DNA of 64,000 nt, taken from the NCBI RefSeq assembly GCF_015711605.1, contig NZ_JABTEZ010000002.1, forward strand, positions 1-64,000, written 5' to 3'. Within the stretch, counting starts at the first letter, position 1; every line of letters begins with the position of its first letter. The translations under genes were made by a program, and so were the position numbers. Shown piece by piece: positions 1-64,000 of the stretch. The notes beneath the pieces were generated by a model, which did no database searches, had not been told where the DNA came from, and worked only from the letters and a program-made list of their open reading frames with translations. Source of the DNA: Planomonospora sp. ID67723 (GTDB taxonomy: Bacteria; Actinomycetota; Actinomycetes; Streptosporangiales; Streptosporangiaceae).

Positions 1-36
1 CCTCGGATTTCCCGGCAGCGGTCCTTTGATGACGAA

Positions 37-74
37 CGGCCCCGTTCCCTGTCGTCGCTCAGGGAACGGGGCCG
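37..74 (-). terminator. Strong hairpin terminator
   Basis: A perfect 15-bp stem (37-51 pairing with 60-74) closes an 8-nt loop. It lies about 30 bp past the stop of the glycosidase-like gene that reads leftward. No clear T-run follows, as is common for actinobacterial terminators, so the assignment rests on stem strength and position. Confidence 0.7.
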
Positions 75-104
75 GTGTCGTCGATCGGACGCCGAGGCGA
101 CCGG

Positions 105-1568
105 TCAGGGGGTGATGAACAGGGCGTCGCCGACGGCCCGCTCCGCTCCGTCGGAGGGACGGTTGATGACCTTGTGGCCGACGACCATCGCGGTCGAGCC
201 GCCGCCGTCGAAGTTGATGGCCTGCTTCGCACCGAGCCAGCGCATGATCTGCGCCGCCTCCACCATCGACGCGCCGACGCTGACCCCGGGATTACGGCCG
301 TCGACCGTCACCAGGATCAGCCCGCCGGTCTTGCTGACGCCGACCATCGTGCGCGGATGGCGGCGGAGCATCATGTTGACGGAGGCGTGCCCGTCGGCGG
401 CGGCGGTGATCCGTACCCGGCCGTTCCTGACCAGCCCGACGCCTCCGCCCATCACGTAGGTGTCCGGGGTCAACGGGACGGCTTTGCGGGTCCGGAGGTC
501 GACGACCCTGGTGTCGATCTTCATCGTCCAGGTCTGCCAGGCGTGCTCGTACAGCCAGTCGGCCATGGTGCCGGTGGCGTGGAGCACGTAGTGGCCGCGC
601 GGGACGGCACCGCCGGCGGCACGGGCTTTGACGATCTTCCCCTGGGCGTCGACCACGACCTCGGCCCCGCCGTCCGCGGCGGTCTTGGCGCCGAACTCCT
701 CGGTGTAGAGCACGATCTCGTCGGCTCCGGCCGCCCGGTTGACACCCTTCACCTCGGTCTTCGCCCCGTCGGAGGAGACGGCGGTGACCGTGGTCTTCAG
801 TTCGGTGATCCGGGCCTTTTTGCCGGTGATGACGAGCCCGCTCCGGCCGGGGACCGCCTCGCTGAGCAGCTTGCCACCCACGACGGAGACGCCCACCGGA
901 TCGCCCTGCAGGGCCCTGGCGGTGTGGATGTTGAAGAACCCGCCGTTGACACCGGCGATGGCGTTGACCTGCTTGGACATGGAGCCGGTGGTCTCCCGCT
1001 TGGCCACGCTGGACCCGATGCTGGTCTTGTAGGAGCCGCGGAAGACTCTCGGGTCCACCATCACCACGCGCATGTCCCAGGGACCGGTGGTCTGGTCGCC
1101 GTCGTCACCGAGGTAGTCGGCCTTGGCCCGGATGTCGAACTCCTTGAGCTCCTTGACGACCTTGTCGGCCTTGGCGCGCTGCTTGAACGTCCACAATCCC
1201 ACCCGCACCATGTACCGCTCGACGGCCGGGGCGTCCGAGGCGGCAGGCTGCACGATCTTCAACACGCTGGGGGTGAATCCCGCCGCCTCGACTTCCTCGG
1301 CCTTCGCCTGCGCGGTGGCCAGAGGTCCGTTGTCGTGCCCGTTGGGCATCAGCACCGACACGGTCCAGCCCTGCGTCGACTTGCCGTGCAGCACGCTGAA
1401 AAGGTCGACTCCCGGGGTGACCGTCCGCTGGTTCTTGGTCGGAGCCACACGCTCGCCGAGCGGGAACGCCGAGCCGGGGAAGGGCAGGCTCACCCGCTGG
1501 GCCTCCGCTGGAATCGCCGTGACCGTGAGCGCCACGGCCGAAAGCCCGACGATGAGACGTCGTGACAT
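105..1568 (-). CDS. Secreted phosphodiester glycosidase (NAGPA-domain) protein
   Basis: A 487-aa exported protein. The N-terminus has a signal peptide (basic MSRR, hydrophobic core, AEA-Q cleavage-like site near residue 24). Residues about 65-155 resemble a SPOR-like repeat region (GWTVSVL and YMVRVGLW). The C-terminal half carries the marks of the NAGPA/phosphodiester glycosidase family, a VNGGFF motif and NFDGGGSTAMV close to the end. Family members remove capping sugars from phosphodiesters; in actinobacteria they are cell-envelope proteins of mostly unknown substrate. The ATG at 1568 is chosen because GGGGAGAGA lies just upstream and the signal peptide begins there; an upstream in-frame ATG at 1676 would add 36 uncharacteristic residues. 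It appears to be a single-gene unit ended by the hairpin at 37-74. Confidence 0.85.
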   Translation of the reverse strand: MSRRLIVGLSAVALTVTAIPAEAQRVSLPFPGSAFPLGERVAPTKNQRTVTPGVDLFSVLHGKSTQGWTVSVLMPNGHDNGPLATAQAKAEEVEAAGFTPSVLKIVQPAASDAPAVERYMVRVGLWTFKQRAKADKVVKELKEFDIRAKADYLGDDGDQTTGPWDMRVVMVDPRVFRGSYKTSIGSSVAKRETTGSMSKQVNAIAGVNGGFFNIHTARALQGDPVGVSVVGGKLLSEAVPGRSGLVITGKKARITELKTTVTAVSSDGAKTEVKGVNRAAGADEIVLYTEEFGAKTAADGGAEVVVDAQGKIVKARAAGGAVPRGHYVLHATGTMADWLYEHAWQTWTMKIDTRVVDLRTRKAVPLTPDTYVMGGGVGLVRNGRVRITAAADGHASVNMMLRRHPRTMVGVSKTGGLILVTVDGRNPGVSVGASMVEAAQIMRWLGAKQAINFDGGGSTAMVVGHKVINRPSDGAERAVGDALFITP

Positions 1569-1756
1569 ATGTATCTCTCCCCGTTGATGGCCAAACTTTC
1601 GGTGCACCATCGTTCCGGGATTCACGCGTGGATGTGGCGAAATAAACGAAATGCTGATGAAAGTGGTATTTCCCATAGTCGTGAGGGCGCGGAAGACCCG
1701 CTCATCGGCATGTCACGGAGACCCGGGGGCAGCGGCCCGGCGGATGGAGCGGCTCC

Positions 1757-3376
1757 TCAGCCCCGGGGGACGTCCCGCCGGAAGGACTCCAGCGCCAGCA
1801 GGGCCACGTGCAGGGAGAGACAGGACTCGACGTCATCGAGGTCGGTGTCGAGGATGCGCTCCAGTCTGCGGAGCCGGTCGTAGAAGGCGGGCCGGGACAG
1901 GTGCGCCTTCTGGGCGGCCACGGCCTTGTTCCGTCCGGCGTCCAGGTAGATGCGGAGGATCCGGGCCAGGTCGCCGCCGCGCTGGGCGTCGTGTGCCAGC
2001 AGCGGGCCGAGCTCGCGCTCGGCGAAGGTCTGCAGCCGGGCGTCGTCGCGCAGCAGGTGGAGCAGGCCGCGCAGGCGCAGGTCGGGCAGGCGGTAGAAGG
2101 CTCGGCCGTCGGGCTGCCGGACGGCGACGTCGGCCACTTGCTCGGCCTCGAGGAAGCTGCGCCGTACGTCGCGGAGCGACTCGACCACGGAACCGGCGGC
2201 GAGCACGAACGGGATGGCGAACAGAGCGCGCAGGCGCTCGGAGAGCGTGGAGAGCGCGGTCTCGGCGGAGACGCGCGGGGGCAGCGGGAGCAGGACGCCG
2301 ACGCGGTTCTGGTCCAGCGCGCCCACCAGGGCGGGCAGGCGGGCGTCGCGGCAGGTGGCGGCGGTGGCGTCGGCCAGCTCGCCGAGCCTGGCGAGTTGCT
2401 CCTGACCGTCGGGGGCGGCCGGCTCCGCCAGGCGCAGCACCGCGCTGATCAGCTTGCGGCCGGTGAGCGGCACGCCGACCGCGCGGGCGCGGGCGGCGGC
2501 CTCGTCGGGGTCGGCGTAGGCGTGCGTGAGGATGCCGGTGATGATCGTGCCGTGCGCCTGGCGCTCCAGCGACTCCTGGTGGCGCTCCAGCAGGCGGCCC
2601 AGGGCCAGCGTGGTCGCGGCGCGCTCGGCGAGCACGATGTCGCGCGGTCCCGGCTCGCCGTTGCACAGCAGGATCAACCGGCCCCAGTCCTGGCCGCGGG
2701 CGCCGACCATGGTGACCAGCCAGCCGGCGGAGGCGTCGTAGGCGGTGCGCTGCTGGGGGGCCACGGCGCGGGATCGGGTCTCCCAGCTGGCGAGCAGCGT
2801 GCCGGTGTCCCGCCCGGCCGTCTCGCAGGCGAGCACCTGGTGGGCGAGGTTCTCCAGCAGCACGGGGCGGCCGGACAGGCGCGCGACCTGGCTGAGCACC
2901 TCGGCCGGGGAGGCGCCCTCGACCGACAGCTCGGTGAAGACCTCGTGGAGCTGCTCCGAGGCCCGCAGCTCCTCCAGCTGGCGGTCGATGATCCGGGCAT
3001 GCACCGACTCGGTGATCTGCACGAACGGCGTCTCGCGGGCCAGCGTGATCAGCGGCAGGCCGTGCTCCTCCGCGGCGTTGACCACACACCGGGGGAGCTC
3101 CCTGACGAACTTGCGGCCCAGCTCCACGATGAGCCCGGACGCGCCGACGGAGGCCAGCTCGGCGATGTAGCTCGCGAGCTTGTCCGGGTCGTCGGGGAGG
3201 GCGATCCCGGTGGTCAGCACCAGCTCACCGCCGCGGAGCAGGTGGGCGATGTCGGTCACCTCGCCGACGTGGACCCAGCGCACCCTGCTGTCCAGCCGGT
3301 CGGATCCCGCGACGACGCGGGGGTTTCCCCGGCGGACGGTGTCCAGGGCGAGAACGTCGGCGATGGTGGGCAGCAC
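1757..3376 (-). CDS. PucR family transcriptional regulator
   Basis: A 539-aa regulator. Residues about 5-125 form the PucR N-terminal sensing domain (TIADVLAL, then LLRGGELVLTTG and GLIVELG). The middle has the CdaR/GGDEF-like region, and the C-terminus (last 60 residues, with HLSRPAFYDRLRRLERILD) is the PucR helix-turn-helix. PucR proteins control purine, amino-acid or GABA catabolism. The nearest amino-compound genes, the aminotransferase and mmsA pair about 2.6 kb away, are possible targets, but the TetR/MFS pair lies between, so this is inference. GTG at 3376 is the start. A 7-bp inverted repeat lies in the 46-bp gap upstream. Confidence 0.88.
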   Translation of the reverse strand: MLPTIADVLALDTVRRGNPRVVAGSDRLDSRVRWVHVGEVTDIAHLLRGGELVLTTGIALPDDPDKLASYIAELASVGASGLIVELGRKFVRELPRCVVNAAEEHGLPLITLARETPFVQITESVHARIIDRQLEELRASEQLHEVFTELSVEGASPAEVLSQVARLSGRPVLLENLAHQVLACETAGRDTGTLLASWETRSRAVAPQQRTAYDASAGWLVTMVGARGQDWGRLILLCNGEPGPRDIVLAERAATTLALGRLLERHQESLERQAHGTIITGILTHAYADPDEAAARARAVGVPLTGRKLISAVLRLAEPAAPDGQEQLARLGELADATAATCRDARLPALVGALDQNRVGVLLPLPPRVSAETALSTLSERLRALFAIPFVLAAGSVVESLRDVRRSFLEAEQVADVAVRQPDGRAFYRLPDLRLRGLLHLLRDDARLQTFAERELGPLLAHDAQRGGDLARILRIYLDAGRNKAVAAQKAHLSRPAFYDRLRRLERILDTDLDDVESCLSLHVALLALESFRRDVPRG

Positions 3377-3386
3377 TCACCGAGAA

Positions 3387-3417
3387 TAGCCGATCATATT
3401 GTATGAATGGTCGGCTA
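3387..3417 (-). promoter_or_regulatory. Inverted repeat in PucR promoter region
   Basis: TAGCCGA (3387-3393) and TCGGCTA (3411-3417) are perfect 7-bp inverted arms separated by an AT-rich 17-bp spacer. On the minus strand the spacer holds TACAAT, a possible -10 box 15-20 bp upstream of the GTG at 3376. This suggests an operator over the PucR promoter; binding is not known. Confidence 0.4.
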
Positions 3418-3422
3418 ATCGC

Positions 3423-4199
3423 TTACATCATGTCCGAGCGGGCCTGTCCGGCCGGCGAGGAGGTCCCCGTCTGCCGCGGAGCGCCGTCCGGCGCGGCCAG
3501 GCGTGCCTCCAGGCCGTCCAGGAGGCAGGACAGGCCGAAGTCGAAGCTGAGGGCGCGCTCGGCGCCGATGTCCTTCGCGTCATACGCCTTGTGGCGCGCG
3601 ACCAGGCCGGGGTGGTCGCGGGCGACCTGCGCCACCATCTCCCTCGTGGCCCTCAGCACCTCTTCCTCGGTCGCCTCCGATCGGCGCAGAGCGGTCTGCC
3701 AGGCCACCTCCGGGGCGGTCGCACCGAGGACGAAGGAGAGCAGGGCGGCCGAGGCGTAGTCCAGTTGCGCTTCCCGGAAGCCCGCCCGTTCGAAGGCGTC
3801 CAGCATGCGGGCGGCGAGCCGTACCGCGTTCGGGCCGATCGCCGGCCTCGTCCCGATGAGGGAGGCCGCCCACGGGTGTGCGAACAGGGCGTTGCGCAGG
3901 CCGTAGGCGACGGCCAGGGCGGTGCCCCGCCAGCCGGCGGCGCCGGGATCGGGCAGCGAGACCTCGCCGAAGACCTCGTCCATGACGAGTTCGAGCAACT
4001 CGTCCTTGCTGGCCACGTGCCAGTAGATGCTGGTGGCCCCGGAGCCGAGCCGCGCGCCCAGACGGCGCATGCTCAGCGCGTCCACCCCCTCGGCGTCGAG
4101 CAGTGCCATCGCCGTGCGCACGATCTGGTCGCGGCCGAGTCCCGGGCTCTTGGCAGGGCGGGGCTCGCGCGTCCACACCGAGGTGAAGGGTTGTTCCAC
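3423..4199 (-). CDS. TetR family regulator of the adjacent MFS transporter
   Basis: A 258-aa TetR repressor. The helix-turn-helix is near residues 25-75 (LGRDQIVRTAMALLDAEG, then RRLGARLGSGATSIYWHV), followed by a TetR_C-type ligand-binding domain. It is divergent from an MFS drug transporter, the classic arrangement of a repressor with the pump it controls. The GTG at 4199 (reading VEQPFTSVW) is preferred: the frame continues upstream to 4412, but that extension runs through the operator and into the MFS coding region. Three palindromes at 4219-4275 are the likely binding sites. The ligand is unknown. Confidence 0.87.
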   Translation of the reverse strand: MEQPFTSVWTREPRPAKSPGLGRDQIVRTAMALLDAEGVDALSMRRLGARLGSGATSIYWHVASKDELLELVMDEVFGEVSLPDPGAAGWRGTALAVAYGLRNALFAHPWAASLIGTRPAIGPNAVRLAARMLDAFERAGFREAQLDYASAALLSFVLGATAPEVAWQTALRRSEATEEEVLRATREMVAQVARDHPGLVARHKAYDAKDIGAERALSFDFGLSCLLDGLEARLAAPDGAPRQTGTSSPAGQARSDMM

Positions 4200-4218
4200 G
4201 GTTCCAGCATAAATCCTC

Positions 4219-4275
4219 TCGCACACTGTTCGATGTTTGTCGTACAGTGTGCGAGTGGAATCGAACACTGTACGA
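4219..4275. promoter_or_regulatory. Three phased palindromic operators between tetR and MFS genes
   Basis: Three 15-bp copies of the palindrome TCGnACAsTGTnCGA occur at 4219-4233 (TCGCACACTGTTCGA), 4240-4254 (TCGTACAGTGTGCGA) and 4261-4275 (TCGAACACTGTACGA). Their starts are exactly 21 bp apart, two helical turns, so all three face the same side of the DNA. The last copy lies inside the first codons of the MFS gene. Confidence 0.75.
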
Positions 4276-5769
4276 GCAGAACCGAACCCCCGGCGCTGGT
4301 GGATTCTCGGCGTGCTCTGCCTGAGCCTCCTCGTCCTGGTCGTGGACAACACGATCCTGAACCTGGCCATCCCGTCCCTGATGACCGACCTCGGCGCCAG
4401 CCCGGCGGACATCCAATGGATCCTGGACGCCTACATCCTGGTCTTCGCGGGCCTGCTGCTCACCGCGGGCAGCCTCTCCGACCGGTACGGCCGCCGCCGC
4501 TTCCTGATCATCGGCCTGGTGCTGTTCGGCGGCGCCTCCACGCTGGCCCTGGTGGTCACCGAGCCCTGGCAGCTGATCGCGGTGCGCGCGCTGATGGGCG
4601 TCGGCGGCTCCATCCTCATGCCGAGCACCCTGTCCATCCTGATCACCGTCTTCGACGAGGGTGAGCGTCGCAAGGCCATCGCGGCATGGAGCGCCGTGGC
4701 CATGGTCGGCGTGATCGCCGGCCCCACCCTGGGCGGCTTCCTCCTGGAGCGCTACTGGTGGGGCTCGATCTTCCTGCTCAACGTGCCCATCGCGATCGTG
4801 GCCGTCGCGGCGGCGGTCATCCTGATGCCCGAGTCGCGTGGCCCGGCCCGGCGGCTCGACCCGTTCGGCGTGGTCCTGTCCACCACGGGCATGAGCGCGC
4901 TGGTCTTCGCGGTCGTCTCCGTGCCCTCCGAGGGCGTGATCTCGACCCCGGTGCTGGCCGCCACGGCGCTGGCCGTCGTGGGACTGGGCGCCTTCGTGCT
5001 CTGGGAGCGTCGCTCCGACCACCCGATGCTGCCGCTGGAGCTCTTCCGCGACCGCAACTTCAGCGGCGCCTCGTTCTCCATCGTGCTGCTCTCGTTCGGC
5101 ACCGGCGCCCTGCTGCTGATGCTCACCCAGTACCTGCAGTTCGTGCTGGGGTACGACCCCATGAAGGCGGGGCTGGCGCTGTTGCCGTACGCGGTGGCCG
5201 CCGCGCTGTTCAACGCGGTCGGCGCCGGGCTGGGACAGAAGGTCCGCAACCGCACGCTCATGGCCGCCGGGCTGGGCGTCATGGGACTCGGCTTCGGCGT
5301 CCTCGCCTTCATCACCGCCGAGAGCGGGTACGGCATGCTGATCACCGGGCTCATGGTCATGGGGATCGGCGGTGGACTCGCGGGACCGGCGGCGTACGCG
5401 ACGCTGATGGGCGCGGTCCCGCCCGCGCACGCGGGAGTCGGATCGGCGCTGAACGACACCGTCCAGCAGGTCGGCATGGCGCTGAGCGTGGCCGTGCTGG
5501 GCAGCGTGCTCGCCGGGGTCTACACCTCCTCGATGCCGCAGGACGCGCCCGCCGTCGCCCGCGACTCCATCGCCGGAGCGAGGCTGCTCGGGGACCCGGC
5601 CCTGATGGATACGGCGGTGGAGTCGTTCGTCGGGGCGATGTCGTTCGGCTCCTGGGTGGGCGTCGTCTTCTGCCTGGCCGCCGTCGCCCTGGCGCTGGCG
5701 GTGATCCGCCCCGCGCCGCAGGCTCCCGCGGGCTCCCCGGACGCCGGCCTGGTACGGGCGGAGGGCTGA
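4255..5769 (+). CDS. MFS efflux transporter, DHA2 (14-TM) type
   Basis: A 504-aa integral membrane protein with about 14 hydrophobic segments, typical of proton-driven EmrB/QacA-type drug exporters. TM1 carries VVDNTILNLAIPSL (the D-TI-NLA motif of DHA2 pumps), motif A appears as GSLSDRYGRRRF, and GPTLGG matches the antiporter motif C. The start is uncertain: GTG 4255, GTG 4249 and TTG 4237 are all in frame, none has a Shine-Dalgarno sequence, and all lie within the operator array, so a leaderless transcript is plausible. Expression is probably repressed by the divergent TetR. An 18-bp tandem repeat straddles the stop codon. Substrate unknown. Confidence 0.87.
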   Translation: MESNTVRAEPNPRRWWILGVLCLSLLVLVVDNTILNLAIPSLMTDLGASPADIQWILDAYILVFAGLLLTAGSLSDRYGRRRFLIIGLVLFGGASTLALVVTEPWQLIAVRALMGVGGSILMPSTLSILITVFDEGERRKAIAAWSAVAMVGVIAGPTLGGFLLERYWWGSIFLLNVPIAIVAVAAAVILMPESRGPARRLDPFGVVLSTTGMSALVFAVVSVPSEGVISTPVLAATALAVVGLGAFVLWERRSDHPMLPLELFRDRNFSGASFSIVLLSFGTGALLLMLTQYLQFVLGYDPMKAGLALLPYAVAAALFNAVGAGLGQKVRNRTLMAAGLGVMGLGFGVLAFITAESGYGMLITGLMVMGIGGGLAGPAAYATLMGAVPPAHAGVGSALNDTVQQVGMALSVAVLGSVLAGVYTSSMPQDAPAVARDSIAGARLLGDPALMDTAVESFVGAMSFGSWVGVVFCLAAVALALAVIRPAPQAPAGSPDAGLVRAEG

Positions 5770-5806
5770 GTAGGGGCGGAGGACTGAGTGCGGGCGGAGG
5801 GCTGAG
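5756..5806. repeat. 18-bp tandem repeat, three copies
   Basis: GGGCGGAGGGCTGAG and one single-base variant start at 5756, 5774 and 5792, an exact 18-bp period. The first copy contains the stop codon of the MFS gene, so the array crosses from coding to non-coding DNA. It looks like slippage duplication of the 3' end. Confidence 0.7.
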
Positions 5807-6009
5807 GCGGTGACCTGAACCGGCGGACCGATGCGAAGGCTCGATGCGAAGGGCCGGGAGGTCCCCGTACGGCCGCTGCGGGGGGCGGGCCGTACGGTCC
5901 TCCGTGTCGGGAGCCGGTCGGCGCCGCCTTGACACTGTGACGGCTTCGGAGGCAATCTCCCGACAGGTTGGCGGTAGGAGCAGTGGCTCCGAGCCGGGAT
6001 ACTCAATGC

Positions 6010-7308
6010 ATGTCGGACCTTCTTGCGCGCCACCGGGCGGTCATGCCCAACTGGGTGGCCCTGTACTACAACGAGCCCATCGAGATCGTCAGCGGCAAGG
6101 GCAACCGGGTCGTCGACGCCTCGGGCAAGAGCTACCTCGACTTCTTCGCGGGCATCCTGACCAACATGATCGGGTACGACGTGCCCGAGGTCCGCGAGGC
6201 CGTCGAGCGCCAGCTCGCCACCGGGGTCGTGCACACCTCCACGGTCTACCTCCTGCGCGGCCAGATCGAGCTGGCCGAGAAGATTGCCAAACTGTCCGGG
6301 ATCAAGGACGCCAAGGTCTTCTTCACCAACTCCGGCACCGAGGCCAACGAGACGGCCCTGCTGCTGGCGACCTACGCGCGCAAGTCCGACCAGGTCCTGG
6401 CCATGCGGCAGAGCTACCACGGCCGCAGCTTCGGCGCGATCAGCGTGACCAGCAACCGCGCGTGGAAGAACAACTCGCTCTCGCCGCTGAACGTCCACTT
6501 CCTGCACGGCGCCGACCGGCACCTCACCCAGTTCAGGGGCCTGTCGGACGCCGACTACATCAAGGCCTGCGTCGACGACCTGCGCCACGTGCTGGCCACC
6601 TCCGTCGGCGGTGACGTGGCCGCGCTGATCGCCGAGCCGATCCAGGGCGTGGGCGGGTTCACCATGGCTCCCGACGGCCTGTTCGCCGCCTACAAGGAGG
6701 TCCTCGACGAGCAGGGCATCCTGCTCATCTCGGACGAGGTGCAGACCGGCTGGGGCCGTACCGGCTCGGCCTTCTTCGGCATCCAGAACCACGGCGTCAC
6801 GCCGGACATGATGACCTTCGCCAAGGGGCTCGGCAACGGCTTCGCGGTCGGCGGCGTCGTGGCCCGCGGTGACCTGATGGACGGCCTGCACGCCACCGGC
6901 CTGGCGACCTTCGGCGGCAACCCGATCTCCATGGCCGCCGCCAACGCCACCCTCGACTACGTCCTCGACCACGACCTGCAGGCCAACGCGGCCCGCACCG
7001 GCGCGCTGATCATCGATGGGCTCCGCGAGGCCGCAGCGCGCCTGCCGATCGTCGGCGACGTGCGCGGCAAGGGCCTGATGTTCGCCGTTGAGCTGGTCGA
7101 CCCGGCGACCGGTGAGCCGTCGCCGGCGCTCGCGGCCCGGTTCATGGAGGAGACGAAGAAGGCCGGCCTGCTCGCCGGCAAGGGCGGCCTGCACGGCAAC
7201 GTGCTGCGCATGGCCCCGCCGCTCACGCTGACGACGGAGGAGGCCGCGGAGGGCCTCGGGATCATCGTCAACGCGCTCGAAGTCATCAACGCCGAAGTCG
7301 CGCCGTAG
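6010..7308 (+). CDS. Class III pyridoxal-phosphate aminotransferase
   Basis: A 432-aa omega-amino-acid type aminotransferase. Visible active-site elements are [10 protein letters not shown] (phosphate binding, residues 107-116), [12 protein letters not shown] with Asp242 contacting the PLP nitrogen, and Lys272 in FAKGLGNG as the Schiff-base lysine. It sits 20 bp upstream of a methylmalonate-semialdehyde dehydrogenase. A transaminase plus CoA-acylating semialdehyde dehydrogenase pair is the usual arrangement for breakdown of beta-alanine or 3-aminoisobutyrate, so pyrimidine or beta-alanine catabolism is the likely role; the exact substrate cannot be read from sequence. ATG 6010 is chosen by family length, although the Shine-Dalgarno is weak. 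Confidence 0.88.
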
Positions 7309-7328
7309 CGCGCAGGGAGCACAGGATC

Positions 7329-8834
<1,506 letters not shown>

Positions 8835-8946
8835 CCCTCGCGTCCCGCCGCCGGGTAACGCGACGGTCATCGGGCGGCCATCCGCGCACCGTGCGGGCCG
8901 GTAGGCTCCGGGGAGCGGAATCGGCAGCGGCGTCGGGAGGGACTTC

Positions 8947-10218
8947 GTGGGCAGGGACAGGCTCCGCCGCGTGCGGCTGGGGGCGGTGGCGGGAGCGGGC
9001 CTCCTGACGCTCGCGGTCTGCACCACGGCGGGAGTCGCGGACGCCCGGCCGGAGCCGGGGGGCGTCCCGGTCGTGGCCGCGCGCCCGTCCGGCGCACCGG
9101 CGACCGCCTCTCCGGCGACGGGCCCGGACTCCGGCAGGAGTCCGGGCACCGGCACGAGCCCCACGCCCGCCGGCTCCACGCCCACGGCCTCCATCGGCGC
9201 GTCCGAGGGCACGCTGCGGGTGCTCACCTTCCAGGGGCACGTCGAGTACGGCGGGACGCTCCAGGGAGTCAACTGGGTCACGCAGTTCGAGGAGAAGACC
9301 GGCTGCCGGGTGGTGACGCTCGACCGGGTCCGGTCGGCCGAGGAGATGGCGGCCAAGCTCGACGGCGGCTCCTACGACGTCGTCTCGCCCCCGCCGGAGC
9401 TGGCCGGCCTGCTGGCGGCGGAAGGCGCCGTGGCTCCGGTCGACACCTCCCTCGTCGAGGCCTACGACGAGATCCCCGAGCGGCTCCGGGAACTGCCCGC
9501 CCTGCGCCGGGGGGAGACCGTCTACGGCGTCCCCTACCTGTGGGGGGTCAACCAGACCCTGTACGGCGAGGGCCGGTACGACGGTCCCGGGGCGCTCTAC
9601 GAGACCGGCCCGGTGGCGATCAGGAACACCCCGCTGAGCATCGCCGACGCGGCACTCGTGCTCAGGGAGACCGAGCCCGGTCTGGGCATCGAGGACCCGT
9701 TCCAGCTCACCCCGGCCCAGCTCGACGCCGCGGAGAAGCTGCTCGCCGGACGGGACGGAGCCGACCGGATCTACTGGGACGACTCGATCGAGGTGATCCG
9801 GGCGATGGCCGGCGGGTCGGTGCGCCTGGCCCAGGCGTGGCCGTACCACGCCGACCTCTTCAAGCGCGCGGGCAGGCCGGTGCGGACGTTCGACAAGGCG
9901 CCGGTGACCGGGTGGATGGACTCCTGGATGCTCGCGGCCCGGCCGGCCAGCCCGAACTGCGCCTACAAGTGGCTCAACTGGGTCACCTCGGCGGACACCC
10001 AGCGCTCGGCCGCGGCCTGGACCGGGCTGGCGCCGGCCAACACCGAGGCGTGCACCGGACGGGCGCGTTCCGTCTGCGACCTGTACCGCGCGGAGGACGC
10101 CGCGCGGCTGGGGGAGGTCTTCTTCGCCGTCCGCCCGGCGCGGGATTGCGGTGGCGGGAATGGGGAATGCACTGACTACGCCGACTGGGTGAGCCGCTGG
10201 AAGAAGCTGGTGGACTGA
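8947..10218 (+). CDS. Secreted ABC-type solute-binding protein, polyamine-binding (PotD) type
   Basis: A 423-aa exported protein. A signal sequence (residues about 5-30) is followed by a Pro/Ser/Thr/Gly-rich linker to about residue 80 and then a periplasmic-binding fold beginning LRVLTFQGHVEYGG. The body contains WVTQFEEKTGCRV, GSYDVVSPP and GVPYLWGVNQTLYG, typical of PotD/SBP_bac_8 spermidine/putrescine binders. No permease or ATPase gene adjoins it, so it either shares a distant transporter or has another extracellular role. A Cys lies in LAVCTT of the signal region, but the context is a poor lipobox, so lipidation is doubtful. GTG 8947 follows GGGAGGGAC. Confidence 0.8.
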   Translation: MGRDRLRRVRLGAVAGAGLLTLAVCTTAGVADARPEPGGVPVVAARPSGAPATASPATGPDSGRSPGTGTSPTPAGSTPTASIGASEGTLRVLTFQGHVEYGGTLQGVNWVTQFEEKTGCRVVTLDRVRSAEEMAAKLDGGSYDVVSPPPELAGLLAAEGAVAPVDTSLVEAYDEIPERLRELPALRRGETVYGVPYLWGVNQTLYGEGRYDGPGALYETGPVAIRNTPLSIADAALVLRETEPGLGIEDPFQLTPAQLDAAEKLLAGRDGADRIYWDDSIEVIRAMAGGSVRLAQAWPYHADLFKRAGRPVRTFDKAPVTGWMDSWMLAARPASPNCAYKWLNWVTSADTQRSAAAWTGLAPANTEACTGRARSVCDLYRAEDAARLGEVFFAVRPARDCGGGNGECTDYADWVSRWKKLVD

Positions 10219-10547
10219 CCGGAGCTCTCCCGGCCGGACCCTGACCGAGCCGCAGGCGCGTCCATCCCCCCGCTGGACGCGGCCTGCCAGGGGCGTTCCG
10301 GGGCTCCCCCGACCCCGGGCGCCCCGCCTGGTCTTCCCCGGCGCCCTGCGCGCCTGCCTCGACATCCCACCGCTCTCCCCTGCGCGCCCGCCGCCGGACG
10401 CTGTCTCCTGCAGTGCACCGCAGATCTCTCCCGTCATGCCCGGATCGCGATGGTTTCCGAGGCGTACTCCCTCGATCGCGATGGATTCCGTAGAAAATCA
10501 TGTTCGTGCTATTGGCTGGTCAGTCAGTCAGTGGATAGAGTCCCGCC
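10219..10547. other. Intergenic region without a gene
   Basis: 329 bp between the binding protein and the saccharopine-dehydrogenase-like gene. No convincing coding sequence is seen. The right half carries two near-identical 17-bp direct repeats (10443-10459, 10474-10490) and a short GTCA tandem (GTCAGTCAGTCAGT, 10519-10532) just before the next start, so this is probably the promoter region of that gene. Confidence 0.6.
10443..10490 (+). promoter_or_regulatory. Paired 17-bp direct repeats upstream of saccharopine-dehydrogenase-like gene
   Basis: GATCGCGATGGTTTCCG at 10443-10459 and GATCGCGATGGATTCCG at 10474-10490 differ at one base and start 31 bp apart, close to three helical turns. They lie 58-105 bp upstream of the ATG at 10548. 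They may be activator or repressor sites. Confidence 0.45.
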
Positions 10548-11846
10548 ATGAGAATCCTTCTTGTGGGAGCCGGCGGCGTCGGCTCCGCCGTCGTTCCGAT
10601 CGCCGCCCGCCGAGATTTCTTCGAACACATCGTGGTGGCGGACTCTAGACAGAGCCGCGCCGCCGAGGTGGTGGCCACGATCGGGGACCCGCGTTTCAGC
10701 GCCATCGCGCTGGACGCCTCGGACCAGGAGGCGGTCGAGGCCGCTCTCGCCGAGCACCGCTGTGACGTCCTCTTCAACGCGGTCGATCCGCGTTTCACCA
10801 TGCCGCTGTTCCGGGCCGCCCTGAATACCGGCGCGCACTACCTGGACATGGCGATGTCCCTGTCACGGCCCCACCCCCGCAGGCCGTACGAGCTGACCGG
10901 GGTCAAACTGGGCGACGAGCAGTTCGCCATGGACGCGGCCTGGCGCGACTCGGGCAGGCTGGCGCTGGTGGGCATGGGCGTCGAGCCGGGCCTGGCCGAC
11001 GTGTTCGCCCGCTACGCCGCCGACCATCTCTTCTCCGAGATCGAGGAGATCGGCATCCGCGACGGGTCGAACCTCGTGGTGGAGGGGCACGACTTCGCGC
11101 CGACCTTCTCCATCTGGACGACCATCGAGGAGTGCCTCAACCCCCCGGTGGTCTGGGAGGACGGGACCTGGCACACCACCGAGCCGTTCAGTGAGCCGGA
11201 GGTGTTCGACTTCCCCGAGGGCATCGGCCCGGTCGAGTGCGTCAACGTCGAGCACGAGGAGGTCCTGCTCGTCCCGCGCTGGATCGACGCCAAGCGGGTG
11301 ACGTTCAAGTACGGCCTCGGTGAGGAGTTCATCGGCGTCCTGAAGACCCTGCGCAAGCTCGGGCTGGACAGCGCGGACAAGATCCGGGTCGGCGGCGTCG
11401 AGGCCTCGCCGCGCGACGTGGTCGCGGCCCGGCTGCCCGACCCGGCCACGCTCGGCGACCGGATGCGCGGCAAGACCTGCGCCGGAACATGGGTGAAGGG
11501 CACCGGCACGGACGGCGAGCCACGCGAGGTCTACCTGTATCACGTGGTGGACAACGAGTGGTCCATGCGCGAGTACGGCAGCCAGGCCGTGGTCTGGCAG
11601 ACCGCGGTGCACCCGGTGGTCGCCCTGGAGCTGCTGGCCACCGGGGTCTGGTCGGGCGCGGGTGTGCTCGGGCCGGAGGCGTTCGACGCGGTGCCGTTCC
11701 TGAACCTGCTGAACGCCTACGGCTCGCCGTGGGGGATGCGGGAGGAGATTGCCGGAGTCGGGAAGGCCCGGCAGGAGGAGCGGATGCTCCCGGCCGGGCG
11801 GATCCACGAGACGGCGCAGCCGGGCGAGGTGCTTCTCTCGGCCTGA
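10548..11846 (+). CDS. Saccharopine dehydrogenase family oxidoreductase
   Basis: A 432-aa NAD(P)-dependent protein. The N-terminal Rossmann motif GAGGVGSAV (residues 7-15) is followed by an acidic residue in VVADSRQS; NAVDPRFTMPL and the C-terminal region fit the saccharopine dehydrogenase/LYS9 fold, which also includes carboxynorspermidine synthases. It is therefore a reductase or lyase acting on an amino-acid or polyamine C-N adduct. Its place between a polyamine-type binding protein and a peptide transporter supports amino-compound metabolism, but the substrate is inference. It is ended by the hairpin at 11959-11997. Confidence 0.8.
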   Translation: MRILLVGAGGVGSAVVPIAARRDFFEHIVVADSRQSRAAEVVATIGDPRFSAIALDASDQEAVEAALAEHRCDVLFNAVDPRFTMPLFRAALNTGAHYLDMAMSLSRPHPRRPYELTGVKLGDEQFAMDAAWRDSGRLALVGMGVEPGLADVFARYAADHLFSEIEEIGIRDGSNLVVEGHDFAPTFSIWTTIEECLNPPVVWEDGTWHTTEPFSEPEVFDFPEGIGPVECVNVEHEEVLLVPRWIDAKRVTFKYGLGEEFIGVLKTLRKLGLDSADKIRVGGVEASPRDVVAARLPDPATLGDRMRGKTCAGTWVKGTGTDGEPREVYLYHVVDNEWSMREYGSQAVVWQTAVHPVVALELLATGVWSGAGVLGPEAFDAVPFLNLLNAYGSPWGMREEIAGVGKARQEERMLPAGRIHETAQPGEVLLSA

Positions 11847-12275
11847 TCTCGCAGGACGGTCCGGCGGGCCCGATGCCGGCCCGTGGTGGCGGTGGGCTCT
11901 GCGAGTCCGCGGCGGCAGGCCCCGTGTCTGTCTCCGGGCCGATCTCCGCGTTGACATGTGAGGGCGGTGACCAGGTCGTTCCTGGTCACCGCCCTCAGCC
12001 GTACAGGGGTGTAGCCGACGGATGCGGTGCTGTCGGCCGGCGACGGACGCTACATCGTTCGGAAGCCCCGCTGTGTTACAGAATCCGGACATTGTTACGC
12101 CTGATCGTTACACGGAACATCCGATCTCTGCCGTTGCCGCAGGTATCGTTTCCATCATCCCGTATAAATCATGAAAAACGGGATTAATCGTGCATTCGTA
12201 GGGGTTTTGGCATGCCTGCATATCGGGTCGGCCATGGTGCCCCTCACGCTCTCGGCGACACACGAGGGGAGGACG
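11847..12275. other. Intergenic region: terminator plus peptide-transporter promoter
   Basis: 429 bp. The left part holds the hairpin at 11959-11997. The right part is notably AT-rich (about 12070-12200) and has three GTTAC motifs (12075, 12094, 12107), suggesting the promoter of the peptide ABC operon. An ATG at 12171 is in frame with the first permease, but the well-placed GGGGAGG before 12276 argues against it. Confidence 0.55.
11959..11997 (+). terminator. Long-stem hairpin terminator
   Basis: A 17-bp perfect stem (11959-11975 with 11981-11997) and 5-nt loop TCGTT lie about 110 bp beyond the saccharopine-dehydrogenase-like gene. No T-run follows; function as a terminator is inferred from stem strength and position between operons. 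Confidence 0.7.
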
Positions 12276-13253
12276 ATGGGCGTCTACCTGCTGAAGCGGC
12301 TGGTCAGCAATGTCCTGCTGGTGGCGATCGCCGCGAGCATGGCCTACTTCCTCGCCGCGACCAGCCTCAACCCGCGCGCCAAGTATGAAGGCCGGCAGCC
12401 GCCGGTGGCGGAGTCGGTCGTCGACGCGACGCTGGAACAGTACAACCTCAACGACAAGACACCGGTCTTCGAGAGGTATGTCACCTGGGTCTCCGGGGTC
12501 GCCACAGGCGACCTGGGCAAGACCTGGGACGGCAAGTCCATCAACGCCGAGATGAGCCGCCGCGTCGGCGTCAGCCTGCGGCTGCTGTTCGTCGGCACGA
12601 TCGTCGGTTCTGTCATCGGCGTCACCGTCGGCGCCTACGCCGCGGTCAAGCAGTATCGGCTCAGCGACCGGGTCATCGGGGTGAGCGCCTTCGTCGTCAT
12701 GGCGGTTCCGGTCTTCGTGCTCGCGACGATGCTCACTCTCGTCGCGGTGGGGATCAACGACACGCTGGGCTTCACACTCCTGGAGTACACCGGTGAGTAC
12801 AACCCGGCGCTGAGCGGCTGGGACCAGTTCACCAACCGGCTCAACCACCTGATCCTGCCGACGATCTCCCTCAGTCTCGGGCAGATCGCCTTCTACAGCC
12901 GGATCCAGCGGAACATGATGCTCGACGTGCTGGGCCAGGACTTCGTCCGCACCGCCCGGGCCAAGGGCCTCAGTCGCAGGACCGCGCTGTTCAAGCACGC
13001 ACTGCGGACCTCGCTGGTCCCGGCCGCGACCTACTTCGCCTTCGCGTTCGGCACGCTGCTGACCGGCGCGACCTTCACCGAGAAGATCTTCGGCTGGCAC
13101 GGCATGGGTGCCTGGCTGGTCGACTCGATCCACTCCCACGACGTCAACGCGGTCGCCGCGGTGAGTCTGTTCGCTGCCGTCTGCGTCCTGGTCGCCGGAT
13201 TCCTCTCGGACCTGATCGTGGCGGCCCTCGACCCCCGGGTGCGGGTGAGCTAG
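12276..13253 (+). CDS. Oligopeptide-type ABC transporter permease (OppB/DppB)
   Basis: A 325-aa inner-membrane permease. It starts with the family-typical MGVYLLKRLVSN and a first TM helix, then a periplasmic loop and about five further TM segments. The cytoplasmic EAA-type loop is visible as DFVRTARAKGLSRRTALFKHALR. With the next three genes it forms a complete peptide/nickel-class importer. ATG 12276 has GGGGAGG upstream. The next permease starts immediately after its stop, implying translational coupling. Confidence 0.9.
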   Translation: MGVYLLKRLVSNVLLVAIAASMAYFLAATSLNPRAKYEGRQPPVAESVVDATLEQYNLNDKTPVFERYVTWVSGVATGDLGKTWDGKSINAEMSRRVGVSLRLLFVGTIVGSVIGVTVGAYAAVKQYRLSDRVIGVSAFVVMAVPVFVLATMLTLVAVGINDTLGFTLLEYTGEYNPALSGWDQFTNRLNHLILPTISLSLGQIAFYSRIQRNMMLDVLGQDFVRTARAKGLSRRTALFKHALRTSLVPAATYFAFAFGTLLTGATFTEKIFGWHGMGAWLVDSIHSHDVNAVAAVSLFAAVCVLVAGFLSDLIVAALDPRVRVS

Positions 13254-14093
13254 ATGCGTTCCAAGGTCACTCTCACCCGCCTGGCGCGGAACTCCCAGGC
13301 GCGGTACGGCACGCTCGCGCTGGTCCTGCTGCTGGCGCTGGCCTACATCGGCCCCTTCCTCGGTCCCCACGACTGGACCGACAAGGACTTCCTGGCCTTC
13401 CTCTCGCCGCCCTCGGCCGACCACTGGTGGGGCACCACCCAGATCGGCCAGGACGTCTACGCGGTCACGCTGCGCGGCATGCAGAAGTCGATCATCATCG
13501 GTTTCCTCGTCGCCCTGGTCTCCACCGGCCTGGCCGCCCTGGTCGGCGCCGCCGCCGGTTACTTCGGCGGCTGGGTGGACAAGGCCCTGATGTGGGGCGC
13601 CGACCTGCTGCTCGTGCTGCCCAGCTTCCTGATCATCGCGATCATCTCGCCGAGGCTCAAGGGCGGCTCCTGGCTGTGGTTCGTGGTCCTGCTCGCAGTC
13701 TTCTCCTGGATGATCACATCCCGGGTGGTCCGGAGCATGACGCTCTCGCTGCGGGAACGTGAGTTCGTGCTGGCTGCCCAGTACATGGGCATCCCCGGCT
13801 GGAAGATCATCGTGCGGCACATCGTGCCGAACCTGTCCTCCCTGCTGATCATCGACGCCACCATCAACGTCAGCGGCGCGATCATCGGTGAGGCCGCGCT
13901 CTCGTTCTTCGGGTTCGGCGTCCAGCCACCCGACGTCTCACTGGGCACGCTGATCGCCGCCGGAAGCAATCAGGTCACCGGTTATCCATGGCTGTTCCTC
14001 TTCCCGGCCGGACTCCTCGTGCTCCTCGTGCTCAGCATCAACCTCATCGGCGACGGTCTGCGCGACGCGCTCGACCCGGGGAGCAACAAGTGA
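13254..14093 (+). CDS. Oligopeptide-type ABC transporter permease (OppC/DppC)
   Basis: A 279-aa permease with about six TM segments. It shows the OppC features [19 protein letters not shown] before the transport domain and an EAA loop ([25 protein letters not shown]). Its ATG directly abuts the upstream stop codon, and its own stop overlaps the start of the ATPase by four bases, so the three proteins are made as a coupled unit. It partners the OppB-like subunit in the membrane channel. Confidence 0.9.
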
Positions 14094-16186
14094 ACGAGCC
14101 GACCACCGGGCGCGACGCGCCCATCCTCGAGGTGAACGACCTCAACGTCACCTTCCGCGGCGGTATCAAGGCCGTGCGCGGCGTGAGCTACCGGCTCGAC
14201 CGGGGTGAGGTCCTCGGCATCGTCGGCGAGTCCGGGTCCGGAAAGTCGGTGACCTCGCTGGCGGTCATGGGCCTGCTCCCCGAGGGCGCCGAGGTCAGCG
14301 GCTCGGTCAAGCTGCACGGCAAGGAGCTGATCGGCGCGCGGGAGGAGGACCTCACGCGGCTCCGCGGCAAGAGCATCGGCATGATCTTCCAGGACCCGCT
14401 GTCCGCCTTCACCCCCGTCTACACCATCGGCGACCAGATCGCCGAGGCCGTACGGATCCACCAGAAGGTCGGCCGGGACAAGGCCGCCAGGCGCGCCGTC
14501 GAGCTGCTGGACCTCGTCGGCATCCCGCATCCGGACGTCCGGGCCAAGGCGTTCCCGCACGAGTTCTCCGGCGGCATGCGCCAGCGCGCGATGATCGCCA
14601 TGGCCATCGCCAACGACCCCGACGTGCTGATCTGCGACGAGCCGACCACCGCACTCGACGTCACCATCCAGGCACAGGTGCTGGAGGTGCTCAAGACCGC
14701 GCAGCGCGAGACCGGCGCCGGAATCGTGATGATCACCCACGATCTGGGCGTCGTCGCGGGCCTGGCCGACCGGGTGCTGGTGATGTACGCCGGCAAGCCC
14801 GTCGAGACGGGCACCGTGGACGAGATCTACTACCGCCCGCGGCAGCCGTACACGATGGGTCTGCTCGCCTCGATCCCGCGCATGGACCGGCCGACCGAGC
14901 GGCTGATCCCGATCGAGGGCAATCCGCCCTCGCCCGCGGCGCTCCCGCCGGGCTGCCCGTTCGCGCCGCGCTGCCCGCTCCGGGTCGAGGCGTGCGAGGA
15001 CGCCGAGCCCGGACTGGAGCGGATCGGCACCGGCGGCCGCATGTCGGCCTGCATCCGCTCGCACGAGATCGACCTCAAGGGCCTGGACGGCGCGACCGTC
15101 TACCCGGTCCCGGAGGCCGTCGTTCGGCAGGAGGAGAACAGGCCGCGCGCCGAGCGGGAGACCGTGCTGAAGGTGGACGGCCTGATCCGGCACTACCCGC
15201 TGATGAAGGGCGCAGTCTTCAAGCGCCGGGTCGGCACCGTCTACGCGGTGGACGGCATCAGCTTCGACATCGCCGAGGGCGAGACGCTGGCCCTGGTCGG
15301 TGAGTCGGGCTGCGGCAAGACCACCACACTCCAGCAGATCATGCAGTTGCAGCCCCCGCAGGGCGGTACGGTCGTGGTGCTCGGCGAGGACAGCGCGAAG
15401 CTCGACAGGGCCGGGCGCAAGGGGCTCCGCAAGGACCTGCAGATCGTCTTCCAGGACCCGATGGCCGCGCTCGACCCGCGCATGCCGGTCGGCGACATCC
15501 TTGCCGAGCCGCTGCGCGCGCACGGCTACGGGGACGGCAAGGCCGTCCGGGCCAGGGTCGCCGAGTTGCTCACGCTGGTCGGCCTGGCGCCCGAGCACGC
15601 CGAGCGCTACCCGCAGCACTTCTCCGGAGGCCAGCGCCAGCGCATCGGCATCGCCCGCGCCCTGGCGCTGGAGCCGAAGCTGATCGTGCTGGACGAGCCG
15701 GTCTCGGCGCTGGACGTGTCCATCCAGGCGGGCGTGATCAACCTTCTGGAGGATCTGAAGGTCAGGCTGGGCCTGTCCTACCTGTTCGTCGCGCACGACC
15801 TGTCGGTGGTCCGGCACCTCGCCGACCGGGTCGCCGTCATGTACCTCGGCAAGATCGCCGAGATCGGCACGGTGGACGGGGTGTACGGCAACCCCGCCCA
15901 CCCCTACACGCGGGCGCTGCTGTCGGCGATCCCGCTGCCCGACCCCGAGCTGGAGCGCACCCGCACGCGCATCCTGCTGGAGGGCGACCTGCCCAGCCCC
16001 GCAGACCCCCCGTCGGGCTGCCGCTTCCGCACCCGCTGCCCCAAGCGCGCCCTGCTGGGCGAGGCCGAGGCGCGCAAGTGCGCGGAGGCGGAGCCCGCCG
16101 TCGTACGGCTCGCGCCCGCCGGAGACCACGGCGTCGCCTGCCACTATCCCGAGAACACCGAGGCCGTCGCGGCCCCGGGTGTGTGA
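14090..16186 (+). CDS. Fused double ATPase of peptide ABC transporter (DppD-DppF type)
   Basis: A 698-aa protein containing two complete ABC ATPase domains in tandem. The first has Walker A GESGSGKS, signature FSGGMRQR and Walker B VLICDEPT; the second has Walker A GESGCGKT, signature FSGGQRQR and Walker B LIVLDEPV. Each half ends with the oligopeptide/dipeptide transporter C-terminal motif containing clustered Cys ([10 protein letters not shown] and [10 protein letters not shown]). One polypeptide thus supplies both nucleotide-binding subunits. GTG 14090 overlaps the preceding permease stop (GTGA). This fusion is common in actinobacteria. Confidence 0.92.
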
Positions 16187-16208
16187 AATCCCTGTGTTGG
16201 AGGAACAC

Positions 16209-17912
16209 GTGAAGGTTGGCTACAAGGCCGCCGCCGGAGCCGCGCTCCTGGCCCTGGCCCTCACCGCCTGCGGCGGCGCCGCCGACAAGCCCAAGGCCGC
16301 CTCGAGCGAGGCCGCCAAGGAGGCCGCGGCGCAGCTCCCGAGCAGCACCATCAACCCCGTCCCCTACGAGCAGGTCGCCGACGGCGGCACCCTGACGCTG
16401 GCGCTCAGCTCGTGGCAGGCCAACTGGAACTACAACCAGGTCAACGGCACCCACGCCAACACCGATGACGTCATCGAGCTGCTCATGCCGAGCACGGGCC
16501 GCGCCGACGACAAGGCCGACGTCACCAACCTCCCGGACTACGTGACCGAGTGGAAGATGGAGATCAAGGACGGCGTCCAGACCGTCGCCTACAAGCTCCA
16601 CGAGAAGGCCGCCTGGTCGGACGGCACCCCGATCACCTACAAGGACTTCCAGGCGCAGTGGAAGGCCCTCAACGGCTCCGACAAGAAGTACCAGGTCACC
16701 TCGACCGACGGCTACGACCGCGTCAAGTCGGTGGAGAAGGGCGCCACCGACAAGGACGTCGTGGTGACCTTCGAGAAGAACTACCCGGACTGGAAGGGCA
16801 TGTTCTCGCCCCTCTACCCGGCCTCCACCAACGCCGACCCCGAGGCGTTCAACAAGGGCTGGATCGGCAAGCTCCCGGTCACCGCGGGCCCGTTCAAGGT
16901 CGAGAAGGTCGAGGAGACCACCAAGACCGTCACCCTGGTCCGTGACGAGAAGTGGTGGGGCCGCAAGGCCAAGCTCGACAAGGTGCTCTTCCGCGCCATC
17001 GAGGACGGCGCGACGATGAACGCCTTCGCCAACGGCGAGATCGACGCCTTCGAGATCCCGGCCAACGCCTCCGACCTCAAGCGGGCCAAGGAGGTGCCGA
17101 ACGTCGACATCCGCAAGGCGGCGGCCCCGAACTGGCGTCATTTCACCGTCAACGGCTCGGCCGAGCTGCTGAAGGACAAGTCGGTCCGCCAGGCCGTCTC
17201 CATGGGCATCAACCGCGAGACGATCGCCGCGTCCGACCTCAAGGACATGGACTGGCCGATCCAGACCCTCGGCAACCACCTGTACATGAACACCCACAAG
17301 GGTTATGTGGACAACTCCGGCGAGGTCGGCAAGTACAACCCTACGATGGCCAAGCAGCTCCTGGACGCCGCGGGCTGGAAGCAGGAGGGCGAGTACCGCA
17401 AGAAGGACGGCAAGGAGTTCGCCATCCGCTTCACCTACCCGGCCTCGGTGGCGGTCGCCAAGCAGGAGGGCGAGCTTACCCAGGCGATGCTGAAGGAGAT
17501 CGGCGTCAAGGTCAACGTCGAGCCGGTCCCGGACGACAAGTTCTTCGACGACTACGTCATCCCCGGCAACTTCGACATCGCGCCGTTCTCCTGGCTGGGC
17601 ACGCCGTTCCCGAACGGTTCCCTGCCGCAGATCTACAAGACGCCGGAGAGCGCCGAGAACTACGGCAGCAACTTCCCGCGCGTCGGCACCCCCGAGTTGG
17701 ACGCCCTGATCGAGCAGGCGGCCGGCGAGATGGACTCGCAGAAGGCCATCGACCTGGGCAACCAGGCTGACAAGCTGATCTGGGACCTGGTCCACACCAT
17801 CCCGATGTACCAGCGTCCGAGCATCTACGCGGTCAAGAAGAACCTGGCCAACTACGGCGCCTTCGGCTTCGCCGACCCGAAGGACTGGACCGCCGTCGGC
17901 TTCACCAAGTAA
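16209..17912 (+). CDS. Peptide-type ABC transporter substrate-binding lipoprotein
   Basis: A 567-aa SBP_bac_5 family protein. The N-terminus has a lipoprotein signal with lipobox LTAC and Cys21 as the acylation site, so the mature protein is anchored outside the membrane. The binding domain runs from about residue 60 (GGTLTLALSSWQANWNYNQ) to the end, with WSDGTPITYKDF and FNKGWIGKLPVTAGPF typical of peptide and heme binders. It is the last gene of the four-gene transporter, 22 bp after the ATPase, with a strong GGAGGA ribosome site before GTG 16209. A hairpin at 17957 ends the operon. Confidence 0.9.
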   Translation: MKVGYKAAAGAALLALALTACGGAADKPKAASSEAAKEAAAQLPSSTINPVPYEQVADGGTLTLALSSWQANWNYNQVNGTHANTDDVIELLMPSTGRADDKADVTNLPDYVTEWKMEIKDGVQTVAYKLHEKAAWSDGTPITYKDFQAQWKALNGSDKKYQVTSTDGYDRVKSVEKGATDKDVVVTFEKNYPDWKGMFSPLYPASTNADPEAFNKGWIGKLPVTAGPFKVEKVEETTKTVTLVRDEKWWGRKAKLDKVLFRAIEDGATMNAFANGEIDAFEIPANASDLKRAKEVPNVDIRKAAAPNWRHFTVNGSAELLKDKSVRQAVSMGINRETIAASDLKDMDWPIQTLGNHLYMNTHKGYVDNSGEVGKYNPTMAKQLLDAAGWKQEGEYRKKDGKEFAIRFTYPASVAVAKQEGELTQAMLKEIGVKVNVEPVPDDKFFDDYVIPGNFDIAPFSWLGTPFPNGSLPQIYKTPESAENYGSNFPRVGTPELDALIEQAAGEMDSQKAIDLGNQADKLIWDLVHTIPMYQRPSIYAVKKNLANYGAFGFADPKDWTAVGFTK

Positions 17913-17956
17913 GTCCCGGCGTCCGTCGGCCTCGCCCGGCGAGCCCGGCCGTCCCG

Positions 17957-17989
17957 CGTGCCCTCCTCGATCCGGCGGGGGAGGGCACG
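17957..17989 (+). terminator. Terminator of the peptide ABC operon
   Basis: A 10-bp perfect stem CGTGCCCTCC/GGAGGGCACG (17957-17966 with 17980-17989) is followed by a pyrimidine-rich T-containing stretch (TCCCTTTCCTGACCTTTCT). It lies 45 bp after the last gene of the operon. Confidence 0.7.
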
Positions 17990-18128
17990 TCCCTTTCCTG
18001 ACCTTTCTCGCTCGTCGGGGCTGCCTCGCCTGCCCGGCCTCGTCCGGCGGGGCCGTGCGGTTCGGCCCCGGAGCCCCGGTGCGGGCCTTCTTCGGGGGGA
18101 ATCCTCCGGGAACCGCCCGCGGACCCCT

Positions 18129-18341
18129 TCAGGAGAAGGCCACCCGGCGGGGGAAGGGATAGACGTTCTCCACCGGCTCGGGGGCCAGCGCGTCCGCGCA
18201 CTCGTGGCAGGCGAACAGGGTGGCCTGGTTGGGCAGGCGGCCGATCCTGACCTTCGGCCGAGGCCACTTCTTGTGGCAGGCCACGCAGGCGTCGCCGTCG
18301 CATTGGGCGCGGGTCAGGCCTTCAGGGTCGAACATCATCAT
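18129..18341 (-). CDS. Small Cys-rich putative zinc-binding protein
   Basis: A 70-aa protein with two pairs of cysteines, CVACHKKWPRP and FACHECADAL, with an additional Cys in AQCDGD. The CxxC...CxxC spacing suggests a structural zinc site. The tail (PVENVYPFPRRVAFS) has no recognisable domain. Three consecutive in-frame ATGs (18341, 18338, 18335) are possible starts, with only a weak purine-rich site upstream. I do not recognise its function; coding is supported by the ordered Cys pattern. It is flanked by unrelated genes. Confidence 0.6.
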   Translation of the reverse strand: MMMFDPEGLTRAQCDGDACVACHKKWPRPKVRIGRLPNQATLFACHECADALAPEPVENVYPFPRRVAFS

Positions 18342-18495
18342 GGTCCGTACCGTTCTGGTCGGCCTCCAGTTCACCACGCCTCCTGTCCTGATCACTTGGA
18401 CACCTGTCGGAACCGTTATAACGCCGCTACCCCCGGTGATCGCTTTGCTGGGGGCCAAGCGAGGGTTAAATCGCCTCCAGGGCGTGATTCGCTTA

Positions 18496-18540
18496 ACGAC
18501 AAAAGGGGCACCAGGCATCAAGCCGGGTGCCCCTTGTCGT
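18496..18540 (-). terminator. Terminator of gabT
   Basis: ACGAC plus AA plus GGGGCACC pairs with GGTGCCCC plus TT plus GTCGT, with two unpaired A residues on one side, giving a 15-bp stem around a 13-nt loop. It lies 14 bp downstream of the gabT stop codon on the minus strand. Confidence 0.7.
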
Positions 18541-18553
18541 GGGTTTGAAACTG

Positions 18554-19906
18554 TCAGATCTCAGCGATGATCTTCTCGAGGATCGTCAGGCCCTCTTCCA
18601 GCAGGTGGTCGGGCATGACCAGCGGCGGCAGGAAGCGCAGGACGTTGCCGTAGGTGCCGGCGGTCAGCACCAGCAGGCCCTCCGCGTGGCACCTCCTGGC
18701 GATCTCGCCCGCGGCCGTCGGGTGCGGCTCCTTGGTGCCGGGGACGACCAGCTCGATGGCGATCATCGCGCCGCGGCCCCGCACGTCCCCGATGACCGGG
18801 GCCTTCTCGGCGATGGCGCGCAGCCGGGGGAGCATGACCTCGCCGATGCGGCGGGCCCTGCCGGTCAGGTCCTCGGCCTCGATGGTCTCCAGCACGCCGA
18901 GTGCCGCCTCGCAGGCCAGCGGGTTGCCGCCGTAGGTGCCGCCCAGCCCGCCGACGTGAACCTTGTCGAGGATCTCGGCGCGGCCGGTGACGGCCGCCAG
19001 CGGCAGACCGCCCGCGATGCCCTTGGCGGTGACGATGATGTCGGGGACGATCCCCTCCTCCTCGCAGGCGAACAGGTGGCCGGTTCGGGAGAAGCCGGTC
19101 TGCACCTCGTCGGCGATGAAGACGATGCCGTTGGCCTTGCAGAACTCGGCGATCCTCGGCAGGAAGCCCTTGGCGGGCTCGATGAAGCCGCCCTCGCCCG
19201 CGATCGGCTCGATCACGACCGCCGCCACGTTCTCGGCGCCGACCTGCTTGTTGATCTGGTCGATCGCCTGGGCCGCGGCCTCCTCGGCGCAGTTCTCCGG
19301 ACCGGTCGGCCAGCGGAACGGGTAGGCCAGCGGCACCCGGTAGACCTCGGGGGCGAACGGGCCGAAGCGGTGCTTGTACGGCATGTTCTTGGCCGTCAGC
19401 GACATCGTCAGCAGGGTCCGGCCGTGGTAGCCGTGATCGAACACGACGACGGCCTGGCGGCCGGTGGCGTGCCGGGCGACCTTGACCGCGTTCTCCACGG
19501 CCTCGGCGCCGCTGTTGAGCAGGAAGGTGCGCTTGGCGTGGTCACCGGGGGTGATCTCGTTGAGCTTCTCGGCGACCTGCACGTACGACTCGTACGGCGT
19601 GACCATGAAGCAGGTGTGGGTGAAGTCCGCGACCTGCTTGCGAACCCGCTCGACCACGCGCGGGGCCGCGTTGCCGACACTGGTCACCGCGATGCCGGAG
19701 CCGAAGTCGATCAGGGAGTTGCCGTCGGCGTCGACGACGACACCGCCGCCGGCGTGCGTCACGAAGACCGGCAGCGTGGTGCCGATGCCCGGCGGGACGG
19801 CGGCCTGCTTGCGGGCGAACATCTCGCGGGACTTGGGGCCGGGGATCTCGGTGACGACGCGGCGCTCCTGCGGGAGCGACGGGCCGCCCTGGGGGACGGT
19901 GCTCAT
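18554..19906 (-). CDS. gabT: 4-aminobutyrate aminotransferase
   Basis: A 450-aa class III transaminase converting GABA and 2-oxoglutarate to succinate semialdehyde and glutamate. The family-typical beginning LPQERRVVTEIPGPKS, NSGAEAVENAVKVAR, Asp266 in ADEVQTGFSRTG and the PLP lysine Lys295 in TAKGIAGG are present. A PucR regulator is divergently transcribed about 100 bp away, matching the PucR-gab arrangement described in Corynebacterium, and an aldehyde dehydrogenase that could oxidise the product lies 2.4 kb on. ATG 19906 fits family length, though no clear Shine-Dalgarno is seen. Confidence 0.9.
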   Translation of the reverse strand: MSTVPQGGPSLPQERRVVTEIPGPKSREMFARKQAAVPPGIGTTLPVFVTHAGGGVVVDADGNSLIDFGSGIAVTSVGNAAPRVVERVRKQVADFTHTCFMVTPYESYVQVAEKLNEITPGDHAKRTFLLNSGAEAVENAVKVARHATGRQAVVVFDHGYHGRTLLTMSLTAKNMPYKHRFGPFAPEVYRVPLAYPFRWPTGPENCAEEAAAQAIDQINKQVGAENVAAVVIEPIAGEGGFIEPAKGFLPRIAEFCKANGIVFIADEVQTGFSRTGHLFACEEEGIVPDIIVTAKGIAGGLPLAAVTGRAEILDKVHVGGLGGTYGGNPLACEAALGVLETIEAEDLTGRARRIGEVMLPRLRAIAEKAPVIGDVRGRGAMIAIELVVPGTKEPHPTAAGEIARRCHAEGLLVLTAGTYGNVLRFLPPLVMPDHLLEEGLTILEKIIAEI

Positions 19907-20003
19907 GCTGTGAAGGTATGTCGGCCGCACCGGTATTCCGATGATGCACTATGGCAAAATTGCCGGAAGCGCTCTTGCCGTAACGTACAAACCGGGGGTG
20001 GTG

Positions 20004-21455
20004 GTGGCGCCGACGCTCCGCACCATCGTGCGGCGGTTGCCGCTCGGGCTCACCGTGCTCGCCGGAGAAGACGCGCTCGACCGGCCGGTGCGCTGGGTGG
20101 CGGTCAGCGAGCTGGAGGACCCCACGCCGTTCCTGGAGGGCGGCGAACTCGTCCTCACCACGGGCATGCGCCTGGACGCCGCGAGGGCGCAGCCGTACAT
20201 CCGGCGCCTGGTCGCCCGCGGGGTCACCGGCCTCGGGTTCGGCGTCGGGCTGGGGCACGAGACGATCCCCGCCGAGCTGCTGGAGGCCGCGGCCGGCGCG
20301 GGGTTGCCGCTGGTCGAGGTGCCCCGCGAGACGCCGTTCGTCGCGGTCGGCAAGGCGGTCAGCGACCTGCTCGCCGCGGAGCAGTACGAGGAGATCTCCC
20401 GGGCCTTCGCCACCCAGGGCCGGCTCACCCGCGCGGCCCTCCGCCCGGAGGGCCCGCGGGCGGTGATCGACCGGCTGGCCGGGGAGCTCGGCGGCTGGGC
20501 GGCCCTGCTCGACGAGGCGGGGGCCGTACGGCATGCGGCGGGGAGGGGGGCGGCGGGCGCCGAGGCGGTCGCCCCCGAGATCGGCCGGCTGCGCGGACGC
20601 ACGCGGGAGGGCACCCCGGCCAGCCTCGCCTTCTCCACCCCCGGCGAGCACGTCGTCGTCCAGCCGCTCGGCGCCCGCCGGATCAGGGGGTTCTTCGCGG
20701 TCGGGCTCGGCAGGCCGTTCACGCCGGTCGAGCACACCGTGGTCAACGCCGCCGGGTCCCTGCTCACCCTGGCCATGGAGCACGGCCGCGAGCACCTGGC
20801 CGCCGAGCGCAGGGTCCGCTCCGCGGTGCTCCGGCTGCTGCTGGCGGGTGAGGTCGAGGCGGGGCGGGAGGCGCTGGAGCGGCTGGGGGACCGGCTCGGG
20901 GACGGGCCGCTGGTGGTGCTGGCCGCCGGGGGCGGCCGAGAGGCGGTGCTGGAGGCCGCGGGCGAGGAGTTCGCGGTGGCCGACGACGACCGGGTGGTCG
21001 TCGTCGTGCCGGCCGGCCGCGCCGAGGAGACGGCCGGAGCGCTGCAGGAGCACGGCCCGGTCGGCGTCGGAGCCCCGGTGGGCCCGGAGGAGCTGCGCGC
21101 GGGCCTGGATCAGGCCGACCGGGCGCTCGCCGCGGCCCGCCGCGGGGCCGGGCCGGTCATGCGCTTCGCCGACCTCGCCGGCCAGGGCCTGCTCTCGCTG
21201 CTGGACGCCGGCGCGGCGGCGGCGTTCTCCGCGGCGCTGCTCGCACCCCTGCGGGAGTACGGCTCCCGCGCGGACCTGCTGGAGTCGCTGCATGCCTACC
21301 TGGCCTGCAACGGCCACTGGGACGCGGCGGCCCAGCGGCTCGGCGTGCACCGCCACACCTTGCGGTACCGCATGCGCCGCGTCGCCGAGTTGCTCGGCCG
21401 CGACCTCGACGACCCGGCGGCCCGCGCCGAGCTCTGGGTGGCGCTGAACGTCTAG
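20004..21455 (+). CDS. PucR family regulator, probable GABA-pathway regulator
   Basis: A roughly 483-aa PucR protein. The N-terminal PucR domain begins TLRTIVRRLPLGLTVLAGEDALDRPVRW, followed by LEGGELVLTTGM. The C-terminus, about the last 60 residues, contains YLACNGHWDAAAQRLGVHRHTLRYRMRRV, the PucR-type helix-turn-helix. Divergent transcription from gabT makes it the likely gabT regulator. The start is ambiguous: three successive GTG codons at 19998, 20001 and 20004 and an upstream ATG at 19941 are in frame; 20004 is chosen because GGGG lies at a usable distance and family members start close to TLRTIVRR. Confidence 0.85.
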   Translation: MAPTLRTIVRRLPLGLTVLAGEDALDRPVRWVAVSELEDPTPFLEGGELVLTTGMRLDAARAQPYIRRLVARGVTGLGFGVGLGHETIPAELLEAAAGAGLPLVEVPRETPFVAVGKAVSDLLAAEQYEEISRAFATQGRLTRAALRPEGPRAVIDRLAGELGGWAALLDEAGAVRHAAGRGAAGAEAVAPEIGRLRGRTREGTPASLAFSTPGEHVVVQPLGARRIRGFFAVGLGRPFTPVEHTVVNAAGSLLTLAMEHGREHLAAERRVRSAVLRLLLAGEVEAGREALERLGDRLGDGPLVVLAAGGGREAVLEAAGEEFAVADDDRVVVVVPAGRAEETAGALQEHGPVGVGAPVGPEELRAGLDQADRALAAARRGAGPVMRFADLAGQGLLSLLDAGAAAAFSAALLAPLREYGSRADLLESLHAYLACNGHWDAAAQRLGVHRHTLRYRMRRVAELLGRDLDDPAARAELWVALNV

Positions 21456-21467
21456 ACCGGCGGGCCG

Positions 21468-22100
21468 TCAGGCCTGCGACTGGTCGGTCAGGTAGCGGTA
21501 GATGATGGCGCGGGTGACGCTCTCGTAGGTGCGGCCGTCGCGCAGGTGCCCGGCACGTTCCAGACTGATGGCGCCCTGGGCGGCGGCCCAGAGCGCGTCG
21601 GCGATCTTCCTGGGCTGGGTCGGGATGAGGTACCCCGCCGAGATGCAGTCGGAGATGACCCGGTCGAAGATGTTGAGCGCCGCCCTGGCCAGGGTCCTGG
21701 CACGCTCGCTGGGCATGAACCCGGGAATCGCCTTCTCGAACATCAGGCCGTAGTAGCCCGGCTCGGCCAGCGCGGCCTCCCGGTAGGCGGGACCGAGCGC
21801 GGTGAGGTGCTCGAGGGCGTTCCTGCGCGGGGGGACGGCGTCCAACCGCCGCCGGAACCGCTCGAAGCCTTCCAGGTAGAGCGCCTCGGCCAGGCCCTCC
21901 TTGTTGCCGAACATGGTGTAGATGACGGTCGTCGAGCATCCCGCCTCGCTCGCGATGCGCCGCATCGACAGGCTCTCCGGGCCGACGGTGACCAGGAGCT
22001 GGCTGGCCACGTCGAGCAGCTTGCCGCGGAGCTCGTCCTGGCCGGCGCGCTCCCCGAGCAGGTAGGCACCCTGCAGCCCGAGCGGCGCCGAGGAGGTCAT
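21468..22100 (-). CDS. TetR family regulator
   Basis: A 210-aa TetR repressor. The helix-turn-helix is at residues about 20-70 (KLLDVASQLLVTVG, MRRIASEAGCSTTVIYTMFGNKEGL). The C-terminal domain has the TetR_C_33/WHG-like pattern seen in regulators of aldehyde and fatty-acid metabolism (PGFMPSERARTLARAALNIFDRVI). It is divergent from the aldehyde dehydrogenase across a 217-bp gap, so it probably controls that gene. ATG 22100 is chosen with GGAAAGG upstream; an upstream in-frame ATG at 22163 lies in the shared promoter region. Confidence 0.85.
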   Translation of the reverse strand: MTSSAPLGLQGAYLLGERAGQDELRGKLLDVASQLLVTVGPESLSMRRIASEAGCSTTVIYTMFGNKEGLAEALYLEGFERFRRRLDAVPPRRNALEHLTALGPAYREAALAEPGYYGLMFEKAIPGFMPSERARTLARAALNIFDRVISDCISAGYLIPTQPRKIADALWAAAQGAISLERAGHLRDGRTYESVTRAIIYRYLTDQSQA

Positions 22101-22317
22101 GGGGAAGCACGCCTTTCCGCTCCGGGGGACTCGCATCCGAGACTTAGCCAGGGTGAAGATCATCCAAACCGCTGTACGTAGAAATATCCTTAAAACATCC
22201 TGCTTTCGTTACAAGCCCAGGTCATATGGGTGTTTATGCGGAACGGTGAGGTGCGGCACGGGTCTTGTGCGGAGTGGAGTAAGGCCGGGCTCCGGCGGGT
22301 GGCATACCGTCGGAGAC

Positions 22318-23745
22318 ATGGACGTGCGCCCCTTCTGGCTCGCCGGCCGCCCCGTGACCGGGGACGCCGAGCTCACCGTGACCAACTCGCATGACGGCCG
22401 GGTCGTCGGCGTCTGCTCCGTGCCGACCGCCGCCCAGGTCGAGGAGGCCGTCGCCGCGGCGGACGCCGTGCGCAAGGAGGCCGCCGCGCTCCCGATCCAC
22501 GTGCGGGCCGAGGCCCTCGCCCACGTCTCGCGCCGCCTGGCCGAGCGCGCCGACGAGCTCGCCCACCTGATCACGCAGGAGAACGGCAAGCCCCTCTTCT
22601 GGGCCCGCGGCGAGGTCAACCGCGCGATCTCCACCTTCCGGTTCGCCGCCGAGGAGACCCGCCGCCTCAGCGGCGAGGCGCTGCGCCTGGACACCGAGCC
22701 CGCCGCGGCCGGCCGTCTCGCCTACGTCTCCCGGGTCCCGCACGGCCCGATCCTCGCGATCACGCCGTTCAACTTCCCGCTCAACCTGGTCGCCCACAAG
22801 GTCGCCCCCGCCATCGCCGTCGGCGCGCCGGTCATCGTCAAGCCCGCCCCGGCGACTCCGCTCTCCGCGCTGGTGCTCGGCGAGATCCTCGCCGAGACCG
22901 ACCTGCCCGACGGCATGTTCTCCGTGCTCCCGGTGCCCAACGACCGCGCCGCCACGCTGGTCGCCGACCCCCGCCTGCCGGTCGTCTCCTTCACCGGCTC
23001 CGGCCCGGTCGGCTACGCCATCATGGACCAGGTGCCGCGCAAGCACGTCACCCTGGAACTCGGCGGCAACGCCGCCGCGGTCGTCCTCGCCGACGCCGAC
23101 CTCGACTGGGCCGCCTCCCGGGTGGCGCTGTTCTCCAACTACCAGGCGGGCCAGAGCTGCATCGCGGTCCAGCGGGTCATCGTCGAGGAGGCCGTGCACG
23201 ACGCGTTCGTGGCCAGGCTCCTCCCGGCGGTCGAGGCCCTGGTGACCGGCGACCCCGAGGACGAGAAGACCCAGGTCGGCCCCCTGGTCTCGGTCGAGGC
23301 CGCCGAGCGCGTCGAGCAGTGGATCGCCGAGGCCGTCGCGGCCGGCGCCCGTGTCCTGGCCGGCGGCACCCGTGACGGCGCGAGCATCGCCCCGACCGTC
23401 CTGGCCGACGTGCCCGCCGACACCAAGGTCTCCTGCGAGGAGGTCTTCGGCCCGGTGATGATCATCCAGACGGTCTCCGGCCCCGACGAGGCCTTCGCCG
23501 CGGTCAACGCCTCCAAGTACGGCCTGCAGGCCGGGGTGTTCACCCGCAACCTCGACCTCGCCTTCCGCGCCAACCGCGAGCTGGAGGTCGGCGGCGTGAT
23601 CATCGGTGACGTCCCCTCCTACCGCGCCGACCAGATGCCCTACGGCGGCGTCAAGGACTCCGGAGTCGGCCGTGAGGGCATCCGCTCGGCCATCGCCGAC
23701 TACACCTACGAGAAGGTCATGGTCCTGACCGGGCTGACGCTGTAG
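22318..23745 (+). CDS. NAD(P)-dependent aldehyde dehydrogenase
   Basis: A 475-aa ALDH with catalytic Cys281 (AGQSCIAVQR), general base Glu247 (LELGGNAAAV) and ITPFNFPLN (148-156) contributing the catalytic Asn. The sequence type resembles the lactaldehyde/glycolaldehyde/phosphonoacetaldehyde branch rather than classical GabD. Given gabT nearby it could oxidise succinate semialdehyde, but that is inference; other small aldehydes are equally possible. It is divergent from a TetR regulator and ended by a strong hairpin at 23752. Confidence 0.87.
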   Translation: MDVRPFWLAGRPVTGDAELTVTNSHDGRVVGVCSVPTAAQVEEAVAAADAVRKEAAALPIHVRAEALAHVSRRLAERADELAHLITQENGKPLFWARGEVNRAISTFRFAAEETRRLSGEALRLDTEPAAAGRLAYVSRVPHGPILAITPFNFPLNLVAHKVAPAIAVGAPVIVKPAPATPLSALVLGEILAETDLPDGMFSVLPVPNDRAATLVADPRLPVVSFTGSGPVGYAIMDQVPRKHVTLELGGNAAAVVLADADLDWAASRVALFSNYQAGQSCIAVQRVIVEEAVHDAFVARLLPAVEALVTGDPEDEKTQVGPLVSVEAAERVEQWIAEAVAAGARVLAGGTRDGASIAPTVLADVPADTKVSCEEVFGPVMIIQTVSGPDEAFAAVNASKYGLQAGVFTRNLDLAFRANRELEVGGVIIGDVPSYRADQMPYGGVKDSGVGREGIRSAIADYTYEKVMVLTGLTL

Positions 23746-23751
23746 TGCGGC

Positions 23752-23786
23752 GTGCGCCTCCCCGGAACGGCTCCGGGGAGGCGCAC
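23752..23786. terminator. Bidirectional hairpin terminator
   Basis: A perfect 15-bp stem (23752-23766 with 23772-23786) and 5-nt loop ACGGC begin 7 bp after the aldehyde dehydrogenase stop, between two convergent genes. Confidence 0.75.
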
Positions 23787-23916
23787 CGGGGACGCGACGC
23801 CTACCAAGGCAGGGGACGGCCGTCACGGGCTGAGCCCTGGCTTCCGCCGGCGACGTGGGTGCGGTGGTTGCCGAACGCCCGCGCTCGGGACCCCGGACGG
23901 CGTGCTCGCCGGGCGC

Positions 23917-24948
23917 TCACGACCGTTCGGCGGTGGTGTAGACGTCCTTGGCGGTGTCGCCGAAGTAGGGGCCGTACATCGTGTTGCGGTCGTCGCTGTA
24001 CTTGAAGCTGTTCACCGAGGTGATCGTGCCGCGGCCGGTGCCGGGGTCGAAGGCGGTGAACCAGGGGCCGCCGCTGGATCCGGCGGTCATGGTGCAGCCC
24101 AGGCCCTGGTTGCGGGTCTGGTCGTGGGGGTCGGCGCGGACCGGCCCGGAGCAGTAGATCAGGTGCTCGCCGTTGTAGGGGGGATCGACCGGGAAACCGA
24201 AGCCGTACGTCTGGCGGCCGCGGGGCGTGCCGAAGGCGATCTCCTGGAAACCGACGACGTCCGCGAGGTGCTTGCCGCCCCGCATGTTGAGCGCGACCAT
24301 GCCGATGTCGTGGTTGTCGTCCGCGCTGCGCGACCACGGGCCGGCGACGAACATGCGGCGGGCGGTGAACTGACCGTACGGCTGGCGGCCCTGGTCGTAG
24401 CCGGGGACGAAGGTCCAGTTGTCGGCCCACGCGCCGGCGCCGTCCTTGACGCAGTGGCCCGCGGTGGCCACGAGATCGCGGTTGGCGCTGCGCACGGCGC
24501 TCGCCGAGCAGACGAAGTCGACTCCGCCCAGGGTGAGGAAGACGCGTCCGGTGGTCCTGCTCACCAGCCCGCCGGCGGTCCAGCGGGACCCGTTGGTGGG
24601 GGCTCCCGGCAGGGCGGCCTGGCGGTGTGCCGGGGCGTTCGTCTCCGTCAGCACCCCGCTCAACGTGTCGAGCAGGTCGATCGGCACGGCCGCCGCCATC
24701 CGCTGCGGAGTCCAGTAGCCGAGCACGTGGCGCTGCTCGGCCGTGGTCTCGGCGGCCGTGTGCTCGACGACGTCGGTTCCGCCGGGGGGCCTGTCCGCCT
24801 TCCGGACGGCGGGTTCGACCGGCCGGATGGCCCGGACGGCCGCGACGACCCACGCCGGGTGCTCGGTGGTCGTCGCGCCGGTCGGGAAGGCGCCCGTCAG
24901 CCAGGTGACGAGCGAGGCTGCCGCAAGCAGGGCGAGGCTCGAGGTCAT
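23917..24948 (-). CDS. Secreted trypsin-fold serine protease (paralog 1)
   Basis: A 343-aa exported endopeptidase of the S1/glutamyl-endopeptidase-like type. A signal sequence (residues 1-25) is followed by a pro-region to about residue 125. The triad is readable as His165 (ATAGHC), Asp214 (DNHDIGM) and Ser292 (AGSSGGPW). Cys148/Cys166 and Cys266/Cys285 are positioned for disulfides. It lies 52 bp downstream of a paralog with the same layout, so the pair probably arose by tandem duplication and may be cotranscribed. Specificity cannot be read from the sequence. Confidence 0.87.
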   Translation of the reverse strand: MTSSLALLAAASLVTWLTGAFPTGATTTEHPAWVVAAVRAIRPVEPAVRKADRPPGGTDVVEHTAAETTAEQRHVLGYWTPQRMAAAVPIDLLDTLSGVLTETNAPAHRQAALPGAPTNGSRWTAGGLVSRTTGRVFLTLGGVDFVCSASAVRSANRDLVATAGHCVKDGAGAWADNWTFVPGYDQGRQPYGQFTARRMFVAGPWSRSADDNHDIGMVALNMRGGKHLADVVGFQEIAFGTPRGRQTYGFGFPVDPPYNGEHLIYCSGPVRADPHDQTRNQGLGCTMTAGSSGGPWFTAFDPGTGRGTITSVNSFKYSDDRNTMYGPYFGDTAKDVYTTAERS

Positions 24949-25000
24949 AGGAGCCGAGTTTGCACTACCCGATGTGTCGCTGCGGCTACTTTCGGCAATC

Positions 25001-26035
25001 TCAGGGGGTGCCGGTGCCCTGGGCGGCCTCGTAGACGGCCCGGGCGTCGGTTCCGAAGTAGGGGCCGAACATCCAGCCGCTGGCGAAGTTGTACTTGAAG
25101 CTGTTGACCGAGTTCTGCGTGCCCAGCCCGGTGCTCTCGTTGAAGGACAGGAACCACGGCCCGCCGCTGGACCCGCCGGTCATGGTGCAGTTCAGTCCGA
25201 GATCGCGGCTCATCAGGAAGTCGTCGAAGGCCCGGCCGCTGCAGTAGATCAGCTTGGAGCCGTCGTACGGGCTGGCCGCCGGATAGCCGAAGGAGTGCAT
25301 CTGCTGGCGCCGGGGCTGGTTGAAGGCGACGCCCTGGCCGCCGACGACGTCGGTCAGGCGCTGCCCGTTCAGGGGGGCCACCACGGCGGCGGCCATGTCG
25401 TGGTTGATGTCCTCGGAGTTGTTCCACTGAGGGGTGGTGTAGAGCGTGGTCGCCACCCAGGTGCCGTGCGGCCGGTTGCCGCCGTCGTAGCCGGGGACGA
25501 AGACCCAGTTGCTGTGGAAGGCGCCGCCCATCTTCACGCAGTGCCCGGCGGTGATCACGGTGCTCTTGTTCTCGCTGGTCACCGCGTTTCCGGAGCAGGA
25601 CGCGTTGCGACCCTGGTAGGTGAAGAACACCCGTCCGGCGGTCTTGGTGACCGCTCCGCCGCGGGTCCAGGGGGAGCCGTTGGAGGTGTGGGCCGCCGTG
25701 CCGGCGCGCAGGGGCGCCACGGCGTCGCCGTCCGCGGTGGTCGGGGGGATCGAGACGGGGGCGGCCTCGGCCTGCGAGGCGGACGCCTCCGCGGTCAGGC
25801 GCATGCCGTTCTTCCTGGGGGCGAGGGCGGTGAGAGGCTGGGCCGCCTCCATCTTCGCCTCGGTCCAGTAGCGCTGGACGACGCGCTGTTCGCTCGTGGT
25901 GTCGGCGGCCTCCTCCTCGACGGGGGGCGGGGTGGCGGGGGCCGCGGCGGCGGCGCTGTGGGCGACCGCCGCGGGCAGCAGGGCGCTTCCCGCGGCGAGA
26001 GTGAGGATGGGGACCAGGCGTGCCGTGCGGCGCAT
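25001..26035 (-). CDS. Secreted trypsin-fold serine protease (paralog 2)
   Basis: A 344-aa paralog of the next protease gene. It has a clear signal peptide ending near AVAHSAAAAA, a pro-region containing EEAADTTSEQRVVQRYWTEA (parallel to TAAETTAEQRHVLGYWTPQ in the partner), and the triad His165 (ITAGHC), Asp213 (NHDMAA) and Ser290 (GGSSGGPW). The catalytic domains are closely similar (VPGYDGGNRPHG against VPGYDQGRQPYG), while the pro-regions differ, suggesting divergence in activation. The start has GGGAGG upstream. Confidence 0.88.
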   Translation of the reverse strand: MRRTARLVPILTLAAGSALLPAAVAHSAAAAAPATPPPVEEEAADTTSEQRVVQRYWTEAKMEAAQPLTALAPRKNGMRLTAEASASQAEAAPVSIPPTTADGDAVAPLRAGTAAHTSNGSPWTRGGAVTKTAGRVFFTYQGRNASCSGNAVTSENKSTVITAGHCVKMGGAFHSNWVFVPGYDGGNRPHGTWVATTLYTTPQWNNSEDINHDMAAAVVAPLNGQRLTDVVGGQGVAFNQPRRQQMHSFGYPAASPYDGSKLIYCSGRAFDDFLMSRDLGLNCTMTGGSSGGPWFLSFNESTGLGTQNSVNSFKYNFASGWMFGPYFGTDARAVYEAAQGTGTP

Positions 26036-26219
26036 GTGTACCTCCCGAGACCTGATGCTGACTCGGGAAGCTAGTGCGCCTCATATCCACATTTCTCAAT
26101 ATTTGCGACAATTGATATAGCAATATTCGGACTTAAATAACCTCTTTTATCGCGTGTTCCCTGGGTCACGGCGTTCGATGCCGATTCGACATGCCGACGC
26201 GGACCGGGAGAATGAGACG

Positions 26220-27404
26220 GTGCAGCCAGACACCACGCGCTCCGTCGTCCTGCTCGGCTCGACCGGCTCCGTCGGGACCCAGTCCCTCGACGTCATCGCC
26301 CGCAACCCCGGGAGCTTCCGGGTCGCGGCCCTCGCCGCCGGGGGCGGCCGGATCGACCTGCTGGCCCGTCAGGCGGCCGAGTTCCGGCCCGAGGCCGTGG
26401 CCGTGGCCGACCCGGCGGCCGTGCCGGAGCTCAGGGAGGCGCTGGCCGCCCTCGGCGTGAACGCCAAGGTCCTCGCGGGTCCCGAGGGAGTCGCCGAGGC
26501 GGCGGCCTGGCCGTGCGACACCGTGCTCAACGGCGTCACCGGCGCCCTCGGGCTGACCTCGACGCTGGCGGCGCTGGAGGCGGGCCGCACGCTCGCCCTG
26601 GCCAACAAGGAGTCCCTGATCGTCGGCGGGCCGCTGGTCAAGCGCCTGGCCAGGCCCGGGCAACTGCTCCCGGTGGACTCCGAGCACTCCGCGCTGGCCC
26701 AGTGCCTGTGGGCGGCCGGGCCGACCGGCCCGGACGCGCGGGCCGTACGCAAACTGGTCGTCACGGCGAGCGGCGGACCGTTCCGGGGACGGTCCCGCGC
26801 GGAGCTGGAGGACGTGACGCCCGAGCAGGCCCTGGCCCACCCGACGTGGGCGATGGGCCCGGTCATCACGGTGAATTCCGCCACACTCGTCAACAAGGGC
26901 CTGGAGGTCATCGAGGCCCACCTCCTCTTCGACATCGGCTTCGACCGGATCGACGTCGTGGTCCACCCTCAGTCGATCGTCCACTCGATGGTGGAGTTCG
27001 CCGACGGCTCGGTCATCGCCCAGGCCAGCCCGCCCGACATGCGGCTGCCGATCGCGCTCGCCCTCGGCTGGCCCGGCAGGGTCCCCGGCGCCGTCCCCGC
27101 TGTCGACTGGACCAGGGCCCACACCTGGACGTTCGAGCCGCTCGACGACGAGGCGTTCCCGTCCGTCGCCCTCGCCCGCCACGTCGGCTCCGCGGGCGGC
27201 ACGGCCCCGGCCGTCTACAACGCCGCCAACGAGGTGTGCGTGGACGCGTTCCTGGCCGGGCGGCTGCCGTTCCTCGCCATCGTGGACACCGTGGCCGCCG
27301 TCGTGGGCGAGCACCAGGTCACCGCGGCGGGATCGGTCGAGGAAGTGCTCGCCGCCGACGCGTGGGCGCGCGTACGGGCACGCGAGCTCACCGCCACTAC
27401 CTAG
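26220..27404 (+). CDS. dxr: 1-deoxy-D-xylulose 5-phosphate reductoisomerase
   Basis: A 394-aa enzyme of the MEP isoprenoid pathway, converting DXP to MEP with NADPH and a divalent metal. The N-terminal nucleotide motif is [13 protein letters not shown]. The metal and substrate regions appear as [27 protein letters not shown] and [16 protein letters not shown] 26220 is chosen (reading [13 protein letters not shown]) with GGGAG upstream; an upstream ATG at 26154 would add 22 atypical residues. ispG follows only 36 bp later. In M. tuberculosis and many actinobacteria a site-2 protease gene separates the two; it is missing here. Confidence 0.95.
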
Positions 27405-27440
27405 ACTGGAACGCGTCGTCGACTCTTCAAAGGCTGAAAA

Positions 27441-28607
27441 ATGACTTCTGTTGCTCTCGGGATCCCTTCGGTCAGGACCAAGCCGATCGCCGAGCGACGC
27501 CGTTCCCGCCAGATCATGGTCGGCTCCGTCCCGGTGGGCGGTGACGCGCCGGTCTCGGTGCAGTCCATGACCACCACGGTCACCGCCGACATCAACGCCA
27601 CCCTCCAGCAGATCGCCGCGCTGACCGCGTCCGGCTGCCAGATCGTCCGGGTGGCGGTGCCGTCCCAGGACGACGCCGAAGCGCTGCCGATCATCGCGAA
27701 GAAGTCGCAGATCCCGGTGATCGCGGACATCCACTTCCAGCCGAAGTACGTCTTCGCCGCGATCGAGGCGGGCTGCGCGGCGGTCCGGGTCAACCCGGGC
27801 AACATCAAGAAGTTCGACGACAAGGTCGGTGAGATCGCGCGTGCCGCCGCCGACCACGGCGTGCCGATCCGCATCGGCGTCAACGCCGGCTCGCTCGACC
27901 CGCGCCTGCTGCAGAAGTACGGCAAGGCGACCCCCGAGGCGCTGGTGGAGTCCGCGCTGTGGGAGTGCTCGCTGTTCGAGGAGCACGGCTTCCGGGACAT
28001 CAAGATCTCGGTCAAGCACAACGACCCGGTCGTGATGATCCAGGCCTACCGGCTGCTCGCGCAGCAGTGCGACTACCCGCTCCACCTCGGCGTCACCGAG
28101 GCGGGACCGGCCTTCCAGGGCACCATCAAGTCCGCCGTGGCCTTCGGCGCGCTGCTGGCCGAGGGCATCGGAGACACCATCCGGGTCTCGCTGTCGGCCC
28201 CGCCGGTGGAGGAGATCAAGGTCGGCATCGGCATCCTGGAGTCGCTGGGCCTGCGCGAGCGCGGCCTGGAGATCGTCTCCTGCCCCTCGTGCGGCCGGGC
28301 CCAGGTCGACGTCTACACCCTGGCCGAGCAGGTCCAGGCCGGCCTGGAGGGGCTGAAGGTCCCGCTCCGGGTCGCGGTCATGGGCTGCGTCGTCAACGGC
28401 CCCGGTGAGGCCCGCGAGGCCGACCTCGGCGTCGCCTCCGGCAACGGCAAGGGCCAGATCTTCGTCAAGGGCGAGGTCATCAAGACCGTCCCCGAGTCGC
28501 AGATCGTGGAGACCCTGATCGAGGAGGCCCTCCGGCTGGCCGAGGAGATGGGCGTCGAGATCGACCTCGACGACGACGCCCCCGGCCCGGAGGTCGTCGT
28601 GGGCTGA
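27441..28607 (+). CDS. ispG: 4-hydroxy-3-methylbut-2-en-1-yl diphosphate synthase
   Basis: A 388-aa iron-sulfur enzyme of the MEP pathway (also called GcpE), reducing MEcPP to HMBPP. The [4Fe-4S] ligands are visible as Cys281 and Cys284 ([11 protein letters not shown]) and Cys316 ([11 protein letters not shown]), with Glu323 nearby as the likely fourth ligand. The N-terminal TIM-barrel holds VQSMTTT and [12 protein letters not shown]. It forms an operon with dxr. A TAP-type hydrolase, then a GNAT gene, follow on the same strand. Confidence 0.96.
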
Positions 28608-28640
28608 CCCCGGCGTGCGAGGTCCGGCCGGATGATTACA

Positions 28641-28656
28641 GCTAGCAATCACTTGG
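28641..28656 (+). promoter_or_regulatory. Member of the shared 7-2-7 dyad family (site A)
   Basis: GCTAGCA-AT-CACTTGG, a degenerate inverted repeat 93 bp upstream of the TAP hydrolase at 28749. Its right half, CACTTGG, is one base from the CGCTTGG half-site found at the other sites. This is the weakest member. Confidence 0.4.
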
Positions 28657-28748
28657 CTACACATTGGTAAGTGTCTGGCCGGGTGGCCGGTGGCCGGAGG
28701 GCCGTCCGGGAGACCATCTCCTCTGCCGTATGAGGAGAGGAAGTCCCA

Positions 28749-30386
28749 GTGAAGAGGGTCGTCGGGGTTGTCATGGGCGCGGTGATGCTCGCCGTCACCG
28801 CCGCAGCGCCGCCTGAGGCGGCGGCGCAGGTCCAGCGGGGCCTGGAGTGGGGCCCCTGCGAGGAGAAGGCCGCGGGGGGCACGGCCGGTGACACCACGGT
28901 TCTTCCCCGGGAGCCCGCCCCTCAGGACTCCGGCGTGGAGTGCGCCACGCTGAGGGTGCCGCTCGACTACCGCGAGCCGTACCAGACCATCTCCATCGCC
29001 CTCAACCGGATCAAGGGGCAGGCCTCCCGGGACCACAACCACCTGGGCGTCCTGCTGGTCAACCCCGGCGGTCCGGGGGCGTCCGGCCAGAGCATGGCCA
29101 CGTACGTCGCGACGTCGCTCCCCGCGGACCTGGCCCGCCGGTTCGACGTGATCGGATTCGACCCGCGCGGGGTGGGCCGCAGCGAGCCCGCGCTGCGCTG
29201 CATGGACCCGGTCAAGCACTACGCGGCGCCCCGCCCGGACGCCGTGCCGAGGAACGCCGCGGACGAGTCGGTGCTGCTCGGCCGGGCGCGCCAGTACGCC
29301 GAGGCGTGCGCGACACGCTGGAGCTGGCTGCTGCCCCACATGACCACCGAGAACTCCGTCCGGGACATGGACGCGATCCGGCAGGCGCTGGGCGAGGAGC
29401 GGATCAGCTACCTGGGCTACTCCTACGGGACCTACCTCGGAGCGGTCTACGCGACGCTCTTCCCCGGCCGGGTCAAGAGGTTCGTGCTGGACAGCGTGGT
29501 CGACCCCCGGCACGTCTGGTACGACTCCAACCTCAACCAGAACGTCGCCTTCGACCGGCGGCACCGCGACTTCCTGAAGTGGACGGCACGCCACAACAAC
29601 GTCTACAAGCTGGGCGCGACCGGCAAGGCCGTCTCCTTCGCCTGGTACTCCACGCGCGAGCGGCTGCGCACCCGCCCGGCGGGCGGGGTGGTCGGCCCGA
29701 GCGAGTTCGACGACGTCTACACCCTCGGCGGCTACTCCGACATCGTCTGGCCGCAGCTCGCCCAGGCGCTCTCCGCCTACGTGAAGCGCGGCGACACCGA
29801 GCCCCTGCTGACCGCCTACCGCCGGTACGCGGCCGGTGACGCCGAGGACGAGAACGGCTACGCCGTCTACCTCGGGATCCAGTGCCGCGACGCGGCCTGG
29901 CCGCGCAACTGGGCCAGGTGGCGGGCCGACACATCGGCGATCCACGCGCGCAGGCCCTTCATGGCCTGGTCGAACGCCTGGTTCAACGCACCGTGCGCGT
30001 TCTGGCCGGAGCCGGGCGCCAAGCCGGTGCGGGTCCGGGACGACAGGAGGCTCCCGCCCATCCTGCTCCTGCAGTCCCGGCACGATGCCGCCACCCCCTA
30101 CTCGGGGGCGCTGACGCTGCGCAGGATCTTCTCCCGCTCCCGGCTGGTGGTCGAGCCGGGCGGCAACCACGGCGTCGCGCTCGGCGGGAACACCTGCGCC
30201 GACCGGCACCTGGCCGCCTACCTCAAGGACGGCACCCTGCCCGGCGCCGCGGGCCGATCCGCCTCCGGCCCGGTCGCACCGGACGCGCGCTGCGCGGCGA
30301 CCCCGAAGCCCAAGCCGGCCGAACCGTCGCAGCAACCGTCCCGGCAGGCCGTGCGCATGCCGCTGATGGCAGGGTGGAGCAGGTAG
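28749..30386 (+). CDS. Secreted alpha/beta hydrolase, tripeptidyl-aminopeptidase (TAP) family
   Basis: A 545-aa exported hydrolase. A signal peptide (residues 1-27, ending AAAQ) precedes an alpha/beta-hydrolase core with oxyanion region NPGGPGASG (105-113), the nucleophile Ser225 in GYSYGTYLG, and a C-terminal TAP domain carrying the expected acid (LLLQSRHDAATPYSGA) and His (GGNHGVALG). Homologs cleave N-terminal tri- or dipeptides from extracellular proteins. It sits between ispG and the GNAT gene that in mycobacteria directly follows ispG, so it looks inserted into a conserved cluster. GTG 28749 has GGAGAGGAAG upstream; a dyad lies 93 bp upstream. Confidence 0.88.
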   Translation: MKRVVGVVMGAVMLAVTAAAPPEAAAQVQRGLEWGPCEEKAAGGTAGDTTVLPREPAPQDSGVECATLRVPLDYREPYQTISIALNRIKGQASRDHNHLGVLLVNPGGPGASGQSMATYVATSLPADLARRFDVIGFDPRGVGRSEPALRCMDPVKHYAAPRPDAVPRNAADESVLLGRARQYAEACATRWSWLLPHMTTENSVRDMDAIRQALGEERISYLGYSYGTYLGAVYATLFPGRVKRFVLDSVVDPRHVWYDSNLNQNVAFDRRHRDFLKWTARHNNVYKLGATGKAVSFAWYSTRERLRTRPAGGVVGPSEFDDVYTLGGYSDIVWPQLAQALSAYVKRGDTEPLLTAYRRYAAGDAEDENGYAVYLGIQCRDAAWPRNWARWRADTSAIHARRPFMAWSNAWFNAPCAFWPEPGAKPVRVRDDRRLPPILLLQSRHDAATPYSGALTLRRIFSRSRLVVEPGGNHGVALGGNTCADRHLAAYLKDGTLPGAAGRSASGPVAPDARCAATPKPKPAEPSQQPSRQAVRMPLMAGWSR

Positions 30387-30439
30387 GGCTTGTGTTGGTT
30401 CCTGCCAAAATCGAGGAGGTCGCGTAGGCTGGGCGGGTG

Positions 30440-31282
30440 ATGCTGCGCACAACGGCGTCGCGCGTGCTCGACGACAGTGACCGTGACGAGGTCATGGCGA
30501 TCCTCGACGCCGACCCCGTCACCAATGTCTTCGTCGCCTCCAGAGTCCGCTCCGTCGGGCTCAATCCGGCCCGGCTCGGCGGTCAGATGTGGGGGTTCGG
30601 CCCGCGAGGCGGCCTGATCTCTCTCTGCTACGCCGGGGCCAATCTGGTCCCGGTGGGTGCGGGTCCCGAAGCCGTGCACGCTTTCGCCGACCGTGCCCGC
30701 CGGCAGGGCCGCCGCTGCTCCTCGATCGTCGGCCCGGCCGAGGCGGTCGAGCTGTTCTGGGAGCGGATCGAGCCCTCCTGGGGTCCGGCCCGCGCCATCC
30801 GCTGGGCACAGCCGGTGATGGCCATCACCAGGCCCTCGCCGATCCCCGCCGACCCGCTGGTCCGGCGGGTGCGGCCGGAGGAGTTCGAGACGATGCTCCC
30901 GGCCTGCGTGGCGATGTTCACCGAGGAGGTGGGCATCTCCCCGGAGGCCGGAGACGGTGGTGCGCTCTACCGGTCACGGGTCGCCGAGCTGATCCGGATC
31001 GGCCGCTCGTACGCCAGGATCGACGACGGCAAGGTCGTCTTCAAGGCCGAGATCGGTGCGGTCACCCCGCAGGCCTGCCAGATCCAGGGCGTCTGGGTCC
31101 ACCCCGACCTACGCGGCCGGGGCCACGCGGCGGCGGGGATGGCCGCGGTGGTCAAATACGCGCTCGACTGCTTCGCCCCGGTGGTCTCGCTGTACGTCAA
31201 CGATTACAACGCCCCGGCCAGGGCCGCCTACCGCAAGGCGGGCTTCAAGGAGGTCGGCACCTTCATGTCGGTGCTCTTCTAG
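30440..31282 (+). CDS. GNAT family N-acetyltransferase with N-terminal DUF4081-type domain
   Basis: A 280-aa protein: an N-terminal half (DPVTNVFVASRV, LISLCYAGANLVPV) like the actinobacterial DUF4081 domain, and a C-terminal GNAT fold with the acetyl-CoA loop region VHPDLRGRGHAAAGMAAVV and YVNDYNAPARAAYRKAGF. The M. tuberculosis counterpart position, next to ispG, is Rv2867c. Substrate is unknown. GTG 30437 and ATG 30440 are consecutive possible starts. Its stop overlaps that of the convergent DUF3037 gene within a shared CTAG. Confidence 0.87.
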   Translation: MLRTTASRVLDDSDRDEVMAILDADPVTNVFVASRVRSVGLNPARLGGQMWGFGPRGGLISLCYAGANLVPVGAGPEAVHAFADRARRQGRRCSSIVGPAEAVELFWERIEPSWGPARAIRWAQPVMAITRPSPIPADPLVRRVRPEEFETMLPACVAMFTEEVGISPEAGDGGALYRSRVAELIRIGRSYARIDDGKVVFKAEIGAVTPQACQIQGVWVHPDLRGRGHAAAGMAAVVKYALDCFAPVVSLYVNDYNAPARAAYRKAGFKEVGTFMSVLF

Positions 31283-31662
31283 TCCTGGGCGGCCCGGACG
31301 AGCCGGGCCATCAGGTGCTCCAGCTCGTCCTCGGGGGAGTCGGTGAGGCCCGCGTGGACCGGGCCGGCCTGCACGATCGTGCTACGCGGCGCGGTCAGCC
31401 AGCGGAACCGGCTGCCGAGCGGCTCCTTCGCCAGCGGGCCCGCCTCCTCGGTGCAGGAGAGCCGGTAGGCGCCGAGCGCGTGCCGTACCCCGTCGACGTC
31501 GGCATGGGCGTCCAGGGCGCGCAGCCGCGCCTCGTCCAGCTCCACCCGGGCGCACAGGTAGTCGCGCGGCTGGCAGTAGAGCAGGATGCCCGCGTTGATC
31601 AGCTCGCCGCGCTCGACGCGCGGGACGACCCGGAGGACGGCGTACTCGTAGACGTCTCTCAT
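31279..31662 (-). CDS. DUF3037 family protein
   Basis: A 127-aa protein with the DUF3037 pattern: YEYAVLRVVPRVERGELINAGILLYC at the start, an acidic middle and FRWLTAPRSTIVQAGPVHAGLT. Function of the family is unknown. Its ATG at 31662 overlaps the stop of the upstream HipA-like kinase gene by four bases (ATGA), so the two are translationally coupled and probably work together. The 3' end shares a CTAG with the convergent GNAT stop codon. Confidence 0.85.
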   Translation of the reverse strand: MRDVYEYAVLRVVPRVERGELINAGILLYCQPRDYLCARVELDEARLRALDAHADVDGVRHALGAYRLSCTEEAGPLAKEPLGSRFRWLTAPRSTIVQAGPVHAGLTDSPEDELEHLMARLVRAAQD

Positions 31663-32477
31663 CGGGAGCCCTTCCAGAACGCGCCGACCGAGCCGGATTT
31701 CTTCTCTTGTCTCGGGGTGGGCGCGCCGGTGGCGGGCTCCGGCAGCCACGCGCGGGGTCCCCGGGCCCGGGCGAGCAGGTGTTCGGCGTACGCCCGCCGT
31801 ACGGCCGCCGCGTCGTCGAACCCCGGCTCGTCCGTCAACCACTCGTCCGGCACCTCGGCCAGCACCGCGTCGAGGAGCCCGGGGGTGATCCGCTCGCTCA
31901 GCTCGGCGTCGGCCTCGGCCATCGCGGTGGCGAAGGGCGCCAGGACGTGGTCGCCGGAGTCGTAGCCGCGCTGCGGGTCGGCGGTGCGCCAGTTGTGGTG
32001 GAACCAGAGGGCGGCGCCGTGGTCGATCAGCCAGACGTCGCCGTGCCAGAGCAGCACGTTGGGGTTGCGCCAGCTCCGGTCGACGTTGTGGATCAGCGCG
32101 TCGAACCAGAGCAGCCGCGAGGCCAGGGCGGGGTCCGGCGGCCAGGTGAGGGGCTCGAAGCCGAGTGCGCCGGGCAGGAAGTCGACGGCGAGGTTCCGGC
32201 CCGCGCTGGCCTTGAGCAGGTCCTGGATCTCCTCGTCGGGCTCGCGGGCGCCGAGCTGCGGATCGACCTCGATCACCTTCAGCTCCGGGGTGCGGAAGCC
32301 GAGCCGCCTGGCCAGCTCGGCGCAGACGATCTCGGCGACGAGCACCCGGCGGCCCTGCCCGGCCCCCCGGAACTTCACGACGTAGGTGCCGAGGTCGTCG
32401 GCCTCCATCACCCCCGGCAGCGACCCGCCCTCGCGCAGCGGCGTGACGTAGCGGGTCGCCGTGATCTCATCCAGCAC
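31659..32477 (-). CDS. HipA-like protein kinase
   Basis: A 272-aa protein related to the HipA/PI-kinase fold. Visible are Lys35 in YVVKFRGAGQGRR (nucleotide-binding lysine), the catalytic segment LIHNVDRSWRNPNVLLW with Asp133 and Asn residues, and the metal-binding IDHGAALWFH (Asp152). It lacks the N-terminal HipA subdomain and a HipB-like antitoxin gene. It is coupled with the DUF3037 gene. This could be a non-toxin kinase or an atypical toxin-antitoxin or defence-like pair; sequence alone does not decide. GTG 32477 is the start. Confidence 0.82.
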   Translation of the reverse strand: MLDEITATRYVTPLREGGSLPGVMEADDLGTYVVKFRGAGQGRRVLVAEIVCAELARRLGFRTPELKVIEVDPQLGAREPDEEIQDLLKASAGRNLAVDFLPGALGFEPLTWPPDPALASRLLWFDALIHNVDRSWRNPNVLLWHGDVWLIDHGAALWFHHNWRTADPQRGYDSGDHVLAPFATAMAEADAELSERITPGLLDAVLAEVPDEWLTDEPGFDDAAAVRRAYAEHLLARARGPRAWLPEPATGAPTPRQEKKSGSVGAFWKGSR

Positions 32478-32566
32478 CCGGCCAGGTTATCGGGTCGCCC
32501 GTATCCGTCCGGTTCACCACGGCGCCGTGGCGTGACGGCGAACCGGAGAACCGGGACGACCGCGGT

Positions 32567-33106
32567 TCACCGGGTCGCCCGCGCCCGGACGGCGCGCAGC
32601 ATGATCAGCCGGATGAGGCCGCTGCCGGGCCGGATGACGCGCCAGTAGCGGCCCATGGCGCGGCGGGCGTCCGGGCTGGTGGTGACGACCCTCGTCTCGG
32701 TCACCAGCCGGATCCGGCCCGCCGGGCCGTCGAGCAGGAGGAAGTTGAACGCCGCCTTGGCGTAACCGGGTTCGGCGAACGCCTGGAACTCCTCCAGGCC
32801 GGCCACCGTCGGGTTGCGGGAGGCGCCCAGCCGCCACCACTGGCCGAGCAGCCCCTGGACCAGCTCGTGGCCGGGGTCGGCGGCCAGGGGGAGGAAGGAG
32901 GCAGCGGGCATGTCCCGCTGCTCGCGGCCGTTGCGCAGCCGCGAGGCCAGGTCACGCGCGGCGAACAGCGGACGGGCGGCCTTGAGATCGGACAGGTCCA
33001 GCGTGGTGACCGCCTCCCAGACCCGCTCCCGCGGTGCGGCGATGGCGAGCTCGTGCCGTTCCGAGAACTCGGCCTCCGCCACGATCCGGTCAATCAACGT
33101 CGGCAC
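32567..33106 (-). CDS. SRPBCC-fold protein, second of a pair
   Basis: A 179-aa protein with a START/SRPBCC-like pattern: HELAIAAPRERVWEAVTTLDLSDL at the start (beta1 and the first helix), LLLDGPAGRIRLVTETRVVTTSPDARRAMGRYWRVIRPG near the end. These folds bind hydrophobic ligands in a central cavity. No catalytic residues are evident. It begins within the 3' end of the upstream SRPBCC gene (17-bp overlap), so both are in one operon under a divergent TetR. Confidence 0.77.
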   Translation of the reverse strand: MPTLIDRIVAEAEFSERHELAIAAPRERVWEAVTTLDLSDLKAARPLFAARDLASRLRNGREQRDMPAASFLPLAADPGHELVQGLLGQWWRLGASRNPTVAGLEEFQAFAEPGYAKAAFNFLLLDGPAGRIRLVTETRVVTTSPDARRAMGRYWRVIRPGSGLIRLIMLRAVRARATR

Positions 33107-33506
33107 GGCTGGCCTCCCGCTCCAGGTTGTCCAGGAGGCGCTCCAGCACCGCGTCGTGCTGCCGGCGGATCAGCACCGGCCACAGCAGCCGGAACAGGCC
33201 GGTGGTCCGGCCCTTGATCTCGTGCCGGACCAGGGTGCCGCCCGCGGCGGGGTGGAGGGTGAAGCCGTGCCCGCCGGTCATCTCCTTGGTGTCGAACCAG
33301 AGCCGGCGGCAGGGTTCGACGGCGCCGACGCGGTAGCGCATCGGGTCGTGCTCGACGGGGGCGCCGGGGCTGACCCCCTCGGGGAGGCGGAACCGGCCCT
33401 TCTCCTGCGGCCAGAGCCGGTCCCCCTCGCCGCCGAGGCCCATGAGCAGCTCCCAGACCCGCTCGGGGGATGCCGGGACGACGCGTTCGTGCATGTTGTA
33501 GACCAC
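33090..33506 (-). CDS. SRPBCC-fold protein, first of a pair
   Basis: A 138-aa START/SRPBCC protein: VYNMHERVVPASPERVWELLMGL, then GAPVEHDPMRYRVGAVEPCRRLWFDT and GGTLVRHEIKGRTTGLFRLLWPVLI, a polyketide-cyclase-like layout. It probably binds a lipid-like ligand or acts as a small lyase. GTG 33506 has GGAGGTGG upstream. It is the first gene of a two-gene operon divergent from a TetR regulator; tandem operators lie between. Confidence 0.82.
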   Translation of the reverse strand: MVYNMHERVVPASPERVWELLMGLGGEGDRLWPQEKGRFRLPEGVSPGAPVEHDPMRYRVGAVEPCRRLWFDTKEMTGGHGFTLHPAAGGTLVRHEIKGRTTGLFRLLWPVLIRRQHDAVLERLLDNLEREASRADVD

Positions 33507-33517
33507 GAGCCACCTCC

Positions 33518-33554
33518 ATACGGTTGCGTACGGTCCGACTATACGCCTGCGTAT
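33518..33554. promoter_or_regulatory. Two tandem 14-bp operators in SRPBCC/tetR intergenic region
   Basis: ATACGGTTGCGTAC (33518-33531) and ATACGCCTGCGTAT (33541-33554) are two copies of the dyad ATACG-n4-CGTAy, start to start 23 bp apart. The second is a near-perfect palindrome. They fill the 62-bp gap between divergent start codons, as expected for TetR autoregulation. Confidence 0.7.
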
Positions 33555-33568
33555 GGAAGACTGGTCGG

Positions 33569-34117
33569 GTGGGTCGGTTGAACGCGGAGGACTGGGCGAG
33601 GGCGGCGCTGGAGGCGCTGGCCGAGGGCGGTCTGGCGGCTGTGGCGGTGGAACCGGTGGCGGTGCGGCTCGGCACCACGAAGGGGAGCTTCTACTGGCAC
33701 TTCGCCAACCGCCGTGCGCTGGTGGAGGCCGCGCTCGCGCTCTGGGAGGCGGGGACGGAGGAGATCATCGCCGGACTGCTGGAGATCTCCGACCCGGTGC
33801 TGCGCATGCGCACGCTGCTGGAGTTCGCCTTCGGTGATCCGGTGGACGCGGGCATCGCCTTCCGGCTGATCAGCGCGGCCGACGATCCGCTCGCCGCGGA
33901 GACGGCCCGGCGGGTGAGCGTGCGGCGCCTGGAGTTCATGCAGGCGGCGCTGGAGGAGGCGGGGCAGCCGCCGGACCTCGCCCGCGGGCGGGCCGTCGCC
34001 GGCTACAGCGTCTATCTCGGGATGGCGGCCCTGCACCGGGTCGGCGCCGTCGACGAGCCGATCGGCAGCTTCATGGACCTGGCCCTGTCCGAGATGGGCC
34101 TCACATCTTCGAGATGA
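33569..34117 (+). CDS. TetR family regulator of the SRPBCC pair
   Basis: A 182-aa TetR protein. The helix-turn-helix occupies about residues 5-50 (LNAEDWARAALEALAEGGLAAVAV, LGTTKGSFYWHFANRRALV). The ligand-binding part is short. GTG 33569 (reading VGRLNAEDW) is the start. Its 3' end overlaps the convergent LLM gene by 17 bp. Divergence from the SRPBCC pair and the tandem operators make it their probable repressor. Confidence 0.85.
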   Translation: MGRLNAEDWARAALEALAEGGLAAVAVEPVAVRLGTTKGSFYWHFANRRALVEAALALWEAGTEEIIAGLLEISDPVLRMRTLLEFAFGDPVDAGIAFRLISAADDPLAAETARRVSVRRLEFMQAALEEAGQPPDLARGRAVAGYSVYLGMAALHRVGAVDEPIGSFMDLALSEMGLTSSR

Positions 34118-34982
34118 CCTCGTCGGCGAAACGCTCGATGGTGGCGATCTTGAGTTCGAGGCTGTCGCCGTACTTCGCCTTCTCCTCGGGGGTGGCCAGC
34201 CACCAGGGCGCGGCCATGGTCCCGGTGACGCCCTTGTCGGCGTAGCGGCGGTAGGTCTCCGCGTCGGGCACGACGGCGAGCGGTGCGACGATCTGCAGGG
34301 CGTCCCGTGGCCTGCCGTACTCCTCCAGATAGCGCCACAGGTCGGCGAGGACCGCGTCGAGCCGCTCCTCGGAATAGATGCGGTTGCCGATCCAGCCGTC
34401 GCCCAGCCGGGCCGCGCGGCGCAGCGCCGCCTCGCTGTCGCCGCCGACGAAGAAGGGCACGGGCTCGGCGGGGACGGGGGAGATCGAGAGCGGGCCGTGG
34501 TCGAAGTGGGTGCCGTGGTGCTCGACGGTCCCGCCCGCCCAGAGGGCGCGCAGCGCCGGGATCATCTCGTCCAGCCTGCGGCCCCGGGTGTGGAAGTCCT
34601 GACCGGTCTGGACGAACTCCTCCTTGCACCAGCCGACCCCGACGCCGAAGGTGACCCGGCCGCCCGACAGCACCGCGGCCGTGGAGACCTGCTTGGCGAC
34701 GGTGAACAGGTCCCGGGCCGGGGCGATGTAGACGTTGGGCGCGAAACGCAGCGTCGAGGTGACCGCCGCCATCGCACCGATCGTCACCCACACGTCCGGC
34801 CAGTGGGTCTCCGCGGTCCAGCGGGGGGCGCCGGTCTTCGAGTACGGGTAGGGGGAGTCGAAGTCGGCATAGAAGATGTGGTCCGAGAGCGTGAGGGTGT
34901 GGATGCCGCACCGCTCGGACGCCTTCGCCAGCTCCAGGAACTGGTCGGTCGGGACGAATGACGCACCCAGCCAGAACTGCAC
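34101..34982 (-). CDS. LLM-class F420-dependent oxidoreductase
   Basis: A 293-aa TIM-barrel oxidoreductase. Family marks are LTLSDHIFYADFDSPYPY, LRFAPNVYIAPARDLFTVAKQVSTAAVLSGGRVTFGVGVGW and FFVGGDSEAALRRAARLGDGWIG. The GVGVGW and GDGWIG motifs indicate the F420-type subgroup. GTG 34982 is preferred because GGCAGGGG precedes it. It follows another LLM gene and an alpha/beta hydrolase on the same strand after a 161-bp gap, so it probably belongs to the same operon. Substrate unknown; a hydrophobic organic molecule is likely. Confidence 0.87.
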   Translation of the reverse strand: MQFWLGASFVPTDQFLELAKASERCGIHTLTLSDHIFYADFDSPYPYSKTGAPRWTAETHWPDVWVTIGAMAAVTSTLRFAPNVYIAPARDLFTVAKQVSTAAVLSGGRVTFGVGVGWCKEEFVQTGQDFHTRGRRLDEMIPALRALWAGGTVEHHGTHFDHGPLSISPVPAEPVPFFVGGDSEAALRRAARLGDGWIGNRIYSEERLDAVLADLWRYLEEYGRPRDALQIVAPLAVVPDAETYRRYADKGVTGTMAAPWWLATPEEKAKYGDSLELKIATIERFADEVISKM

Positions 34983-35143
34983 AGGTACCCCTGCCTCATG
35001 TTGGACGGTGAAATTTCGGGATGTGTCCCTCGGCGGGGCCGGGGGACACATCCCAGGAGCGAACGCCGGCGGCGGACCCGGCCCGGAAGGCGGGGCGTCC
35101 CCTGCGGACGCCTGCCGGTGAACCCGGGCGACCTCGGCGGACG

Positions 35144-36394
35144 TCAGTCGGCGAACTCGGGGATGACCTTGGTGGCGAACAGCTCCAGGTTGCGCTTGAC
35201 CGTGTCGAGCGGGAGCACGCCCTGCTGGCCCTGCATGAACAGGCCGAACCACTCCAGGTCGGGCATGCGGTCGAGCATGCGCTGGATGCCGCGCTTGACG
35301 TCGTCGGGGCCGCCCAGCAGGGCCATCTCGACCTCGTTCATGCGCTTGAAGTCGCCCTTCTCCGGGCTGATCGGCTTGTGCTTGTCGTCCTCCTGCTTGC
35401 GCAGGACCTCCAAATAGCCGAACGGGCCGAAGAAGGCGGCGAAGTCCTTCTGCATGCCGTGGCCGTAGGTGGCGATGGCCTCCTCGCGGGTGTCGGCCAT
35501 ACCGACGATCTTGAGGATGCCGGTGTGCTCGCCCAGCTTGTAGTCCCGGCCGCACTTGGCCGACTCCTCCTGGTAGAGCTTGGCCTTGGCCGCGTGGTCG
35601 TCGGGGTTGGGGGTGAACATCCACGGAAGGATGTCCTCCTGGGCGGCGCGGATCACCGAGCGGTCGGAGATGGTGAACGGCTGCCACAGCTCCGGGTAGG
35701 GGTTCTGGTACGGCTTGGGCCCGACCGAGATCGCATGGATGCGTCCCTGGTCGTCCACCTCGCCGGGGGCGCCGAAGGTGCGGGTCCACTCCAGGGCCGG
35801 CCAGCCCTCGATCCCGTCGTACGGCGAGGGCACCTCGTAGTCCAGCACGTCCGACTTGTAGCGCAGCGTGTCCTGGGTCCACGCCATCTTCATGATCTTC
35901 AGCACCTCGCCGAAGACGTCGAAGTTGCGGGTGTCGGAGGCCGAGCCGTCGGAGCGGGCCGCGGCGGCGTGCCAGCGCTGACCCAGCACGTTCATCCACC
36001 GGTTCTGGTAGCCGCGGGCCACGCCCAGGCGCAGCCGCCCCCTGCTGAAGTGGTCGAGCAGCGCCACGTCCTCGGCCGCGCGGATCGGGTCCCACGCCGG
36101 GAGCACGATGCCCAGCGGGGCCAGCAGGATGCGCTCGGTGCGGGCGGCCAGGTCGGTGAGGAACATCAGCGGGTTGACCGAGAACTCGAAGCCCTCGGAG
36201 TGGAAGTGGTGCTCGGTCATCATCAGCGCGTCGAAGCCGATCTGGTCGGCGTGGATCGCGATCTCGCGGACCTCGTGGAGCAGCGCCTGGTAGGACTCGA
36301 CATCGCGCCCGATCGGCCGCTTGGCGACGGCGTTCTCCTCGCTGGAGTATCCGGAGCCGGGAATCTGCGGGTTGAGGAATATCGAGAACTTCAC
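35144..36394 (-). CDS. LLM-class flavin-dependent oxidoreductase (luciferase-like)
   Basis: A 416-aa bacterial-luciferase-like monooxygenase. The N-terminus KFSIFLNPQIPGSGYSSEENAV leads into GFDALMMTEHHFHSEGFEFSVNPLMFLTDLAARTERILLAPLGIVLPAWDPIRAAEDVALLDHFSRGRL, the standard barrel core of flavin-dependent LLM enzymes. It is longer than the F420 type. GTG 36394 has AAGGAG upstream and overlaps the stop of the preceding hydrolase by four bases, so hydrolysis and oxygenation are probably consecutive steps on one compound. Confidence 0.87.
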   Translation of the reverse strand: MKFSIFLNPQIPGSGYSSEENAVAKRPIGRDVESYQALLHEVREIAIHADQIGFDALMMTEHHFHSEGFEFSVNPLMFLTDLAARTERILLAPLGIVLPAWDPIRAAEDVALLDHFSRGRLRLGVARGYQNRWMNVLGQRWHAAAARSDGSASDTRNFDVFGEVLKIMKMAWTQDTLRYKSDVLDYEVPSPYDGIEGWPALEWTRTFGAPGEVDDQGRIHAISVGPKPYQNPYPELWQPFTISDRSVIRAAQEDILPWMFTPNPDDHAAKAKLYQEESAKCGRDYKLGEHTGILKIVGMADTREEAIATYGHGMQKDFAAFFGPFGYLEVLRKQEDDKHKPISPEKGDFKRMNEVEMALLGGPDDVKRGIQRMLDRMPDLEWFGLFMQGQQGVLPLDTVKRNLELFATKVIPEFAD

Positions 36395-37182
36395 GACAGG
36401 CTCCTTAGCCAGTTGGTGACGACGAGGAGGAACTCCCCTGGGCGTTCCTCGTGCAGCCGGTGGCCGCTGCCCTCCCAGACGACGGCCTTGGACCGCGGGT
36501 CCTTGAGCAGGCCCGCCTCCCATGCCGCCTGGGCCGGGTCGAACCAGAAGGTCAGCACCGGGCACTCCCGGCGCGACAGGTAGGCGTCGGAGTTGGGGCG
36601 GATCCCGACGGCGTCCGGGCCGCCGAACATCGCCTCGAACGCCTGTAGCAGCACGTGCGGGGGTGTGCCGAGCACCCGTCGCCGGTGCCACTCGCGCAGC
36701 CACTCGGGGGTCGCCCGGGTGGAGGTCCACAACTCGTTCACCAGGGAGGCGGCGACGGGATCCTCGCGCATGCGCTCGATCATCCCGGGGAACGCCTCGG
36801 CCACGGCGCCGGTGAAGCCGTAGCCGGGGTCGACGGCGACGAGCGCCCTGACCAGCGAGGGATGCTCCACCGCCAGGTGGGAGACGACCTGCCCGCCCAT
36901 CGAGTGGCCGACCGCCACGCAGGAGGTGATCTCCAGCCGTTCGCAGAGACGGGCGAGGTCCTCGGCCATCGCGCGGGGGGTGTTGCCGGTCGCGGGCGCG
37001 GAGGAGTAGCCGTGCCCGCGCATGTCGGCGGCGATCACGCGGTGGTGCCCGGCCAGGGCGGGGATGTGGTGGACCCACTCGTGTGAGTCCGATCCCAGAC
37101 CGTGGACGAGCAGCAGTGTGGTGTCCCCCGAGCCGTCGTCGGTGTGGAACAGTCGAACGTCGCCTAGGTCCGTGAACGGCAT
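36391..37182 (-). CDS. Alpha/beta hydrolase
   Basis: A 263-aa cytoplasmic hydrolase. Readable are the HG oxyanion motif (LLLVHGLGSDSHEW), the nucleophile in VGHSMGGQV, the acid in the FDPAQAAW region and the catalytic His in WEGSGHRLHEERP. Likely an esterase, C-C hydrolase or lactonase; the class cannot be decided. It heads an operon with two LLM oxidoreductases. ATG 37182 has GGAAGGACG upstream. The divergent promoter region contains two dyads of the shared family. Confidence 0.87.
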   Translation of the reverse strand: MPFTDLGDVRLFHTDDGSGDTTLLLVHGLGSDSHEWVHHIPALAGHHRVIAADMRGHGYSSAPATGNTPRAMAEDLARLCERLEITSCVAVGHSMGGQVVSHLAVEHPSLVRALVAVDPGYGFTGAVAEAFPGMIERMREDPVAASLVNELWTSTRATPEWLREWHRRRVLGTPPHVLLQAFEAMFGGPDAVGIRPNSDAYLSRRECPVLTFWFDPAQAAWEAGLLKDPRSKAVVWEGSGHRLHEERPGEFLLVVTNWLRSLS

Positions 37183-37305
37183 GAGCGTCCTTCCGTGAGG
37201 AGTGCCGTGCCCGTCGGGTGGCTCCGCTCCCGGCGCGCGCCGCGGACCGCCCGGTCCGGTGTCCTCGCCATCCGCGACGTGAGCAAGCTACCCTAGGAAT
37301 GATAA

Positions 37306-37343
37306 CCGAGCAATCGCTTGGTTTACCAAACGGATCCGCTTGG
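37306..37343. promoter_or_regulatory. Tandem dyads of the shared family (sites B1 and B2)
   Basis: B1 is CCGAGCA-AT-CGCTTGG at 37306-37321. B2 is CCAAACG-GATC-CGCTTGG at 37326-37343, the same half-sites with a 4-bp centre, and is palindromic except for one pair. They lie between a divergent hydrolase/LLM operon and an LLM gene. Confidence 0.65.
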
Positions 37344-37376
37344 TCGGAGCGGACCGGGACGAGAACCGGAGGCCTC

Positions 37377-38210
37377 ATGCGGCTGGGTGTCACGATGTTC
37401 GCCACCGACACGGCGATGCCCGTCGCCGCGCTGGCCCGGGCCGCCGAGGAACGCGGTTTCGCCTCCCTCTACCTCCCCGAGCACACCCACATCCCCGTCT
37501 CGCGCCGTACGCCCCCCGCCGCCGGGCAGGACACGCTCCCCGAGGAGTACCGGCGCACGCTCGACCCGCTCGTCGCCCTCTCCCACGCCGCCGCCGTGAC
37601 CGGGCGGATCACCCTGGGCACCGGCATCCTGCTCGCCGCCCAGCGCGAGCCCATCGTGACCGCCAAGGCCGTCGCCACCCTCGACCACCTCTCCGGCGGC
37701 CGGGTGGTGCTCGGGATCGGGTTCGGCTGGAACGTGGAGGAGGTCGAAAATCACCGCGGACCGCGCAGTTTCAGCTCCCGCCGGGAGGTCGCCCGCGAGC
37801 ACGTGCTCGCGATGAAGGCGCTGTGGAGCCGGGAGGAGGCGGGGTTCGACGGGCTGCACGTGCGGTTCGAGCCCTCCTGGTCCTGGCCCAAGCCGCTCTC
37901 CGGGCCACCCGTCTACGTCGGCGGCGCGGCGGGCCCGAAGCTCTTCGCCCACGTCGCCGAGTACGCCGACGGCTGGATGCCGATCGGCGGCCGGGGGGTG
38001 AGGGCCGCGCTCCCTGCGCTGCGCGAGGCATGCGAGAAGGCCGGGCGCCCGATGGCGAAAGTGATCCCGTTCGGCACGCTGCCGAGCGTGGAGAAGCTCG
38101 GCTACTACGCGGAGCTGGGCATCGAGGAGGTCGTGCTGAGCCTGCCCAGCGCCCCCGCCGGACAGGTGCTCCCCGTGCTCGACGACTACGCCCGGTTTGT
38201 CACAGCATGA
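37377..38210 (+). CDS. LLM-class F420-dependent oxidoreductase, TIGR03619-like
   Basis: A 277-aa F420-type oxidoreductase. Motifs are GFASLYLPEHTHIPVSRRTPP, ALSHAAAVTGRITLGTGILLAAQREPIVTAKAVATLDHLSGGRVVLGIGFGWNVEE and YADGWMPIGGRG, matching the TIGR03619 F420 subgroup. ATG 37377 has a GGAGG site. It is divergent from the hydrolase/LLM operon and shares its two upstream dyads, so all four genes are probably coregulated. Confidence 0.88.
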   Translation: MRLGVTMFATDTAMPVAALARAAEERGFASLYLPEHTHIPVSRRTPPAAGQDTLPEEYRRTLDPLVALSHAAAVTGRITLGTGILLAAQREPIVTAKAVATLDHLSGGRVVLGIGFGWNVEEVENHRGPRSFSSRREVAREHVLAMKALWSREEAGFDGLHVRFEPSWSWPKPLSGPPVYVGGAAGPKLFAHVAEYADGWMPIGGRGVRAALPALREACEKAGRPMAKVIPFGTLPSVEKLGYYAELGIEEVVLSLPSAPAGQVLPVLDDYARFVTA

Positions 38211-38359
38211 ACCGGTCCCGCCCCGAACATCGGGACGGATACGGCTGTGCGGGGACGGCTGGACGGATACAGTCGTGCGGGATACAAGCGCCTCACTCTT
38301 GTTGACGGGCGGGGTCGCCTCTTCTTGAGTAGGGGGGATGGGGGCGAGGGGAGGCCCGC

Positions 38360-40333
38360 GTGCCGTATGCGCAGCCGCTCAAAGCGGGGGATCCCGACAT
38401 GCTCGGCGACTACGAGCTGGTCGGCCGGCTGGGCGAGGGCGGCCAGGGCGTGGTGTACCTCGGGATGCATCCCGCCACGGGCCCCGAGCCGTACGCGGTC
38501 AAGCTGCTGCACGGCTCGGTCGGGCAGGAGCGGGAGGCGTTCCTGCGCGAGGTGGAGCTGGCCAAGCAGGTCGCCAGGTTCTGCACCGCCCAGGTGGTCG
38601 GCGCGGGGCTGGCCGACGACCGTCCCTACATCGTCAGCGAATACGTCGACGGGCCCTCGCTCCACCGGGAGGTCGCCGTCGGCGGGCCCAGGGCGGGCGG
38701 CGGGCTGGAGCGGCTGGCCATCGGCACGGCCACCGCGCTCGCCGCGATCCACCGGGCCGGGATCGTCCACCGCGACCTCAAGCCGCAGAACGTCCTGCTG
38801 GGCCCCGACGGCCCCCGGGTCATCGACTTCGGGCTGGCCAGGGCGCTGGACGCGGCGGCCACCCAGACCGGGCGGGGCGCGGGCACCCCCGCCTACATGG
38901 CGCCCGAACAGGTGGAGGGGGCCGCGATCGACCCGGCCGCCGACGTCTTCTCCTGGGGCGCGACCATGTGCTTCGCGGCGAACGGCCAGGCCCCGTTCGG
39001 ACAGGACTCGATCGCGGCCGTGCTGCGCCGCATCCTCACCGCCCCTCCCGAGCTGGGCCGTCTCGACGGATGGCTCGGCGCGCTGGTCGCCGAGTGCCTG
39101 AGCAAGAGCCCCGCCGACCGGCCCACGAGCCGGGAGCTGCTGCTCGCGCTGCTCGGCGACGGCGACGGCGACGTGCGGCGGGCGGCGCGCGGCGCGGCCG
39201 CCGGGGGCGCGTCCCAGATCTCGGCGGCCGTGCTCCCGATGGCCGCCGGGGCGGCGGTCGCCGGGGGCTCCATCCGCTCGGCGTCCGGCCCGCCCGGCTC
39301 CGTGACGGGGGGAGCGCCCGCGGCGGGCTCCGTGCCGGACCTCTCCGGGGAGCCGGCCGGGATCCGGACCCACCCGGGCCGGGCGGCCACCAGGGCGTCG
39401 GTCGCGATGTCCGGGTCGCTGCTGATCAGCGCGGCGGTGCTGGTGGCGGTGCTGGTTCCGGCGCTGAGCGGGAACGGCGTCCCCGCCGGAGGCGGGCCGC
39501 AGGTCAGGCCCCCGGTGGGATCGTCGCTGCAGGCGGACCCCGGCGAGCAGCCGGACCGCGGCACGCCGGCCGTGCCCCGCGCGGACCAGGGTCCCCGGCG
39601 GGGAGGGCCCGCCGGGAGCACGGGGGACCCGGAGACCACCGCTCCGCCGCCCGCCGCCGGGATCGCGGTGCCGGCGCTGGCGGGGATGGATCGTTCCGAG
39701 GCGCTGCGCGCGATCAAGCGAGCCGGGCTGGCCGCCGGGACGGTCGCCCCGGCCGACTCCCGGGAGCCGATCGGCCGGGTGCTGCGAACCTGGCCGGCGG
39801 CCGGGAGCACGGTGGCGAAGGGGAGCAAGGTCGATCTGGAGGTCTCGGCGGGGGTCCCGGTGCCCGAGCTGGCCGGCCTCCGCAGGAAGGCCGCCGAGGC
39901 GCTGCTCGTCCAGGCGGGGCTGGTCCCCGGCGGGGCGACCCCGCGCTGCTCGGACAGTCCCGGAGGCCAGGTGCTCTCCAGCACCCCCGGTGCGGGCGAG
40001 CGCGTCTCCGCGGGCGCCTCGGTCGCGCTGACCGTGGCCAGGAGGGGTGCGGAGACTCCCGCGGTCACCGGTCTGGGCGAGGCGGAGGCGCGCCGTGCGC
40101 TGACCGCCGCGGGCCTCTCCGCGCGGGCGCGCCCGCGGCTGGTCACCGACTCGGCGCAGGCCGGGGTGGTGCTGGCGCAGAATCCGGCGCCCGGCTCGTG
40201 CGCCCGCCCGGGCGGCAGGGTCACGATCACGGTCGGTGTCGAGGCCCAGACCGGTCCCGGCCCCGGCGAGGAGTCCCCCCCTCCGGCCGCCTCGGCGGAT
40301 CCGCAGGCGCCGGAACCCGGCGCGGGCCCGTGA
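38360..40333 (+). CDS. Serine/threonine protein kinase with three PASTA domains
   Basis: A 657-aa transmembrane eukaryotic-like kinase. Kinase domain residues about 15-268: glycine loop GEGGQG (25-30), Lys48, catalytic HRDLKPQN (137-144), DFG (156-158), APEQ (181-184). A Gly/Ala-rich juxtamembrane part is followed by a TM helix at about 346-368, a Pro-rich linker, then three PASTA repeats (about 435-497, 500-561, 567-627) that in PknB-type kinases sense muropeptides or lipid II outside the cell. GTG 38360 has GAGGGGAGG upstream. It is a stand-alone gene, not in the pknB/ftsW cluster, so it is likely an accessory sensor kinase. Confidence 0.92.
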   Translation: MPYAQPLKAGDPDMLGDYELVGRLGEGGQGVVYLGMHPATGPEPYAVKLLHGSVGQEREAFLREVELAKQVARFCTAQVVGAGLADDRPYIVSEYVDGPSLHREVAVGGPRAGGGLERLAIGTATALAAIHRAGIVHRDLKPQNVLLGPDGPRVIDFGLARALDAAATQTGRGAGTPAYMAPEQVEGAAIDPAADVFSWGATMCFAANGQAPFGQDSIAAVLRRILTAPPELGRLDGWLGALVAECLSKSPADRPTSRELLLALLGDGDGDVRRAARGAAAGGASQISAAVLPMAAGAAVAGGSIRSASGPPGSVTGGAPAAGSVPDLSGEPAGIRTHPGRAATRASVAMSGSLLISAAVLVAVLVPALSGNGVPAGGGPQVRPPVGSSLQADPGEQPDRGTPAVPRADQGPRRGGPAGSTGDPETTAPPPAAGIAVPALAGMDRSEALRAIKRAGLAAGTVAPADSREPIGRVLRTWPAAGSTVAKGSKVDLEVSAGVPVPELAGLRRKAAEALLVQAGLVPGGATPRCSDSPGGQVLSSTPGAGERVSAGASVALTVARRGAETPAVTGLGEAEARRALTAAGLSARARPRLVTDSAQAGVVLAQNPAPGSCARPGGRVTITVGVEAQTGPGPGEESPPPAASADPQAPEPGAGP

Positions 40334-40362
40334 CCGCTCCGGGCCGGTAGGAGGCGGGCGGG

Positions 40363-40908
40363 TCAGGACGTGAAACCGGCCGCGGCCAGGGCGGCGGCCA
40401 GCAGGGTCTCCCGGACGGTCTCCTCGGGCAGGTCGATCGTCTTGACCACGGCGTACTGCAGCGAGCCCAGCACCGCCCAGGCGCGCACCCGGCCGGCCGG
40501 ATCGGGGTCGGGGCCGGCGAGACGGGCGTAGATGCAGTCGCGGAAGGCCCGCAGGGCCTCGCCGGGGGAGCCGGGCGGGGCGTCGTCGGCGCCGCCGATG
40601 TCCTCCATGATCAGGCGGATGACGGTGCGGTGCCGGACCGCGAAGGTGACCAGCACCTCGAGGAACGAGCGCTCGTCATCGAAACCGGACTCGATCAGGG
40701 TGACGATGTCCGAGGCCGCCGGGGCGAGCAACTCGGCGGCGAGCCGGTCCTTCGGGTGGAAGTGGTAGGCCACGGCCGTCTTGGTCACACCAACCGCGGA
40801 GGCGATGTCGGCCAGGGAGGTCGCGGCGTAACCGCGTTCGGCGAACAACTGGCGGGCGGCCTCGAGGATGCGCCCGCGGGTGTCGTAGCCGGGGTCGAGT
40901 GTGGTCAT
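40363..40908 (-). CDS. TetR family regulator of the MMPL transporter
   Basis: A 181-aa TetR repressor with helix-turn-helix at residues 10-60 (GRILEAARQLFAERGYAATSLADIASAVGVTKTAVAYHF). It is divergent from an MMPL exporter with a 125-bp gap containing the palindrome CTGTACGGACGTACAG, a likely binding site for autoregulation and control of the exporter. Confidence 0.88.
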   Translation of the reverse strand: MTTLDPGYDTRGRILEAARQLFAERGYAATSLADIASAVGVTKTAVAYHFHPKDRLAAELLAPAASDIVTLIESGFDDERSFLEVLVTFAVRHRTVIRLIMEDIGGADDAPPGSPGEALRAFRDCIYARLAGPDPDPAGRVRAWAVLGSLQYAVVKTIDLPEETVRETLLAAALAAAGFTS

Positions 40909-40971
40909 CGTCTCATTTCTCCGGCCGAGGGATTATTCCGGAATATCAGGGCTAGGCTTTTAACGTCGTTA

Positions 40972-40987
40972 CTGTACGGACGTACAG
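40972..40987. promoter_or_regulatory. Palindromic operator between tetR and MMPL genes
   Basis: CTGTAC-GGAC-GTACAG, a perfect 6-bp inverted repeat, lies 64 bp upstream of the regulator start and 47 bp upstream of the MMPL start. Confidence 0.6.
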
Positions 40988-41033
40988 GACGGTGTTACAG
41001 GGGTATGTCACCGATTTTAATAGGGCGGTCCCG

Positions 41034-43271
41034 ATGTCTGGTCTGCTTGGGCGGTTGGGCGGTTGGTGCGCACGGCACGGTGTGGCCGTGCTGGCGATCT
41101 GGGTTCTCCTGGCGGTGGGACTGACCGCGGGCTCGGTGCTGTTCCCCGGACCCGTCAGCAACAACGTCGCCATTCCCGGCACGGACGCGCAGCGCGCACA
41201 CGACCTGATGCGCGACGGGTTCGGGCCCGGCTACGACCCGGGCGGCACCGTCCAGATCGTCGTGCACTCCGCTGACGGCCCGCTCACCTCCCAGCGCCGG
41301 GTGCGCGCGGTGCACCGGGCGATGGACGAGATCCGCCGGGTTCCCCACGTGGTGGAGGTGCTGACGCCGTACCGGCTGGGCGGCATGGCCCCGAGCCGGC
41401 AGATCGGCATCATCACCGTCAAGCTCAAGGGCCACGACAACGCCAAGCTGGCCGAGACCACCGGGAAGCTCTCCGCGGCCGCCGAGCCCATCCGCGCACT
41501 GGGCCTGGAGGCGGTGCCCGCCGACTCCGGGACCCCGGCCGACAAGGAGATCAAGACCGGCGCCAGCGAGGTCATCGGCGTCGTCTGCGCCCTGCTGGTG
41601 CTGCTGTTCGCCTTTGGCACGCTGGTCGCGGCGATGATCCCGATCTTCACCGCGCTGGTGAGCATCGCGACCGGGTTGGGCGTGATCAGCCTGCTCGGCC
41701 ACGTCGTGGACGTGCCCAAGCAGGCCTCGATCATGGCGACGATGATCGGTCTCGGCGTCGGCATCGACTACGCGCTCTTCCTGCTCAGCAGGCACCGCAA
41801 GCTGCTGGCCGACGGCCTGGCCGTGCGTGAGGCGGTCCGCCGGGTGGCGGCGAGCTCGGGCGGGGCCGTGGTGTTCGCCGGCGGCACGGTGATCATCGCA
41901 CTCAGCGCGCTGATGCTCGGCGGCTTCCCGCTGCTGCAGACGCTCGGCTGGATCACCGGCATCTCGGTCATCTGCGCGGTGCTCACCTCGGTCACCCTGG
42001 TCCCGGCCCTGCTCGGCCTGCTCGGGCATCGGGTCAACGCGCTGCGCCTGCCGCTCGTGGGCCGCAGGAAGGCCGCGGACGGCTCCTCCGGCTGGGCCGG
42101 TCTGGGCGTCTGGGTCGCCCGGCGGCCCTGGGGCGTCCTCGCGCTCAGCGTCGCGGTCCTCGCCGCTCTGGCCGCGCCCGCCCTCGCGCTCACGTTCGGT
42201 CCGCTCGACGACGGCTACGGCGACCGGGGCACCGACGCCCGCCGCTCCTACGAGCTCCTCCAGGCGGGGTTCGGCCCCGGCATGAACGGCCCGCTCATCG
42301 TGGTCGCAGAGCTGGCGGAGAAGGCCGTCGACCGCGAGCCCGCGCCCGCCGTGCTCCAGACGCTCCGGGAGCGGGTCGAGGCCGTCCCGGGCGTGACCCA
42401 CGTCGCCGAGCCGGTGCTCAACTCCGCCGGGACCGCCGCGCTGGTCAGCGCCGTGCCCGACTACGCGCCCAGCGACTCTCGGGCCCTCGACGTGGTCAAG
42501 GGCGTGCGCGCGATCGAGGTGGAGGGCGCGAGCGTGCACGTGGGCGGCGAGGTGGCGGGCATGGCCGACGCCAACGCCAGGATCGCCGAGCGCACTCCTG
42601 TGGTCGTCGGCGTCGTGGTCCTGCTCAGCGCGCTGCTGCTGCTCCTGGCATTCCGTTCCCCGGTGGTGGCGATCAAGGCAGCGCTGATGAACCTGGTCTC
42701 GCTCGGCGCCGCCTTCGGCGCGCTGTCGCTGGTCTTCTCCCTCGGCCTGGGCAGCGGCCTGGTCGGCATGGACCCGCCGGTCGGGACGGACGACTCCTAC
42801 CTGACCACGCTGTTCTTCTCGGTGCCGATCGACAGCTACATCCCGCTGATGCTGTTCGCGGTGCTGTTCGGGCTCTCGATGGACTACGAGGTGTTCCTGC
42901 TCACCGCCGTACGGCAGGCGTACCTGAAGCACGGCGACAACAGCAGGGCGGTGGCCGAGGGCCTGGGCACGACCGGGCGGGTCATCACCTCGGCGGCTCT
43001 GATCATGGTCGCCGTCTTCGTCGCCTTCATCGCCTACCCGGACCCCATGGTCAAGATTTTCGGTGTCGGCCTGGCCGTGGCCATCGCGGTGGACGCCACG
43101 ATCATCCGAGGCTTCCTGGTCCCGGCCACCATGGTCCTGCTCGGCCGCTACAACTGGTGGTGCCCCCGGTGGCTGGACCGGATCCTGCCCAACCTCTCCA
43201 TCGAGGGCCACGACGAGGAGTCCATGGTCGAGGAGCCCCGCAAGGAGCTGGTCGGCGCCGGCCGCACCTGA
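41034..43271 (+). CDS. MMPL family (RND-type) transporter
   Basis: A 745-aa membrane protein with the two-fold RND layout: TM1 near residues 15-35, a large outer loop, TM2-6 (VIGVVCALLVLLFAFGTL, IGLGVGIDYALFLLSRHR), then TM7, a second outer loop, and TM8-12 (LFGLSMDYEVFLLTAVRQ). The GxxxDY motifs GVGIDY and GLSMDY mark the two proton-relay positions. MMPL proteins export lipids, siderophores or drugs. ATG 41034 is chosen; an upstream in-frame start at 40992 overlaps the promoter dyad region. It is controlled by the divergent TetR. Confidence 0.9.
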   Translation: MSGLLGRLGGWCARHGVAVLAIWVLLAVGLTAGSVLFPGPVSNNVAIPGTDAQRAHDLMRDGFGPGYDPGGTVQIVVHSADGPLTSQRRVRAVHRAMDEIRRVPHVVEVLTPYRLGGMAPSRQIGIITVKLKGHDNAKLAETTGKLSAAAEPIRALGLEAVPADSGTPADKEIKTGASEVIGVVCALLVLLFAFGTLVAAMIPIFTALVSIATGLGVISLLGHVVDVPKQASIMATMIGLGVGIDYALFLLSRHRKLLADGLAVREAVRRVAASSGGAVVFAGGTVIIALSALMLGGFPLLQTLGWITGISVICAVLTSVTLVPALLGLLGHRVNALRLPLVGRRKAADGSSGWAGLGVWVARRPWGVLALSVAVLAALAAPALALTFGPLDDGYGDRGTDARRSYELLQAGFGPGMNGPLIVVAELAEKAVDREPAPAVLQTLRERVEAVPGVTHVAEPVLNSAGTAALVSAVPDYAPSDSRALDVVKGVRAIEVEGASVHVGGEVAGMADANARIAERTPVVVGVVVLLSALLLLLAFRSPVVAIKAALMNLVSLGAAFGALSLVFSLGLGSGLVGMDPPVGTDDSYLTTLFFSVPIDSYIPLMLFAVLFGLSMDYEVFLLTAVRQAYLKHGDNSRAVAEGLGTTGRVITSAALIMVAVFVAFIAYPDPMVKIFGVGLAVAIAVDATIIRGFLVPATMVLLGRYNWWCPRWLDRILPNLSIEGHDEESMVEEPRKELVGAGRT

Positions 43272-43344
43272 GCGGGGGGAGCCGTGGGACCGCATCGGCC
43301 GGGTCTCGATCGCCGTCAGCCGCTGTCCTGGACGTCGCCGGTCC

Positions 43345-44448
43345 TCAGTCGAAGACGATGACGCTGCGGGCCACCGCGCCCTCGCGCACATGGCGGACGG
43401 CCTCGTTGATCTCCTCCAGCGGGACGCGCTCGCTGACCAGGCGGTCGAGGTCGAGGCGGCCGTGCAGGTACTGCTCGGCGAGCATGGGCAGGTCCCGGAC
43501 CGGGGCGGCGTCGCCGCCCTGGGTGCCCACCAGGCGGCGCGAGGCGAACAGCAGGCCGGGGTCGACGGAGATCGGCTGCCCCTTGGGCGGGCTGCCGACC
43601 ATCACGGTCGTGCCGCCGGGCTGGGTCGAGGCGAAGGCGGCGGCCAGCACGCCGGGCACGCCGGTGACGTCGAAGGCGTAGTCCACGCCGCCCCGGACGA
43701 TCCCGCCGACCTGCTGCGGCAGGTCGGCGGAGAGGATCGTGTGGGTGGCGCCGAACTCCCTGGCCAGCTTGAGCTTGGGCTCGGCCACGTCGGCGGCGAT
43801 GATCGTGGTGGCTCCGGCCAGCACGGCGCCCTGGACGACGTTCAGCCCGACGCCGCCGCAGCCGGCCACCAGGACGCTGGCGCCCGGCGTCACCTTCGCG
43901 ACGTTCAGCACCGCCCCGACCCCGGTGACCACGCCGCAGGCCAGCAGGCACATGGTGTCGAACGGCGCATCCTTGGCGATCTTCACGCACATGGGCTCGT
44001 TGACGACGGCGTACTCGGCGAAGGAGCCGATGCCGATCATCGTCCGGGCGGGGGCGCCGTCCACCGTGATCCGGGTGCCGCCGTCGCGCATGGTGCCCAT
44101 GATGGCGGCCGTCCTCGCCCGGCCCGAGCACAGGTGGAAGCGGCCGGCCCCGCAGGCGCGGCACCGGCCGCAGGGCCCGTTCATCGCGATGATGACGTGG
44201 TCGCCCGGGCGAACGCTCGTCACGCCGGCGCCGACGCTCTCCACGATCCCCGCGCTCTCGTGGCCGAGAACGAAGGGGAGCTCCCGCACGACCGGGCTGA
44301 AGCCGTCGAGTGCCTTGATGTCGGATCCGCACACCCCGGAGGCCTTGATCCGCACGCGGACCTCGCCGGGCCCGGGATCGGCGATCTCGACCTCGCGGAC
44401 CTGAAGCGGCCTGTCGAACCCGGTGAGTACGGCCGCACGCATCAACAT
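43345..44448 (-). CDS. Zinc-dependent alcohol dehydrogenase (MDR family)
   Basis: A 367-aa medium-chain dehydrogenase. Catalytic zinc ligands Cys40 (GVCGSD) and His63-Glu64 (GHE), the structural-zinc cysteines at 93, 96, 99 and 107 (GPCGRCRACGAGRFHLC), and the Rossmann motif GCGGVGLN are present. The sequence resembles the class III/mycothiol-dependent and related alcohol dehydrogenases. It probably oxidises an alcohol in the surrounding catabolic regulon. ATG 44448 has GGGAG upstream. A dyad of the shared family (44565-44580) lies about 120 bp upstream. Confidence 0.88.
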   Translation of the reverse strand: MLMRAAVLTGFDRPLQVREVEIADPGPGEVRVRIKASGVCGSDIKALDGFSPVVRELPFVLGHESAGIVESVGAGVTSVRPGDHVIIAMNGPCGRCRACGAGRFHLCSGRARTAAIMGTMRDGGTRITVDGAPARTMIGIGSFAEYAVVNEPMCVKIAKDAPFDTMCLLACGVVTGVGAVLNVAKVTPGASVLVAGCGGVGLNVVQGAVLAGATTIIAADVAEPKLKLAREFGATHTILSADLPQQVGGIVRGGVDYAFDVTGVPGVLAAAFASTQPGGTTVMVGSPPKGQPISVDPGLLFASRRLVGTQGGDAAPVRDLPMLAEQYLHGRLDLDRLVSERVPLEEINEAVRHVREGAVARSVIVFD

Positions 44449-44564
44449 CAATCCGCTCCCGTCGCGCAGAAGGCCCGTCCGCGGTCCCGTTCCGCAGGCC
44501 CGATCCGGGGAGCCGGCCCGCGGGCCCGGCCCGTTCCGCACGCTAGCCCCGCTCGTTGATTAAA

Positions 44565-44580
44565 GCAAGCAGTTGCTTGG
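44565..44580. promoter_or_regulatory. Shared-family dyad (site C)
   Basis: GCAAGCA-GT-TGCTTGG, palindromic over CAAGCA/TGCTTG, lies between the zinc alcohol dehydrogenase and the ABC transporter operon. Confidence 0.6.
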
Positions 44581-44653
44581 TATGCGGACAGGGCGCAACG
44601 CTCCTATAACGCTCCATTGACACTCTGGATCGGCCAAACCTACGCTGACCAAA

Positions 44654-44669
44654 CCAAGCGAGCGCTAGG
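44654..44669. promoter_or_regulatory. Shared-family dyad (site D)
   Basis: CCAAGCG-AG-CGCTAGG, a near-perfect inverted repeat 50 bp upstream of the solute-binding protein start, the closest match to the family consensus. Confidence 0.65.
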
Positions 44670-44718
44670 CCAAATACCCGGGTGGGGCGTGGCCGTGCGG
44701 CACGGCAGGGAGTGACCT

Positions 44719-45990
44719 ATGGGACGGCAGGCAGTGCTGAGACGGCAGGCGGTGCGGCTCGTCGGCCTGGTGGCCGCGGCGGCGCTCGCCGCGGGCTGTG
44801 CGGCCGAGCAGAAGGCCGCGGGCGGGGGCGACGCCGGCGGGACGGCCGGGGTGACCGACACCACGATCAGAGTGGGCGGGGTGCTCACGAAGACCAGTGC
44901 CAGCGGGTACTCCACCAAGGACGCCGAGATCGGCGCCAGGGCCCGCTTCCAGCGGGCCAACGACGCCGGCGGGGTGCACGGCCGGAAGATCGAGTTCATC
45001 GGGGCGGAGGACGACAACCAGGACGCGGCCAAGGGCGACGCGGCGGCCAAGAAGCTGGTCCAGAAGGACAAGGTCTTCGCGCTGGTCCCGGTGCACGGCC
45101 CCAACTTCGGCGGGGCGGTCTTCCTGGAGCAGCAGGGCGTGCCGTGGTTCGGCTGGGCGACCGGCCCGCAGTGGTGCGGGACCACGACCGGATTCGGCTA
45201 CAACGGCTGCCTGGCCCCCAAGCCGGGCGCGGGCTCGCAGACCTGGTGGGGTAACCAGATGGCCGAGCTGGTCGGCGGCTCCGGGGGCAAGACGGTCTAC
45301 GTCCAGACCACCGACTCCAGCGGCAGCAAGTACGGCGGCAAGACCATCTCGCAGTCCTTCGAGGCCGCGGGCTTCACGATCGTCGGCATCAACTCCGGCC
45401 TGCCCGCCGCCGCCCCGCCGCCCGACTGGCTGCCCTACGTCAACAAGATCATGACCTCGGACGGCGGGAAGGCTCCGGACGTGGTGGTCTCGATCATCGC
45501 CGGGACCAAGTTCAACGTCGGCCTCTACTCGGCGCTGAAGAAGGCCGGCTACAAGGGCCTGCTCACCGACGCCACCAGCTACGACGCGGCCATCCTGAAG
45601 GACCCGGCCACCGCCCAGGCGCTGGAGGGCGTGATCGCGGCCCCGATGTTCGAGCCGTTCGAGTCCGGCGCGCCGGAGATCGCCCAGCTCAGGGCCGACG
45701 TGGAGAAGGCCGCGCCGGGCACCGTGCTGACCCAGCACCTGGCCATCGGCTACTGGTCGGCGGACATCTTCCTGAAGGTCTTGGAACAGACCGGCAAGGA
45801 CCTGACCCGGGAGAGGTTCCTGGCCACCGCCAACGGCTCGTTCTCCTACGAGAACGCCGGGTTCGGCAGGATCCGGTACCCCAAGGACCACAACGAGCCC
45901 AACGGCTGCGGGGCCCTGGTCACGCTGGAGGGCGGCACCTTCAAGGTCGCCAAGAACATGAAGTGCTTCGACAACGTGCCGCTCAAGTAG
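44719..45990 (+). CDS. Branched-chain-type ABC transporter substrate-binding lipoprotein
   Basis: A 423-aa LivJ/LivK-type (periplasmic-binding type 1) protein. Lipobox LAAGC with Cys27 directs lipidation. The fold starts IRVGGVLTKTSASGYSTKDAEIGARARFQRANDAGGVHGRKIEF, typical of the family. The binding cleft region (WFGWATGPQWCGTTTGFGYNGC) does not look like a standard amino-acid binder, so another carboxylate or hydrophobic ligand is possible. It begins an operon with a fused permease-permease-ATPase and a LivG-type ATPase, from which it is separated by two hairpins. AGGGAG precedes ATG 44719. Confidence 0.88.
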   Translation: MGRQAVLRRQAVRLVGLVAAAALAAGCAAEQKAAGGGDAGGTAGVTDTTIRVGGVLTKTSASGYSTKDAEIGARARFQRANDAGGVHGRKIEFIGAEDDNQDAAKGDAAAKKLVQKDKVFALVPVHGPNFGGAVFLEQQGVPWFGWATGPQWCGTTTGFGYNGCLAPKPGAGSQTWWGNQMAELVGGSGGKTVYVQTTDSSGSKYGGKTISQSFEAAGFTIVGINSGLPAAAPPPDWLPYVNKIMTSDGGKAPDVVVSIIAGTKFNVGLYSALKKAGYKGLLTDATSYDAAILKDPATAQALEGVIAAPMFEPFESGAPEIAQLRADVEKAAPGTVLTQHLAIGYWSADIFLKVLEQTGKDLTRERFLATANGSFSYENAGFGRIRYPKDHNEPNGCGALVTLEGGTFKVAKNMKCFDNVPLK

Positions 45991-46004
45991 CGGCCCGAAG
46001 ACGT

Positions 46005-46078
46005 GCCGCTCACGAGCTGGCGGGCCGCGTGAGCGGCATGACGCGGGCGGCCGGGGCCGTTTCACGACGGCCCCGGCC
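46005..46078 (+). promoter_or_regulatory. Two intercistronic stem-loops after the binding-protein gene
   Basis: Stem 1 is 10 bp (46005-46014 with 46028-46037). Stem 2 is a perfect 12 bp (46049-46060 with 46067-46078) with loop TTCACG. Both lie in the 150-bp gap between the binding protein and the fused permease. They could act as an attenuator or as a 3' mRNA stabiliser giving excess binding protein. Confidence 0.6.
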
Positions 46079-46140
46079 CTCGCCGTGCAGGCCCGCCGTA
46101 CCAGGTGGATCCCAGGCGCGAGATCTCGGGGTGAAGACCC

Positions 46141-48942
46141 TTGCCGGAGTTTTTCGGGTACATCGTCAGCGGCCTCGTCACCGGTGCCGTCTTCGCCGTC
46201 ATGGCCTCGGGCCTGACCCTCTCGTACGCGGCGACGGGCGTGTTCAACTTCGCCCACGGCGCCATCGGCTTCCTGGCCGCGCTGCTGTTCTTCGAGCTCA
46301 ACGTCGGACTCGGGTGGCCCGCCTGGCCGGCGGGCCTGGTCGCGGTGGCGGTGTTCTCGCCGCTGCTCGGATATGTGCTGCACCGGGCCATGTTCGCGGG
46401 CCTGGCGCAGGCGGGGGAGACCGCGCAGATCGTCGGGACCATCGGCCTGACGATCGCGCTGCCCGCCCTCGGACTCTGGATCGTCGACCTGGTCGCCGAG
46501 CCGTTCGGCCTGCCGCGCGCCGACGCCACGGCGCTCCCGCACGGGCTGGGGCCGTACCCGCCGGTCAACGTCGACGTCGGCGGCGTCCGCCTCGACTCCG
46601 ACCAGATCATCACGTTCGTCTTCGCGATCCTGGCCGCCGCAGGGCTCTGGGCCTTCATGCGGCACACGCCGTACGGCCTGCGGATGCGGGCCTCGGTCGA
46701 CCGCCGCCGGCTGGCGACCCTGCGGGGGATCGACGCCGACGCCTCCTCGGCGCTGGCCTGGATGCTCGGCTCCACCCTCGCCGGGCTGGCAGGGGTGCTG
46801 GCCGTGTCGACCCTGGGACTGGACTCCACCGCGTTCACCGTGATGCTGTTCGTCTCGGCGACCGCCGCGGTGTTCGGGCGGCTCCGCTCGATTCCGGTGA
46901 CCTTCGCCGCCGGGCTCGGCCTCGGCGTGGTGCAGAACCTGGTCGCCGGGTACGCCGACTTCGCCGAGGACGTCACCGGCCTGCGCACGGCGGTCCCGGT
47001 GATCCTGCTGTTCGCCGGGCTGATCGTGCTCAACCGGTCCAGGGACCGGGTGGCCGGCTCCGCCGCCGAGGACGCGCCGCCCCCCGACTACCTGGCCGAC
47101 CTGCCGGCATGGCGGCGGCGGCTGCCCTGGATCGTGGCCCTGGCCGCCCTGCTCGGCTGGACGCTCACCCGTCCCGCGGACGACTTCTATGTGGGCGTGG
47201 TGGCGCAAGGGCTGGTCCTCGCGCTGATCTTCTGCTCGTTCGTCGTGGTCACCGGCATCGGCGGCATGGTCAACCTCGCGCAGGCCTCCTTCGCCTCGAT
47301 GGCCGCGCTGACCTGCGGATGGGCGTTCTCCTCCGGATTGCCCTTCCCGGTGGCGATCGGCCTGGGCGTGCTGGGCGCCACGGCGGTGGGCGTGCTCGTC
47401 GCGCTGCCCGCGCTCCGGCTGGGCGGGCGGATCCTGACCCTGGCCACACTCGCCCTGGCCCTCCTCGCCGACCAGGTGCTCTTCCAGATCGACGCGTTCA
47501 GCAACGGCACCATCGGCTGGCCACTGCCCGCGCTCGGCCTCGGGTTCGCCGACACCACCGACCCGCGCGTCCGGGTCGTGCTGCTGCTCGCCCTGATCGG
47601 GCTCGTCGGCCTGCTGGTGCGGAACCTGGAACGCTCGGCCTCGGGCCGGGCCATCCTGGCCGTGCGCTCGGCCCCGGCCGCCGCGACGACCTCGGGCATC
47701 TCCGCAGCCCGCACCAAGATCCTTCTGTTCGCCCTGGCGTCGGGGATCGCGGGCCTGGGCGGCGTGCTGTTCGCGATCTCCAAGGGCTCGGTGACGGCCA
47801 CCGACCTGCCCGCCTTCGCGGGATTCGTCTGGCTGGCGGTGGTGGTCCTGCAGGGCGTCCGGCGGATCGGCGGGGCCGTGCTCGGCGGCCTGATCGCCGC
47901 GATCTTCCCGGAGCTGCTGGCCGGGTGGCACGTCTCGGCGCACGTCGGCGCGATCCTGTTCGGCACCGGCGGCATGATCCTGGCCCGGCACCCCGACGGC
48001 GTGCTCGCCCAGATGGCCGAGGGTCGCCATCGCCGCCGGCGGCGCAGGGTCGAACGCGCCAGGGCCGCCGCCGTCCAGGCCGAGGCGGCGGCCGTACCGG
48101 AGGCGGGGAACGAGCCGGCGGCGGCGAGCGAGGCCGGTGCGGTGGCGAACGGGAGCGGGCCGGCGGCGGACGGGATCGTCGCGGCGGAGAACGGGAGCGG
48201 GCCTCCCCGGGGCCTCCGGGGCGCGGCCGGACGGGGCGAGGGGCCCGCCGAACCTTCGCGGGAGGCGCTGTTCCGGCTGGAGAACGTGGTCGCGGGATAC
48301 GGCGATGTGACGGTGCTGCGCGGGGTGGACCTGTCGGTACGGCCCGGCGAAGCGGTGGCGCTGCTCGGGGCCAACGGCGCGGGCAAGTCCACGACCTGCG
48401 CGGTGGCGGCCGGGGACCTTCCGGTGGCGGCAGGGCGGGTGCTCCTGGACGGGGTGGACGTCACCGCCTGGCCCGCGCACCGCCGCGCGCGGGAGGGCGT
48501 GCTGCTCGCCCCCGAAGGCCGAGGGGTGTTCCCCGGGCTGACCGTCGAGGAGAACCTGCGGACCTGGCTGCCGGACCCCGATCCCGTCTACGAGCGCATG
48601 CCCCAGCTCGCCCGGCGCCGAGGGATCGCCGCGGGCGCCCTGTCCGGAGGGGAGCAGCAACTGCTCACCCTCGCCCCGGCTCTGATCAGGCCGCCCCGGG
48701 TGCTGATCGCCGACGAGCCGTCCCTGGGCCTGGCCCCCCTCGTCGTGGCGCAGATCTTCGAGGTCTTCGCCGAACTGCGGGAGCGCGGCGTCGCGCTGCT
48801 GCTGGTGGAGGAGAAGGCCACCGCCGCGCTGGAACTGGCGGACCGGGTCGCCTTCATGCGCCTGGGCCGGGTCACCTGGACCGGCCCGCGCGCCGAGGTG
48901 GACGACACCCGGCTCACCGCCGCCTACCTGGGGGTGGCATGA
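46141..48942 (+). CDS. LivH-LivM-LivF fusion: two ABC permeases plus ATPase in one protein
   Basis: A 933-aa protein joining three branched-chain amino-acid transporter subunits. Residues 1 to about 300 are a LivH-like permease (SYAATGVFNFAHGAIGFLAA), about 315-620 a LivM-like permease (VTGIGGMVNLAQASFASMAA), then a basic and Ala/Gly/Glu-rich linker, and about 708-933 a LivF-like ATPase with Walker A GANGAGKST (from about 743), signature ALSGGEQQLL and Walker B RVLIADEPS. The reading frame is continuous, so the fusion is real unless the sequence is wrong. TTG 46141 is used, with GGGGTGAAG upstream. Only the LivG-type ATPase remains separate. Confidence 0.9.
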   Translation: MPEFFGYIVSGLVTGAVFAVMASGLTLSYAATGVFNFAHGAIGFLAALLFFELNVGLGWPAWPAGLVAVAVFSPLLGYVLHRAMFAGLAQAGETAQIVGTIGLTIALPALGLWIVDLVAEPFGLPRADATALPHGLGPYPPVNVDVGGVRLDSDQIITFVFAILAAAGLWAFMRHTPYGLRMRASVDRRRLATLRGIDADASSALAWMLGSTLAGLAGVLAVSTLGLDSTAFTVMLFVSATAAVFGRLRSIPVTFAAGLGLGVVQNLVAGYADFAEDVTGLRTAVPVILLFAGLIVLNRSRDRVAGSAAEDAPPPDYLADLPAWRRRLPWIVALAALLGWTLTRPADDFYVGVVAQGLVLALIFCSFVVVTGIGGMVNLAQASFASMAALTCGWAFSSGLPFPVAIGLGVLGATAVGVLVALPALRLGGRILTLATLALALLADQVLFQIDAFSNGTIGWPLPALGLGFADTTDPRVRVVLLLALIGLVGLLVRNLERSASGRAILAVRSAPAAATTSGISAARTKILLFALASGIAGLGGVLFAISKGSVTATDLPAFAGFVWLAVVVLQGVRRIGGAVLGGLIAAIFPELLAGWHVSAHVGAILFGTGGMILARHPDGVLAQMAEGRHRRRRRRVERARAAAVQAEAAAVPEAGNEPAAASEAGAVANGSGPAADGIVAAENGSGPPRGLRGAAGRGEGPAEPSREALFRLENVVAGYGDVTVLRGVDLSVRPGEAVALLGANGAGKSTTCAVAAGDLPVAAGRVLLDGVDVTAWPAHRRAREGVLLAPEGRGVFPGLTVEENLRTWLPDPDPVYERMPQLARRRGIAAGALSGGEQQLLTLAPALIRPPRVLIADEPSLGLAPLVVAQIFEVFAELRERGVALLLVEEKATAALELADRVAFMRLGRVTWTGPRAEVDDTRLTAAYLGVA

Positions 48943-48943
48943 G

Positions 48944-49771
48944 ATGAGCAGTGGGATGGGCGCGGACGTGGACGGCGGGACGGACGGGCGCGGCGGGGCG
49001 GGCGTGAAGGCGGACGGCGGGGCGGGCGCGGCGCTGGCGGTCGAGGCGGTCTCGGTGTCCTTCGGCGGGATCCACGCGCTCAGCGACGTCTCCTTCGAGG
49101 TGCCGCGGGGGCAGGTCTGCGGGGTGATCGGGCCCAACGGGGCGGGCAAGACCACGTTGTTCGACGTCGTCTCCGGGCTGCGCCGACCGACCTCCGGCTC
49201 TGTCCGGGTGGCGGGTCGCGACGTCACGGCCGTTCCGGCGGTACGGCGGGCCCGCGCCGGGCTGCGCCGTACCTTCCAGCGGACCCAGGTGTTCGGCCGC
49301 CTGACCGTGGCCGACAACGTGCTGGCCGCGATGGAGTGGCGCGGGGGCGGCGGCGGCCTCCTGGCCGACCTGACCGGCTGGCCCTCCCGGCGGGGGCGGG
49401 AACGGGATCGCAGGCGGCGGGTGGAGGAGGTGCTCTCCCTGTGCGGGCTGACCGAGCTGCGCGACGCCTACGCCGCCTCACTGCCCGTCGGCCAGCGCCG
49501 CCTGGTCGAGCTGGCCCGGGCCCTCGCCGACGACCCCTCGCTGCTCCTGCTCGACGAGCCGACCTCCGGTCTCGACGCCGACCAGACCGCCCGTCTGGGG
49601 GAGGTCGTCCGATCCCTGGACACCACGACGCTGCTGGTCGAGCATGACATGGGCTTCGTCATGGACGTCTGCGACCGCCTCGTCGTCCTCGATCTCGGCA
49701 AGGTCATCGCCACCGGCGTCCCGGCCGAGATCCGCGGCGATCCCGCCGTCCGTGCCGCCTACCTCGGCTAG
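48944..49771 (+). CDS. ABC transporter ATP-binding protein, LivG type
   Basis: A 275-aa ATPase with Walker A GPNGAGKTT (63-71), LRRTFQRTQVFGRLTVADNVL typical of LivG, a variant signature SLPVGQRRLVE and Walker B LLLLDEPTSGLD. A Gly/Ala/Asp-rich N-terminal extension of about 28 residues precedes the domain. Its start lies 1 bp after the fused transporter stop. Together with the fused LivF domain it would make the heterodimeric ATPase. A terminator-like hairpin follows at 49832. Confidence 0.9.
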   Translation: MSSGMGADVDGGTDGRGGAGVKADGGAGAALAVEAVSVSFGGIHALSDVSFEVPRGQVCGVIGPNGAGKTTLFDVVSGLRRPTSGSVRVAGRDVTAVPAVRRARAGLRRTFQRTQVFGRLTVADNVLAAMEWRGGGGGLLADLTGWPSRRGRERDRRRRVEEVLSLCGLTELRDAYAASLPVGQRRLVELARALADDPSLLLLDEPTSGLDADQTARLGEVVRSLDTTTLLVEHDMGFVMDVCDRLVVLDLGKVIATGVPAEIRGDPAVRAAYLG

Positions 49772-49831
49772 TGCCGTGCCCGGCGGCCTCCGCCTCGTCA
49801 CCGCCCCTCCGGGAGGGCGGGAAGGAGGGCG

Positions 49832-49861
49832 GAACGGCCCGGCCATGCCGACGGGCCGTTC
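49832..49861 (+). terminator. Hairpin terminator of the branched-chain transporter operon
   Basis: GAACGGCCCG (49832-49841) pairs perfectly with CGGGCCGTTC (49852-49861) around a 10-nt loop, 60 bp after the last gene. Confidence 0.65.
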
Positions 49862-50002
49862 GTCGTGTCACGGCCCGGGACCTCGGCGGCACGGCGAGGT
49901 CGGAACCGTCACTGACCGGTAGCGGCATCGCCGAACACAGGGACGCGGGGGCCGGTGTGGTGACGCCGCCGTGACTGCAGAGGGGCAGGGGACGGAATGC
50001 CT

Positions 50003-50054
50003 TTCCCGGGTATTGCTGAGAGCAATACATATTGCTCTCAGCAATACCCGGGAA
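50003..50054. repeat. 52-bp nested palindrome, probable operator pair
   Basis: Arms 50003-50027 and 50030-50054 are perfectly complementary over 25 bp with a 2-bp centre. Each arm contains its own 17-bp dyad: TATTGCTGAGAGCAATA (50011-50027) and TATTGCTCTCAGCAATA (50030-50046), starts 19 bp apart. Both are flanked outside by CCCGGG. It lies 98 bp upstream of the XRE gene, so it is likely an operator for that protein. Confidence 0.8.
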
Positions 50055-50152
50055 GCGAAACGTCTTTCCCCGGCGGGCCGGGGTACGGAGAGCGGCGCAG
50101 GTTATCCCCAGAACATGGTTCATCGGCGCGGAGAGGAAGGCGCCGACTCACC

Positions 50153-51042
50153 ATGGGTGGAGTGTTCAGCGATCTCGACGGCGGCTTCAAGGGCGGCTTC
50201 AAGGGCGGCTTCGACCCGGAGAACATCGGCGTGCCGGACCCCGGAGACGGTGAGATCCTCGGTGACCTGCTGCGAACGCTTCGCGAGTCGGCAGGGCTCT
50301 CCCAACGAGAACTGGCGGGGAAGGCGCGGATCGCCCAGGGCACCCTGTCGGCGTACGAACGAGGGCTGCGGGAGCCGTCGTGGAGGATGTTCCGGCGTAT
50401 CGCCGCGGCGGCGGGAGCCCAGCCGCGAGTGGAGTTCCAGGCCCTCTGGAGCGACGTCGACACTGAGATCGAGCGGATGCGGGAGCTCGACATCGCCGAA
50501 CGGATCCGCAAATGGGAGAGGATCGATGCATACGGGCTCTTCTCTGGTCTGCGCGACGTCCGCTATCGGGTGGAAGGCCTCGCTGCCGCTTCGCTCCAGG
50601 GCGCCCCGGTTCCGGTCACGGCCGTAGATCTGGGTGTTCTGGACGACCCGGCCAACCTTGCCCTCCTCGCGGACGCGATCGCCGGGCTCTACGGGCAGCG
50701 ATGGAGTTCGGCCTATGGCTACTACGGATTCGTGGACCCGGATCCTCGGGTCGAAGGGGAGATGGAGTGGAGGGGAATCTCGGGACGTTTCCGCGTGCGA
50801 CTGGTGAGCGGGCTTCAGCGCTCGGTCTGGGTTCAGGTCGAGGACCGGCAGGTCGCGGTCATGCCGGTGTACGAGGTGGAAGCGGGCGACCTCCGTGCAC
50901 GCCGGATTCTGGAGCGCGTCCGGATGAGGCTCCGCGAACTCGCGGGGGAGCGGGAAGGCGAGGTCGAGAGCGGGAAGGCCGGAGGGACGGGGAATCCGGG
51001 TCGCTCGGTGGTCCGCATGGCCGGCGTCGGGTGTTCAGGTGA
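50153..51042 (+). CDS. XRE helix-turn-helix fused to nucleotidyltransferase-like domain; 3' end unresolved
   Basis: ATG 50153 with GGAAGG upstream. Residues 36-88 are an XRE/Cro helix-turn-helix (LRESAGLSQRELAGKA, QGTLSAYERGLREPS). Residues about 112-258 (VRYRVEGLAAASLQGAPVPVTAVDLGV, DDPANLALLADAI) resemble nucleotidyltransferase folds of the GGlAaalhGxPxxTxDlD type, but the first Gly is Glu and the Asp pair is incomplete, so activity is doubtful. Near the N-terminus, KGGF is repeated through a 12-bp DNA repeat (about 50181-50213). The frame has no stop until 51913 and would run antisense through the whole SDR gene. The domain-like part ends near 50950; the end given is the nearest stop in another frame, so a frameshift or stop loss is suspected. 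Confidence 0.55.
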
Positions 51043-51850
51043 ACAGCTGGCCGGCGTTGACGTCGAGGGTGGCACCGGTGATGGCCCCGGCCTGGTCCGA
51101 GGCGAGGAAGACGATCGCCCGGGCGACGTCCTCCTCGGTGGCGATCCGGCGCAGGGCCATCGCGCTCAGGTCGCGGGCCAGGACGTCCTCGTAGGAGACG
51201 CCCTCGGCGGTGGCGCGGGTGCGCATCCAGTCGTCGAGGACCTCGCTGGCGATCCAGCCGGGGGCCACGCAGTTGACCCGAACGCCGTACGGGCCGAGCT
51301 CGTCGGCCAGGCAGTGGGAGAGCAGGTGGGCGGCGGCCTTGCCTGCTGCGAAGTCGCTGCGGCCCGCGTAGCCCTTGCGGGAGGACATGGAGGTCACGTT
51401 CACGATCGAGCCGGAACCCCGCTCGACCATCAGGGGTGCGAGGAAACGGCAGGCGAGCAGCGTGCCGTACGCACCGATGTCGACCGCCGTGCGCCAGGAG
51501 GCCAGGTCGGCGGGAGACATGTCCAGCACCTTCCTGCGGTGGGTGCCCGGGAATGCCGCGTTGACCAGGACGTCCAGGCGGCCGAAGCGCTCGGTGACGG
51601 CGGCGGCGAGGGACTCGACATCCGCCGGGCTGGTGACGTCGGCGGGGAAGGCGAGCGTGCCGGGAAACTCGGCGGCGATCTTCTCGACGGTGGCGGCGGT
51701 CCGGGCGGCGACCACGACGGAGGCGCCCTCGGCCGACATCAGCCGGGCCAGCGTCCGGCCGAGGCCGGGGCCCGCGCCGGTGACGACGGCGACCTTCCCG
51801 CGGAGCGCGCCGCCGGTCCCTTCCGGCACCGGGTCTGTCTCGTACGGCAT
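51035..51850 (-). CDS. SDR family oxidoreductase with Tyr-to-Phe active-site change
   Basis: A 271-aa classical-type short-chain dehydrogenase. Cofactor motif TGAGPGLG (24-31) and Ser154 (NVTSMSS) are present. The expected YxxxK reads SDFAAGK, with Phe167 in place of the catalytic Tyr and Lys171 kept; NNAG is NAAF. Tyr161, six residues before, cannot occupy the same position without a gap. It may be inactive, have altered chemistry, or use another residue. It is divergent from an LLM gene with two shared-family dyads between them. Confidence 0.87.
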   Translation of the reverse strand: MPYETDPVPEGTGGALRGKVAVVTGAGPGLGRTLARLMSAEGASVVVAARTAATVEKIAAEFPGTLAFPADVTSPADVESLAAAVTERFGRLDVLVNAAFPGTHRRKVLDMSPADLASWRTAVDIGAYGTLLACRFLAPLMVERGSGSIVNVTSMSSRKGYAGRSDFAAGKAAAHLLSHCLADELGPYGVRVNCVAPGWIASEVLDDWMRTRATAEGVSYEDVLARDLSAMALRRIATEEDVARAIVFLASDQAGAITGATLDVNAGQLFT

Positions 51851-51863
51851 GCGATCGATTGTA

Positions 51864-51879
51864 CCAAGCGCTTGTTAGG
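51864..51879. promoter_or_regulatory. Shared-family dyad (site E)
   Basis: CCAAGCG-CT-TGTTAGG lies 14 bp upstream of the SDR ATG at 51850, over the likely core promoter. Confidence 0.6.
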
Positions 51880-51922
51880 CATGAAGGGTGTGCGGGTGTC
51901 CTTTCGGGACTAGGCGTGTCTA

Positions 51923-51938
51923 CCAAGCGTTTGCTAGG
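51923..51938. promoter_or_regulatory. Shared-family dyad (site F)
   Basis: CCAAGCG-TT-TGCTAGG lies 41 bp upstream of the LLM start at 51979. Sites E and F share CCAAGCG and the TAGG end and are 59 bp apart. Confidence 0.6.
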
Positions 51939-51978
51939 TTACTGGGGTGAGAGGAATCTCCCCCGGGTGGAGGCGGCC

Positions 51979-52815
51979 GTGAGATTCGGAGTGCCGCTCG
52001 GCCTGCTGCACCCCGACGCGTGGAAGGACGTCGCGGTCGCGGCGGACGAGCTGGGATTCGAGTCGGTCTGGCTTCCCGAGCACCTGGTCTTCGCCACCGA
52101 CCTCTCGCTGGCCGTCTATCCGGGAACCGACAAACCCGGCATCTCGCCGGGCACTCCGCTGTTCGACGCCCCCGCCTACCTGTGCTGGCTCGCCGGGCTG
52201 ACCTCGCGCGTACGGCTCGGCACCGCCGTCCACCTCTACGCCCTCAGGCATCCGTTCGTCTCGGCGCGGGCCTTCGCGACCCTCGACCGGGTCTCCGGCG
52301 GCCGGGCGGTCTGCGGGGTCGGCGCGGGGTGGTACGAGGGGGAGTGGCGGGCGGCCGGGGTGGACTTCGCCACCCGCGGGCCCCGGCTGGACGAGGCGAT
52401 CGAGGTGACCCGGCGGCTCTGGTCGGAGCCGGTCGTCGCGCACACGGGACGCTTCTACAGCTTCCCCGAGGTGGCCTTCGAGCCCAAACCGGTCCAGGAA
52501 CGGCTGCCGATCCTCGCCGGGGGCGAGTCGGACGCCGCGCTGCGCCGCGCCGTACGCCTCTGCGACGGCTGGATCAGCATGCCGCACTCCCTCGGCTCGC
52601 TCCGCCCCCGGCTCGACAGGCTCGCGGCGCTCCGCGCCGGGGCGCCGGGCGACCGCCCGTTCTCGGTGACCGTCCACGCCTACGAGCTGAGCGGTCCCGC
52701 CGAGGTCCCGGAGTGGGAGCGGCTCGGCGTCGACCGGATGATCGTCCGCCCTTGGCGCCGCAGGCGCGACGCCGTCACCGCCCTGGCGGCCTTCGCCTCC
52801 GAGTACTTCCCGTGA
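51979..52815 (+). CDS. LLM-class F420-dependent oxidoreductase
   Basis: A 278-aa F420-type LLM enzyme: FGVPLGLLHPDAW at the start, LGFESVWLPEHLVFATDLSLAVYPGTDKPGISPGTPLFDAPAYLCWLAGLTSRVRLGTAVHLYALRHPFVSAR, VSGGRAVCGVGAGWYEGEW, and LPILAGGESDAALRRAVRLCDGWIS. GTG 51979 is preferred (GGAGG six bases upstream). It is divergent from the Phe-variant SDR and likely coregulated with it. Substrate unknown. Confidence 0.87.
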   Translation: MRFGVPLGLLHPDAWKDVAVAADELGFESVWLPEHLVFATDLSLAVYPGTDKPGISPGTPLFDAPAYLCWLAGLTSRVRLGTAVHLYALRHPFVSARAFATLDRVSGGRAVCGVGAGWYEGEWRAAGVDFATRGPRLDEAIEVTRRLWSEPVVAHTGRFYSFPEVAFEPKPVQERLPILAGGESDAALRRAVRLCDGWISMPHSLGSLRPRLDRLAALRAGAPGDRPFSVTVHAYELSGPAEVPEWERLGVDRMIVRPWRRRRDAVTALAAFASEYFP

Positions 52816-52890
52816 GCGGGCCGGCGGGGTCGTCACCCTCGTGCGCCGCGCCGGCCGCGTGGTCCCCGGCGGGAGGACCGGTCGTCCGGC

Positions 52891-54537
52891 TCAGGCGGGA
52901 ACCGCCTCCTTGTGGCGGCGGCCTCGGTACTCCCCGGGGGCGAGGGCGTCGTCCGGGGCCAGGACGTCGCCGGGCGCGGTGGGAAGGGATCCGGGGAGAG
53001 GAGACCCGGGGAGAGGAGACCCGGGGGGAGAAGACACGGCGGGAGGAGTCACGGGGGGAGAAGACACGGCGGGAGAAGACACGGCGGGAAGAGGCGCGGC
53101 CGGGACGGTCGTGCTGACGGCGGGCTCGGGGCGGCGGTGGCGGCGGCCCCGCAGCGGCGCGTCCTGCACGAAGGTCGAGGACTCGGCACGGCGGTGGCGG
53201 CGGCCCCGCAGCGGCGCGTCCTGCACGAAGGTCGAGGATTCCACGACCGGACGCTCCCGGAGGCGGCGCCTGCCCTGGTAGGGGAGCTGGGGCTGCTCGG
53301 CGGGGAGCTCCCGGACGGAGGGGCCTGCCTGCGCGGGGAGAGCCTCGCGGACGGCGGATCCCTCCCCGGGGAGGGAGAAGTCCTGAGCGGTGAAGGACTC
53401 CCGGGTGAGGACGGTGCTCCGGGTGACCAGCGCCTCGCGGGCGGGGGCGCCACGGGCGATGCGGCGGCGGCCGGGGGCGCGGCGACGGCCCGGGGCGGAG
53501 CGGTGCGAGCCGGCGGTACGGCGGGAGGCGAGCCCCGCGCCCTCCTCGCCCTGCGCGCGTCCCGCGAAGGCCAGGCGCAGGCCGGACTGCTTGACCTTGG
53601 CGTGGGCGATGATCGCGACCGCGGCGAGCAGGATCGGGGCGAGTACGGCGGGGGTGCCGAGGTCGGGAGTGCTCGTGGCCAGGTCGCGGGCGGCTGCGGC
53701 GGGGACCGCGGCGAAGGAGTCGGTGTCGGCGGTCGCGGGCTTGGCGTGCTTGCCCGGTGTGGTGCGGCCGGCGGAGACCTGGGGGCCGGCGGCCGAGGGG
53801 GCGGTCTCGGACGTCTCGGCGGTCTTCTTGGGCGCGGCCTTGGCGGTGGTCTTCTCGGGCGCGGTCTTCCGGGCGGGCTCGGTCGCGGCCTCGGTGGCGG
53901 GCTTCCCGGCCTTCTCCGCCTTCTCGGTCTCCTGCTGCGGAGGGATGAGGGCGGGGATCATGGAGAGCAGGTCGAGCTGGGGGGACAGGGAGACGAAGTT
54001 GTCCGAGGACGAGGTGGCGGAGGTGGCGGAGGAGGTGCCGATCACCTGTTGCTCGGCGGCCTCCTTGTCCAGCCGGGCCTTGATCTTCTCCGGATAGCCG
54101 TAGCCGACGACCTTGCCGGTGTCGCGCTCCTTGCGCTTGGCGACGCCGCCGTCGATGTTGCCCTCGATGGTGCGGATGGTCGAGCCGTCCACGCTGGTGA
54201 CGATCCCGACATGGTCGATGCCGTCGATCTTCTTCGAGCCGCTCCAGTCGAAGAACACGAGGGCTCCGGGCTTGGGGGTGGTGCCCCAGGCGTCCTGCTC
54301 CCGGAACCACTCGGCGTGGTACACGGTGTAGGCGAACTGACCGATCCAGTCCTCGTAGCCGAGCTTCTTGGCCGCCCACGACAGATACATGTCGCACCAG
54401 GGCGCCGCGGAGTAGTCCGCGTCGAACTCGACGTTGCTGCCGTACCAGTCGCCGAACTTGGTGTAGCCGCTGCTCTTCTCGGAGTATCCGAGCTCGCTCT
54501 CCAGCAGCTCGATGAACTTCTGCATCTCAGGGGTCAT
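52891..54537 (-). CDS. CHAP-domain protein with internal TM helix and repetitive basic C-terminal tail
   Basis: A 548-aa protein. Residues 1-155 are a CHAP amidase/endopeptidase domain with Cys48 (APWCDMYLSW), His109 (IDHVGIVT) and the EGN motif at 125-127. A Lys/Ala/Thr/Pro-rich segment (about 200-290) leads to one hydrophobic helix (about 295-312). The C-terminal tail is basic and Pro/Ser-rich, with two adjacent copies of ESSTFVQDAPLRGRRHRRA and an RGRRH-like motif four times. No N-terminal signal peptide is visible, so how the hydrolase domain reaches the wall is unclear. ATG 54537 fits the family start MTPEMQKF; ATG 54570 is an alternative. Confidence 0.85.
   Translation of the reverse strand: MTPEMQKFIELLESELGYSEKSSGYTKFGDWYGSNVEFDADYSAAPWCDMYLSWAAKKLGYEDWIGQFAYTVYHAEWFREQDAWGTTPKPGALVFFDWSGSKKIDGIDHVGIVTSVDGSTIRTIEGNIDGGVAKRKERDTGKVVGYGYPEKIKARLDKEAAEQQVIGTSSATSATSSSDNFVSLSPQLDLLSMIPALIPPQQETEKAEKAGKPATEAATEPARKTAPEKTTAKAAPKKTAETSETAPSAAGPQVSAGRTTPGKHAKPATADTDSFAAVPAAAARDLATSTPDLGTPAVLAPILLAAVAIIAHAKVKQSGLRLAFAGRAQGEEGAGLASRRTAGSHRSAPGRRRAPGRRRIARGAPAREALVTRSTVLTRESFTAQDFSLPGEGSAVREALPAQAGPSVRELPAEQPQLPYQGRRRLRERPVVESSTFVQDAPLRGRRHRRAESSTFVQDAPLRGRRHRRPEPAVSTTVPAAPLPAVSSPAVSSPPVTPPAVSSPPGSPLPGSPLPGSLPTAPGDVLAPDDALAPGEYRGRRHKEAVPA
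52985..53100. repeat. Degenerate short repeats in CHAP gene 3' end
   Basis: Repeats built on GGGAGAGGAGACCC and GGGAGAAGACACGGC, about 15 bp long, encode alternating Pro/Ser/Val/Gly motifs in the last fifth of the CHAP protein. Confidence 0.6.
53134..53243. repeat. 57-bp tandem duplication inside CHAP gene
   Basis: Two copies start at 53134 and 53191; the first 48 bp are identical. The unit encodes 19 residues and stays in frame, giving two copies of the STFVQDAPLRGRRHRR segment. Confidence 0.8.
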
Positions 54538-54904
54538 GGAAGTGGGAAACCTCCGGGAGCCGTCAGGCATGGTCGCGCCGCCCCGCGACCGGGCTGTCAG
54601 AGATCGAGTCGAACGATGGCGCGTTCACGCGGCCGGGCCGGGACGATCGGGACGCGTGTGGCGGCACCATTGGTCAGGTGTCTTCCGTGGGCAGGGAGGC
54701 TACCCGGACCCAAAAGCAGGTCAAGACGGGTCAAAGCCCCAGCCAAGAGAGTCGGCAAGCGGCTAAGACGGATAAAACCCCACGTCAGCGGCCTTTAGGG
54801 GATTTTTGCACATAAACCCATCGGGACCAAAAGATCTACGAAACGGTGCGACCGTATCATCGAACGGAACATTCTTCTGTAGAAGATCGTTCTAATATGG
54901 GGGC
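54538..54904. other. Intergenic region between CHAP and thioesterase genes
   Basis: 367 bp, more AT-rich than its surroundings between 54700 and 54870. It serves both divergent genes. On the right is a dyad and -10 box (54867-54898). The left part, likely the 5' leader of the CHAP gene, shows short CCCC...GGGG stems near 54777-54805 but no riboswitch motif I can recognise. Confidence 0.5.
54867..54898 (+). promoter_or_regulatory. Promoter and dyad of thioesterase gene, probably leaderless
   Basis: The dyad GAACATTCTTCT-GT-AGAAGATCGTTC (two mismatched pairs) spans 54867-54892. TAATAT at 54893-54898 is a good -10 element only 6 bp before the ATG at 54905, which implies that transcription starts at or next to the start codon. 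Confidence 0.55.
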
Positions 54905-55540
54905 ATGACGATGGAACTCGCCCCCGCCGAGGACGCGGAGGCCTACTTCGCCGCGCTGTCCGAGCTCAGCCGGCAGACCCGCGACCTGGTCGACGCCGTC
55001 GTGCTGACGGACGTCCCCGACAGCGAGCTCGTCGCCGTCACCGCCGAACTCGCCGCCCTGACCGACCGCCTGCGCGCGCTCCAGTGCGCATCGCCGCGGC
55101 CGTTCGAGTTCGGTCCCGACGGTGTTCCCCGCCACGCGGGCAACGCGGTGACCGGCTCGGCCAACCCGCACGCGCTCCCGCTGGTCATTCACACCACCCC
55201 GGAGCGGACGGTCCGTGCCGAGCTGAGCTTCCGGCCGACCCACGAGGGCCCGCCCGGCTCGGTCCACGGCGGCGTCAGCGCGATGATCCTCGACCACCTG
55301 CTGGGCCAGGCCGTCGCGGTGGCCGGCTTCCCGGGGATGACCGGCACCCTGACCATCCGCTACCGCGGGCGGGTGCCGTACGGCGAGCCGCTCGTGGGAA
55401 CCGCGGAGCACACCCGGTCGGAGGGGCGCAAGACCTGGGTGGACGGGCGCATCGCCCTGCCCGACGGGACCGTGCTCGTCGAGGCGACCGGCCTGTTCAT
55501 CACCCCGTCCGCCTGGATCGAACAGCAGCGCCCGGTGTGA
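54905..55540 (+). CDS. PaaI-type hotdog-fold thioesterase
   Basis: A 211-aa protein. Residues 1 to about 85 are a helical N-terminal part; the hotdog domain follows (PPGSVHGGVSAMILDHLLGQAVAVAG, with GxVHGG as the PaaI/acyl-CoA thioesterase signature; TGTLTIRYRGRVPYGEPL). Such enzymes hydrolyse acyl-CoA thioesters. Neighbouring CoA ligases of the 57-63 kb operon make a CoA-ester role sensible. ATG 54905 is the start, with an in-frame ATG at 54911; there is no Shine-Dalgarno sequence and a -10 box lies 6 bp upstream. Confidence 0.85.
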   Translation: MTMELAPAEDAEAYFAALSELSRQTRDLVDAVVLTDVPDSELVAVTAELAALTDRLRALQCASPRPFEFGPDGVPRHAGNAVTGSANPHALPLVIHTTPERTVRAELSFRPTHEGPPGSVHGGVSAMILDHLLGQAVAVAGFPGMTGTLTIRYRGRVPYGEPLVGTAEHTRSEGRKTWVDGRIALPDGTVLVEATGLFITPSAWIEQQRPV

Positions 55541-55558
55541 CGCGAGGTCGTCTGTCAT

Positions 55559-55608
55559 GAGGGCGCCGGGCGCGGTCCCGGTGTGCCCGGAGGTCGCCGG
55601 GCGCCCTC
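55559..55608. terminator. Hairpin between convergent genes
   Basis: GAGGGCGCC (55559-55567) pairs with GGCGCCCTC (55600-55608), with further partial pairing inside. It lies between the thioesterase stop and the convergent TAP hydrolase stop, and could terminate both. Confidence 0.5.
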
Positions 55609-55644
55609 GGTGGTTCCGCCGGGCCCCGACGGGTCCCGACGGGG

Positions 55645-57378
55645 TCAGACGGGGATGCGCGCGGTGAAGGGCCGGCCGTCGAAGCGGCCGGAGACGAGGA
55701 CGGGATCCAGCGGGCGGAACGCGGGCCAGGACAGCACGGCCTCGGTGCCGCCGACGGTCAGCCTGGCCGTCGCGGTCCCGTCCGGGGTCAGGGCGATCTG
55801 GCCGCTCACCGCCAGGTCGCTCACGAAACGCACCTCTTCGAGGCGGATGGTCGCCGCCTTGTCGTCGAAGACCAGCCGCCCGCCGCGCAGGCCGGCCTCC
55901 TCCTTCGCCCGCCGGTACGACCCCGAGCCCGGGTCGCGCCGGACCACCGCGTCGGCGGCCGTGGCGAACGCGGCGACGACGCGCCGGTCGAGGTCCCCGG
56001 CGTCCGGCAGGTCCTCCGCCGTCCGGGGGAAGGCCCTGACCGCGCGGTAGCTCGACACGTCGCAGGAGCGGGGGAGCTCACCGGTCCGGGCGAGGAACGA
56101 CCGCAGCGCCTGGCGGGCGCAGTCCACGCCGAGCGTCGTGCTGTGGCCGCCGCCGACGACGCGGAGCAGGTCGCCATGGGGGAAGAACCGGGCGACCTCG
56201 TCGGGACGGTGGGTGTCGTAGTCGCCGGCGACGGTCGCGGTCGGTACCCCGGGATGGCCGGCGCGGGGCGGGACCGGGGGGTTGTCGCGGGGGGTGGGCC
56301 AGTGGACGCACCAGTCGGCCCATCCGGTCGCCCCGCCCAGCTCGGCGACGGTGAAGGGCCTCATGGGCCGCCTCTTCGCGTAGAAGCGGTCCAGCTGGCG
56401 CCGGCGCTCGGCGGCCGGGGCGTCCCGGTCGAACGGGAACTTCGCGTCGCCGCACTTGTAGGAGAGCAAGCCGGCGAATCCCGGCCCGTTCAGCGGCGGG
56501 GCCGGGGCCTCCGCGGCCACCTTGGCCAGACGGCGCAGCGGCAGCGGGTCGCCGCGCAGGTAGGCGTCGGCCGCCGCGTTGAGTTCGCGGCCGGACACCG
56601 CCTCGTGGAGGCGGGGGAGCAGGCTGTTCAGCGTCGTCATGGAGATCGCCGCGTCGGGGCGGTCGCGCAACCGCCGGACCAGCGCCGACCAGGTCTTCTC
56701 ACAGTCGCGGGATGAGCGGCAGGTCGGCTTCAGCAGGTCGGTCCGGGCCCGGACGGGCTCGACGGCGTAGCCGTCCTTTCCGACCGGGACGAGGCTGTCG
56801 AGGAACACCCCCGCGGTGCTGCCCGGGAAGCGGGCGGCGTAGGCCTGGGCGAACAGGGTCCCGTAGGAGATGCCGTAGAACGTCACCCCGGCCAGGCCCA
56901 GGGCCTTCCTGACCGCCTCCATGTCGGCGACGGCCTGGTCGGTGGTGAAGAACCGGCTGCGCGGTCCCAGCCGTCCGGCGCATGCGGAGATGGTCTCCGG
57001 CCGGTTCAGATCCAGCCCGGGGCAGTCGAGCGGGCTGGACGCGCCCAGCCCGCGGGGTTCGACGACCAGCAGGTTCTGCCGGTCGACCGCCTGCTCCAGT
57101 ACGGGGAGCTGCGGCAGGGCCGGGAGCGGTCCGCCGGGGTTGGCGAGGACGGTGGTGGTCGCGCCCTGCCGGGGAACCCAGGCGAACGCGACGGTGATCC
57201 GCTCCGAGCCGGGGTCGCTCCAGTCGAGCGGCACCTCGATGCGACCCTCGCACCGTTGCGTGGCGGCGGCGCACGGATGGGTGGGAGGACCCGGCGGAGA
57301 GGGCGGAGATGAGGATGAGGGAGGCACGGCAAGCAGCCCGGTCAACAGAGCTACGGCCGTGACGGTCGTCCGTAACAT
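55645..57378 (-). CDS. Exported alpha/beta hydrolase, TAP family
   Basis: A 577-aa hydrolase. The signal peptide (1 to about 22) is followed by a Ser/Pro-rich stretch. Core features are LANPGGPLPALPQ (oxyanion region), the nucleophile Ser171 in GISYGTLFAQ, the acid in VAGDYDTHRP and His in GGGHSTTLGVD. A further about 130-residue C-terminal part extends beyond the TAP domain. It belongs to the tripeptidyl aminopeptidase-like group, as does the gene at 28749. ATG 57378 has GGGGAAGG upstream; GTG 57402 is an alternative without one. A shared-family dyad lies 25 bp upstream. Confidence 0.85.
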   Translation of the reverse strand: MLRTTVTAVALLTGLLAVPPSSSSPPSPPGPPTHPCAAATQRCEGRIEVPLDWSDPGSERITVAFAWVPRQGATTTVLANPGGPLPALPQLPVLEQAVDRQNLLVVEPRGLGASSPLDCPGLDLNRPETISACAGRLGPRSRFFTTDQAVADMEAVRKALGLAGVTFYGISYGTLFAQAYAARFPGSTAGVFLDSLVPVGKDGYAVEPVRARTDLLKPTCRSSRDCEKTWSALVRRLRDRPDAAISMTTLNSLLPRLHEAVSGRELNAAADAYLRGDPLPLRRLAKVAAEAPAPPLNGPGFAGLLSYKCGDAKFPFDRDAPAAERRRQLDRFYAKRRPMRPFTVAELGGATGWADWCVHWPTPRDNPPVPPRAGHPGVPTATVAGDYDTHRPDEVARFFPHGDLLRVVGGGHSTTLGVDCARQALRSFLARTGELPRSCDVSSYRAVRAFPRTAEDLPDAGDLDRRVVAAFATAADAVVRRDPGSGSYRRAKEEAGLRGGRLVFDDKAATIRLEEVRFVSDLAVSGQIALTPDGTATARLTVGGTEAVLSWPAFRPLDPVLVSGRFDGRPFTARIPV

Positions 57379-57402
57379 CCGCGGCGCCTTCCCCGAGTTC
57401 AC

Positions 57403-57418
57403 ACGAGCAAACGCTCGT
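57403..57418 (-). promoter_or_regulatory. Shared-family dyad (site G)
   Basis: ACGAGCA-AA-CGCTCGT, 6-bp perfect outer arms, 25 bp upstream of the TAP hydrolase ATG. The half-sites differ from the consensus in having CG for CA near the outer edge. Confidence 0.45.
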
Positions 57419-57441
57419 TTCCCACCAGATCGCCGGACGCG

Positions 57442-58191
57442 TCAGTATCCGGCGCCGGTCAGCATGCCCCCGTCCACCGTGAACTCGCTGCCGGTGCAGT
57501 AACTCGACCGGTCGGACGCGAGGAAGGCCACCACGTGCGAGACCTCGACCGGTTTGGCGAAGCGCTTGATGACCATGGATTTGAAGAACGCCTCGGCGTC
57601 CACCTCGGACGCGATCTCCGGGTCGGCGACCATGGCGGTGTCGATGGCTCCGGGATGCACGGAGTTCACCCGGATCTTGAAACGGGCGAGCTCGCGGGCG
57701 GCGGCCTTGGTCACGCCGCGCACGCCGAACTTGGAGGCGGCGTAGGCGGACATGCCCTCGGCCCCGATGAAGCCCTCGACCGAGGAGATGTTCACGATCG
57801 AGCCGCGGCCGGCCGCCTTCATCGGCTCGATCACCGACTTGATCCCGAGCCAGGTGCCCTTGAGGTTCACGTCGAGGATCCGGTCGTATTCCTCCAGCGT
57901 CATATCCGCGATACGGCGAAATTTCAGGATTCCGGCGTTGTTGACCAGGACATTGAGCCTGCCGTACGTCTCGACGACGGCGTTCACCGCCCGCTCCCAG
58001 TCTCCGGGGTCCGTCACGTCCTGATGGACGAAGAGCGCCCCGGTCTCCTCGGCGAGCGCCTTGCCCTCCTCATCCAGCACGTCGCCGAAGGCGACCTGCG
58101 CGCCCTCCTCGGCGAACAGCCGTACATGCGCCGCGCCCATGCCGCGCGCGCCCCCGGTGATCAGCGCGACCTTGCCGTCCAGCAGACCCAT
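57442..58191 (-). CDS. SDR family oxidoreductase
   Basis: A 249-aa classical SDR with complete motifs: TGGARGMG (12-19), NNAG (84-87), Ser137 (NISSVEG), Tyr150 and Lys154 (YAASK). An Asp at the end of beta2 (FGDV) suggests NAD preference. It resembles the 3-alpha/20-beta-hydroxysteroid dehydrogenase group of alcohol dehydrogenases. It is the last gene of a five-gene operon, 1 bp after the acyl-CoA synthetase stop, with GGAGGAGC before ATG 58191. Confidence 0.92.
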   Translation of the reverse strand: MGLLDGKVALITGGARGMGAAHVRLFAEEGAQVAFGDVLDEEGKALAEETGALFVHQDVTDPGDWERAVNAVVETYGRLNVLVNNAGILKFRRIADMTLEEYDRILDVNLKGTWLGIKSVIEPMKAAGRGSIVNISSVEGFIGAEGMSAYAASKFGVRGVTKAAARELARFKIRVNSVHPGAIDTAMVADPEIASEVDAEAFFKSMVIKRFAKPVEVSHVVAFLASDRSSYCTGSEFTVDGGMLTGAGY

Positions 58192-58192
58192 C

Positions 58193-60394
58193 TCAAGCTC
58201 CTCCAGTGGTGCGGGCGGCCCGGTGACCCTGAGCGGCCCGGATGAAACGCCTGGCGGCGGCGACGGCCACCGCGGCCGCCTCCATCGACCGGTAGACGGG
58301 GATCCCGGCTCCGGCCATGATCGTGCGGACCTCCTCCTCGACTCCGCACGGCGCGCACTCGCCGTTCCTGGTGACCAGGGTGATCCTGACCCCGGGCAGT
58401 TCCTCCTGGGCCCGGGCCAGGGCGCGCGCGTAGGCGTACAGGGGCTCGGCCGCGGTCCCGTAGGTGAAGAAGCTCTGGACGTTGACGTGGGCCACGACAT
58501 CCGGGTACGGCCTCCGCGCCACGATCGCCGCGACGGCCTCCCGGACCAGCTCCGCCCGTCCCCGTGGACCGACCGGGATCTCCAGCGGGTTCGCGAGCGA
58601 GCTTCCCACCCCGACCCCGAGGGCCTTCAGCCCGTCCAGAGCCTCCTGCGGCAGCGCCTCCAGCGAGAGGCCGGCCTCGTCGAACACGTCGGCCGCCAGC
58701 ACGCTCGCCCCGCCGCTGGGCCCGATCACCAGCACTCCGTCCGGTGCGCGGGGGGAGAGGGGACCGGGGCCGGCGACAGGGGCGGAGGCGGGCAGCCGGG
58801 CGGCGTGGGACTGGAAGAAGGACAGGGCGCCGATCAGGTCGTCCTGGCCGGTGACGAGGGTGACCCCGGTCTGGTCGGCGAGGGACTGCCAGATCCGGGC
58901 GTCACCGACCATGCCGCCGGTATGGGAGGCGGCGGCGCGGCGGCCCTGGCCGCTCCGCCCGCCGACCAGCAGCACCACCGGGAGGCGGCCGCGCACGGAC
59001 ATCAGCGCCTCGAACAGAGACCGGCCGCCGCGGGGATCCTCCAGGTACATGCCGGCGGCCGAGGTCTGCTCGTCGGCGGCCAGCCAGCGCAGCAGCTCGG
59101 CCGGGGTCACGTCGGCGGAGTTGCCCACCGTCGCCACCCGGCTGAAGGCGAGCCCGCGCCGCTCGCCGACCTTGATCACCTCCCCGGCCAGGCCGCCGCT
59201 CTGCGAGACCAGTGCCACGTGCCCCGGCGGGCCCGGCTCGCCGCCGACGAACGTCTGCCCGCCGCGCGGGCTGTAGACGCCCATGCAGTTCGGCCCGAGC
59301 AGCCGGGTCCCGGCCCCGGCCGCGGCCCGTACCAGGTCCGCTTCCAGCTCGGGGCGGCCCGCCTCGCCGAACCCGCCGCTCATCACCTGGACGAACGGGA
59401 TGCCGCGGGCCTGCCGTACGACCTCGGCGCACCGTCCGGCGGGGACGGCGACCAGCGCGTAGTCGGCGTCCGTCTCGGCCAGCGACGGTACGGCGGGTAC
59501 CCCGTCGATCTCGTCGGCCTCCGGGTGGACCGCGACCAGCGGCACCCCGGTGCCCTTGTAGAACTCCAGGAACATGTTGCCGAAGTTCGGCCGGTTCGCC
59601 GACGCTCCCACCACGGCCACCGCCCGCGGCTCGAACAGCGCCGTGAAATCGGTGCCCGGCCCGACGCCCTCGCCCGCCGGACCGCGGTCCCGCAAACCGT
59701 CGGGCAGGTAGCGGGCGTCGACCGCGATGACGCCCTTCCCGGTGGCGATCACCGGATTCAGCTCGAACTCGCCGAGTTCCAGCCGTTCCCAGAGGCCGCC
59801 CGCCCCGCCGATCGTGACGAGCAGCTCGACCACGGCGTCCACGTCCACGGCCGGGCGGCCCCGGTATCCGTGCAGCAGCGGGGCGCCGCGCAGGCAGGCG
59901 AGCATCTCCCGGGCGTCGGCCGCCGAGACCGGGCACAACCGCAGGGCCGTGTCCCGCATGGCCTCGGTCCAGACGCCGCCGAGCCCGGCCAGCAGGACCG
60001 GGCCGAACCCCGGGTCGTCCACGAGGCCGACGATCAGCTCGACGCCGGGCGCGGCCTGCTCCTCGACCAGGAACCCGCCGGGCATGATGCCCTGGGCGAG
60101 GAGCGCGTCCAGCATCCCGCTCGCCGCCGCACCGGCCTCGGCCGCGTCGCCGAGCGCCAGCCGTACCGCGCCGGCGTCCGACTTGTGCACCAGGCCGGGC
60201 CCGTAGGCCTTGAGGACCAGCGGGGGGACCAGCCCCCGGGCCGCGGCGGCGACCTCGCCGGCCACGGTGGGCCCCACGGACACGGCGCTCCCGGCCGTCC
60301 CGGCAGGGGCGACGGGCACGGTCACCGTGACGCCGCGCGGCACGGCCACTCCGGCGTTCCTGAGCAGCGCCTTGACCTCGTGCTCGGGGAGCAT
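58193..60394 (-). CDS. NDP-forming acyl-CoA synthetase (acetate-CoA ligase family)
   Basis: A 733-aa ADP-forming-type ligase in the beta-alpha order. The N-terminal ATP-grasp domain (about 1-235: PPLVLKAYGPGLVHKSDAGAV, LELGEFELNPVIA) precedes a CoA-binding domain (FEPRAVAVVGASANRPNFGN) and a succinyl-CoA-ligase-like domain with the conserved His in AASHTGGMVG. Such enzymes make or cleave acyl-CoA with nucleotide di/triphosphate. It shares an operon with an AMP-forming ligase, so two acids or two steps may need CoA activation. ATG 60394 follows GGAGAGAGG. Confidence 0.88.
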   Translation of the reverse strand: MLPEHEVKALLRNAGVAVPRGVTVTVPVAPAGTAGSAVSVGPTVAGEVAAAARGLVPPLVLKAYGPGLVHKSDAGAVRLALGDAAEAGAAASGMLDALLAQGIMPGGFLVEEQAAPGVELIVGLVDDPGFGPVLLAGLGGVWTEAMRDTALRLCPVSAADAREMLACLRGAPLLHGYRGRPAVDVDAVVELLVTIGGAGGLWERLELGEFELNPVIATGKGVIAVDARYLPDGLRDRGPAGEGVGPGTDFTALFEPRAVAVVGASANRPNFGNMFLEFYKGTGVPLVAVHPEADEIDGVPAVPSLAETDADYALVAVPAGRCAEVVRQARGIPFVQVMSGGFGEAGRPELEADLVRAAAGAGTRLLGPNCMGVYSPRGGQTFVGGEPGPPGHVALVSQSGGLAGEVIKVGERRGLAFSRVATVGNSADVTPAELLRWLAADEQTSAAGMYLEDPRGGRSLFEALMSVRGRLPVVLLVGGRSGQGRRAAASHTGGMVGDARIWQSLADQTGVTLVTGQDDLIGALSFFQSHAARLPASAPVAGPGPLSPRAPDGVLVIGPSGGASVLAADVFDEAGLSLEALPQEALDGLKALGVGVGSSLANPLEIPVGPRGRAELVREAVAAIVARRPYPDVVAHVNVQSFFTYGTAAEPLYAYARALARAQEELPGVRITLVTRNGECAPCGVEEEVRTIMAGAGIPVYRSMEAAAVAVAAARRFIRAAQGHRAARTTGGA

Positions 60395-60422
60395 GCGGTC
60401 CTCTCTCCTGGAAGGGAAGGGG

Positions 60423-61991
60423 TCAGTCGATCAGGTGCTGGTACTTCTCGCGGATCTCGCGGCGGAGCAGCTTCCCCGGCCCGCCGGAGGCGTCCTGGAA
60501 ATGGGGGAGCTCCTCGGCGACGACGATGTGGTCCGGGCGCTGGTGGCCGGGCAGCGACTCGGCCAGCGCGAGTGCGAGCTTCGACGGGTCGAGTGAGTGC
60601 CCGGCTCTCGGGACCACGGCGAGCAGGACCTTCTGCTCGGTGGCGCCGGCGCCCTCGGTGTGCGCGGGCACGCCCACGGCCCCGGCCTCGGCCACGCCGT
60701 CGAGGGCCACCGCGGCCTCCTCGATCACGGAGGGCTGCGACCACGTTCCGCCCTTGAGGACGGCGTCCTCGCGGCGGCCGAGCACGGTCAGGTCGCCGTC
60801 CTCGGAGAGCACGCCCAGGTCGCCGCCGACGTACCACTCGCCGCGCAGGACCTCGGCCGTCTTGTCGGGCAGCCCGTCGTAGCCGGCCATCCGGTGCGGC
60901 CCGGCCAGGTTGATCTCGCCGGTCACGCCGACCAGCCGGCCGCCGTCGGGGCCGGTGATCCGTACCGCGTTGCCGGTGCGCGCCCGGCCGGACGAGCCGA
61001 GCGGGGTGCTGCCGTCGTCGACCCGGCCGAAGCAGGTGTAGGGGGCCTCGGTCTGGCCGTAGTAGCAGTAGACGCCCGCCTGCGGCAGCCGCTCCTTCAT
61101 CCTGGCGAGCAGCGCGGCCGGGAGCGGCTCGCCGCCGAGCATGATGACCCGCAGCGAGGACAGGTCGGCGGAGGCGTGGTCGTCGGAACCGAGCAGCGCC
61201 GCGTAGAACGAGGGGATCTGCGAGACGTGCGTGACCTTCTCGCGGGGGACGACCTTCAGGAAGTTCGCCGGCCCCCAGTCCTGCTCCAGCACCAGCCGCA
61301 TCCCGGCGTAGAGCGCGGGCCCGACCAGCGCCGGGAAGCCGATGCCCCAGATGATCGCGCCGGTGCCGAGCACCGAGTCCTCCGAGCGCGGGACGTCCAG
61401 CCAGATCTGGGCCGTGGCCAGAGCCGAGGCGTGGGTGTGCACCACGGCCTTGGGCAGGCCGGTGGTGCCGGAGGTGTAGTAGAGCGCCAGCGGGTCGTCC
61501 CAGGCCGCGCCGGGCTGGGGCTCCTCCTCGGAGGCCCCGGCCGTCAGGGCGTCCAGGTCCACCGCGTCGTCGCCCGGACCGCCGACCTTGATCCAGGCGG
61601 TGACCCCGGGCAGCTCCGGCCTGATCTGCGCCACCACCTGCTCCACCGTCGAGTCGTAGACGAACGCGGTGGCGCCGGAGGCGGCGACGACCGCCTGGAG
61701 CGTCTCCACCGGCCAGTAGGGGTTGAGCGCCGCGGTGACCGCACCCAGCTTGGCCGTGGCGAGGTAGACCTCGGCCACGTGCAGCGTCTCGTTGAGCAGC
61801 GCCGCCACCCGCCGTCCCGGCTCGACCCCGGCCTCCGTGAGCGCGTGGACGCGCCGGTTGACGATCCGGTTGAGCTGCTCGTAAGTGAAGCTCTGCGTGC
61901 CGCAGTAGGTGAGCGCCACCCGGTCCGGGGTGCGCAGGGCGCCCGCGGTGAGAATGGCGTAGGCGTAGTTGCCGTAGGGGGATCGCGCCAT
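60423..61991 (-). CDS. AMP-forming acyl-CoA synthetase
   Basis: A 522-aa adenylate-forming ligase. P-loop motif YTSGTTGLPKAV, adenine-region motif YCYYGQTEAPY, YVGGDLG, GRREDAVLKGGTWSQPSVIEE, and the catalytic Lys in GKLLRREI near the C-terminus. It activates a carboxylic acid as acyl-AMP and transfers it to CoA. It is in the operon from 62741 to 57442, 28 bp upstream of the NDP-forming synthetase. The acid is not identifiable; a short aromatic or alicyclic substrate is possible. Confidence 0.9.
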   Translation of the reverse strand: MARSPYGNYAYAILTAGALRTPDRVALTYCGTQSFTYEQLNRIVNRRVHALTEAGVEPGRRVAALLNETLHVAEVYLATAKLGAVTAALNPYWPVETLQAVVAASGATAFVYDSTVEQVVAQIRPELPGVTAWIKVGGPGDDAVDLDALTAGASEEEPQPGAAWDDPLALYYTSGTTGLPKAVVHTHASALATAQIWLDVPRSEDSVLGTGAIIWGIGFPALVGPALYAGMRLVLEQDWGPANFLKVVPREKVTHVSQIPSFYAALLGSDDHASADLSSLRVIMLGGEPLPAALLARMKERLPQAGVYCYYGQTEAPYTCFGRVDDGSTPLGSSGRARTGNAVRITGPDGGRLVGVTGEINLAGPHRMAGYDGLPDKTAEVLRGEWYVGGDLGVLSEDGDLTVLGRREDAVLKGGTWSQPSVIEEAAVALDGVAEAGAVGVPAHTEGAGATEQKVLLAVVPRAGHSLDPSKLALALAESLPGHQRPDHIVVAEELPHFQDASGGPGKLLRREIREKYQHLID

Positions 61992-62034
61992 GGGGGCCTC
62001 CGGTTGGCTCCGGGTAGAGAGGGACGGGTGAGGG

Positions 62035-62382
62035 CTACGGCTGGAGGGACGAGTAGAGGACGAAGGCGTTGCCCGACGGGTCGCGCAGCACGGCCCGGAT
62101 CTCGTGCGGCCCGGTCTCGGGCTCGCGCACGACCTCGGCGCCCGCCTCCGCGAGCTCCCGCACGGCCCCCGCCACATCGCCGACCTTGTAGGACGGCGCG
62201 GTGGCGGCCCCGGCGACCTGCTCGGCCGCCGCGACGAGCGCGACCGTGGCGCCGCCGCCGTCCAGGGCCGCGAACCGGTCGCCGTCGCGGAACCTGACCG
62301 CCAGCCCGAGCGCGCCGGAGTAGAACGCGATCGCCTCGTCCAGGTCGCCGACGGGGATGAGGACGTTGCCGAGCTTGCTCAC
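62035..62382 (-). CDS. VOC/glyoxalase-fold protein
   Basis: A 115-aa vicinal-oxygen-chelate protein: NVLIPVGDLDEAIAFYSGALGL at the N-terminus, FAALDGGGATVALV and IRAVLRDPSGNAFVLYSS at the end. A single betaalphabeta-betabetabeta unit pair, so probably acting as a dimer; the C-terminal Glu/His pattern is atypical (DPSGN present). GTG 62382 overlaps the preceding stop as GTGA. Role in the pathway unknown; dioxygenase, epimerase or ligand binder are options. Confidence 0.82.
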   Translation of the reverse strand: MSKLGNVLIPVGDLDEAIAFYSGALGLAVRFRDGDRFAALDGGGATVALVAAAEQVAGAATAPSYKVGDVAGAVRELAEAGAEVVREPETGPHEIRAVLRDPSGNAFVLYSSLQP

Positions 62383-62741
62383 GCTGGTCTCCACTGGGGT
62401 AGGTCGTCGACGAAGGTCACGCGCACCGGCATGCCGATCCGCACCTGCTCGGGCGGGCACCCGACCACCTGCCCGAACGCCCGCACCTCTTCGGGCAGGT
62501 CGATCCAGGCCAGCACGTACGGCTCCCGCCCCCGGAACTCCGGCACGAACGAGCGGTGCACCACGGTGAAGGTGTGCACGCTGCCCTCGCCCGAGACGGG
62601 CTCGTAGACGAGGCCGGCGCCGCCGCAGTGGGGGCACTCGGAAGCGGGGAGGTGCACCCGCCGGGCGCAGGCCGTACAGCGCTGGACGAGCAGCTCGCCG
62701 CGACGGCAGGCATCCCAGTAGGTGAGCGTGTCACTGGCCAT
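62379..62741 (-). CDS. Zn-ribbon/OB-fold (DUF35-type) acyl-CoA-associated protein
   Basis: A 120-aa protein with a rubredoxin-like zinc ribbon (Cys22, Cys25, Cys36, Cys39 in CTACARRVHLPASECPHCG) and an OB-fold (GSVHTFTVVHRSFVPEFRG, YVLAWIDLPE). Such proteins usually pair with thiolases or form ChsH2-like hydratases acting on CoA esters. No thiolase or MaoC gene adjoins it here. It is the first gene of the operon; ATG 62741 lacks a Shine-Dalgarno and lies 11 bp from a dyad, so a leaderless transcript is possible. Confidence 0.87.
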   Translation of the reverse strand: MASDTLTYWDACRRGELLVQRCTACARRVHLPASECPHCGGAGLVYEPVSGEGSVHTFTVVHRSFVPEFRGREPYVLAWIDLPEEVRAFGQVVGCPPEQVRIGMPVRVTFVDDLPQWRPA

Positions 62742-62751
62742 CGATCGCCAA

Positions 62752-62767
62752 GCTAGCGCACGCTTGG
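62752..62767 (-). promoter_or_regulatory. Shared-family dyad (site H)
   Basis: GCTAGCG-CA-CGCTTGG, only 10 bp upstream of the first gene of the five-gene CoA-ligase operon, where it would overlap the transcription start or -10 region. Confidence 0.6.
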
Positions 62768-62772
62768 TTTGC

Positions 62773-64000
62773 TCACAAGGTGTGGTACTCACCGGATTCG
62801 TCCCGGCCCGCCGGGTCCTGTGACGGATCTCCGGCCGGCTCCTGCGGGCCGTCCCCGGCCCCGTCCCCGGGGTCGTTCTCCGGGTCTCCCTCCGGCTCTC
62901 CTCCCGGGCCGTTCCCCGGGTCACCGGTCGGGCCGCCGGACTGCGAAGGGCTCGGGCACGGGTCGCCCCGGACCTCCACGACGAGGGAGTGCGCGCCGTC
63001 GGGGGCCTGCGGCGAAGTGGCGGCCGTGACCCGGCGGAAGAGGGTCTGCCCGCAGGGAGGGGCGGTGAAGGCGTGCGGGACCTGCTGGACGTAGGTGTCG
63101 GAGCCGGAGAGCGCGACCGTGCGCACGGCCGTCTCCTCCAGCAGATCCGGGGTCCGGCCCTCGGCGAACCGGGCGGTCAGGACGACCTCCGCCGTGGTGG
63201 ACGCGCGCAGGGCGACCGTGGCCCCGCCCCCGTCGATCCCGGCGACGGCCAGGCCGCTGACCTCGTGGCGCGGGGCGGGAGACGACGGGGGAGCGGTGGG
63301 TGGGGGGGTCCCCCCGGTCGGGTCCGGGGGCGGGGGCTTCACCGGGACGGCCGACCGGCTCTCCCGCGGCGTGGTGGCCGGGCGGCCCGGAGCGGAGGTC
63401 TCCGGGGGCGCGGGCCGGTCGGCGGCGACGTTCCGCGATCGTTTCGAGGTCCCGGAGGGGGCCGGCGACCCGGACCGGGGATCCGCCGCGCCCTCCGGCG
63501 AGCCCGCCCCACCCGCGGAGTGCGATCCCGGCGGCGGCGTGAAGACCGTGTCGGAGGCGAGCGGGCCGGACGGCCGGTCGGCGGCGACCAGTGCCGTGGT
63601 GACCGCGACGGCCGCCACGGCGGCGGCGGATACCAGCCGTGCCCCCGGGCTCCGGCCGCCCCGGCGCAAGCGGTCCATCCGGCAGCCCCGGGCGCGGGCG
63701 GCCGGGATGCCCTCCTGCGGCGCGGCCCTGGCCAGGGGGAAGGTCAGAGCGAGCAGGGTGGCGCGCTCCGCCAGGCGCCGCCGCCCGCGCTGCTCCCACT
63801 CTGGCCCGTAGGCGGCCAGCGCGGCCACCTCGAGCTCCGCGGCGAACGTCCGCGCCGTCGGCGGCCGGTCCGCCGGGTTCTCGGCCGTGCCGCGCGCGAC
63901 CAGCCGCCGGACCGGATCCGGCACCGCCTCCGCCGGGGCCGGAGCTCCGGCGAGGTCCGCCCGGTACGGCGCGCGTCCGGTGAGGCACTCGGAGAACACG
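62773..64000 (-). CDS. Serine/threonine protein kinase, C-terminal part (runs off the window)
   Basis: Incomplete: the N-terminal part lies beyond 64000. The first visible residues (FSECLTGRAPYRAD, then RRLVARGTAENPADRPPTARTF) are kinase subdomains IX-XI. A juxtamembrane basic segment, a TM helix (RLVSAAAVAAVAVTTALVAAD), a Pro/Ser-rich linker, and an extracellular domain of about 130 residues with two Cys (PPCGQTLF, GDPCPSP) follow. The last 60 residues are a Gly/Pro/Asp-rich tail with repeated GDP/DP units. No PASTA repeats are seen, unlike the kinase at 38360. The stop at 62773 is 31 bp from the divergent-facing operon start region. Confidence 0.85.
   Translation of the reverse strand, partial: VFSECLTGRAPYRADLAGAPAPAEAVPDPVRRLVARGTAENPADRPPTARTFAAELEVAALAAYGPEWEQRGRRRLAERATLLALTFPLARAAPQEGIPAARARGCRMDRLRRGGRSPGARLVSAAAVAAVAVTTALVAADRPSGPLASDTVFTPPPGSHSAGGAGSPEGAADPRSGSPAPSGTSKRSRNVAADRPAPPETSAPGRPATTPRESRSAVPVKPPPPDPTGGTPPPTAPPSSPAPRHEVSGLAVAGIDGGGATVALRASTTAEVVLTARFAEGRTPDLLEETAVRTVALSGSDTYVQQVPHAFTAPPCGQTLFRRVTAATSPQAPDGAHSLVVEVRGDPCPSPSQSGGPTGDPGNGPGGEPEGDPENDPGDGAGDGPQEPAGDPSQDPAGRDESGEYHTL

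Follow-up and report, generated by a model that had tools for sequence, protein, structure and literature searches.

The question raised by this locus is whether the nested palindrome at positions 50003-50054 is the operator of the XRE-type gene that follows it or one insertion of a mobile repeat. The window denotes the whole 64,000-nt stretch that was analysed, C2:1-64000 of a Planomonospora genome of 8.34 Mb (G000); P. venezuelensis (G001) is the sole other species of the genus met in the analysis.

The palindrome reads TTCCCGGGTATTGCTGAGAGCAATA-CA-TATTGCTCTCAGCAATACCCGGGAA, and its arms (50003-50027 and 50030-50054; 25 nt each) are 100% complementary with 2 nt between them, exactly as a first-pass annotation of this DNA had described in reporting a 52-bp palindrome with two perfect 25-bp arms. 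The TATTGCT-n3-AGCAATA dyad that it had seen in each arm, giving four half-sites, is likewise borne out by the sequence. The CCCGGG that it had taken to flank the arms is also present, but belongs to the arms themselves, as their locus-specific outer stem. With up to 3 mismatches allowed, the window holds exactly two occurrences of the dyad TATTGCTnnnAGCAATA, compared with 0.03 expected from shuffles. The centres of the half-sites in the array are spaced at 10, 9, and 10 bp, i.e., about one helical turn each (Table 1).

Table 1. Positions of the palindrome, its parts, and the linked gene in the window
Feature	Position	Strand	Remark
Whole 62-nt element, family coordinates	49998..50059		Model R1, built with the window copy among its members: 74.3 bits on +, 69.7 on -
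Left outer arm TTCCCGGG	50003..50010		Complementary to the right outer arm; sequence varies from copy to copy
Left dyad TATTGCT-GAG-AGCAATA (half-sites 1 and 2)	50011..50027		Family core ATTGC-N5-GCAAT at 50012-50026
Palindrome centre CA	50028..50029		Central 4 nt of the family at 50027-50030
Right dyad TATTGCT-CTC-AGCAATA (half-sites 3 and 4)	50030..50046		Family core at 50031-50045
Right outer arm CCCGGGAA	50047..50054		Pairs with the left outer arm
Linked XRE-type gene	50153..50959	+	Follows the palindrome after 98 bp; recognition helix predicted as QGTLSAYE

The gene starting at 50153 encodes an XRE-type helix-turn-helix (HTH_31, 2.1e-14, residues 36-95), in agreement with the first-pass assignment of an XRE gene downstream of the palindrome. 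Searches of Pfam, NCBIfam, and PDB sequences with the protein gave no match beyond the HTH region. In the structure prediction (mean pLDDT 49.9), the HTH alone was confident, with values <50 over residues 61-170 of the stretch modelled. The C-terminal part, containing YRVEGxAAxxLxGAP, could by eye be a decayed nucleotidyltransferase-like domain, in line with the nucleotidyltransferase-like label that the first-pass annotation had given the gene. The reading frame stays open for about 950 nt beyond the homologous part (50959-51913), antisense over a dehydrogenase-like gene (51035-51850, minus strand). Elsewhere in the window (52891-54570, minus strand), a predicted protein carries SSTFVQDAPLRGRRHRR twice in tandem near its C-terminus, followed by Pro/Ser-rich repeats. 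Among the ORFs near the XRE gene, no restriction-modification genes were noticed.

In all three genomes that hold the family, one copy lies just upstream of an XRE homologue, in the same orientation to the gene. The distance from copy to gene is 98 bp in the genome of the window, about 17-107 bp in P. venezuelensis, where the start codon is ambiguous, and 218 bp in Xylanimicrobium pachnodae (G698). The P. venezuelensis orthologue of the window gene is 81-83% identical and has the same site arrangement. For X. pachnodae, the homologue (L142 981-1766) is transcribed away from the copy and matched in tblastn with 38% identity over 134 aa, and a two-sequence alignment of the window and X. pachnodae proteins gave a low overall identity (32%). 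The first-pass annotation had held that absence of the palindrome upstream of orthologues would speak against an operator; a copy is present upstream of the orthologue in P. venezuelensis and of the homologue in X. pachnodae. Around the remaining copies, tblastn with the XRE proteins found no homologue at E 0.05 (in regions of up to 20 kb around the other six X. pachnodae copies and of up to 18 kb around those in the two Planomonospora genomes).

The homology reaches past the HTH, as Y, G, A, L, G, P, and V of YRVEGxAAxxLxGAPxxV are invariant in five sequences. Helix 3, the recognition helix in such HTH folds, reads QGTLS in both Planomonospora species and X. pachnodae, PATIS in a homologue from another genus in the family (G014, 31% identical), and RSVIA in that of a further genome (G047). 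For G014, a 40-nt palindrome with 19-nt perfect arms (L175 2133-2172; contig C385) lies 38 bp upstream of the homologue and is also a doublet, with TTTTC-N7-GAAAA occurring twice and half-site starts at offsets 2, 14, 21, and 33; it was found 0 times in viral contigs. For G047, the upstream dyad is weak, with 10-nt arms and a 16-nt loop, and at background level, such a repeat being seen in 26 of 261 background stretches. HTH-only similarity was common (40 of 41 genomes) and extended to six Microbacterium phage records and one viral contig; no XRE homologues were found in plasmids at 1e-6. Since HTH-only matches are so common, weight was placed on homology beyond the HTH, on position, and on the agreement between helix and half-site.

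Taken together, its position, its array of half-sites, the recognition helix common to both lineages, and the parallel in G014 suggest that the window copy is most likely the putative operator of its XRE gene. The nested palindrome would then be the DNA site of the XRE-type protein encoded downstream, with two dimers, or a tetramer, occupying four ATTGC half-sites about one helical turn apart in two inverted dyads, and binding at 50003-50054 would result in autoregulation of the gene at 50153. Gene and site would constitute a unit shared by two distant lineages of actinobacteria.

The window copy is one of nine in its genome (C2:50012; C1:89379, 324499, 817367, 1005202, and 1271974; C3:654187, 662196, and 730429), all of which are dyad pairs at 19 bp spacing. 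The outer frame is GGGG...CCCC in seven of them, GGGT...ACCC in the window copy, and AGGG...CCCC at C1:817367. P. venezuelensis has eight copies and X. pachnodae seven, the latter exhibiting the same doublet, with a centre resembling GAAT/GAAC and an outer stem that has CGTTCTGGGGCC...GGCCCCAGAACG as its best form. These copies were located with patterns that name the ATTGC and GCAAT words (up to 2-3 mismatches in whole genomes, exact in the scan described below), so that decayed copies escape.

An exact scan of 84,980 species, possibly without the genome of the window, for the doublet ATTGC-N5-GCAAT-N4-ATTGC-N5-GCAAT was convincing beyond Planomonospora only in X. pachnodae. It returned 23 stretches: seven from P. 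venezuelensis, seven from X. pachnodae, and nine elsewhere, which by eye are chance. Two of these nine, L151 (Burkholderiales) and L149 (Nitrospirae), nevertheless have moderate model scores of 37.8 and 33.7 bits, respectively, partly because the pattern had selected them. The ATTGC doublet of L151 (313-374, a Burkholderiales MAG), whose flanks match partly, is probably chance rather than a distant relative. At L154 4901-4991 (a Planctomycetaceae MAG), tandem ATTGCGATCGGCAATCAAC units produce a chance match to the pattern. The specific pattern (up to 3 mismatches) matched in 2 of 341 genomes of the family and the general pattern (up to 2 mismatches) in 3 of 394 genomes of the class, the third of which (G488) has a single match with non-complementary loops, apparently by chance. 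X. pachnodae is the sole match among 221 genomes of its own family.

Plasmid and phage searches with the repeat gave no match covering 80% of the query, on which ground a phage or plasmid origin was rejected. In viral contigs the extended half of the repeat had 0 matches, and two low-GC viral stretches holding four ATTGC words were taken as chance. An attC-like identity was also rejected, as the end motifs of such sites do not fit. No report on the repeat was found in the open-licence PubMed Central literature, judged by titles and abstract openings.

The share of copies at XRE genes is 1/9, 1/8, and 1/7 in the window's genome, P. venezuelensis, and X. pachnodae, respectively, so that the sites are not concentrated at these genes. 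The remaining copies (8/9, 7/8, and 6/7) lie at unrelated loci, indicating that the site is not purely a private operator. The four-half-site operator proposed in the first-pass annotation thus fits the window copy, kept upstream of the gene in P. venezuelensis and X. pachnodae and paralleled in G014, but not the 6-8 copies per genome found elsewhere; the genome search for copies beside XRE genes that it had recommended yields one in each genome, with the others at unrelated loci. Its alternative, a mobile element, fits these dispersed satellites, although the flanking direct repeats that it had associated with such an element are not consistently found.

The satellites are intergenic in unrelated surroundings, many of them 3' of genes, and lie in frame inside two genes. 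By our own gene calls, 11 of 17 separate loci follow a stop codon at a distance of no more than about 300 bp, 2 are in coding sequence, and 1 separates genes that appear to be divergent; the other 3 are elsewhere or unclear. As for the neighbours of the other copies (24 scanned), three had no Pfam match, one was an Lrp/AsnC regulator (G001 C22), and the rest were enzymes, transporters, and the like. In the genome of the window, the outer arm of a copy contains the stop codon of a SURF1 gene, and in X. pachnodae one copy is read in frame close to where an MMPL gene ends. The four copies that the two Planomonospora species have in the NRPS condensation domain are all translated in frame, downstream of RHD(A/T)LRLV, in a stretch that is unaligned in the five solved-structure alignments shown. 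The two NRPS copies on C3 of the window's genome, likewise in frame, carry inner spacers that are inverted, left and right alike, when compared with those of the other copies. They lie in near-identical NRPS stretches 8 kb apart (L046 4988-5021 and 12997-13030; 92% over 534 bp).

Between the sister species, the occupied loci are in large part non-orthologous. P. venezuelensis has counterparts for 4 of the 9 copies (the window site, C1:1005202, and the two NRPS copies), and no palindrome at its junction for the other 5. At four of these five loci, which could be matched on both sides, the P. venezuelensis spacing is 134-204 bp shorter; the fifth, C1:1271974, has a match on one side only. The model detected no decayed copy at the five junctions, and a clean empty site was not found. 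In addition, none of the nine copies lies at the P. venezuelensis loci C18:31, C22, C27, and C34, the G000 contig ending before the place that corresponds to C18:31; the counterpart of C27 adjoins a 5S rRNA gene. The P. venezuelensis copies C18:31, C22:158607, and C27:110503 carry one common spacer sequence and lie at contig ends, apparently beside rRNA operons.

Flank matches between copies were weak (down to about 3e-5 under lenient scoring, 60-79% identity, GC-rich) and were not counted as common flanks. Just left of the copy at C1:324 kb are short imperfect tandem GGACAGCGCCCGT-type units (L043 ~4905-4985). No target-site duplication was consistent across the 24 copies: a 5-nt TGGTG surrounds the core of 42 nt solely at the pair of NRPS copies in G000, and 11 other copies have 4-6-nt words within the arms, mostly self-complementary. 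The RAYT family, PF01797 (Y1 transposase), had 0 matches in the window's genome and in X. pachnodae, and occurs at three places in P. venezuelensis, the nearest about 56 kb from a copy on the same contig. A RAYT-driven REPIN was therefore rejected, two of the three hosts being without PF01797. With PF01797 as the transposase family searched for, no autonomous MITE parent with the same ends was seen.

The turnover, the unrelated surroundings, and the folded symmetry make the satellites look REPIN-like. The 6-8 further copies per genome, scattered and turned over between sister species, would thus probably be miniature REPIN-like satellites that were spread by an enzyme. The same observations bear on a rather unlikely alternative, in which the whole family is a REPIN- or MITE-like mobile repeat without a dedicated reader, the copy beside the XRE gene is one insertion among others, and its link to the gene is due to chance or to their having been transferred together. 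The dispersed copies, unrelated neighbours, in-frame copies in two genes, sister-species turnover, and two-lineage distribution are all consistent with such a repeat, and REPINs too are inverted hairpin doublets with compensatory changes (excerpt of PMC3116915). However, it leaves unexplained why an XRE homologue stands beside one copy in both lineages and why these homologues have a common recognition helix; the absence of PF01797 from two hosts, the lack of a consistent duplication, and the number of copies, 7-9 as opposed to the >100 usual for REPs (excerpt of PMC2817692), also argue against it.

A further alternative, which is very unlikely, is an element acting at the RNA level, with a 3' hairpin terminating or stabilising transcripts. 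The fold predicted for the window copy is very stable (-47.1 kcal/mol, z -11.3), and the 11 of 17 loci downstream of stop codons, on our own gene calls, would suit such a hairpin. However, no terminator-like site was found in the window at 49700-50300, and any 8 nt beside the 24 copies contain at most 4 T; an intrinsic terminator was rejected, as the stem is without a following T-run. In Rfam, every match was below the gathering score (best, 35.9 bits; cut-off, 97), and an RNA element would leave the invariant ATTGC and the XRE link unexplained.

Covariation was analysed in 20 of the 24 copies, leaving out near-duplicates (the second G000 NRPS copy and G001 C22, C27, and C63), with the orientation of each copy fixed by its central four bases. 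Pairing was observed in 85.7% of 580 cells. Changes on both sides of a pair were seen in 83 cells, compared with 37.3 in shuffles, and the covariation score was 0.384, compared with 0.160 when shuffled and at most 0.127 when slid. The cell count, the type count, and the score were each reached by 0 of 500 shuffles, figures that do not amount to probabilities because the aligned rows are related. The two-sided change in 18 of 29 pairs is not striking, since 28 of 500 shuffles reach 18. The outer ATTGC/GCAAT stem showed no variation in the 20 rows and the inner stem varied at two positions, an invariance that comes partly from selection by search patterns naming these words. The outer arms and spacers vary between copies and covary, whereas the half-site words are nearly invariant. 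Inverted repeats with arms of at least 18 nt and loops of at most 8 numbered nine in 286,263 bases: seven of the doublet family, the G014 site, and one elsewhere. A further perfect palindrome, GC-rich and unrelated to the family, has 21-nt arms and zero loop (L041 9211-9252; G000 C1:93.6 kb).

Paired changes between orthologues were observed at columns 14/49 (XRE locus) and 20/43 (NRPS), the latter altering both sides of a stem pair through two amino-acid-changing substitutions, R to L and R to S. Template switching can fix the pairing of stems (excerpt of PMC8794818) and can invert spacers (excerpt of PMC8604942). It can explain the perfect arms and the inverted NRPS spacers of this family, but not its distribution. 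A neutral palindrome without function, its arms perfected by template switching and its copies dispersed by ordinary duplication, would fit the paired orthologue changes and the inverted inner spacers but is extremely unlikely, as it cannot account for one doublet being found both at unrelated loci and, in two distant lineages, next to members of the same gene family.

From the sequences, we infer binding, autoregulation, and transposition, and we consider it somewhat probable that the family consists of an XRE protein with a predicted nested-palindrome site under autoregulation, accompanied by REPIN-like dispersed satellites. Against the operator part of this reading, a plain operator needs no covarying outer arms, and most copies are without a common regulatory logic. 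After insertion, the arms may be kept complementary by replication template switching, by selection for a symmetrical or folded form, or by both. More tentatively, and on balance doubtfully, one XRE protein might read both operator and satellites and help to keep or spread them; the pair may have moved between Planomonospora and Xylanimicrobium, and helix and half-site may have co-evolved, for example in G014.

A small uncharacterised XRE family and a four-half-site nested palindrome constitute a concrete pair for a test, in which the second lineage and the divergent homologue serve as built-in controls. If the same protein does read the satellites, a repressor-like protein and its operator would have given rise to a dispersed repeat family, a route to REPIN-like DNA other than the RAYT route. 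In addition, the sister-species pairs, of which one is located in coding sequence, make it possible to test whether selection or template switching is what maintains perfect palindromes.

Among known systems, the C-box of the controller proteins of restriction-modification systems comprises two dimer sites upstream of the gene for the protein itself, which binds there as two dimers or as a tetramer, and paired inverted repeats are usual in it (excerpt of PMC6237814). The present locus likewise has an XRE-like regulator with a double dimer site upstream of its own gene. In contrast to the C-box, the doublet here forms, over its entire length, a complete or nearly complete palindrome and is dispersed in 7-9 copies, and the XRE protein is longer than C proteins, with a C-terminal part that matches no assigned domain; its PADLOC control-protein matches span the HTH alone. 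Rickettsia palindromic elements also lie in frame inside unrelated genes, but are about 150 bp long (excerpt of PMC10969869), whereas the copies here are 42-62 nt and intragenic at 2 of 17 loci, a distinction drawn from description. As with MITEs and other small palindromic elements, the doublet family is short, inverted-repeat, dispersed, and patchy, but it is without a known parent and without a consistent target-site duplication. With REPINs and their RAYT it has in common the inverted doublet, the hairpin, the compensatory changes, the dispersion, and a copy beside a linked single gene (excerpt of PMC3116915). It differs from them in that the linked gene is XRE rather than a Y1 transposase, in its low copy number, and in the absence of PF01797 from the window's genome and X. 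pachnodae; and, unlike in REPINs, the conserved parts are the inner ones and the variable parts the outer.
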